Below are positions 1 to 30,809 of a stretch of 30,809 bases of DNA, piece by piece. The translations under genes and the position numbers were made by a program. The notes under the pieces are model-generated. The model did no database searches. It had not been told where the DNA came from and saw nothing but the letters and a program-made list of their open reading frames with translations. Numbering within the stretch: the first letter of the stretch is position 1; each line of letters begins with the position of its first letter. The stretch covers positions 1 to 30,809 of IMG/VR virus record IMGVR_UViG_3300020428_000053. The stretch is one strand, 5' to 3'. The stretch is from a virus.

Positions 1-2795
1 GTTAAGTTTCCACTAGTGTCTAATTTGAATAATGTTGTTGAACCATTTTTGATAACTAAGTCAGCACCACTTAATTCAAAGTTCCAATCATTTGATGCAT
101 GGTCGATTGAGAGTGAATCAGCTTTTGCATTTCCAAGTATATTTATGCCAGAAGATGTTGTTTCATATTTCTTTGAACCATTATGATATAAATTTACTCC
201 ACCACCAATATCGAAATGTCCCATAAGCTGAGAATTACTAGTGTCCCAAAAATTGATATTAGTACCATTTGACTGAAGTGAAAGATTACCAGTACCAGCA
301 TCTTTTATGACTGAATTAGTTCCATTGTGTGATATTTGTAAATCATTACTAGCACCAAATTTTGCCAATACATTATCTGGAAAACTTACATCACCAGTAA
401 AGTTAGCTCCAGTAAGAGGAGCAAATCCACTACCAGCAGTTACACCAGCTTCCCAAGCTGAACCAGTATAAATCTTTAAAGTATTAGAAGATGTATTATA
501 AAATAAATCACCAGTATTTAAAGATGATGATGGGTCACTAGACCCTATTCTATATTTTTCTGCAAAGTCATTAACAGAATTTATATTAGTAGAAACAGTA
601 GTAATATTTGCCATATTACTACCAGTATTAATTAATGCTATTGAACTTAAATTAGAAATACCAGAAGTTTGACCAGTAGCAAGTGTTGCAATATTTGTTA
701 AAACATCAGTACCATTTAATGCATTAACATCAGACATATTATTATGTACATTTGTAACTTTTGTCATTTCAGTGCTTACATTATTTACAGCACCAATATT
801 TGTTGCTGTTATATTAATGTTAGTCATACCATTAGCAACTAATGAAATGTTACTATCGGTTACAGAAATATTCAGACCCATAGCTGTTCCATGAACTAAA
901 CATTTTATAGCTAATCCTGATGATGGTGCAGATGTAGCAACCTCAAGTTGTACTGAACGAGTTGTTCCAGCATTAAAAGTTGTTGTATTTGAATATTGAG
1001 ATTTTGTTACTACACTTCCATCAATTTTGTAAGTTACACCAACATCATAATCAGAACTCCCATTTATAAATCCTAGTGGGTGTCCATTATTAGAACTTGC
1101 ATTTTGATTAAAAATATATGTATTACCTCTAAACACACTTATATTATTATAACTACCATCTAAATTAAATAAATTTTGTCCACCAACATTAGTAACAGTA
1201 ACAGTATAAGTTTTTTCTAATGCACCAGCTAAAGATGAAATATCAGAACTTATTGGTGCTAAAGTATTCATATCTGCTACAGCAGTAGTTGTACCCAATG
1301 TTGTAAGACTTGTTATATTACCAGATGACGCACCTATTCTTCCTATCTCTGTAGCTTTAGGACCTAGTGATTGCAAATCTGAAGCTCTTGGTGAAAGAGT
1401 TTGCATATCAGAACTTCTAGCAGATAATGTTGATACAGCACTTGTTGCTGTTGTTCCGTCTTCTAAATGTGCAACAGCTTCAACATCAGTTATTTTACCA
1501 GCTACAGTAGAAATGTCTGTTGCCTTTGGTGCAAGTTGTCCAATTTCTGTATCTTTATTAGCAACTGTACCAATGTTTGCAATAACTCCACTAGCATTTA
1601 AATTTGCTATATTTGTAAGAACACCAGTTCCATTTAAGTTTGCAATGTTGGTTAATACACCAGTACCATTAAGGTTAGACATATTTGAAATAACATTTGT
1701 GCCATTTAAATTAGCCATATGTGTGATAACATTTGTGCCATTTAGAGCAGTCATATTAGTTATATTTGCATTTGTTCCTAACGCTCCTATTTCTGTAGTT
1801 TTGCCAGCTACAGAAGCAATGTTTCCAATAACTCCACTAGCACCTAGCAAATCCATATCAGTTATTACTGCTGGTTCTGCAAGTAGTGCCATATCAGCTA
1901 TTACTGTATCTACTGCAAGTAATCCCATATCAGTAATTATTGCACTATCACCAAGTAATGCCATATCTGCTACTGCATCAGTAGTTCCTAGTCTTCCTAT
2001 TTCTGTTGCTTTACTAGCTACTGTATTTATGTCTGTTAAATCAGAAGCTACTGCATTTATTTGAGTAAGGTTTGCATTGCCACCAGTTGTACCAGTAGCG
2101 ATTGTATTTAAATTAGTGAGGTTAGAATTACCTCCTGTTGTTCCTGTAGCTATTGTATTGATAGCACTATTTGCAGTAGCTACTGTTTGAATATTACCAC
2201 TTGCAGTAGCGACTGTTGTAATAGCATTTGTAGCTGTTGTGCCATCTTGTATGTCGGCAAGTGTTGCAATATCAGAGGTAACTGAAGCTATAGCAGTAGC
2301 ATCTGTTTGTGTAGGTCCAGCTTCTGCGTTACCAGTTGTTGTATTAAAAGCAAGATATCTACCTTTTCGTGCATCTTTGAGGGGAAGAGTTAAGGTTGCC
2401 GTTGCATCTTCATCTGATAGCTTTAGTGATCGACTAATGTCATCTTCTAGTTCTTGCTGTACTGCTGTGATTGTGTCTAGTTCTGTATTCAGACTATCAA
2501 CCTGAAATGAACCTGAAGTAGGAAAGTCAGTTGTCCTGGATATTGTGATATCACGAACAATCGTTACATCTGCATTAGTTACTTCATTGCCTGTTGTCAT
2601 TACAACATTGCCACCACTTGTAGTTCCAGCACCAGTAACAGTATAATGTGTTGTTAATGTTTTAAGAGTTGATCCTACAAATACTTTTAAATCAGCATCT
2701 TGAAAGATAGGAAACCCATAAGCAAATGTCGTCGTCGACGAACTACCTACAGTATATTGGACTCTTGGACTTGTTGCACTAATATCTAACGCCAT
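1..2795 (-). CDS. Tail fibre protein, T7 gp17-like N-terminus (3' end outside window)
   Basis: The frame is open from ATG at 2795 to the left edge (931 codons), so the C-terminus is missing. Residues 1 to about 150 resemble the T7 tail-fibre N-terminal domain that attaches to the tail (start MALDISATSPRVQYTVG). Residues about 160-510 form a long series of 12-residue repeats such as NLNGTGVLTNIA, rich in Asn, Thr, Ile and Ala, as in trimeric fibre shafts. Residues about 525-645 form a cupredoxin-like insert (described separately). The last part (FGASNDLQISHNGTNSVIKD) is a motif common in podovirus fibres. The role would be host receptor binding at the virion surface. It is the last visible gene of the structural block and follows the largest internal virion protein. 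A putative late promoter lies 43 nt before the start. Family assignment is from recognised sequence patterns. Confidence 0.9.
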   Translation of the reverse strand, partial: MALDISATSPRVQYTVGSSSTTTFAYGFPIFQDADLKVFVGSTLKTLTTHYTVTGAGTTSGGNVVMTTGNEVTNADVTIVRDITISRTTDFPTSGSFQVDSLNTELDTITAVQQELEDDISRSLKLSDEDATATLTLPLKDARKGRYLAFNTTTGNAEAGPTQTDATAIASVTSDIATLADIQDGTTATNAITTVATASGNIQTVATANSAINTIATGTTGGNSNLTNLNTIATGTTGGNANLTQINAVASDLTDINTVASKATEIGRLGTTDAVADMALLGDSAIITDMGLLAVDTVIADMALLAEPAVITDMDLLGASGVIGNIASVAGKTTEIGALGTNANITNMTALNGTNVITHMANLNGTNVISNMSNLNGTGVLTNIANLNGTGVLTNIANLNASGVIANIGTVANKDTEIGQLAPKATDISTVAGKITDVEAVAHLEDGTTATSAVSTLSARSSDMQTLSPRASDLQSLGPKATEIGRIGASSGNITSLTTLGTTTAVADMNTLAPISSDISSLAGALEKTYTVTVTNVGGQNLFNLDGSYNNISVFRGNTYIFNQNASSNNGHPLGFINGSSDYDVGVTYKIDGSVVTKSQYSNTTTFNAGTTRSVQLEVATSAPSSGLAIKCLVHGTAMGLNISVTDSNISLVANGMTNINITATNIGAVNNVSTEMTKVTNVHNNMSDVNALNGTDVLTNIATLATGQTSGISNLSSIALINTGSNMANITTVSTNINSVNDFAEKYRIGSSDPSSSLNTGDLFYNTSSNTLKIYTGSAWEAGVTAGSGFAPLTGANFTGDVSFPDNVLAKFGASNDLQISHNGTNSVIKDAGTGNLSLQSNGTNINFWDTSNSQLMGHFDIGGGVNLYHNGSKKYETTSSGINILGNAKADSLSIDHASNDWNFELSGADLVIKNGSTTLFKLDTSGNL
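868..1216 (-). other. Cupredoxin-like domain inside the tail fibre
   Basis: Within the fibre frame, residues about 525-645 leave the 12-residue repeat pattern and read as a beta-rich domain with motifs NTYIFNQ, NNGHPLGF and KCLVHGTAMG. His572, Cys632, His635 and Met639 are arranged H...C-x2-H-x3-M, the ligand order of type-1 copper sites in the plastocyanin/azurin superfamily. Related inserts with an HPL motif and a C-x-x-H-x-x-M motif occur in fibre-associated proteins of marine phages. Copper binding is inferred only from the ligands. The domain could instead be a structural or adhesive fold that has kept these residues. Confidence 0.6.
1582..1761 (-). repeat. Five tandem 36-bp units in the tail fibre shaft
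   Basis: Five consecutive 36-nt units (1582-1617, 1618-1653, 1654-1689, 1690-1725, 1726-1761) share a pattern read on the plus strand as aaca..(t/a)gtgccatttaaattagc. Each encodes a 12-residue unit of type NLNGTGVLTNIA. More diverged units of the same period continue to about 1970. The exact 36-nt period keeps the frame, so unequal recombination could lengthen or shorten the shaft without breaking the gene. Confidence 0.8.
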
Positions 2796-2827
2796 AATCG
2801 CACCCTATAATCTATTAAAATAACAAA

Positions 2828-2838
2828 CAACGCACAAA
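2828..2838 (-). promoter_or_regulatory. Putative late promoter element A
   Basis: On the minus strand this reads TTTGTGCGTTG, in the 43-nt gap between the 1029-aa gene and the tail fibre, 43 nt before the fibre ATG. Nine nt after TTGTGC comes TATTTT, a possible -10 box. The same 11-mer occurs at 12431 and 20299, and a 10/11 match at 16501. The function is inferred from repetition and placement. Confidence 0.55.
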
Positions 2839-5800
2839 TTAAAATCTACCTCTTGGAGTAATTACATCTTCTACTTCACCCATAAGTGTCCTCATACCAT
2901 ATAAAGAAGATACTGGAGTTAATCTCAAAGCCTTTTTAATTGCTTCATCTGATTGACCACTACCAAATAAATATGCTGTATCTGCGACATCAAACAAATA
3001 ACTTGGAGAAGCACCAGCAAAATCAGATACAGTTTCTAAACCAGCACCTAGTTCTGATGGAGGATTAACTCTATACTTAGGTTGTATTACAGTATCATCA
3101 CGATCTAAATTACCCATTCTATGTCTTGCGTGTAAACCCATATAAAATAAATCACTATAGATTCCAGTAATACCAGTTTGATCTATTGCTCTTGTAAGTT
3201 GATCTTCATAATCCATATTATTAAAACTTCTTGGATTTTTTGCATAAAGAGTAAGATAACCAAGAGCAATCATTGAAGCAAAACCAGCAACTTTACCAGT
3301 TCTATCTGCATCAAATCCAGCACCAAGTATCTTTGTTGTTGCACCTAATGTATAGTTCCAAAACTGAAATGGTAATGCCATCAAACCATTTTCAATTCTT
3401 GTTACCTCATATCCCATTGAGCTTGAGCGTTTGTCTACTTTAAACCCTAATGCTTTTAAAGCTGGATTCATTCTAGCATAGACAACTCCATCAATGATTT
3501 TTGGTTTGTCTGCTGGAGTAGCGTTTATGATTGTGTTTCTTGTCATAGTTGCCAATGCTCCACGAAACTTACGCACAAGTTGGTCGTTTCCCCAGCTTTC
3601 TGTGTTAGCCAGGAATAGTCTGCCAGTGTCACTTGTCTGTACTTTTCCGTCGTCGACAAGTTTCTTTATTTTTTTAGCATCTTTTATTGTTATGCCGTAT
3701 CTTGCAAGTAACTCAACACCTTCTTGGTCAATAGTTCCAGCAACTAATCTTAATGAACGATCTATTAATGAATGTTGTCCTAAGACTCCAGCCATTTGTT
3801 TTGTTATTTGAGTAATTGGTGCCAATAAATTAGCTGTATAAAATATTCTTTTGCCTTGTTCATTTACTTTACTTAAACCTTTAGTAAAAGGAGATCTTAA
3901 AAAATCTTCATACATTCTATTCTGTGCAACACCAAGTATCATATCTAGTGCTTCACCAGCTATCTGTACTTCTTTAGCACTAAGACCAATAGTTTTTAAA
4001 TCTGTTAATGCTTTTAATGTAGCACCAAGTTGTTCTCTACCAAGTGGACCTTGCTTACTTGCGTGTTGCATTATAATCATTCCAAGTTCAGGTAACGACG
4101 ACAAACCAGCACGACCAAGAAAAGCATAAGCTGTCCAATCAGTTAATGCTCTTGATATTCTTCTATTAAGTGCATCAGGTCTTTGTATTGGTGTACCTAC
4201 AACACGATCATACATATGAAAAAGATTTTGTTTTGCTTCTGATATTGCCTTTGCAGTATTGCCGTGTCTAATCATAGCAAGTTCTTCAGCATCAACCATC
4301 TCATCCATTGACTTGCCTTTAAATGTATTTGCAAATTCAATCTTTGATCCAGTTCTCATCATATAATACATTGCAGTATCTAGTGGATTTATTTCAATAA
4401 AATCCAATAACAAATGATTTGGTACATCTAATTCTCTATGCCTTAAATGTTTGGATAATCCGTGACCCATAAAATCATCTTCAAGATTTTGTTTATTTAA
4501 TATCTTATCAACAGTTTTATTTACTGATCTTTCAATATCACTTGCAGTTGCATTAGGACTGAGTGGATTAGCTGTGTACCAATCTCTTAATATAGTTTTA
4601 AACCCATCCATATCATTTGCTATTGCATCAATATTAAAATATCTAGGATAATAAACACCTTTGTACTTTGGATCATAACCAGTTGCTAACAAATCTTCCT
4701 GATCTTTTAACCTGGCCTTTTGTTTACCAAGCATTTCTCTAAGTTTTACTTTAGCTCTTGTGTTTTTTTCAATCTTAAGCTGTGCATTTATTTCGTCGAC
4801 GTCATTAGTAAGTCTTGTAATATTTCTACTGATTGAATCTTTTGTAGCAAGTAATCCGTTATTTAACATATCGACACCATACTTTGTATAGAATACATCC
4901 ATCTCATTTATAAATGCTTCTTCGTGGCTTGATAGTTTTGGTCTATTTGGTTGTGCTTCTCTTAGTATTCTTTCTCTAGCTAATCTTTCTGCAAACTCTC
5001 TTAATCCACTTGAACCAAAACCTATTGGTTGATTAGCTTGATTCATAAAATTATGGTAGTGACTTGTTAATTTTCTTGAATGAGCATAGTAGTCACCCAT
5101 ATATGTAACTGATCTCATAAATACAGATGATATACCTTGTCCAGCTTTGTTTAACATCTGTGTTAATCCACCATCAGCACCAATTTGTGTCATAAATTTT
5201 TTTGTAGATGTAGGCAAATCAGCTTGTAATACTGCTTTAAATGGTGAAGTAACTAATTTAAACATTGGAGAGTTTACAAACCAATTATTCTTATAATCAA
5301 AACTACCAGTAGGATTAACGTCTAAACTATTTTGTACTTCTGTTTGTTCATTAACAAATCTCTGTGATGCACGACCAGAAAAAGCACCAGTAATACCACC
5401 TAATGTTCCAACTAATGCCGTCGACCCAAGTATATTAATACCACTTTCTGTCAGGGTAGCATCAGGTTCAAAAGGCGCTCGTATAAGTTCTGTTCCAGCA
5501 CCAATAAAAAAACCTGACTTTGCACCTGATAATGCTCTAGCTGTAATACCTACACCTTTGAATGGTAAAGATAATAAATTTACTGGGTCAAGTATTCCAG
5601 CAGTTATCATTGAACCCCAACCACTTTTACTTAGCACTTCTCTATTTTCACGCATCAAAGCCGTATGCGTTCTTAAATAATTTAAATGATCTATTGATCT
5701 AGCTGTAGCTAGCATTGTTACTTGGTTTCTGTCATCTAAATCTTCTGACGTTAAATGATCTAAAACATTAAAACTATCATCTTCTTCAAAAGAAGTTCCA

Positions 5801-5928
5801 TACATTGCACCAATTATAGGTCTGTATTGATAACCATAAGTTGCTGACATACCATCCCAAAATGATGGGTCAGCTTCACCCATTGACATACTATCATATG
5901 CTATTAATGGTTTACCAATATCAACCAA
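2839..5928 (-). CDS. Internal virion protein, T7 gp16-like position and size
   Basis: A 1029-aa protein located where T7-like phages carry the largest inner-core/ejection protein, just before the tail fibre and after the gp15-like gene. The proposed start is TTG at 5928, two nt past the stop of the upstream gene, with AGG about nine nt upstream. The first in-frame ATGs are at residues 14 and 16 and have no good Shine-Dalgarno sequence. The N-terminus contains acidic stretches (SFEEDDSF, SEDLDD). Residues about 360-420 are Lys/Glu/Arg-rich and probably coiled coil. Gly/Ala-rich hydrophobic stretches lie in the N-terminal 200 residues and near residues 900-930. I see no convincing lytic transglycosylase motif, unlike T7 gp16. 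Expected role: leaving the virion at infection to help DNA cross the cell envelope. Assignment rests on order, size and composition. Confidence 0.75.
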   Translation of the reverse strand: MVDIGKPLIAYDSMSMGEADPSFWDGMSATYGYQYRPIIGAMYGTSFEEDDSFNVLDHLTSEDLDDRNQVTMLATARSIDHLNYLRTHTALMRENREVLSKSGWGSMITAGILDPVNLLSLPFKGVGITARALSGAKSGFFIGAGTELIRAPFEPDATLTESGINILGSTALVGTLGGITGAFSGRASQRFVNEQTEVQNSLDVNPTGSFDYKNNWFVNSPMFKLVTSPFKAVLQADLPTSTKKFMTQIGADGGLTQMLNKAGQGISSVFMRSVTYMGDYYAHSRKLTSHYHNFMNQANQPIGFGSSGLREFAERLARERILREAQPNRPKLSSHEEAFINEMDVFYTKYGVDMLNNGLLATKDSISRNITRLTNDVDEINAQLKIEKNTRAKVKLREMLGKQKARLKDQEDLLATGYDPKYKGVYYPRYFNIDAIANDMDGFKTILRDWYTANPLSPNATASDIERSVNKTVDKILNKQNLEDDFMGHGLSKHLRHRELDVPNHLLLDFIEINPLDTAMYYMMRTGSKIEFANTFKGKSMDEMVDAEELAMIRHGNTAKAISEAKQNLFHMYDRVVGTPIQRPDALNRRISRALTDWTAYAFLGRAGLSSLPELGMIIMQHASKQGPLGREQLGATLKALTDLKTIGLSAKEVQIAGEALDMILGVAQNRMYEDFLRSPFTKGLSKVNEQGKRIFYTANLLAPITQITKQMAGVLGQHSLIDRSLRLVAGTIDQEGVELLARYGITIKDAKKIKKLVDDGKVQTSDTGRLFLANTESWGNDQLVRKFRGALATMTRNTIINATPADKPKIIDGVVYARMNPALKALGFKVDKRSSSMGYEVTRIENGLMALPFQFWNYTLGATTKILGAGFDADRTGKVAGFASMIALGYLTLYAKNPRSFNNMDYEDQLTRAIDQTGITGIYSDLFYMGLHARHRMGNLDRDDTVIQPKYRVNPPSELGAGLETVSDFAGASPSYLFDVADTAYLFGSGQSDEAIKKALRLTPVSSLYGMRTLMGEVEDVITPRGRF

Positions 5929-5929
5929 A

Positions 5930-8083
5930 TTATTTACCTAACATCATATCTAACTGTAATCCAGGACCAAAACCACCAGAAGTACCACTCCATAAAAATT
6001 TATAATCGTGTGCATTTTTACTTTGTTTAACTATCATCCCAGCATACTCAAGATTTTGTTGTAACATTTTTTTATATTCAGCACTCATTTGATCTGCAAA
6101 CTCAATAAGCTCAATAGATATCATTTCATTTTCACCAGTTTCTTCGTTCTTTTTAAGAATAGGGTTTAGATCATTACCTTCACCACTTGCTAAATAATAT
6201 CTTACATTTGTATTTGCTGAGTTAGGATCAACAATAACAAATAAGTTTTCTCCTAATACTGGATTATTTATGCCTGATAATTCTTTAATCTTTTTTTCAA
6301 ATGTGTTTAATGCTTCTCCTTGAAATATAATCTCAGGAGCAAACCTTGTTTGTTTCAGGTTACCACCTGATACCATATCAACTGCATATTTAGATTGAAT
6401 CCATCCTCTAGCAACAGTAGCTGACATTGTACTAACAGCATTTTCGACGCCAATAAAGTTAGCAAGATACATTGTTTCATCTATAACTTCATTAACAATT
6501 CCAAAATCACCTATCTCTCTATTTAATTCATCTGCTAATATTTTTTTGGCTGTTGAAACTTGTGAAATAAACTGACCACCATTTTTATCTTTTAAAGTTC
6601 TATTTATACTTTGCATCATATATGAAAAACGCTCATCTTCTGGTTGATTTAATTTTGCAACTGCTCTTTCTATACCTTCCATTGTACTGTTAAATGTAAG
6701 CATAGCATCTAATGCTCTCATCTTTTGTGAAACAGTTTCTCTCATACCCATACCTTGCGTTAAATCTCTATGAATACCAGTCGTCGACATATTATTTGCC
6801 ATATTCTGATATATCTCTAAGACAGCAAATCCTTCTTCTGCATCTAAAGTACCATCAACAAGAGCTTCAAACTTATGTTCCATAATCTTTGGCATCTTTT
6901 TTTGTTCTGCAAGTATTCTATAAAAATTTGCAGATTTAGGATTTCTTGAATCAGCTAATAAAAGAAGTTGATCTTTGGTAGGTGATTGAATGTAACCTTG
7001 ATTGTTTACAGTTAATGGAACACCAGCTTGATTAAATACAAATTGGGTATAAGCTTGCATTTCATTCTTACCAATCTCCATTCTTTGTCCATTTGATAAT
7101 TGTGATATAAATGCTCGTGCTTTTCTTTCATCCTTTACACTATCTTCATATTGTGCTTGACTTACTTTTACACCATTAATAACTCTTTTAATTGTAGGGT
7201 TATCTAATATATGAGGATTATTATTAAGTAATGATTTAATTCTATTAAATGAAGCATCTCTTGCAACCATAGTGTCTGTATCAGGAAGATCATTTAATTG
7301 TTGTTTAGCAAAACTATCTGCAACCATTATAATTTCATCAGAAGAAAGGTCATTTAATGCAATACCAATTCTTTGTTCTAGTACTCTTCTTCTTAGTTCT
7401 ACCATTCTATTGTTGGCTCCTCCTCCAGTTATTACACCTTCCGTCACAAGCTCATTATACTCAAATTCTATTGTTTGCATTAACTGATTACCAGTACGAT
7501 CATCTCCATTTGCAAACGCATTGATAGCTTGATTAGCCATTGATTCAGTTTGTTCAGCAGTGTCTAAAACTAACTGTTCATCTTCTATCTTTTTTGTATT
7601 TGTCATTACTGTATTAGCACCTATAGCAATCTTTGCTGTTGCATAATCAGTAAGAATACCTTTCATACTTGGATCAGCTTTATCAATTAATCCAGCTACA
7701 GCTATGGAAGCATCATTATTATATTGGTCTGCATCAGTTGGATTAGTTCTTAATGCATCACCTATTTTATTATCTAATAAACTTCTCATCTTAGTTTCAT
7801 ATCGTCTAAGCATATTCTGTTCAAAAGCCTTTGTACCAACTGTACCCATACTAATAGGAGCTTTTGTTATTTGCATATTTTCATCAAAGACGTCGACAGA
7901 TAATGATTTTTTAATGCCAGCATCTTTAGCTTCTTCAACAGCTTTCTTATAAAACTCACCTGATAAGGCTGAAGATATTTTCGATATAGTTTGCCAGGTC
8001 TCTGTGTCTGCTGTTCTTTCTTGTGAACGAACAACACCTACTGGTTTATTAAATACTTGATTTTTAAATCTTTGTATTTTCAT
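5930..8083 (-). CDS. Internal virion protein, T7 gp15-like position
   Basis: A 717-aa protein, largely helical by composition (rich in Gln, Asn, Lys, Glu and Ala), lying between the small gp14-like gene and the 1029-aa gp16-like gene. This three-gene order is that of the inner-core/ejection proteins of T7-like virions. The start is ATG at 8083, just after the upstream TAA, with GGAG contributed by the end of the upstream gene. No enzymatic motif was recognised. The N-terminal segment (FKNQVFNKPVGVVRSQER) is typical of the start of such core proteins in marine podoviruses. The C-terminus is Gly-rich (SGTSGGFGPGLQ). Function is inferred from context. Confidence 0.72.
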   Translation of the reverse strand: MKIQRFKNQVFNKPVGVVRSQERTADTETWQTISKISSALSGEFYKKAVEEAKDAGIKKSLSVDVFDENMQITKAPISMGTVGTKAFEQNMLRRYETKMRSLLDNKIGDALRTNPTDADQYNNDASIAVAGLIDKADPSMKGILTDYATAKIAIGANTVMTNTKKIEDEQLVLDTAEQTESMANQAINAFANGDDRTGNQLMQTIEFEYNELVTEGVITGGGANNRMVELRRRVLEQRIGIALNDLSSDEIIMVADSFAKQQLNDLPDTDTMVARDASFNRIKSLLNNNPHILDNPTIKRVINGVKVSQAQYEDSVKDERKARAFISQLSNGQRMEIGKNEMQAYTQFVFNQAGVPLTVNNQGYIQSPTKDQLLLLADSRNPKSANFYRILAEQKKMPKIMEHKFEALVDGTLDAEEGFAVLEIYQNMANNMSTTGIHRDLTQGMGMRETVSQKMRALDAMLTFNSTMEGIERAVAKLNQPEDERFSYMMQSINRTLKDKNGGQFISQVSTAKKILADELNREIGDFGIVNEVIDETMYLANFIGVENAVSTMSATVARGWIQSKYAVDMVSGGNLKQTRFAPEIIFQGEALNTFEKKIKELSGINNPVLGENLFVIVDPNSANTNVRYYLASGEGNDLNPILKKNEETGENEMISIELIEFADQMSAEYKKMLQQNLEYAGMIVKQSKNAHDYKFLWSGTSGGFGPGLQLDMMLGK

Positions 8084-8085
8084 TC

Positions 8086-8571
8086 TTAATCATCTCCAAC
8101 TTTTACACTATCGTATTCCATTATACCTTGAGTACCAGTTCCAACTAAGTTTAATAATCCTTTTCGTCTTATACTCTTAGCTCTATCTGTTGCACTTGAT
8201 ATAGCTTCAAATTTTTGTAAGTCATAATTCTTTTGAATATTAGAACCTTGTATTGCCATACGTTGTAAGTCTGTTTCTAATGTATCAAAGTTTGATTTCT
8301 CAAATGCTCTAAATGATGGATCACTTGCGTCTCTTCCCATCATTGCTCTCATTGCAATGTTTGATGCCATTGATTGAGAAAAACTTTGAAGTAGTGCAGT
8401 TGTTTCTTGTTCACCAGTTAATGATGCAACTTGTTTTTGTTGTTCTATTCTTTCAGCATTTCTTTGACCAGCCCTTAATGCTTCTTTTGAACCAGCCCTT
8501 GCTGATAACATTCCACTTACGCCTGATGCTACTGTTGTAAATAATAATAATTGTGGTGTTGGAACACACAT
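8086..8571 (-). CDS. Internal virion protein, T7 gp14-like
   Basis: A 161-aa protein with a hydrophobic N-terminus (LLLFTTVASGVSGMLSA) followed by Gln/Glu/Arg-rich helices, the usual design of gp14-like ejection proteins. Its ATG shares the A of the TAA stop of tail tubular protein B (TAATG at 8571), so the two are probably translationally coupled. It is the first of three consecutive internal virion genes. gp14-like proteins are thought to form the outer-membrane part of the DNA ejection channel. The sequence shows the hydrophobic segment and the gene order; the membrane role is family knowledge. Confidence 0.72.
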   Translation of the reverse strand: MCVPTPQLLLFTTVASGVSGMLSARAGSKEALRAGQRNAERIEQQKQVASLTGEQETTALLQSFSQSMASNIAMRAMMGRDASDPSFRAFEKSNFDTLETDLQRMAIQGSNIQKNYDLQKFEAISSATDRAKSIRRKGLLNLVGTGTQGIMEYDSVKVGDD

Positions 8572-10577
8572 TAGAAAGCTACCTCCACTACCATTCCATT
8601 TAATTGTAAAGCTACTGGTGCAGTTTGAGTTAGAAAAACTCTTGGGTCTGTACTATATCCCAACATTCTAAACTCTTTCTTTCCAGAAAATTTTGATAAT
8701 CCTAATGAAAAGTCATCTGTTGTACTTTGTAAGATTAATGGAACAGAAGTTCCACCAGTACCAATAGATACAGATAAAGTTTCTATAAGGTCTAAATTAA
8801 CTCGTGTTATTTGTCTTGGTTCTGCTGTAAGAGGACCACCTTCTACTTGAGCATCTAATGGTAGCGTTGTTAATATTCCAGTAAAACCAAAACCAATCTC
8901 TGCTGAACTTGTTGTACTTACAGCAGATACATCAACTTGATTAGAACCTTGAGTATAGTTACCTAAATAATCATTACTTGAAACGACGTCGAGTTTTGCA
9001 TTATCTTCAAATATTGAATTAGTTGTGAACACACCATTACTTCCACTAAAGTCATCACTACAATCTAAAGTAGCTGTATCTAAAAACTCTTCAAGCATAA
9101 AGCGAACAGTACCACCACCTAAATCTCTTTTTGCTACACAGAATAATCTTTCATCAACAGTACACATACTGTGAAAACCACCAGTAGTTCCAGTATCAGC
9201 AGTTGTCCATAATGTCCATCCAGCCTTTTGTTCATTACGAATAGAATGAAACACAGCAATAGTTCCATCACTATTTACAAAGAAAGCATAACTTTCAGGT
9301 CTTGCTAATGCACCACGCATAGCTGTAATTTGCGTAGGATCAACCACAAGATGTGAACTTAATAATGATATTGGTGTTGATACATAAGCACTTTCATCAT
9401 CACTAAAGACAAACTCTCTCACAGTTTTACCACCTCTTTGAACATATACAGTAGCACCATCAAATGGCGTCGGTCTTACACCTGAGCTACCAAAAGGTGT
9501 TTGTCGTCGAATCTGTGCATTAGTTGGTGTCAAAGCACTGCTTGAAAATGATGGTATAAAAAATTCACTTGTGCTTGTGAACACTTGTAAATCTCGTGAA
9601 CTTGTTAAATGCTTTATAGAATTAAATTCACCAGCACTTATAGCAAATTGAATACTCTCATTTGATTGTGCTGTACCAACATCAAAGTTAAAAAACTCAG
9701 AGCTTTTAGATGACCATATGGCATCAGGCTGACTTGTTGTTCCAGCAAACCATAATCTATCTTCGTGAAATGTAACAGCACTAGGAAAACCTCTAAGAGT
9801 AGAATATGATTGTTCATCCCAATCTGTATCAGCAGTTGTACCTGATAAAGTTTTTCTAATTGTACCAACAGCAACAGTAGTATTTGTTACTGAAGTAATA
9901 AGTATTTCATTTCCTTTATATCTTACAATAGTACCAACGTGACCAGACTCCCAATAAGCTGATGAGGTAGTCATTGTTTGTCCAGAGCCACTTGTTGCTT
10001 GTGGAGTTAATGTTACTCCACTTTCCTGAAATGTAAAATAAGGTTGAAACTTTTGATCGCTAGCAGTTGTTTCATCAAATGCAAACTTTCTTACTTCAAA
10101 TGTAGTTAGACCAGTTCTTACTATTCTCATTTGTATATGAGATTTATGTGCAACAAACATATTATCAGCAGACTGTGCTATTGTTTGATCTTCTATTGTA
10201 TCAACAGTCCACGGCAATGTTGCACTATCTGTATCTGTTGTTAAACCTTGAATATGTGATATAACACCAGTTGATGCAACAATACGAAAGAAATCACACC
10301 TACCAGCACTAAATGCTACAATGTATCGTTCATCATCTGAGAATAAAAAAGGTTCAATCTTTACTTGTAATCTTTTAGAATTATCTACTGTAACAGTTGT
10401 AAACTTATGAATAAACTCTGTGCCTGGTCTACGTTTTAATCCACCCTCTGCCATAAGAAAAAAGTTTCTTACTTTTTCTGCTGATTGAACATAAACATTC
10501 AAATCAGTTCTTGATGTCATTGATGGAGAAACTTCACCTCTTTCAAAGTTGTTGAGGGGAATACGAATACGAGCCAT
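8571..10577 (-). CDS. Tail tubular protein B (tail nozzle, gp12-like)
   Basis: A 668-aa beta-rich protein. The N-terminus has the pattern seen in podovirus nozzle proteins: NNFERGEVSPSMTSRTDLN, a segment on attachment to other tail parts (VRNFFLMAEGGLKRRPGTEF), then long Thr/Ser-rich beta repeats. It directly follows tail tubular protein A with a TAATG overlap (10577) and precedes the gp14-like gene. In T7-like virions gp12 forms the conical nozzle through which DNA leaves. Its length is close to that of family members (about 700-800 aa). An alternative name used for homologues is stabilisation protein. Confidence 0.85.
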   Translation of the reverse strand: MARIRIPLNNFERGEVSPSMTSRTDLNVYVQSAEKVRNFFLMAEGGLKRRPGTEFIHKFTTVTVDNSKRLQVKIEPFLFSDDERYIVAFSAGRCDFFRIVASTGVISHIQGLTTDTDSATLPWTVDTIEDQTIAQSADNMFVAHKSHIQMRIVRTGLTTFEVRKFAFDETTASDQKFQPYFTFQESGVTLTPQATSGSGQTMTTSSAYWESGHVGTIVRYKGNEILITSVTNTTVAVGTIRKTLSGTTADTDWDEQSYSTLRGFPSAVTFHEDRLWFAGTTSQPDAIWSSKSSEFFNFDVGTAQSNESIQFAISAGEFNSIKHLTSSRDLQVFTSTSEFFIPSFSSSALTPTNAQIRRQTPFGSSGVRPTPFDGATVYVQRGGKTVREFVFSDDESAYVSTPISLLSSHLVVDPTQITAMRGALARPESYAFFVNSDGTIAVFHSIRNEQKAGWTLWTTADTGTTGGFHSMCTVDERLFCVAKRDLGGGTVRFMLEEFLDTATLDCSDDFSGSNGVFTTNSIFEDNAKLDVVSSNDYLGNYTQGSNQVDVSAVSTTSSAEIGFGFTGILTTLPLDAQVEGGPLTAEPRQITRVNLDLIETLSVSIGTGGTSVPLILQSTTDDFSLGLSKFSGKKEFRMLGYSTDPRVFLTQTAPVALQLNGMVVEVAF

Positions 10578-11191
10578 TAGACATTACTCGATAGTGTACC
10601 AGTTGTCCTTCTTGAAGTAACAAAACGATTAGTTGAAAGTCTAAGAGTTGTTTGTTGTTGACTATCTAATGTTCTAGCTTTCTGCATAAAGAACCTAGCT
10701 TTCTCAAACATATTGTTAGACATATTATCATTTCTTGCTAATGCTAATGCGAAATGTCCAGCTAATTCATAGACAACAGCTTGAACAAAGTATGCTGGAA
10801 AGTTAGCTTCTACTTGTCTAAAATTATAATCTATAATGACTTCATCATTAACAGTTGCATCATTGAAGATAAAGTTACCATAAATTTGATATTCTATACT
10901 TCTATCATTTACTGTAACGGCATTTATCATTAATGAGTCAGAAGGTATTTGGTAAGCTGAATTATATCTACCAGTTGGTGCATCTGATAGTCTATTACCT
11001 ATTGCTTGATTTACTGCAAATCTCCATCTTGTATTTACTAAAGATGCTTGAACAGTATCTTCATAGAGATTAACAGCCACCAATGCTTCATTCGATCCAT
11101 CACTAAAAGATGTTATTGGTTGTGCGCCAATCAACACCAGCGACCTTGTGCATACGTCAATGGGAGAGGTTGCTGATGTTGATGTAGCCAT
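10577..11191 (-). CDS. Tail tubular protein A (adaptor, gp11-like)
   Basis: A 204-aa protein of the T7 gp11 family, which forms the ring joining portal and nozzle. The N-terminal half has the family pattern of a helical start with LVLIGAQPITSFSDGSNEA, then LYEDTVQASLVNTRWRFA. The middle is the beta part, and a long helix follows near residues 130-180 (YFVQAVVYELAGHFALALA). Its length matches T7 gp11 (196 aa). The start ATG at 11191 is six nt after the end of the small head protein gene. The stop overlaps the next start (TAATG). Confidence 0.88.
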   Translation of the reverse strand: MATSTSATSPIDVCTRSLVLIGAQPITSFSDGSNEALVAVNLYEDTVQASLVNTRWRFAVNQAIGNRLSDAPTGRYNSAYQIPSDSLMINAVTVNDRSIEYQIYGNFIFNDATVNDEVIIDYNFRQVEANFPAYFVQAVVYELAGHFALALARNDNMSNNMFEKARFFMQKARTLDSQQQTTLRLSTNRFVTSRRTTGTLSSNV

Positions 11192-11196
11192 ATTAT

Positions 11197-11460
11197 TTAA
11201 TCGCCATCTGTTTCTGCTACAGCAGTTCCGTCTGAAACGTCAACTACTGAACCAGTATTAGAAAGAACAGTACAGAAATTTGTTGTTGGAACATTAGTAT
11301 CCATAACAATTATTAAGTCTCTGACGTTCAACATATTAGCAGAGCTGTTGAAATAACCAGCACTATTAACAGTTGCAATCGCATCTGTGGTTTGATAAAT
11401 CCATAAATTTACCCCACTTGCTCCACCTATTCGGTGTAATCCACTTGCACTATAAGCCAT
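11197..11460 (-). CDS. Small head-associated protein (unknown function)
   Basis: An 87-aa protein between the major capsid gene and tail tubular protein A. The N-terminus (MAYSASGLHRIGGASG) and the middle (LNVRDLIIVMDTNVPTT) match a pattern of small proteins encoded next to capsid genes in many podoviruses. A strong ribosome binding site (AGGAGG, six nt before ATG) suggests high expression. The acidic C-terminus (GTAVAETDGD) and high copy potential fit a decoration or head-completion protein, but the role is inferred from position only. Confidence 0.65.
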   Translation of the reverse strand: MAYSASGLHRIGGASGVNLWIYQTTDAIATVNSAGYFNSSANMLNVRDLIIVMDTNVPTTNFCTVLSNTGSVVDVSDGTAVAETDGD

Positions 11461-11469
11461 TTAAACCTC

Positions 11470-12285
11470 CTAAGTGTTGTTGTCTAAGAACTCATAGACA
11501 CCATTGTCATCAATGACAACAGCACCCATAGACATCATAGACGTTGCAAGGTGAGATACCCTTTCAGGTATGTAATTTAACTCTGTTGTGACGTCGGCAC
11601 CAATACCTAGTCCAACAGCAGAAGTGTGATAAGCCATATTCTTACCAGCCGTTACTGAAGATGAAGAGAAGAACATAAATCCTAAGAAGTTCTTAGCTGT
11701 CATACCACCAGCAAAAGGTAAGTTAGCTTCACCAACAAAGTCTGCACTAGCAAACTCATTGATTGCATATAGATCAGCAAATCCCTTTGGGTTCATTGCT
11801 ACATATCGACCACCATCTTCTGGAATGTCAGCAACACCGAACTGCTCAAACAATGCAAGAACATCTGCTTTTTCAATAGCAGAACTTGTATCGTGTATTT
11901 GAGTAGAACTAGCTCCAGCATCCATAGCTGTGATTAATATTTCATCAGTCTTTCTACCTAAAGCACCAGCTTCAGACTTAGCGATTGCCTGACGTTCATC
12001 TATATTAGTTTTGATTTCATCCAACTTGTCGATGTATTCGGCCGCATAATGGTCAGCCATTGTTACGTCAACAGTTGTGTGGGTCAATTCCATAGGTGTG
12101 ATTTGACCATTTCTACTTTTAGTAGACGCTGAACCTTTACCAATCTTCTGAAAGCGAACTGTGCTTCCTCTTACATTAGCAACAGTACGAACAGTGTTCC
12201 TTAATTTAGAACCCATACGTTGATATGCTAAGTGTACTTCAGATTCAAACTGTCTAATAAAAGCAGTATCAATAGTATTAGCCAT
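11470..12285 (-). CDS. Major capsid protein
   Basis: A 271-aa protein in the major capsid position, following the scaffold (with the GNAT-like gene between) and preceding the small head protein. Visible features include the N-terminal helix region (FIRQFESEVHLAYQRMGS), the segment RFQKIGKGSAS followed by LTHTTVDVTMADHYAAEYI, and the long helix region DERQAIAKSEAGALGRKTDE. This arrangement is shared by HK97-fold capsid proteins of marine podoviruses with coat proteins of about 270-330 aa. The ATG at 12285 follows AAAGGAG with good spacing. A putative late promoter lies about 156 nt upstream. No protease motif is seen. Confidence 0.85.
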   Translation of the reverse strand: MANTIDTAFIRQFESEVHLAYQRMGSKLRNTVRTVANVRGSTVRFQKIGKGSASTKSRNGQITPMELTHTTVDVTMADHYAAEYIDKLDEIKTNIDERQAIAKSEAGALGRKTDEILITAMDAGASSTQIHDTSSAIEKADVLALFEQFGVADIPEDGGRYVAMNPKGFADLYAINEFASADFVGEANLPFAGGMTAKNFLGFMFFSSSSVTAGKNMAYHTSAVGLGIGADVTTELNYIPERVSHLATSMMSMGAVVIDDNGVYEFLDNNT

Positions 12286-12394
12286 TGATTGTCTCCTTTA
12301 AAAAGTTAAAATTTATCAGTTTGCAGATGATTGTCCAATTTTTAGCTTCATAAAGATTGTCTGTCATAAGGTCTTTCAGCATAGATTGGGTCAT
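12278..12394 (-). CDS. Possible 38-aa ORF between the GNAT-like gene and the capsid gene
   Basis: The ATG at 12394 overlaps the stop of the upstream gene as TAATG, the coupling arrangement used at four other late junctions. The frame runs 38 codons (MTQSMLKDLMTDN...) and stops inside the capsid start as ATGGCTAA. The putative late promoter element B lies 47 nt upstream, similar to the 42-45 nt spacing seen before three other late genes. There is no good Shine-Dalgarno sequence and no recognised homologue. It may be a chance frame in a 108-nt leader of the capsid mRNA. Confidence 0.3.
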   Translation of the reverse strand: MTQSMLKDLMTDNLYEAKNWTIICKLINFNFLKETING

Positions 12395-12906
12395 TACGAA
12401 TTAAGAATTTGCACTTCTAAACCATCTTGACAACGCACAAAACGTAAACACGCATAACTATTTATAATTACTGGATCTTTATGAAAGATAAACCCTAACC
12501 ATTTTAACCAAGATATTGTCTTTGAATGATCAATAGGTACAACATTTTCAAGCACTTCAAAGTCTTGTTGCAGTAATTCTATAAGCTCAACAGATGCTTT
12601 TAAAAAACTAAAATAATTTTTTTCTATGCCTTTTGTTCCAAGTAACCATATAGAAGCAATCTTTTTATTCTCATAGTTCTGCATTGTACCAAACATACAT
12701 ATAGGAATGTCGTCGACAAGAGCCGTAAAAGTTTTACAAGCCTTATCAACTAAAGGAAGATTCAATGCACGATTAGGTGTGACTCCGTGAATCATACACT
12801 CACGGACATCTTGTGGTCTTAGATTATCTTGAAGATATGTCGCATCATCTAAGTTTGATTCTACTATTTCAAGTTTGCCAATAGTAGCTAAATACTTACG
12901 ACCCAT
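12394..12906 (-). CDS. GNAT-like protein, possible gp13-type internal virion protein A
   Basis: A 170-aa protein. The pattern of an early helix (DDATYLQDNLRPQDVRECMI), a beta strand pair (FTALVDDIPICMFGT) and a later W-L-K-W-LGF segment is that of the acetyltransferase-like proteins (DUF2833, T7 gp13 type) found in podovirus structural operons. The segment KTISWLKWLGFIFHKD resembles the final helix/strand of GNAT folds. Whether it is an active acetyltransferase cannot be told from sequence. It overlaps the end of the scaffold gene by 11 nt and precedes the capsid gene. Confidence 0.62.
   Translation of the reverse strand: MGRKYLATIGKLEIVESNLDDATYLQDNLRPQDVRECMIHGVTPNRALNLPLVDKACKTFTALVDDIPICMFGTMQNYENKKIASIWLLGTKGIEKNYFSFLKASVELIELLQQDFEVLENVVPIDHSKTISWLKWLGFIFHKDPVIINSYACLRFVRCQDGLEVQILNS
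12431..12441 (-). promoter_or_regulatory. Putative late promoter element B
   Basis: The minus strand reads TTTGTGCGTTG, identical over 11 nt to the elements at 2828 and 20299. It lies inside the last codons of the GNAT-like gene, about 156 nt before the capsid ATG and 47 nt before a possible 38-aa ORF. This placement would allow separate strong transcription of the capsid gene. No clear -10 box at the same distance as in A and D. Confidence 0.45.
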
Positions 12907-13612
12907 ATAATTTATTGAAACCTTCGGTAACTTTATTTACAAAGTTTTGATCTCTTTCACCTGGCTTCCAATATCTAGGATCACGCATCATATCATCTAA
13001 ATCTGATTGTGATATGGATGATGGTGCAGTTGCGTGTCCACTTAATGAACTACTCTTTTGCATTTCCATAATCTTTTCAAGAACACCAACACCTTCAGCA
13101 GTTGAAGCTAACATTTGGATTGCTCCAAACTCTTCTTCATTAAAATTATTCTGTGTCCATAACGTAACAGCTTCAAGTCTAGCATCTGCATTATCACCTA
13201 ACTTAACTTTCTCAGCAGTAATATCAGGTTGCATACTGTTCATAAACTCTGCAAACTTTCCTATACCAGCTTCAAACTCTTCTTGTGAGTAACCATTTTC
13301 ATAGGCTTCATTCGCCCACCAATTAAACATTTCATTATCTTGTGCTAGTTCAGGATCAATGCTTTCAGGAATTTTATAATCACCAACATCTGCTGGTCTA
13401 CCATTATAGAACTCTGTTTCTAATTCTTGTAGAAACTGCTCTCTTACTGATTCGTCTTTTTGACCAATCTTACTTTCAAGCTCACCATAGCTTTGAACTA
13501 AATTTTCAGGTGTTTCAAATTTTTCAGGTAACCACTCAGGTCTTTCCTGAGAAGAGGGCGTCGCTTCGTTTGCTTCCTGACTTATCTCTTGTGGTTGTGT
13601 CGCTTCTTCCAT
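12896..13612 (-). CDS. Capsid scaffold (assembly) protein
   Basis: A 238-aa, acidic, Glu/Gln-rich, mostly helical protein upstream of the capsid gene, as expected for a scaffold that directs procapsid assembly and is later lost. The conserved pattern RPEWLPEKFETPENLVQSY at residues 24-42 is typical of podovirus scaffolds. The C-terminus ends in a basic, aromatic stretch (DPRYWKPGERDQNFVNKV), the usual coat-binding helix. The start ATG at 13612 has GGAG nine nt upstream, lying inside the end of the Bbp19-like gene (77-nt overlap). Confidence 0.82.
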   Translation of the reverse strand: MEEATQPQEISQEANEATPSSQERPEWLPEKFETPENLVQSYGELESKIGQKDESVREQFLQELETEFYNGRPADVGDYKIPESIDPELAQDNEMFNWWANEAYENGYSQEEFEAGIGKFAEFMNSMQPDITAEKVKLGDNADARLEAVTLWTQNNFNEEEFGAIQMLASTAEGVGVLEKIMEMQKSSSLSGHATAPSSISQSDLDDMMRDPRYWKPGERDQNFVNKVTEGFNKLYGS

Positions 13613-13859
13613 TTTGCTTTACTCCGTGATTATGTACTATTCGTCGTTCAATAATCCCAACTATATATCTTTGTCCTTCTAAATGACGTAACTTTGCATC
13701 TGTAATATCAGGACCAGCAACCATTTCTATAGTTATACTTTTAAGATATTTCAATACTTCTATTCCGATTGGTGTTGAAAAACAAGCACCAACAGCATCA
13801 GAAATCATTTCATCATTTTCTTTTGTTCTGTTAAAACCATCTATTCCAATATTAGTCAA
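13536..13859 (-). CDS. Bbp19-like phage protein
   Basis: A 107-aa protein. Residues about 25-75 contain the Bbp19-family pattern: a helix beginning CFSTPIGIEVLKYLKS, an aromatic/glycine turn region, and the second helix LRHLEGQRYIVGIIERRI. Proteins of this family lie between portal and scaffold genes in many podoviruses. Their function is unknown; the position suggests a minor capsid or assembly role. The last 25 codons (Arg/Ser/Thr/Asp-rich) overlap the scaffold N-terminus in another frame and may be unconstrained. The start ATG at 13859 overlaps the stop of the upstream gene. Confidence 0.68.
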   Translation of the reverse strand: MTNIGIDGFNRTKENDEMISDAVGACFSTPIGIEVLKYLKSITIEMVAGPDITDAKLRHLEGQRYIVGIIERRIVHNHGVKQNGRSDTTTRDKSGSKRSDALFSGKT

Positions 13860-14110
13860 CTGTATCTCCTATGCGATTTAGTTTTATCTGCAACGCTCTT
13901 AGGCTGTTTAGAAAACTGTTTGCCTTTCTTTATGGCACGACGTTTTGCTTTTGTAGACCTAGCGTATTCTTCATCAGATAATGCACTAATTGCAGAGGAA
14001 GGTAAATATCTTTCTCCAGTTGCCTTTGAACCTTGTGTCGACGGCTTACCACTTTTGGTTCGCCATTTCTGTTTAGTCCAAGCAACTAAAGAGCGTTGAG
14101 GTTTCTTCAC
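13856..14110 (-). CDS. Small basic protein, DUF5872-like
   Basis: An 84-aa very basic protein. The start (KKPQRSLVAWTKQKWRTKSG) and the later segments TGERYLPSSAISALSDEEYA and GKQFSKQPKSVADKTK form a conserved pattern known from podoviruses of Alphaproteobacteria and cyanobacteria (DUF5872 type). Function unknown; the charge fits nucleic-acid binding or virion association. The start is GTG at 14110, overlapping the upstream TGA as GTGA. It is the last of four consecutive short basic proteins downstream of the portal. Confidence 0.68.
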   Translation of the reverse strand: MKKPQRSLVAWTKQKWRTKSGKPSTQGSKATGERYLPSSAISALSDEEYARSTKAKRRAIKKGKQFSKQPKSVADKTKSHRRYS

Positions 14111-14274
14111 GACGTATAACCACCACCAGCTTTTTTATAAGCCTTAGCTAACATCTGTGCTTTACGAGCAGACCATTGACCAGGATTTCCACCTTTGCCA
14201 CCAGCTTTTATTCTTGCGAATATTCTTTTACGCATTGATGGTTTGGTATAATTACCAGCTTGATTAACTGCCAT
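14107..14274 (-). CDS. Small basic conserved phage protein (55 aa)
   Basis: A 55-aa ORF: MAVNQAGNYTKPSMRKRIF followed by a Lys/Gly/Ala-rich segment (KAGGKGGNPGQWSARKAQML) and ending GGGYTS. This pattern is shared by tiny proteins in marine podoviruses next to the DUF5872-like gene. ATG at 14274 lies inside the end of the upstream gene and the TGA overlaps the downstream GTG start. Unknown function; strongly basic and probably nucleic-acid associated. Confidence 0.7.
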   Translation of the reverse strand: MAVNQAGNYTKPSMRKRIFARIKAGGKGGNPGQWSARKAQMLAKAYKKAGGGYTS

Positions 14275-14410
14275 TCTTTTTCTTCTTCATTTTAGAAGCC
14301 ATAATCTTTTTCTTTAATGCTTCAGGTAAACTCTTTTGTTTTCCTGATAACTTTTGATCGTTAGAAGGTCTACCTTTTTGTGACCCATATGTTCCTTTAC
14401 CCATTGGCAT
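14264..14410 (-). CDS. Small basic protein (48 aa)
   Basis: A 48-aa ORF: MPMGKGTYGSQKGRPSND followed by a Lys-rich helix (LKKKIMASKMKKKKNGS). The N-terminal motif MPMGKGTYGS is recurrent in small structural-region proteins of podoviruses. The start ATG at 14410 has AAAGGAG about eight nt upstream; a second ATG two codons later is possible. The stop overlaps the next ATG by 11 nt. Function unknown. Confidence 0.66.
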   Translation of the reverse strand: MPMGKGTYGSQKGRPSNDQKLSGKQKSLPEALKKKIMASKMKKKKNGS

Positions 14411-14422
14411 AATATATCTCCT

Positions 14423-14689
14423 TTAACAATCCCATTTACGAAGTGACTTATTAATTCTGCTATTGGGATCATTTGCTGTTTTAGCAGAAGTAAGTTTCTT
14501 TTTCATACCACGCATCCTAGCACAAAAACTTTTTCGACGACCAGCAGATTTTGGACTTTTCTTAGCTTGTTCTTTTGATACTGGAGGTTTGAGATTACCA
14601 CCTCTGGCATTGTAAGAAGCACGACCTTTTGCATTTAATCCACCTTCAGGGTTCTTGCCTTCTTTTCTTTGCCAAGCTGGAGTTGCCAT
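14423..14689 (-). CDS. Small basic protein, DUF6321-like
   Basis: An 88-aa protein with start MATPAWQRKEGKNPEGGLNA and the segment GRASYNARGGNLKPPV, the signature of a small conserved protein of podovirus and myovirus structural regions (DUF6321 type). The following ARMRGMKKKL is also part of that pattern. Strongly basic. The ATG at 14689 shares its A with the portal stop (TAATG), which suggests coupling to portal translation. Function unknown. Confidence 0.72.
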   Translation of the reverse strand: MATPAWQRKEGKNPEGGLNAKGRASYNARGGNLKPPVSKEQAKKSPKSAGRRKSFCARMRGMKKKLTSAKTANDPNSRINKSLRKWDC

Positions 14690-16257
14690 TACTCTTCAGG
14701 CATCATAGGTTGTTGTTGTTGTTGAGCCATCTGTGCTGTCATTCTAATAATCTCTTCACGACTTGCTTTATCTCTTATGAGATTATCAGGAACACCAAAC
14801 TTTCTTGCTAGATGTATAGATGTTTCTTCACTATCTATTAACAAGTTAATCATCTGTGGTCCAAATCTGCCACCAACTAACTCTAAGAATCTGTCGACGG
14901 AAACTATATCTTGTTGTGCTTGAGCCATAGCTAAAGGTGAAACTGATCTTACTTTTACTTCTCTGCCATTAATAGTCGGCATTTCAATACGACCTTGTTT
15001 CTTTAAAATATATATAACTCTTTGTAATACTGGTGTTACCATTTCAGCTTGAAGTCTACCAAATGCAGAACCAATCCTTCTTGATAAGTCAGCCATTCTT
15101 TCTGCAACTTCTGTTGCACTTGCTGGTGTTCTGTTTGGATCACCAAGCATATCATTGTATAATGCTCTTTTAATATTATTACGCATATCATTTAATACTA
15201 AGTCGGCAACATCAAACCTTCCAGCAGTAGGTATAGGTTGTAATCCAGCAGAGCCAGGTGACTTTGGAATTACAGTTCCAGGCACAAGAGAAACATTATC
15301 AGGATTGATTACTCCATCATCTTCCATCTGATAGATACCTGATATTGCCATCTGTGCATTTTCTAAAATAAGTTCTATTGTCAGATTAGTAGTCTTGATT
15401 GCACTGAGGGCATTGATAAGTGGACCTCTCCCATACACCTCCCCAGATGCTTTCGACCAGCGATATGCTATTATGGGACACGAACCAACACCCTCATACT
15501 GCTCATCTAAAATCTTTGATTTAGTCTCAAGGTCAATAACGCAATACTTATGAGCCATAACATTGACTTTAGAATAATCTCTATAAACAATCTCAAGTAC
15601 TTTTCTTTTTTCATCAGGTGTTCTAGTTACTGCTTCTTTTACTTTTTCTGGGAGAATAGCTTTCGGATACGCAACCAAAAGCTGTCCACCCCTGATTTGA
15701 CGTTCTCTATAAACGGAATCAACTCTGTCGTCAGGACCGACATCCAAGACAACGTGTGGTAATGGAATCGCTGAAAACCTAATTGGATTAACTGCATCAC
15801 CTTCTTCACATAAGAGGACACCAGTTCCAACTGCACAATCAAGAAATGACTCGTGGACTTCTTGAGCAAAATTACTGTTCTGTAAAATCTCAAAAACATA
15901 ATCTGTTACTCCTTGCAGTTGAGAATTGACTTCATCTCTTTGCTCTTCAGGAACTTCTGATCCAGCAACAAAGTCAGCCCATCTTGCGAAGTTTGGAACA
16001 AGACCAGACTGTAGTCTTGATGCAAACTCTTGAACTCCGACCACAGCAGTTTCGTCGAAGATTTTATCGTCTCGTCTTTGACCTGGAGTCTCAGCATAGA
16101 AACTTTCTCTCTGTGGTAACGCATACTCATAACACTCCTCAAATAAAGATGTCCAATTATCTCTGTGAGATTTAGCTCTTTCATATCTTCTTAATAAAGA
16201 GTCAACTGGTTTATCAGAGCCACTATTTAAAGGAATAACTGTATTGATTTCTACCAT
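14689..16257 (-). CDS. Portal protein (head-tail connector, gp8-like)
   Basis: A 522-aa protein of the podovirus-type head-to-tail connector family, expected to form a dodecameric ring at one capsid vertex for DNA entry and exit. Supporting segments are LLRRYERAKSHRDNWTSLFE and ECYEYALPQRES at the N-terminus, FDETAVVGVQEFASRLQSGL near residue 75, and the central YGRGPLINALSAIKTTN, followed by a Pro/Gly-rich loop (VSLVPGTVIPKSPGSAG). The C-terminus is Gln-rich (AQMAQQQQQPMMPEE), perhaps a barrel/crown tail. Length is near that of T7 gp8 (536 aa). It lies between a small basic protein and the DUF6321-like gene, each junction being a TAATG overlap. Confidence 0.92.
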   Translation of the reverse strand: MVEINTVIPLNSGSDKPVDSLLRRYERAKSHRDNWTSLFEECYEYALPQRESFYAETPGQRRDDKIFDETAVVGVQEFASRLQSGLVPNFARWADFVAGSEVPEEQRDEVNSQLQGVTDYVFEILQNSNFAQEVHESFLDCAVGTGVLLCEEGDAVNPIRFSAIPLPHVVLDVGPDDRVDSVYRERQIRGGQLLVAYPKAILPEKVKEAVTRTPDEKRKVLEIVYRDYSKVNVMAHKYCVIDLETKSKILDEQYEGVGSCPIIAYRWSKASGEVYGRGPLINALSAIKTTNLTIELILENAQMAISGIYQMEDDGVINPDNVSLVPGTVIPKSPGSAGLQPIPTAGRFDVADLVLNDMRNNIKRALYNDMLGDPNRTPASATEVAERMADLSRRIGSAFGRLQAEMVTPVLQRVIYILKKQGRIEMPTINGREVKVRSVSPLAMAQAQQDIVSVDRFLELVGGRFGPQMINLLIDSEETSIHLARKFGVPDNLIRDKASREEIIRMTAQMAQQQQQPMMPEE

Positions 16258-16469
16258 TACATTGGGTCCTCATAATAACCAATGCCACCTGATTGACCTG
16301 ATATAAGTGAACGCCTACCTACTTTACCAGCAGATGTTTTCTTTTTAAACTCTTCTTGTTTTTTCTTTTCGGCTTCTTGTCTTTTCTTTTCTTCAGCCTT
16401 CTGCTTTTCGATTTCAGGATCGACTTTGGGTTCAGGCATTACCATTTTAGGACTTTTAAAAAAACACAT
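16257..16469 (-). CDS. Small charged protein upstream of portal
   Basis: A 70-aa protein starting at ATG 16469 (MCFFKSPKMVMPEP), chosen because GGAG lies 11 nt upstream. A TTG 21 nt further upstream has no ribosome binding site. The middle is a Lys/Glu/Gln-rich helix (EEKKRQEAEKKKQEEFKKK), and the end GRRSLISGQSGGIGYYEDPM is a pattern common to small proteins just before podovirus portal genes. Function unknown. The stop overlaps the portal ATG (TAATG). A putative late promoter lies 42 nt before the ATG. Confidence 0.7.
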   Translation of the reverse strand: MCFFKSPKMVMPEPKVDPEIEKQKAEEKKRQEAEKKKQEEFKKKTSAGKVGRRSLISGQSGGIGYYEDPM

Positions 16470-16500
16470 AATTTTCGATACTCCATTCAAATGACTTTAG

Positions 16501-16511
16501 CCACGCACAAA
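16501..16511 (-). promoter_or_regulatory. Putative late promoter element C
   Basis: The minus strand reads TTTGTGCGTGG, 10 of 11 nt identical to the elements at 2828, 12431 and 20299. It lies in the 90-nt gap between the large terminase gene and the small gene before the portal, 42 nt before the ATG at 16469. No clear -10 sequence is seen at the matching distance. Confidence 0.5.
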
Positions 16512-16559
16512 AATGGTACATAGCTAAACCATATACTGTTAAAAACAATCTGAACTTAA

Positions 16560-18113
16560 CTACATCCGTGACCATAGACCTTCTCTTCTCGCTTTTGGTC
16601 GTCGACGAAATACATCAAATTCAGGTTTAGCATTAAAGGATCGCAATGGTTTATTGTTTCCAATGATTGATCTTCCTTCTCCAGCACCAAGCATTAAGTA
16701 TTGTAGTGCATCGTGAATATGAGAATACATATTCTTATCAGGTTTGTCTGCGAATCTTTCTCCTGATACTTGTAATCTTCTATACTGATATCCACCCTCA
16801 AAGCCTTTAATGATTTGACGACAACGATAGTCAACTAAAAACCCTGATACACCTTCAACCATCTTCATTAAAGATTTATTAACAGCTTCTATTCTAAGAG
16901 ATACATCATTAGATGGTGCTGGTATTGCTCTTAGTCCAGCACCTCTAAGTATTTGAAATGGTGTGCTTTCATCTGTTTGCGCCCTGAAGTCACCACTTGG
17001 ATCACCATATATTAATGCATCACAGTTTACATATTTAGTTGCAATCTCTTCTCTAAGTAATTCAGAGAACCTTACAATACCCATATCAAAAGCTACAATC
17101 TCTGATTGTATTAACCAACGACCTCTTACCTTTTGTGCAAAAACTCCAGCTGGGGTAAGTCCAAAGTCTAATCCTATGTAAACTGGTTGACCATCTGCTA
17201 CTGGTATTTCTTCTTTTGATGTATGAGTTTCTCCTACAAACATAGGATATATAGGTTTACCATCTACGATTGAACCTAGTTTGTTCATTACATACACATC
17301 AATCCAAGACTTTGTTTTACCTTTGACAGTATTCTCATAGTAAGTACCTAAGAGATTCTTTTTGTTTTCAGCTTTGTCATTTGATACATAATTTTCGACG
17401 TCGCCATCTTCATTCTTTTTTTCCAGCATACCTGATGGCTGAGTATAGAAAAACCAGTTATCAGGTTTGACAAGCATCTTGATTTCTTCTTTGGGAATAT
17501 GATCTGGTACTGGAACTTCACCAGACATTATCGGCCACCAATGATCTTCTTCAGGTGCGTTAGTATCACAGATTATACCACTCCAGCTTGGACCACCTTC
17601 ACGCATTGAAGGAAATCTTCCAACTCTCATAGTACACGCATCTATTATTGACTTGGGTATTTCTCTTGCTTCGTTAACCCAAATACCAGTAAGTTCAAGT
17701 GACAATAGTTTCTTTACATCTTCAGGTCTATCAAGTGCTAGGAATATTACTTCAAGTTCCATATCTCCTTTGCTTATAAGATGAGTATATGGAACTTCCC
17801 ATCTAAACTTTCCCCAAGTATTTTCTGGAAACCAGTCTAGCCAGGTCTTGATTGTTGTGGTTCTAAGCTGGGGATTGGTATTTCTAATAATCGCCCATCT
17901 CGAACGACGAATACCTTTGTCATTTTTCTTTTGTGCCAACGCTCTTCTAAAGACCTCGACACAACACGCCACCGACTTTCCACTACCAACTGGACCACGC
18001 AGTCCTCTAAAGAATGAGTCATCTCTCATAAACTCCTTTAATACTCTGCCGTCAGGTTTATATTTAAATGTTGTCAATGTTGTTATCTTTTCCAGCTTTG
18101 AGTAGTTGTTCAA
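16560..18113 (-). CDS. terL: Terminase large subunit
   Basis: A 517-aa ATP-driven DNA packaging motor with nuclease. Walker A GPVGSGKS is at residues 40-47, and a Walker B region (TGIWVNEAREI) ends in the catalytic Glu near 148. The C-terminal RNase H-like nuclease shows acidic residues Asp316 (YIGLDFGLT), Asp371 (YGDPSGDF) and Asp468 (HIHDALQYL). Length is typical. The start is uncertain: TTG at 18113 is the longest frame, TTG at 18077 (LTTFKYKPDG) and ATG at 18029 are alternatives; the last would cut close to the Walker A. The longest form overlaps the upstream 64-aa gene by 50 nt. The partner small subunit is at 20386-20772. Confidence 0.95.
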   Translation of the reverse strand: MNNYSKLEKITTLTTFKYKPDGRVLKEFMRDDSFFRGLRGPVGSGKSVACCVEVFRRALAQKKNDKGIRRSRWAIIRNTNPQLRTTTIKTWLDWFPENTWGKFRWEVPYTHLISKGDMELEVIFLALDRPEDVKKLLSLELTGIWVNEAREIPKSIIDACTMRVGRFPSMREGGPSWSGIICDTNAPEEDHWWPIMSGEVPVPDHIPKEEIKMLVKPDNWFFYTQPSGMLEKKNEDGDVENYVSNDKAENKKNLLGTYYENTVKGKTKSWIDVYVMNKLGSIVDGKPIYPMFVGETHTSKEEIPVADGQPVYIGLDFGLTPAGVFAQKVRGRWLIQSEIVAFDMGIVRFSELLREEIATKYVNCDALIYGDPSGDFRAQTDESTPFQILRGAGLRAIPAPSNDVSLRIEAVNKSLMKMVEGVSGFLVDYRCRQIIKGFEGGYQYRRLQVSGERFADKPDKNMYSHIHDALQYLMLGAGEGRSIIGNNKPLRSFNAKPEFDVFRRRPKARREGLWSRM

Positions 18114-18258
18114 CTGTAGCTGGACCTATTGTTGCTATCAATTTATCAGCTTCCCTATCAGACTTATTCTCATTAGGAACATACTGTAGGTGAACTTTCT
18201 TTACAATAGTTCTAAGTAATCTTCTCTCTTCAGGCTTTAAAATGTGTAAGAAACTCAT
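18064..18258 (-). CDS. Small protein overlapping terminase (64 aa)
   Basis: A 64-aa protein starting at ATG 18258 (MSFLHILKPEERRLLRTIVK), which overlaps the upstream stop as ATGA. Helical and basic in the first half, with the C-terminal part (ADKLIATIGPATVEQLLK) resembling a small helical bundle. It overlaps the large terminase start. No function recognised. An upstream in-frame extension into the preceding gene has no start signal and is not favoured. Confidence 0.6.
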   Translation of the reverse strand: MSFLHILKPEERRLLRTIVKKVHLQYVPNENKSDREADKLIATIGPATVEQLLKAGKDNNIDNI

Positions 18259-18737
18259 AGTTCTCCAGTTCTTTTTAAATAAAATAAATATCCAATATAC
18301 ATTATTACACCACCAAGTATTGTACAAAGCAAAATTATTCCAACAATATTTATAACTCTAGAACGAAACTCAGCTTGAGCATACATCTGTTCTTGTCTTT
18401 GCTTTCTAATTTTCGTTTGCATCTTTAATAGATCAGCCCAAGCATTAGGTCCGTGAACCATATTTATCCAACTGCGTAGCTCATCTTCCATTGCTTCTGC
18501 TTTTTTTTTCGCAGCAAATGCATCCATTGCTTCTTGTTCAACACTTGATCCAGCAAATAATTTCTTAAACAGAGGTGGATTCTTTGACATCTTCTCTGCT
18601 TGGTTGATATCAGAGACAGCACCCATCCATCTTCCGATATCACTATACATAGATTCCACATCTCTCGACGCTTGAAATCCTCGTTTTATAACATTGAAAG
18701 CAGTACTTGCCGTCGCCAGAGCAGTTATCGGATCCAC
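18255..18737 (-). CDS. Unknown protein with C-terminal membrane segment
   Basis: A 160-aa protein. The start (GTG at 18737, GGGA six nt upstream) gives MDPITALATASTAFNVIKRG, an N-terminal pattern seen in unassigned proteins beside the terminase genes of podoviruses. Residues about 60-125 are charged helices. Residues about 128-152 form one hydrophobic membrane-spanning segment (VGIILLCTILGGVIMYIGYL), followed by a basic end (LKRTGEL). The topology of a long soluble N-terminal part and one membrane anchor does not fit a classical holin. Role unknown. Confidence 0.65.
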   Translation of the reverse strand: MDPITALATASTAFNVIKRGFQASRDVESMYSDIGRWMGAVSDINQAEKMSKNPPLFKKLFAGSSVEQEAMDAFAAKKKAEAMEDELRSWINMVHGPNAWADLLKMQTKIRKQRQEQMYAQAEFRSRVINIVGIILLCTILGGVIMYIGYLFYLKRTGEL

Positions 18738-18739
18738 AA

Positions 18740-19594
18740 TTATCCCAGCAGTGATCTTATCTGTGACATTATTCCAGTAAATCCACTACCTTGTCTTTTC
18801 TTTCTTCTCTTAGAAAGCTCAGTAAGTAGAGTATTTTGTACTGGTTTTTTTGTAAGCAAATCAAGTTTTGTTTCTTGTGGATTATTTAGATTGTTTACAA
18901 CTTCAGCATTATTAGATGTAATCTTTTGTCGTGTACTAAATAACTTTGTCTGAGACATATCAGGTGTTGCCTGAAGTAAGGTTACACGTTGTGTTGGACT
19001 ACTTCTCGAGTCAACAACTTTTACAGATGATGGATTAGTTATAGCACTCATTCTTGTGTCACGACCAGCTAGTGTTGAACCAGTAATTGGGTCTTTATAA
19101 ATAGTGCCACCCTTTATTGTACCACCTTTAATTGTAAACTTAGTCGGATTCTTTGGCTTAGAAAGTGGAGGTGACATCTTAGATTTTGTCGTCGTCTTAA
19201 CAGCATTGTTTTGTTTCTGTTGCGTAAGAAATTTATCACCAGCTTTAATTGTTGCTTGAATATCAGATGGGTCTTGTATCTGCCTACCAAGTTGATTGGC
19301 TGTCATACCACTTTTAACTACTACAGGTTTTGATCTTGTCGGTGTATTCTTTGCTTGGTTAGCTACTTGCTTTTTTTTCTTTTCAGCATCAGCTTTTGCT
19401 TTTGCTCTTGCATCTGCTTGAGCTTTTAACCTTGCTTGTTCTGCTTGTTTTTCTCTTTGCTCTCTTGCTTTTCTATCTCTTTCTTTTTGTTTTCTGTCAG
19501 CTTCTCTTTGTTGAAGTTTTCTTTGTTGTTCTTCATCAGATTTACTTTCTCGATCTGGTCTACCACCACCACCAGTATTACTATGAAATGGCAT
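18740..19594 (-). CDS. Low-complexity protein with basic coiled coil (unknown)
   Basis: A 284-aa protein. Residues about 15-80 are almost only Lys, Arg, Glu, Gln and Ala (for example RKAREQREKQAEQARLKAQ), predicting a long charged helix or coiled coil. The remaining part is Ser/Thr/Lys-rich and probably flexible, ending SGFTGIMSQIRSLLG. GGGAGA lies before the ATG at 19594. It lies between two other unassigned genes in the start of the late operon. No function can be assigned. Confidence 0.62.
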   Translation of the reverse strand: MPFHSNTGGGGRPDRESKSDEEQQRKLQQREADRKQKERDRKAREQREKQAEQARLKAQADARAKAKADAEKKKKQVANQAKNTPTRSKPVVVKSGMTANQLGRQIQDPSDIQATIKAGDKFLTQQKQNNAVKTTTKSKMSPPLSKPKNPTKFTIKGGTIKGGTIYKDPITGSTLAGRDTRMSAITNPSSVKVVDSRSSPTQRVTLLQATPDMSQTKLFSTRQKITSNNAEVVNNLNNPQETKLDLLTKKPVQNTLLTELSKRRKKRQGSGFTGIMSQIRSLLG

Positions 19595-19595
19595 A

Positions 19596-20264
19596 TTAGT
19601 TCTCCCTATTTTTTGTTGATGTACTCTTTGGCTTTGAAGGTAAGCCAGCTAAAACTGAGTTTGTAAGTTTAGATTGTCTTACAGATTGTCCTTCACCTAT
19701 GTTCCAATCAATAGCTAAACTATTACTTGTCGTTGGGTCTAAAGGACTTCTATCTTCATTCTCAGGAAGTAGAATACCACCAAGCATCCTTGCTGGTTCA
19801 TATAATCTCCCACCCTCACCAGTGCCAGTAAATAAATTATATGCTAACTGTAATGCAACATCTGTGTAGCCAACATTTACTTTCTTTGAATCTTCTGTCA
19901 GTACACCATCATCTGTGTCAACAAACTTCTTTCTTGGATGAAAGTCATAAGTGTCTATAACATTATAACCATCTGCTGTCCGTCTTACACCAAAGCCACC
20001 AAGTATAGTCTTGAGTTGTTTAGATGGACCTTCTTTATTATCTTCAAAGATAGACTTAGTTTGAAAAAATTTATTTATATGCTCGTATGTAAACTGCTTA
20101 TATGTTCCCTCGTCGACGTCGCCCATTTGATCATCAAGAAATGATTGAAGTGCATCTTGGGTGTCCTGGCTTAATGCACTCATCTTGAGTTCATCACTAT
20201 CCATAAACTCAGGGAGAAATGCATTGGTTATAGCTTTTAAAAATACTTTAGTATTATCTTTCAT
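19596..20264 (-). CDS. Unknown late protein (222 aa)
   Basis: A 222-aa protein with an N-terminal helical acidic part (residues 1-70) and a central block GGFGVRRTADGYNVIDTYDFH. This central block resembles segments in uncharacterised phage proteins near packaging genes. The C-terminal 40 residues are Ser/Lys/Pro-rich and flexible. It is the first gene after the small terminase gap and has a putative late promoter 45 nt before its ATG. Function unknown. Confidence 0.62.
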   Translation of the reverse strand: MKDNTKVFLKAITNAFLPEFMDSDELKMSALSQDTQDALQSFLDDQMGDVDEGTYKQFTYEHINKFFQTKSIFEDNKEGPSKQLKTILGGFGVRRTADGYNVIDTYDFHPRKKFVDTDDGVLTEDSKKVNVGYTDVALQLAYNLFTGTGEGGRLYEPARMLGGILLPENEDRSPLDPTTSNSLAIDWNIGEGQSVRQSKLTNSVLAGLPSKPKSTSTKNREN

Positions 20265-20298
20265 ACTCTAGCTTATAAAGGAAAAAAATTATAGTAAG

Positions 20299-20309
20299 CA
20301 ACGCACAAA
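20299..20309 (-). promoter_or_regulatory. Putative late promoter element D
   Basis: The minus strand reads TTTGTGCGTTG, followed nine nt after TTGTGC by TATAAT, the bacterial -10 consensus. It lies in the gap between the small terminase gene and the 222-aa gene, 45 nt before that ATG. Three related copies are at 2828, 12431 and 16501. This copy has the best -10 match. Confidence 0.55.
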
Positions 20310-20342
20310 CCGAACCTTTGTGAAATAAATGCGAGTGAGGGA

Positions 20343-20366
20343 GGAGTAACAGTAACAGTACAACGT
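20343..20366 (+). repeat. Repeat GGAGTAACAG...ACAACGT, copy 1
   Basis: The plus strand has GGAGTAACAG, seven nt, then ACAACGT, in the gap just downstream of the small terminase gene. A second copy with a ten-nt middle lies at 22341-22367, also non-coding and in the same orientation. The purpose is unknown; a packaging, replication or transcription signal is possible. Followed by a run of six T and six C on the plus strand. Confidence 0.45.
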
Positions 20367-20385
20367 TTTTTAACCCCCCTACCTA

Positions 20386-20772
20386 CTAAGTAAGGTCTAT
20401 CTGTACTTTAATCTCACCAGCGTGCAGATGCATATGTTTATCTGGTGCTTTGAATCCAGCTCTATCAAGGATATCTTTACTGGCTTCTAGTTGTACGTAC
20501 TCACTCTTAGCACCACTGGCTAGTTTCACAAGCTTTGCGCTAGCAAGCGTAGCATTAACGCCCAAACTCTCTGTTATCCTTTTCATCATATACTCTTGCA
20601 CGTGAGACAGTCGCAAAGCTTTGCTAGCCGTGACTCTTCCAGACTCACCACTAGCATAGCCAGCTTCTTGACTGGCTTTTGCTATACTACAACCTTCTGC
20701 TACGAGTGTATCAACTAAAAGCATTTGTTTCTTTGTCAAAGGTCGACGACCATTGTCTAAAACTGAACTCAT
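20386..20772 (-). CDS. terS: Terminase small subunit
   Basis: A 128-aa protein of the terminase small subunit family with the N-terminal pattern RPLTKKQMLLVDTLVAEGCS, the helix-turn-helix region CSIAKASQEAGYAS (residues about 28-41), and a later conserved helical part (ASKALRLSHVQEYMMKR). It recognises viral DNA to start packaging and regulates the large subunit. It is the first gene of the leftward block, separated from the large subunit by four genes. Good purine-rich sequence (AGGGGG) precedes the ATG at 20772. Confidence 0.85.
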   Translation of the reverse strand: MSSVLDNGRRPLTKKQMLLVDTLVAEGCSIAKASQEAGYASGESGRVTASKALRLSHVQEYMMKRITESLGVNATLASAKLVKLASGAKSEYVQLEASKDILDRAGFKAPDKHMHLHAGEIKVQIDLT

Positions 20773-20820
20773 AACAACCCCCTAGTCCCCCTTCTATTGC
20801 ATCCATATATGCTTTGTCAA

Positions 20821-20835
20821 CATACAAATTGTATG
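20821..20835. promoter_or_regulatory. Operator-like palindrome upstream of terS
   Basis: CATACAA-A-TTGTATG is a perfect 7-bp inverted repeat around one central base, about 50 nt upstream of the terS ATG. On the minus strand it is followed by TTGACA and TATAT-like sequence. A DNA-binding protein site controlling leftward transcription is a reasonable guess; the helix-turn-helix proteins at 24804 and 24958 are candidates. Confidence 0.4.
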
Positions 20836-20839
20836 CTTG

Positions 20840-20855
20840 GCGTGCTAAGGCACGC
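20840..20855. other. Hairpin GCGTGC-TAAG-GCACGC
   Basis: A perfect 6-bp G+C-rich stem with a four-nt loop, five nt from the operator-like palindrome in the leader of the leftward block. It could be an RNA hairpin in the terS leader or part of an operator. No T-run follows on either side, so a terminator is unlikely. Confidence 0.45.
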
Positions 20856-20867
20856 TAGCTTTGTTAT

Positions 20868-21458
20868 TGGTTGCTAAGCCTAACCAAAGTTGCGTCATTT
20901 CAAACAGAGCCACCTCTAAGGCAGACTAGGTTTGTGACTCAACCTTTGCATAAATATCGTCTACTTCCATACTTGTTCTAAAAGAACTAGATGACTTTGA
21001 TTCCTCGTACACCAATCTTTACCAACTAGAGGTTCTTAAAGTCTTTACTATCAGTGGTGTTTGACAGAAAGAAGTTCATCTTTCTGACCCTGAAACTTCG
21101 GTAAGCATAGAAATCTGAGGATGACTAACATCTTGTCCACAGCATATCTCACGAAGGAGTTTGACACTAACCTCAGAAATCTGACCAGTCTAACATTCTA
21201 TACTGTCACCATAAGTTTACCAAGCGTAAGACTCTATCTATCAATTCTCTAAGATATAAGTGAAACTTCCACAATGCTAGTTTTTTAGTACTAAAAGACA
21301 TACTAAAACCATAACGACGAATTTTAATTCTGCTAAGTTCTAAAAGATTTCGTGCCATTTCTAGTCACAATGTAGTCTCCTAGAAAAAAGTTCAAGCCAC
21401 GACGCTTTTGCAAGGATCGTGCTGACAACCTCACATAAAAATGACCCCCATACAAGTT
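20868..21458 (-). repeat. Left arm of a long imperfect inverted repeat
   Basis: Read on the minus strand, this stretch aligns along its length with the plus strand from about 21480 to 22115. Matching blocks include the hairpin arm AACTTGTATGGGGGT, the leader with GCAAAAGC(G/A)TCG, the ribosome binding site and start, TATCTTAGAGAAT, TCAAAGTCATCTAGTTCT (18 of 18), the stop region with CACAAACC, AGAGGTGG, TTGAAATG and GCTTA(G/T)CAACCA. Identity is roughly 70 percent by eye, with several short insertions and deletions. Confidence 0.85.
20939..21368 (-). pseudogene. Decayed inverted copy of the 138-aa early gene
   Basis: The minus strand from 21382 reads TAGGAGACTACATTGTGACTA, compared with TAGGAGACTATATTATGACTA at the start of the intact gene at 21625. 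Translation from the GTG at 21368 gives VTRNGTKSFRT and then a stop; the intact protein starts MTRNTTKSKT. Small insertions and deletions disrupt every frame after that, although the nucleotide match continues to the stop-codon region at about 20939 (430 nt against 417 nt). The intrinsic terminator that follows the intact gene is not kept here: the 5' arm AGAGGTGG survives but the 3' arm is replaced. A leftward transcript from the central region would carry this sequence as a long untranslated leader of terS. Confidence 0.8.
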
Positions 21459-21494
21459 TGTCCGTACCACCCATTGCCTAACTTGTATGGGGGT
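21444..21494. repeat. Perfect 15-bp inverted repeat at the axis of the large repeat
   Basis: 21444-21458 (ACCCCCATACAAGTT) and 21480-21494 (AACTTGTATGGGGGT) are exact reverse complements with a 21-nt loop. They are the innermost matched segments of the 1.2-kb inverted repeat. On the minus strand the hairpin is followed by TCATTTTTATG, a weak T-run. It may act as a cruciform, a transcription barrier between the divergent blocks or a replication signal. The function is not determined. Confidence 0.75.
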
Positions 21495-21503
21495 TGATGT
21501 TAT

Positions 21504-21541
21504 CTACGCATTAGATTAATGACTGACGTCATTATGCGTAG
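21504..21541. promoter_or_regulatory. Palindromic element upstream of the first rightward gene
   Basis: CTACGCAT (21504-21511) and ATGCGTAG (21534-21541) pair perfectly, with an inner stem AATGAC/GTCATT and loop TGAC, and one six-nt bulge. It contains the palindrome TGACGTCA. It lies about 90 nt before the 138-aa gene in a segment absent from the decayed copy. It may be an operator or promoter element for early transcription. Confidence 0.5.
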
Positions 21542-21581
21542 TAGCTTATCGTCTATCATTGTTTATGTAAGGATGACATCA

Positions 21582-21597
21582 CGATGCAAAAGCATCG
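21582..21597 (+). other. 5' leader hairpin of the 138-aa gene
   Basis: CGATGC-AAAA-GCATCG is a perfect 6-bp stem with a four-nt loop, ending 15 nt before the ribosome binding site AGGAGA. Hairpins at this place often protect or regulate early phage mRNAs. The corresponding part of the decayed copy keeps GCAAAAGC but only a partial stem. Confidence 0.5.
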
Positions 21598-21624
21598 CAA
21601 CTTAAACTTTTAGGAGACTATATT

Positions 21625-22041
21625 ATGACTAGAAATACCACAAAATCTAAGACCTTAGTAGAATTAAAATTAGCCGTTATTAACTACCATTCTGGAGATT
21701 CACTAACATATCTTAGAGAATCAATAGCTAGAGACGCTTGCTACACTTCTGCTAACAGCATACAATATAAGTCTGATCAAATTTCTGAGAACAGAGTCAA
21801 ACTTGCAGACCTTCGTGAGACATACTCTGGACAAGAAGTCATCCACGTTCAGATGTCTAAGCTAACCTTCGTAATTCAGGCTCAGAAAGCTGAACTTGAA
21901 GAGCTTTCTGACAGACACCAAGCTGATACCAAAGCCTTCAAGAAATTAGTTGGCAAAGATTGGACTCCAAATTCAAAGTCATCTAGTTCTAAGAACAAGT
22001 TAATGGAACTAGACGAGATTGACGCTTTAATTAAAGGTTAA
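21625..22041 (+). CDS. Unknown early protein with inverted decayed duplicate
   Basis: A 138-aa protein, Ser/Lys/Glu-rich and mainly helical, with probable coiled coil around residues 55-115 (VQMSKLTFVIQAQKAELEEL) and a Ser-rich linker (PNSKSSSSKNK) before a final helix (LMELDEIDALI). The ATG follows AGGAGACTATATT. It is the first gene of the rightward block, with a structured leader and its own intrinsic terminator 20 nt after the stop, so it is probably expressed alone, early and strongly. First genes of this type in podoviruses often act against host defence or metabolism, but no family is recognised. A broken copy faces it at 20939-21368. Confidence 0.8.
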   Translation: MTRNTTKSKTLVELKLAVINYHSGDSLTYLRESIARDACYTSANSIQYKSDQISENRVKLADLRETYSGQEVIHVQMSKLTFVIQAQKAELEELSDRHQADTKAFKKLVGKDWTPNSKSSSSKNKLMELDEIDALIKG

Positions 22042-22061
22042 TCCACAAACCAATTCTCCCT

Positions 22062-22092
22062 AAGAGGTGGTTGAAATGCCACCTCTTTTTTT
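22062..22092 (+). terminator. Intrinsic terminator after the 138-aa gene
   Basis: AAGAGGTGG and CCACCTCTT pair perfectly (nine bp) around the loop TTGAAATG, followed directly by a run of seven T. This is a classic rho-independent terminator, 20 nt after the TAA. Confidence 0.9.
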
Positions 22093-22133
22093 ATGCTTAT
22101 CAACCACCGATTGTTTATATATAGGAGTATCAT

Positions 22134-22313
22134 ATGTTTGAAATTATAATCACATTGAAAGATGGTCGTCGTCAAAAACTATCTTCAAAATATTATTACT
22201 TTGGTCACGCTGTTAGACGAATGGACTACTACAAAAAATATCTAGCAACTAAATCAAGATATTACCAATCTAAAATTAAATATATCGACATCAAATTCAA
22301 CTATCAATACTGA
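22134..22313 (+). CDS. Small basic Tyr-rich protein (59 aa)
   Basis: A 59-aa ORF: MFEIIITLKDGRRQKLSSKY followed by a Tyr/Lys-rich helix (RRMDYYKKYLATKSRYYQSK) and ending FNYQY. The start ATG has AGGAG nine nt upstream. Basic with ten Tyr, and no recognised family. It begins after the intrinsic terminator, so it needs its own promoter or read-through. A small hairpin includes its stop codon. Confidence 0.65.
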   Translation: MFEIIITLKDGRRQKLSSKYYYFGHAVRRMDYYKKYLATKSRYYQSKIKYIDIKFNYQY

Positions 22314-22319
22314 TATTGA
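22304..22319 (+). other. Hairpin with stop codon in the loop
   Basis: TCAATA-CTGA-TATTGA is a 6-bp stem whose loop contains the TGA of the 59-aa gene. It is one of several early-region hairpins at stop codons (also 23898, 25941 and 28010). Weak on its own because the stem is A+T-rich. Confidence 0.35.
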
Positions 22320-22340
22320 AAACTGCAAACGACGTGGCGT

Positions 22341-22367
22341 GGAGTAACAGCAGTAGCTATACAACGT
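22341..22367 (+). repeat. Repeat GGAGTAACAG...ACAACGT, copy 2
   Basis: GGAGTAACAG, ten nt, then ACAACGT, in the non-coding gap between two early genes, in the same orientation as the copy at 20343-20366. It is followed by CGTCGTCATTATC. The shared outer parts are 10 and 7 nt identical. Confidence 0.45.
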
Positions 22368-22406
22368 CGTCGTCATTATCATTAACAATTAACTTGGAGA
22401 AAAATT

Positions 22407-22604
22407 ATGACAGAAGAAAAAACACTAGATGATTTTACAATCTATATAATGTATTGCCACGATATGAATGATCTTAACTTTGATACAATGACAATAGAGA
22501 GATACATTCGATTATTAAATCTTGGTAAGTTTGAAGAAACCAAATACATAATCTTGCGTGATGTTGAAGTAGCAAGAGCAATGAGTAGGATGAACAAGTC
22601 GTGA
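22407..22604 (+). CDS. Unknown small protein (65 aa)
   Basis: A 65-aa acidic, Met-rich protein (MTEEKTLDDFTIYIMYCHDM, then a helix IERYIRLLNLGKFEETKY). The ATG follows TTGGAG at proper distance. Its TGA overlaps the GTG start of the next gene (GTGA), so the two are probably coupled. No family recognised. Confidence 0.6.
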   Translation: MTEEKTLDDFTIYIMYCHDMNDLNFDTMTIERYIRLLNLGKFEETKYIILRDVEVARAMSRMNKS

Positions 22605-23032
22605 GTAGGATGGGTCAAATCAAACTAGCTGGATGGTTAAGTATTCCATTATGTATTGCTATTATATATGTAATACAAACTCATCCACTTATGTTTCCTT
22701 ATCCTGGCATATGGCAAATTGTAGTAGCTGGGATAACTCTCAATACATTTATTCATTTAACAATCACACTTCCAAGATGGGAGAAAGATTCAATAGCAAA
22801 CTTAGAAGCTAAAGAACGTAAAGCATATATGAACAATGAATACACAGTAGGTATAGTTTGGGGTCACGATCCTGATTCATACCAAGAGTATTCATTCTTT
22901 TCAGCTAAAGAAAAGGTTGCATTTTTAGATGGAGTTGAAGAAGGATGTGGATATTTATCTTGTGAATTTATAGGCGACATCTATGGTTGCTCAACATTAG
23001 AACAATATATTGAGGAGAATGATTATGAGTAA
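22601..23032 (+). CDS. Two-segment membrane protein, unknown function
   Basis: A 143-aa protein starting at GTG 22601. Two hydrophobic segments (residues about 8-25, LAGWLSIPLCIAIIYVI, and 36-57, GIWQIVVAGITLNTFIHLTI) probably span the inner membrane, with a soluble C-terminal domain. The latter has the pattern SFFSAKEKVAFLDGVEEGCGY, similar to short domains encoded next to ArdC genes in phages. It overlaps the ardC start by eight nt. Role unknown. Confidence 0.62.
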   Translation: MSRMGQIKLAGWLSIPLCIAIIYVIQTHPLMFPYPGIWQIVVAGITLNTFIHLTITLPRWEKDSIANLEAKERKAYMNNEYTVGIVWGHDPDSYQEYSFFSAKEKVAFLDGVEEGCGYLSCEFIGDIYGCSTLEQYIEENDYE

Positions 23033-23906
23033 AGCAGATAAAATTGTTGATTTAATTATCAATCGCATTGAGAAAGGTGTCAAAGATAAATGGCAAATGC
23101 CCTGGCATAATTCTGATTTTAGATTTCCAATCAATACCAAAGGTCACGAGTATCAAGGATTGAATTGCTTTTGGTTGTATATGGTAAAGGACCAACAAAA
23201 TTACAGCAGTAATCAATGGGGTACTTACCAGCAATGGAAAGAAATAGGTGGTGATGTTGCTGGACAATCAGCAACTGCCTTCAATCAATATATCTTGCAA
23301 CCTAAACTCCGAATGGATGACGACGACAATCAATTATGTTATGGCTTCAAAGCGTGGGCTGTATTCAATCGTGATCAAGTCAAAGGTATTTCAAGACAAC
23401 CACATCCACAAACATTTGTAACAAAAGAAATGATTACAGATCAAGCCATCAAAAATCAAACAGCAAAATGGTTTGATAATATTTCAGCAATAATAGAAAC
23501 TGGTTACAACAAAGCTTGTTATGTACCATCTAAAGATATAATCAAGATGCCTGACTTTGATCAATTCAAATCAGACATTGATTATTATACTGTACTTGGA
23601 CACGAGATTATTCATTGGACAGGAGCAAAGCACAGGCTCAATCGTCAGCTATCACAAGAAAGAAAAGAATATGCTTTCGAAGAACTGGTAGCTGAACTTG
23701 GTACTGCCTTAATCGCTGCAAATCTCAAGATTCAATCAAAGCCTACAACTAATACAACTGTCTATGTAAATGGTTGGTTGAAAGCTATGAAACAAAAACC
23801 AAAGGTGTTGTGGGATGCAATGTCTTTGGCTAAGTATGCAGTAGCGTTTTGCAATGACTTACAAAAGAAGAACATTGCTAAACAAATGCATAAAGAAGTT
23901 GCATAA
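23025..23906 (+). CDS. ardC: ArdC-like antirestriction protein
   Basis: A 293-aa protein with the two-domain ArdC layout. Residues 1-125 are the ssDNA-binding N-terminal domain (KWQMPWHNSDFRFPINTKGH, then QGLNCFWL and the conserved WAVFNRDQV). Residues 170-290 are a zincin-like metallopeptidase domain with HEIIH at 193-197 and a downstream EELVAELG for the third zinc ligand. ArdC proteins protect entering DNA against type I restriction and bind ssDNA. ATG 23025 is chosen because GAGGAG precedes it; a TTG 15 nt upstream is less likely. A hairpin covers the stop codon. Confidence 0.85.
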   Translation: MSKADKIVDLIINRIEKGVKDKWQMPWHNSDFRFPINTKGHEYQGLNCFWLYMVKDQQNYSSNQWGTYQQWKEIGGDVAGQSATAFNQYILQPKLRMDDDDNQLCYGFKAWAVFNRDQVKGISRQPHPQTFVTKEMITDQAIKNQTAKWFDNISAIIETGYNKACYVPSKDIIKMPDFDQFKSDIDYYTVLGHEIIHWTGAKHRLNRQLSQERKEYAFEELVAELGTALIAANLKIQSKPTTNTTVYVNGWLKAMKQKPKVLWDAMSLAKYAVAFCNDLQKKNIAKQMHKEVA

Positions 23907-23924
23907 TCATTGCGTTTATGCAAC
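23898..23924 (+). other. Hairpin over the ardC stop codon
   Basis: GTTGCATA (23898-23905) and TATGCAAC (23917-23924) pair perfectly over eight bp with an 11-nt loop; the TAA stop (23904-23906) straddles the stem/loop border. There is no T-run, so RNA processing or 3' protection is more likely than termination. Confidence 0.5.
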
Positions 23925-23963
23925 AATAAATAACCATTGATAAATAAATAGGAGAAGGAACGA

Positions 23964-24230
23964 ATGAATTTATCAAACAGTGAAGCCATGTCGGCTGACA
24001 ATTTACTTAATCGTATTGCTACTAAACTTGTTGACTCACTTAAACGAGAGTTTGGTGACTCACCTATCGAATGTCTTAGACTCATACAAGAGATGCGAGA
24101 CAATGGTATTACTATTCCAGTTGAAAGTCCTATTGGAGAATTTGAAGTTGAATGTAGTAATGTCCTTGATGCACGAGCAGAAGAAGCAGAAGCACGTGCA
24201 ATAATGGCTAACAAAGATGGAGGTTGCTAA
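23964..24230 (+). CDS. Unknown small protein (88 aa)
   Basis: An 88-aa acidic helical protein (MNLSNSEAMSADNLLNRIAT, then LKREFGDSPIECLRLIQEMR and an Ala/Glu-rich C-terminus, DARAEEAEARAIMANKDGGC). AGGAGAAGGAACGA before the ATG gives a good ribosome binding site. First gene of a small cluster after ardC. No family recognised; the TAA overlaps the next start by one base (TAATG). Confidence 0.62.
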   Translation: MNLSNSEAMSADNLLNRIATKLVDSLKREFGDSPIECLRLIQEMRDNGITIPVESPIGEFEVECSNVLDARAEEAEARAIMANKDGGC

Positions 24231-24469
24231 TGGCTAAGGTCGTCGACATAGGTGCAAAAAATACTTTGAAAGAAGTATCGTGTAGTATTCATGCAAGAAT
24301 TAAACTTAAGATATATCTTACAAAAGATAAGACTACACCAGGCTTTTATAAATTAGCTGAACAAGAGTTAGTAAACATTAACAGACTCATTGAAGATTAT
24401 ATGAAAGGTAATATGTATGAGGTTAGTGCCTTTCATTGGTCTGTAGATCAGGAGGAAAGCAATGGATAA
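24230..24469 (+). CDS. Unknown small protein (79 aa)
   Basis: A 79-aa protein from ATG 24230 (MAKVVDIGAKNTLKEVSCSI); GGAGG lies nine nt upstream. A TTG six nt further upstream is possible but less likely. The protein is helical and mixed in charge, ending FHWSVDQEESNG. It contains one GTCGAC site at codons 4-5 (Val-Asp). It overlaps the next gene by eight nt. No function recognised. Confidence 0.6.
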   Translation: MAKVVDIGAKNTLKEVSCSIHARIKLKIYLTKDKTTPGFYKLAEQELVNINRLIEDYMKGNMYEVSAFHWSVDQEESNG

Positions 24470-24704
24470 ACCAGCTAAGGTATATTATATTCCAGCCACT
24501 AGATTTATTGGTATTCAATTAGGTATTGCATCTAAATGGATGGAAGATAAATATGGTATGAGTTGTTTAGAAAAAACAGAATGTGGTCATTATAAATATA
24601 CTGAACATCATCAAGATATATTCAATAGTATATATAGTGATATTGAATATATTTTAGAAGACAATAATGTTTATAAAAAAGATTCTCAATGTCCACAAAA
24701 GTAG
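24462..24704 (+). CDS. Unknown small protein (80 aa)
   Basis: An 80-aa protein: MDKPAKVYYIPATRFIGIQL, then a Lys/Glu/Cys/His-rich middle (MSCLEKTECGHYKYTEHHQD) and an acidic helix. Cys and His residues could form a metal site, but spacing fits no known zinc finger. AGGAGG before the ATG. Last gene of its cluster, followed by two hairpins. Confidence 0.6.
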   Translation: MDKPAKVYYIPATRFIGIQLGIASKWMEDKYGMSCLEKTECGHYKYTEHHQDIFNSIYSDIEYILEDNNVYKKDSQCPQK

Positions 24705-24705
24705 G

Positions 24706-24724
24706 ATGGTATTGGTACTACCAT
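24706..24724 (+). other. Hairpin directly after an early gene
   Basis: ATGGTA and TACCAT pair over six bp around a seven-nt loop, starting two nt after the TAG at 24702-24704. It is followed by a second, much longer hairpin. Confidence 0.45.
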
Positions 24725-24730
24725 TGAGAA

Positions 24731-24776
24731 GAACACAGCCACACGGCTAACCCAAACAAGCCGTGAGGTTGTGTTC
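24731..24776 (+). other. Long hairpin in an early intergenic gap
   Basis: 24731-24748 pairs with 24759-24776 over 18 positions with one mismatch and one G-T pair, around a ten-nt loop (AACCCAAACA). The outer arms are GAACACA and TGTGTTC, the inner ones CACGGCT and AGCCGTG. No T-run follows, so a simple terminator is unlikely. It lies 27 nt before the helix-turn-helix gene pair and could be an RNA element controlling it, or a protein-binding palindrome. Confidence 0.65.
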
Positions 24777-24803
24777 GTTGCGTCAATGCATTAAGGTGTG
24801 ATT

Positions 24804-25043
24804 ATGAATAGTTATATAATTGAATTGATAAGAATATCTAGGAAGATTGATATATCTTTATTACAAGCGTGGAAAGAATCAGGGATTGATATGTCTACAT
24901 ATTATCGTGCAATCAATGGTGCTGAATTAAAACACGCAACAGCTTTAAAGGTTGAAGATGCACTTTACTCATTACAAAAGGCCAGTAAAAGTAACAGAAA
25001 ACTGGCAGAAAATTATAGAAGATTTAAAAAAGTACCGAAATAA
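24804..25043 (+). CDS. Small helix-turn-helix-like protein
   Basis: A 79-aa protein starting at ATG 24804, seven nt after AAGG. Residues about 17-55 (LLQAWKESGIDMSTYYRAIN followed by KHATALKVEDALY) look like a compact helix-turn-helix of Cro/repressor type. The C-terminus is basic (SNRKLAENYRRFKKVPK). The next gene, also helix-turn-helix, overlaps by 86 nt in another frame. The pair may regulate the early-to-late switch. This is inferred from fold pattern and context. Confidence 0.6.
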   Translation: MNSYIIELIRISRKIDISLLQAWKESGIDMSTYYRAINGAELKHATALKVEDALYSLQKASKSNRKLAENYRRFKKVPK

Positions 25044-25239
25044 AAAAGGTATTAGCCAAGAAACATTAGCTGGTGATATGGGAATTGAACCAAGTCTAAT
25101 GCAGAAATGGGAAACATATAAGAGAGTGCCATCAGGATTTATGTTTAGTTGTTGGCTTGATGCACTTGAGTTAGGTATTACAATCAAACCCATAGGAGGA
25201 ATGAATGTCAAAAGAAAAGAACAAAGGAAGTTACCATGA
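24958..25239 (+). CDS. XRE-family helix-turn-helix protein
   Basis: A 93-aa protein. Residues about 19-75 show the XRE (lambda Cro/CI type) pattern: IIEDLKKYRNKKGISQETLA, then GDMGIEPSLMQKWETYKRVP, in which ISQETLA and SLMQKWE are the two helices of the motif. It would bind DNA as a dimer. ATG 24958 has AAAGG six nt upstream of it; a TTG two codons earlier is possible. It overlaps the gene before by 86 nt and the nuclease gene after by 35 nt. Confidence 0.72.
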   Translation: MHFTHYKRPVKVTENWQKIIEDLKKYRNKKGISQETLAGDMGIEPSLMQKWETYKRVPSGFMFSCWLDALELGITIKPIGGMNVKRKEQRKLP

Positions 25240-25573
25240 AAGATGGTGGGTAAATCTATTTAATAGCTGGGGTTGGAGAGCTAAACGTCAGCCATTATCA
25301 GGTGCATTAAAAGATTATCCAAGTGATATTGATTTGAATGTCAATATATATGGCGACGGCAACTTCATTACATCAACACAATTATTATGTGAGAGTAAGT
25401 ATAGGCATACTGGTTTTGCTTTAATATCAAAGTATCTTGGTAAGAGAAATAATAAATATGATAATGATTTACTTTTGTTAAAGCAGAAGAATGGAGAAGC
25501 ATTTGTTTGTTTCAATGTAAGAAACACAAAGGCATTAAAGTTAATTGAATTTCAAACAATGGAGAATGAATAA
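25205..25573 (+). CDS. PDDEXK nuclease, Holliday-junction-resolvase-like
   Basis: A 122-aa protein with the active-site pattern of small archaeal/phage resolvases. Glu12 lies in SYHERWW, a conserved GWRAKRQPLSGA stretch follows, then Asp41 in PSDIDL and Glu63-Ser-Lys65 in LLCESKYR. Such enzymes cut branched recombination or replication intermediates, and this fits the nearby YqaJ, ERF and SSB genes. GGAGG precedes the ATG at 25205. Another type of PDDEXK nuclease (VRR-NUC-like) is possible. Confidence 0.7.
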   Translation: MSKEKNKGSYHERWWVNLFNSWGWRAKRQPLSGALKDYPSDIDLNVNIYGDGNFITSTQLLCESKYRHTGFALISKYLGKRNNKYDNDLLLLKQKNGEAFVCFNVRNTKALKLIEFQTMENE

Positions 25574-25767
25574 TGACAGATAAAACAGTAAAAGTTACAT
25601 TAACTTTAAATCAGTTTAATAAAGTTCGCTTTGCTATAAGTGAAAGACTACAAACAATTTTGTTTGAGAATGATGATAAAGTACCACAATTAAAAGATTA
25701 TCTTTATTCAGAATATCAGTGTTTAAAAAGAGTTTATAGTAATTTTAAAAAAATGGAGAATGAATGA
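25573..25767 (+). CDS. Unknown small protein (64 aa)
   Basis: A 64-aa protein (MTDKTVKVTLTLNQFNKVRF, then a helical part with basic end, KRVYSNFKKMENE). The N-terminal strand followed by helices resembles many small phage proteins but no family is recognised. It starts at the last base of the nuclease stop (TAATG) and overlaps the next gene as ATGA. Confidence 0.58.
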   Translation: MTDKTVKVTLTLNQFNKVRFAISERLQTILFENDDKVPQLKDYLYSEYQCLKRVYSNFKKMENE

Positions 25768-25943
25768 CAGATAAATTTTTATTAGAACTTGAGAATTTTC
25801 TCAATGAAAAGTTTGATGGAGAATGGGATATGTCCTGGCAAATAGAAGAAAGAGCTATTGATATAAGACTTATTCTTAATCAAGATAAAGAAGTTATTAA
25901 CTTTAAAAGAGTTAATAATGTAATCCAGTTTCCAATAAAATAG
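25764..25943 (+). CDS. Unknown small acidic protein (59 aa)
   Basis: A 59-aa ORF: MTDKFLLELENFLNEKFDGE followed by WDMSWQIEERAIDIRLI. It begins inside the stop of the gene before (ATGA), suggesting coupling, and shares the start MTDK with it. Its TAG begins the 5' arm of a hairpin. No recognised family. Confidence 0.6.
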   Translation: MTDKFLLELENFLNEKFDGEWDMSWQIEERAIDIRLILNQDKEVINFKRVNNVIQFPIK

Positions 25944-25973
25944 CTCCCAAGATAATCGGAATCTTGAGAGCTA
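25941..25973 (+). other. Hairpin starting at a stop codon
   Basis: TAGCTC and GAGCTA form an outer 6-bp stem and CAAGAT and ATCTTG an inner 6-bp stem with one mismatch between them and a seven-nt loop. The TAG stop is the first three bases of the stem. No T-run. Marks the boundary to the replication gene. Confidence 0.6.
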
Positions 25974-26037
25974 CATTAGTTGAGGAACGAATAAATAATT
26001 AGTATCAATTATAACCATACAATGTCAAGAGGAATGA

Positions 26038-26703
26038 ATGAGTTTCAAAAGAGTATCAGCAGTAATGGACATTGAACTATCAGATGGATTAGCTAAGTGG
26101 GTTCTTGTAACACTTGCTCATCACGAAAATAGTAATACTGGACATTGCTTTCCATCAATAGATAGGCTTGTAAAACTTACCAGCTTATCAAGAAGTACTA
26201 TCATCAGGTGCCTAAAAAAATTAGTTGATCTTAAACTAATACACAAACATCCTGATCGTGGTAAATCAAATCATTACGAATTTCTTTTTGAATACAAAGT
26301 TATCAGAAAGAACCAGTGTCACACAGACACTACACTAGTATCAGACAGACACCCTAATAGAGAAGTAATAAAGAAAGTCGTCGACAAGGAGCAACAAAGG
26401 GAGGTGTGGAATAACTGGACTCCCTCTGATAGCGAGAAAGAATTATTAAACAATCAACTTGGAGAGATAGATCACAATGCAGAAATTATCAAGTATAAAA
26501 AATATTATGCCAAAGCAGAAACAATCGTCGCACCATTCAGCCACTACAGAAGCTGGTGTAAAAGAGTCGCAGAGTTTGATGGTGTTCAGCGAAACGGAAA
26601 AGAATTATTACCTAACGTACAAACTAATAGACGCAAATCCTCTGGACATAGACAGCGAGGTTCGCTCAGCAGTGTTGTTAGAACTATTAGAGGGGGGACT
26701 TGA
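26038..26703 (+). CDS. Helix-turn-helix replication-initiator-like protein
   Basis: A 221-aa protein. The N-terminal residues 1-75 have the HTH_36 pattern found in phage and plasmid replication proteins: AKWVLVTLAHHEN, then GHCFPSIDRLVKLTSLSRST and IIRCLKKLVDLKLI. The middle is Lys/Asp-rich linker. Residues about 165-185 (APFSHYRSWCKRVAEF) resemble the W-x-x-W end of lambda O-like initiators. The last 40 residues overlap the next gene and may be unconstrained. It would bind the origin and recruit the helicase loader. A good ribosome binding site (GAGGAATGA) precedes the ATG. Confidence 0.68.
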   Translation: MSFKRVSAVMDIELSDGLAKWVLVTLAHHENSNTGHCFPSIDRLVKLTSLSRSTIIRCLKKLVDLKLIHKHPDRGKSNHYEFLFEYKVIRKNQCHTDTTLVSDRHPNREVIKKVVDKEQQREVWNNWTPSDSEKELLNNQLGEIDHNAEIIKYKKYYAKAETIVAPFSHYRSWCKRVAEFDGVQRNGKELLPNVQTNRRKSSGHRQRGSLSSVVRTIRGGT

Positions 26704-27109
26704 TATATTTGAAACATATCACGATGGAAAAATTTATGTCAAAAACATAAATGTACACAACGCAAGTGTTCCTGAAATAAAAAGAGCATTACATAAATGT
26801 TATGGTTACTCAATGCCATTAGAAGATGATGAACTATTAAAACGATTGGTCATTATGTTTTCTTTGATGAACAAACAGAATATGGATGAAGATGATTTAG
26901 AACTAAAAATTCGTTCATTGGTTCGACAGATAAATCATGTCGATAAAATACCAGCAGATATTATTATTAGATGCATTGAACATATGACCAAGAATAATAA
27001 ATGGTATCCATCATATGCAGACATTCATAATTACTGTAGTGATAAATATCAGCTTAGAAAAAAGCTGGCTAATGCATTGCAAGAACGCATTAAATACTTG
27101 CAATCTTAA
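26579..27109 (+). CDS. Possible helicase-loader-like replication protein
   Basis: A 176-aa protein from ATG 26579 (MVFSETEKNYYLTYKLIDAN); the same frame is open further upstream to 26477 but that part only mirrors the overlapped gene. The central segment (EIKRALHKCYGYSMP) and the C-terminal KNNKWYPSYADIHNYC recall the tryptophan-proline motif of phage helicase-loader proteins located after O-like initiators. No ATPase motif is visible. Overlap with the initiator gene is 125 nt. The start site is uncertain and the function is inferred mainly from order. Confidence 0.52.
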   Translation: MVFSETEKNYYLTYKLIDANPLDIDSEVRSAVLLELLEGGLDIFETYHDGKIYVKNINVHNASVPEIKRALHKCYGYSMPLEDDELLKRLVIMFSLMNKQNMDEDDLELKIRSLVRQINHVDKIPADIIIRCIEHMTKNNKWYPSYADIHNYCSDKYQLRKKLANALQERIKYLQS

Positions 27110-27151
27110 ACAAATTGTCATAAATTATAACTAATAGTTGAGGAGCTAAAT

Positions 27152-28021
27152 ATGAATAGACAAGGAAAAATCGGTGGCTCAGACGTCGCCAAGTTACAAG
27201 ACCCAAATAATTGGTTTGAAATGTGGGAGATCAAGACTGGTCGTAAGCAGTCACCTGATCTTTCAGATGTATTACCAGTAGCTATGGGTGCTACCACAGA
27301 AGCATTGAATCACGCTTGGTTTAGAAAGTATATGACCAATGGCAATGAAGAGATGATGCACAGTATATTCTATGAAGAGCGTAAAGAATATTGGCAACCA
27401 AAAATAGTTGATAGAGATTTATCATTAAAATTATTTGGTGATCGTGAAGTAATCCAAGCTAATCTTGATTGTATTTATAGATCAAATGACACAGAACATT
27501 TTGATACTTATATGATTGAGTTCAAACATACACACGCAAACAATACAATGGATAGAGTGCGTGATTATTATATGCCACAGATACAATACTATCTCAATGT
27601 AGCTAAGATTGAGAAAGCATATCTATCTGTATTGTTTGGTAACAATCGATATGATGTTTGCTGGATAGGTAGGAGTCGTGAATACTTTCTTATGACAATG
27701 GATAATGTCAAAAAATTCTGGGCATATGTCAGAGATGATACTCCTCCACCAATGGAACAAGTAGCATACAGAGAAGTATCTACAGACAAAGTAGTTGTCG
27801 ACGGCTTGATTGCCAGAGATGTAAGTAAAAGTAATTCGTTTGCATTTAATTCAGAGTTGTTTGCTTCAACAGTTGACCAGGCAAAACAAAATTCAGATGC
27901 AAAGAAAGCACTTCTTGAAGAATTAAAGGATACAGATCGAGAAGTATATAATGATCATGTCAAAGTTTACAGAACTAAGAATGGTCGCAGAGTATCCTTA
28001 CAAAAAAAAGATGTAGCTTAA
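27152..28021 (+). CDS. YqaJ-like (lambda exonuclease-type) 5'-3' exonuclease
   Basis: A 289-aa PDDEXK nuclease of the YqaJ/lambda Exo type. Motifs: IGGSD at 7-11, Glu50 in GATTEALNHAWF, Asp106 in QANLDCI, Glu123-Phe-Lys125 in IEFKHTH, and Gln143 in YMPQIQYYL. Such enzymes resect double-strand ends for single-strand annealing, and the annealing partner (ERF) is the next gene. GAGGAG precedes the ATG. A perfect 11-bp hairpin includes its stop codon. Confidence 0.85.
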   Translation: MNRQGKIGGSDVAKLQDPNNWFEMWEIKTGRKQSPDLSDVLPVAMGATTEALNHAWFRKYMTNGNEEMMHSIFYEERKEYWQPKIVDRDLSLKLFGDREVIQANLDCIYRSNDTEHFDTYMIEFKHTHANNTMDRVRDYYMPQIQYYLNVAKIEKAYLSVLFGNNRYDVCWIGRSREYFLMTMDNVKKFWAYVRDDTPPPMEQVAYREVSTDKVVVDGLIARDVSKSNSFAFNSELFASTVDQAKQNSDAKKALLEELKDTDREVYNDHVKVYRTKNGRRVSLQKKDVA

Positions 28022-28038
28022 TGATACTAAGCTACATC
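28010..28038 (+). terminator. Hairpin over the exonuclease stop codon
   Basis: GATGTAGCTTA and TAAGCTACATC pair perfectly over 11 bp with a seven-nt loop; the TAA stop spans the end of the 5' arm. It is followed by AGTTTTAAC, a weak T-run, so partial termination or mRNA processing is plausible. It separates the exonuclease from the annealing-protein gene. Confidence 0.55.
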
Positions 28039-28072
28039 AGTTTTAACTTATCATTCATAGGAGGAATTAAAT

Positions 28073-28606
28073 ATGAATATTAAAAAATCTAATGTATCAC
28101 CAACAAAAAAGCAAGAGCCAAAAAAGGTATTGCCTATTAGTCAGAACATTCAACAAGCAATGTGGATGTTTCAAAAAGATAAAGTTGTTGCAAACAAATC
28201 TTCAAAGAATCCGTTCTTCAAGAATACATACTCTAGTTTAGAAGAAGTTATGTCAGCTTGTGACCAGGCAAATAAGTATGGAATACTTTATGGCTTTGAA
28301 TCAACAGTAACAGAAACTGGCAATCTTATTATTACTGCTACTGCTACACACGTTGGTAGTCAGACACAGCTTAAATTATCTGTGCCTTGTTTCGTACCAA
28401 ACTTACACGATCCACAAAAGTTAGGTTCATCAATAACATATGCTAAAAGGTATAGCCTTCAAGCATTGTTTGCTCTCGCATCAGTAGATGACGACGGCAG
28501 TAAAGCAAGTGGTATCATTGTTCCAAACGGCAATGTTAATCCACCCAAAAATCCAGGCAACGAAAGAGCCATCACAACCCCAAAAAATAAGGAGGACTTC
28601 AAGTAA
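28073..28606 (+). CDS. erf: ERF-family single-strand annealing protein
   Basis: A 177-aa protein of the ERF superfamily (P22 Erf type). Diagnostic segments are KNPFFKNTYSSLEEVMSA (residues 45-62) and the conserved GSSITYAKRYSLQALFALA followed by DDDG (residues about 117-141). ERF proteins anneal complementary single strands and work with the adjacent exonuclease and the SSB-like protein. The flexible C-terminus is Pro/Lys/Asn-rich. AGGAGG precedes the ATG; the stop shares a base with the next start. Confidence 0.88.
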   Translation: MNIKKSNVSPTKKQEPKKVLPISQNIQQAMWMFQKDKVVANKSSKNPFFKNTYSSLEEVMSACDQANKYGILYGFESTVTETGNLIITATATHVGSQTQLKLSVPCFVPNLHDPQKLGSSITYAKRYSLQALFALASVDDDGSKASGIIVPNGNVNPPKNPGNERAITTPKNKEDFK

Positions 28607-29046
28607 TGAATGAATACGACGACACTGATAAAGGTGTACTTTGGAAACCAAGAGGTGACCAAATGCTAAGAGCAATAGGTAAAGTAAATAACAATGGAGA
28701 AGATAAGAATACTTTACTTATGGCTTGTGCAACTAGAGAGGGCGAAAAGTATTACGAACTCTATCAAAAGGTTTCTTCTATATATGCAAAGAAAGAGGAT
28801 GCAAGTGAAGGCGCACCTGATTTCTCTGGACCAATGGGAGAGACTAGACGTATTGCTATGTGGGTAAATGAATTTCCATCTGGTCACAAACAAGAAGGTA
28901 CTAAATATCTTAAAGCAGTTGTATCAGATAAGATGCAAACAGAAGGTGAAACTGTAGCACCAGCTACTCAAGAAAAATCACCTGAAGATATTGCTAAAGA
29001 TATTGAAAAATCTTTCACGGATGATGGCGATGAAATCCCCTTCTAG
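28606..29046 (+). CDS. Single-stranded DNA-binding-like protein
   Basis: A 146-aa protein whose C-terminus is DDGDEIPF (residues 139-146), the acidic tip that SSB proteins use to recruit partners. The N-terminal 110 residues (LLMACATREGEKYYELYQKV, later IAMWVNEFPSG) fit a compact beta-rich OB-like domain but are not a standard SSB sequence. Location directly after ERF supports the call. The ATG shares the last base of the ERF stop (TAATG). Confidence 0.72.
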   Translation: MNEYDDTDKGVLWKPRGDQMLRAIGKVNNNGEDKNTLLMACATREGEKYYELYQKVSSIYAKKEDASEGAPDFSGPMGETRRIAMWVNEFPSGHKQEGTKYLKAVVSDKMQTEGETVAPATQEKSPEDIAKDIEKSFTDDGDEIPF

Positions 29047-29296
29047 CATATCACAGAGATATAAGGAAATGTTAGACCTTATATCCATAAAGCAACTTGC
29101 TTCTGAACTCAGGAGCAAGTGTGCTAAAACCGAACAATCCAATATAACTGAACTAGGAATAATGAGATACGTAAGGAAGTATAACATACAGTACATTCCT
29201 CTCAGTGGTGTAAAATATTTAACACCAGTGGATGTTGACAATTTATTAGAAGCAATGAAACTAACTGGTAAACAAAAAAGGAGTACAAACAAATGA
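29021..29296 (+). CDS. Small DNA-binding-like protein
   Basis: A basic protein of about 91 aa from ATG 29021 (MMAMKSPSSISQRYKEML); ATGs at 29024 and 29030 are equally possible. Residues about 55-85 (YNIQYIPLSGVKYLTPVDVD) resemble a winged or excisionase-like DNA-binding turn. It starts inside the SSB-like gene with a 26-nt overlap. It ends four nt into the next gene (ATGA). Confidence 0.52.
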   Translation: MMAMKSPSSISQRYKEMLDLISIKQLASELRSKCAKTEQSNITELGIMRYVRKYNIQYIPLSGVKYLTPVDVDNLLEAMKLTGKQKRSTNK

Positions 29297-29514
29297 GTTT
29301 TATTGATGATCCAAGAGCAGAAGAGTTCGATAAATACGGAAGAGTATATCGACCAGAAACTGTAATAATAAAAAGCAACTCATCTTTAGGTGGTGCTATA
29401 AAATCAAATGAGGACTTAGATTTATTTGATAGAGCCAAACGTAAAAGAAAATCTAGCTTTAATAAAGTTAGACTTCCTAAATATATTTCAAAACAAAGAA
29501 GGGTATCATTGTGA
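29293..29514 (+). CDS. Unknown small basic protein (73 aa)
   Basis: A 73-aa protein: MSFIDDPRAEEFDKYGRVYR, then a basic C-terminal half (DRAKRKRKSSFNKVRLPKYI). It starts in the stop of the previous gene and ends in the GTG start of the next (GTGA). No recognised family; the charge suggests nucleic-acid contact. Confidence 0.58.
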   Translation: MSFIDDPRAEEFDKYGRVYRPETVIIKSNSSLGGAIKSNEDLDLFDRAKRKRKSSFNKVRLPKYISKQRRVSL

Positions 29515-29681
29515 TAGATGATATCTTTGATTGGTGTGTTCTTACTTTGATAGAAGTATCAGCTATAATGGGAATGACATATGAAGAACTAAATGTTTAT
29601 TTGTTTGTCTTTATGTTTCCATTAGCGATACTGATATCATTAATGATTAATGTTTATCTTTACCTTAAGTTTGTAAGATGA
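29511..29681 (+). CDS. Small membrane protein (56 aa)
   Basis: A 56-aa ORF from GTG 29511. The N-terminal part (MIDDIFDWCVLTLIEVSAIM) and the motif GMTYEELNVYLF are followed by one membrane segment (FMFPLAILISLMINVYLYL). Tiny proteins with the same G-M-T-Y-E-E-x-N-V pattern recur in marine phages near nucleotide-metabolism or replication genes; their function is unknown. Overlaps both neighbours by four nt. Confidence 0.68.
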   Translation: MIDDIFDWCVLTLIEVSAIMGMTYEELNVYLFVFMFPLAILISLMINVYLYLKFVR

Positions 29682-29938
29682 AAGCAAAAGAAATATTAAA
29701 GGAAGCACAAGTGCAAGTCGACGACAGAGAAAACCAATACGGTTCACCAGAGAAAATGCTACAAAGATTCTCTGAACTATCCTCCACAATCCTCGACTAC
29801 CACATCACACCACAACAAGCTGGTCTACTTTTGATAGCATTAAAAGTAACAAGACTAATTGAAACACCAAATCATATAGATAGTATTGTAGATATTGCTG
29901 GATATGCTGGTGTGCTAGGCGAATCTACAAAATCTTAA
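29678..29938 (+). CDS. DUF6378-like protein
   Basis: An 86-aa all-helical protein with the DUF6378 pattern: a first helix with DDRENQYGSPEKMLQRFSEL, the middle TPQQAGLLLIALKVTRLIET, and the end DSIVDIAGYAGVLGE. The acidic/basic residue arrangement recalls MazG-like all-alpha nucleotide pyrophosphatases, but catalysis is not shown for this family to my knowledge. Last gene of the rightward block. Confidence 0.75.
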   Translation: MKAKEILKEAQVQVDDRENQYGSPEKMLQRFSELSSTILDYHITPQQAGLLLIALKVTRLIETPNHIDSIVDIAGYAGVLGESTKS

Positions 29939-29965
29939 AAAAACGGCTTGATATAAAGACCCTCA

Positions 29966-30005
29966 GAGGGGTGGAATGATACCTTCGAGTATGATTGTAC
30001 CCCTC
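29966..30005. terminator. Hairpin between convergent operons
   Basis: GAGGGGT (29966-29972) and ACCCCTC (29999-30005) pair perfectly, with further inner pairing up to a six-nt loop at about 29983-29988. It lies between the converging ends of the rightward block and the lysis genes and partly covers the lysozyme stop codon. A run of seven A at 29938-29944 gives a T-run for leftward transcripts. A bidirectional terminator is likely. Confidence 0.6.
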
Positions 30006-30402
30006 AAATATCCAGTAATAACTGTCGTAGCTCTGGTCCACGAGATTTTACTTGATCCCACCAACGGCTATCTTCCATCTCAATCGCAGCACTTTTCCAA
30101 TCATTAGCTTCGATTGCTGTCCAAAATTTAACAAACTTTGAGAATCTATTCCAACCCATATTGAATTGCATAGACAATAATACAACTTGTGCTGGCTCAG
30201 GTAGCTCTCTCCAATAAGGTTTATGTTTATCCAACTCTTGAGAGTGCTTCTCCAAGTCTCTGCCAAGAATAAAATCAGCAGTTGCCTGGTCAATTCCTTC
30301 TTCTAAGTTATGTCCGTATCCGATTGTCCAGACGTCGACAGTATCTTTATACATATCAAGACGACAGCCTTCGTGTTTCTTAATGGTATCAACTAAGTTC
30401 AT
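30004..30402 (-). CDS. T4-type lysozyme (endolysin, GH24)
   Basis: A 132-aa peptidoglycan muramidase. Catalytic residues match T4 lysozyme exactly in spacing: Glu11 (KKHEGCR), Asp20 (MYKDTVD) and Thr26 (VWTIGYGHN). Later conserved parts are VVLLSMQFNMG and the aromatic end (DSRWWDQVKSRGPEL). It is shorter than T4 lysozyme (164 aa). No signal peptide or N-terminal anchor is seen, so release depends on the holin. The ATG overlaps the upstream stop (ATGA). Confidence 0.92.
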   Translation of the reverse strand: MNLVDTIKKHEGCRLDMYKDTVDVWTIGYGHNLEEGIDQATADFILGRDLEKHSQELDKHKPYWRELPEPAQVVLLSMQFNMGWNRFSKFVKFWTAIEANDWKSAAIEMEDSRWWDQVKSRGPELRQLLLDI

Positions 30403-30605
30403 TTCATTTTCTCCAAGATACGATCTATCTTTTCTTCTAGTCTATTGATAGATACAGTTACATCATTTCTTTTAGCATAATCTTCTCTTGTTTTATTAAG
30501 CAAGATATCTAATCGTTTAACTTCTCTTGCCTGACTGCCAAGAAACCAGCCACCACCCATCACAATCAAAGCTATTAAACCATCAATGATATGTACTAAA
30601 TCCAT
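30399..30605 (-). CDS. Small membrane/coiled-coil lysis-region protein
   Basis: A 68-aa protein with one N-terminal membrane segment (residues about 6-22, IIDGLIALIVMGGGWFLG) and a charged helix to the end (RLEEKIDRILEKMK), probably coiled coil. Proteins of this design, starting M-D-x-V-x-I-I-D-G-L, lie between holin and endolysin genes in many podoviruses. It may be a spanin-like or accessory lysis protein. Start ATG overlaps the holin stop (TAATG). Confidence 0.68.
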   Translation of the reverse strand: MDLVHIIDGLIALIVMGGGWFLGSQAREVKRLDILLNKTREDYAKRNDVTVSINRLEEKIDRILEKMK

Positions 30606-30809
30606 TACTTCTTATTCATAAGTTGTAGTCCAGTTTTACCAAAGCGATAACCAAATGAGGATCCAATACATAAATATAAACAAGTCGAAAACCAAGATGG
30701 TGTGGATGCATTTAAGAAATCAAATCCTTCTTTTACATAAGGTTGAGTGTAAGGAACAAAACAAGCCACAAGAATACCACCAAAAATAATAGTCCAAAAT
30801 TCATCCTTC
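30605..30809 (-). CDS. Holin (5' end outside window)
   Basis: An open minus-strand frame from the right edge to TAA at 30605-30607, 67 complete codons. It reads KDEFWTIIFGGILVACFVPY, a linker, SWFSTCLYLCIGSSFGYRFG, then a basic end LMNKK: two hydrophobic segments and a positively charged C-terminus, as in small phage holins that open the inner membrane for the lysozyme. The start codon is outside the window, probably very close. Immediately upstream of the other lysis genes. Confidence 0.75.
   Translation of the reverse strand, partial: KDEFWTIIFGGILVACFVPYTQPYVKEGFDFLNASTPSWFSTCLYLCIGSSFGYRFGKTGLQLMNKK

Follow-up and report, generated by a model that had tools for sequence, protein, structure and literature searches.

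The window analysed here is the whole 30,809-nucleotide stretch of viral DNA (positions 1-30809), which represents a podovirus with T7-like virion genes and lambda/P22-like replication and recombination genes (O-like initiator, RecE-like exonuclease, Erf, and RusA-like resolvase). No RNA or DNA polymerase was found among the window proteins searched. An 852-nt gap separates the end of the small terminase gene (20772) from the start of a 138-aa early gene (21625), here called gene R, and contains no minus-strand open reading frame (ORF) of at least 60 aa. Two arms of a long inverted repeat meet at this junction, where the cumulative GC skew also has its minimum, and the coding arm carries the whole of gene R together with its Shine-Dalgarno sequence, start codon, and terminator. 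The features of the locus are as follows.

20386-20772, minus strand: small terminase gene, the left neighbour.
20815-20820, minus strand: -35 box (TTGACA), immediately beyond the left arm, of the conserved terminase promoter; no other sigma70-type promoter was enriched at the junction.
20868-21444, minus strand: left arm, a non-coding mirror copy with 71% identity to the right arm and 79-99% identity, with few indels, to the left arms of 12 relatives.
21445-21493, minus strand: apical stem (21445-21458 with 21480-21493) and 21-nt loop (21459-21479), from covariation and alignment.
21504-21541, minus strand: side hairpin of the branched tip, CTACGCAT with ATGCGTAG, from a minus-strand fold of 21400-21640 (z = -7.6).
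21556-22106, minus strand: right arm, antisense to the 138-aa gene along its whole span, leader and terminator included; from the arm alignment and the covariation structure.
21612-21616, plus strand: Shine-Dalgarno sequence (AGGAG) of gene R, within the right arm, from the sequence.
21625-22041, plus strand: gene R, encoding a 138-aa helical early protein with the motif IARDACYTS; relatives in 76 viral contigs.
22062-22093, plus strand: intrinsic terminator of gene R, within the right arm, from sequence analysis.

The reverse complement of 20868-21444 aligned with 21556-22106 over 609 columns, 433 of which were identical (71.1%, gaps counted), with 86 substitutions and 90 gap columns. The pairwise score was 362, far above shuffled sequence (best of 200 shuffles, 32), and blastn between the arms gave E = 7.7e-80. 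The arms have in common the leader, the Shine-Dalgarno sequence, the start region, the mirrored terminator flank, and a block identical at 18 of 18 positions (20983-21000 and 21973-21990). An earlier sequence-only reading had described just such an inverted repeat, with one coding and one non-coding arm and with these shared parts out to the outer flank, and all of them are present. The symmetry extends inward through the apical stem, which encloses the 21-nt loop. The alignments show that the minus strand of the right arm, tip, and left arm is able to form one interrupted helix of approximately 480 base pairs with a branched tip. A diversity-generating retroelement was considered and rejected: no reverse transcriptase was found among the window proteins searched, the repeats are inverted, and the mismatches are not adenine-only.

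Twelve IMG/VR contigs carry gene R (protein 73-99% identical) and, at the same place, a left arm that is 79-99% identical. As these contigs are independent and bear both arms at the same place, an assembly chimera or read artefact is ruled out. At approximately 20% divergence, the 577-nt left arm had accumulated 114-122 substitutions vs just 6-11 gap columns, and several of its blocks, including most of the loop, were invariant. The mirror copy had been described as decayed, a term that does not suit an arm that is conserved with few indels, co-varies with the coding arm, and has counterparts in 38 clades; the accompanying suspicion that it is unlikely to be dead DNA was borne out by conservation and covariation. 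A single head-to-head recombination event, also proposed, would leave the conservation unexplained.

Using the R-family alignment as a query, we found 76 viral loci. Among 67 loci of the gene family tested (R-family viral loci, one contig of a metagenome-assembled genome (MAG), and Pelagibacter phage EXVC031P Hodr), the hairpin over the gene start scored above the best of 60 shuffles of its own sequence in 62. A small-terminase scan added further loci, and overall the hairpin score was at least 50 in 90 of 141. After removal of loci sharing sequence, 38 non-redundant hairpins at this junction, each representing a clade, were left, with arms of 59 to 604 bases. IMG/VR contains over 590 small-terminase relatives, not all of which have a hairpin. 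Hodr (OQ414635.1, L028) is the closest annotated isolate, with its hairpin region at approximately 11942-12636 and 262 of 284 aligned arm positions identical; it was the sole relative in INPHARED, found via small-terminase DNA and protein similarity, and its gene at the corresponding place is of unrelated sequence. The set of bacterial and archaeal genomes gave a single match, L102 (PBGS01000047.1), a contig binned with a Euryarchaeota MAG and bearing the same hairpin; it is probably a phage contig that was wrongly binned. In some clades the terminase promoter is separated from the main hairpin by a second, distinct hairpin of approximately 70-100 bp (for example, left of the hairpin in L146).

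The tip of the hairpin is conserved in both sequence and shape. The loop, TGTCCGTACCACCCATTGCCT on the plus strand, was nearly invariant among close relatives, and TGTCCGTACCACCCAT was identical in all ten aligned sequences. In the apical stem (helix 15 of the minus-strand alignment), both sides had changed in 5 of 14 pairs, with 99.3% of cells paired. The stem of the side hairpin reads CTGTTCGC with GCGAACAG in the aligned relative L012. Both the loop core and the three-way shape of the tip were seen again in L117, whose adjoining gene is of unrelated sequence, and branched tips are alike beside gene R families of unrelated sequence.

Comparison of the window with L012 identified 81 changed sites in the right arm; the left-arm partner had also changed at 62 of them (16.6 expected), and 45 were paired both before and after. 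In a ten-sequence minus-strand alignment with a 477-pair structure, 95.4% of cells were paired and 67 pairs had changed on both sides, vs 5-13 pairs in controls in which the partners were slid by 1-3 columns, a comparison that partly favours the structure because it was derived from the window sequence, itself in the alignment. A shuffle control, which ignores relatedness, gave an expectation of 50.1 double changes and reached 67 in none of 500 trials. The excess of double changes was found again in other clades. These sequence comparisons show that the two arms evolve together. Transversions were frequent among the double changes (28 of 45 in the comparison of the window with L012), and some double changes were adjacent; template switching between the arms probably helps to keep them alike. 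Mismatches that persist between co-varying sites indicate that copying between the arms is not the whole explanation.

The mismatches that remain in the helix are strongly strand-biased. Across the 38 non-redundant hairpins, 556 mismatches could be read as G-U wobbles on the minus strand vs 76 on the plus strand, and by clade the lean was to the minus strand in 35, to the plus strand in 1, and tied in 2. Non-wobble transversion mismatches leaned the same way but less (299:89), so that a composition effect and a wobble-specific effect are both present. Base composition is insufficient as the sole cause. Fourfold sites of neighbouring genes had only 53-57% G/T on the minus strand vs 78% at the mismatch sites of the window; further, composition-matched shuffles reproduced approximately one-third to two-thirds of the difference in stability between the strands, and the natural sequence exceeded its shuffles in all nine cases tested, clearly in eight. 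The minus-strand fold was the more stable in every one of the 38 hairpins. A very stable fold was also obtained for the plus strand (-514 kcal/mol). Hodr showed no wobble asymmetry (3:3). DNA parameters also favoured the minus strand (-366 vs -293), and since they give the same order of strands, these data fit a folded RNA and a folded single-stranded DNA alike. Judged from these mismatch patterns, folding probably takes place in the strand antisense to gene R.

Furthermore, the helix is interrupted at regular intervals. Mismatches and bulges were spaced more evenly than chance in 11 of 12 hairpins (p ≤ 0.03), relative to a null in which the same number of random events was simulated and then realigned. 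For example, the longest perfect run in Hodr was at most 10 pairs where about 20 were expected. The even breaks may keep the helix free of long perfect duplex, a constraint that RNase III or sensors of double-strand RNA would impose.

The hairpin is closely associated with the early gene that it overlaps. In 87 of 88 hairpins, the right arm enclosed both the Shine-Dalgarno sequence and the start codon of the adjoining first early gene, and the proteins of those genes fall into several families of unrelated sequence, all of about 110-180 aa. Protein R itself was without a relative in Pfam, PHROG, or PDB, and no protein relatives were found in INPHARED. Its AlphaFold model has four helices with only weak fold matches, and none to known RNA-binding folds. 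First early genes beside the hairpin (window 21625-22041, Hodr 12374-12817, and many small-terminase loci) are similar in size and helical make-up and may form one fast-evolving superfamily without known function. Among 66 small-terminase loci, 38 had both the hairpin and an R-like gene, 17 had neither, 10 had an R-like gene with a weaker hairpin, and a single truncated locus had the hairpin alone; the R set was gathered from hairpin loci, which makes the 38 partly circular but not the 17. Where the first gene was unrelated, the hairpin was mostly absent. In clades with short arms, synonymous divergence was lower inside the arm than in the remaining gene (e.g., 0 vs 0.24 and 0.14 vs 0.59), and in a partial control with other genes the drop in the first 13 codons was weaker or absent.

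On its left side the hairpin abuts the conserved terminase promoter, where the TTGACA box is followed by two G runs. These runs, of 5-8 G each and about one helical turn apart, lie between the box and the small-terminase start, just upstream of the gene, and are strongly conserved (window 20778-20791 and small-terminase loci L113-L192), with GGGGGGGAACACAAGGGGGGG in many relatives; the pair is a candidate packaging or late-transcription signal. A search for sigma70-type promoters on both strands round the arms and in the loop returned the terminase promoter alone, and plus-strand enrichment of this type was seen neither left of the hairpin nor in the loop. Near either hairpin end, no terminator or own promoter for a minus-strand transcript was found, and non-canonical signals are possible. 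The left arm had also been suggested to act as a leader of the late operon. This is unlikely for the main late mRNA because the terminase promoter, on the minus strand, lies downstream of the left arm, between it and the small-terminase gene; of the other roles suggested, a structural or antisense RNA is kept below as our best reading. In addition, an exact GGAGTAACAGnAnnAG element occurs at 20343-20358 and 22341-22356, in the two short intergenic stretches on either side of the hairpin unit (with ≤2 mismatches allowed, 5 matches vs 0.74 expected), and is possibly a regulatory repeat.

We tentatively read the inverted repeat as a conserved long-hairpin RNA on the minus strand, with a branched tip, that would be antisense to the translation start of gene R and control this gene, and on sequence evidence we rate the chance of this as somewhat below even. 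From the conserved structure we infer its RNA nature, a promoter, and an action on gene R. The minus strand would be transcribed as RNA, the left arm would serve as the strand that folds and stabilises the antisense RNA, the even interruptions would leave no long perfect duplex for RNase III or other sensors of double-strand RNA, and control of gene R would occur in cis, with the RNA as an antisense over the translation start of the gene. More speculatively, if the genome is circular, leftward late transcription going round the circle would enter the element from the early side. Several observations count against the antisense-RNA reading: it is not obvious how an antisense arm could regulate while held in its own helix, a minus-strand promoter or terminator was not found, the wobble ratio in Hodr is even, part of the stability excess is compositional, and the double changes are rich in transversions.

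The same architecture might instead serve a plus-strand leader of the T4 gene e/soc type, in which a transcript begun to the left of the hairpin would sequester the ribosome-binding site of gene R in the helix, and a shorter transcript started in the loop would be translated. The presence of the Shine-Dalgarno sequence and start codon within the arm in 87 of 88 hairpins and the stable plus-strand fold (-514 kcal/mol) agree with this logic, which T4 uses (PMC3014915), but wobble is tolerated on the minus and not the plus strand (556:76), plus-strand promoters are not enriched left of the hairpin or in the loop, and arms of up to approximately 600 bp go far beyond the need; we consider such a leader unlikely. 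A low probability likewise attaches to a minus-strand DNA hairpin, folding when single-stranded DNA is exposed in replication, recombination, or packaging, with the arms kept alike by template switching. It would need no promoter, and the block-like, transversion-rich double changes, the GC skew minimum at the junction, the RecE-like exonuclease and Erf annealing protein of the phage, and the preference of DNA parameters for the minus strand are all consistent with it. It leaves the enclosed start codon and Shine-Dalgarno sequence of R and the link between hairpin and R gene without obvious reason, however; RNase III avoidance is a better fit to the even breaks, and a conserved loop on a branched tip is RNA-like.

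It is about as improbable that a hairpin RNA acts on a third party; it could, for example, serve host RNases or RNA-sensing defence as a decoy or trigger, or be the RNA partner of protein R. The helix is long and interrupted, co-occurrence with the R family is strict, and host cyclases sense a structured phage RNA near terminase genes (cabRNA, PMC10686824); against this, the R model matches no known RNA-binding fold, and any binding is putative. Far less probable than any of these is an inverted gene duplication that is now a pseudogene, its similarity kept by quasi-palindrome copying alone and without function. The left arm indeed has no ORF of 60 aa, and template switching can yield co-varying blocks. 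We nevertheless reject a neutral left arm free of constraint, given the few indels, co-varying pairs, and invariant blocks, the conservation in 38 non-redundant clades, the stable mismatches, the strand-specific wobble, the even breaks, and the link to R; long non-functional palindromes are expected to be deleted.

Returning to the antisense hairpin RNA that we prefer, we see a nearly even chance that the locus exemplifies a new class of phage element, an evenly interrupted hairpin RNA opposite an early gene, with a non-coding mirror arm, that would form one module with the R family across a large marine phage group. By architecture, we rate the class of element as categorically new, a rating that does not extend to function. 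A gene in a conserved hairpin arm must meet the protein code and an antisense fold at once, and neither Rfam nor the open-access literature searched contained an arrangement of this kind. The phage group is abundant in marine data and includes one cultured phage, making the element testable; if it is RNA, it would give a phage a new means of regulating an early gene or of coping with RNA surveillance by the host.

Several known systems share part of this arrangement. Rfam covariance models, including those of GOLLD and ROOL, matched neither the window nor any of 18 other loci at the gathering score and gave nothing significant up to E = 5; like the present element, GOLLD and ROOL are large non-coding phage RNAs, but they are ornate and multi-helical, whereas here a single long helix overlaps a coding gene. 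In the translation-start hairpins of T4 gene e, soc, and I-TevI, inverted upstream sequence pairs with the Shine-Dalgarno sequence and start codon of a phage gene, as it does here (PMC3014915). T4 stems are short and their pairing is selected on the mRNA strand; in our hairpins the wobble-tolerant strand is the antisense (76 G-U on the plus vs 556 on the minus strand), and the arms of approximately 60-600 bp may span the whole gene. The cabRNA of staphylococcal phages, approximately 400 nt long and read by host defence, where it activates a CBASS cyclase, is likewise a structured phage RNA of the terminase region, and originates inside the terS-terL mRNA (PMC10686824). The present element lies upstream of the small-terminase gene and its promoter, outside the terS-terL coding region, is antisense to an early gene, has conserved co-varying arms, and is no relative of cabRNA by any test made.

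Cis-antisense RNAs such as FinP/traJ, CopA/CopT, and type I antitoxins also place an antisense strand with a structured tip over a translation start. They have their own promoter and terminator on the antisense strand, neither of which was found near either end here, where non-canonical signals are possible; further, the present element is far longer, and half of it is a mirror arm that would fold the antisense onto itself. Animal hpRNAs are hairpin RNAs from inverted gene duplicates, and in them, as here, an inverted gene copy makes a long interrupted hairpin related to a gene. The present element differs in belonging to a prokaryotic virus, with no RNA interference, and in that one of its arms is the active gene itself.
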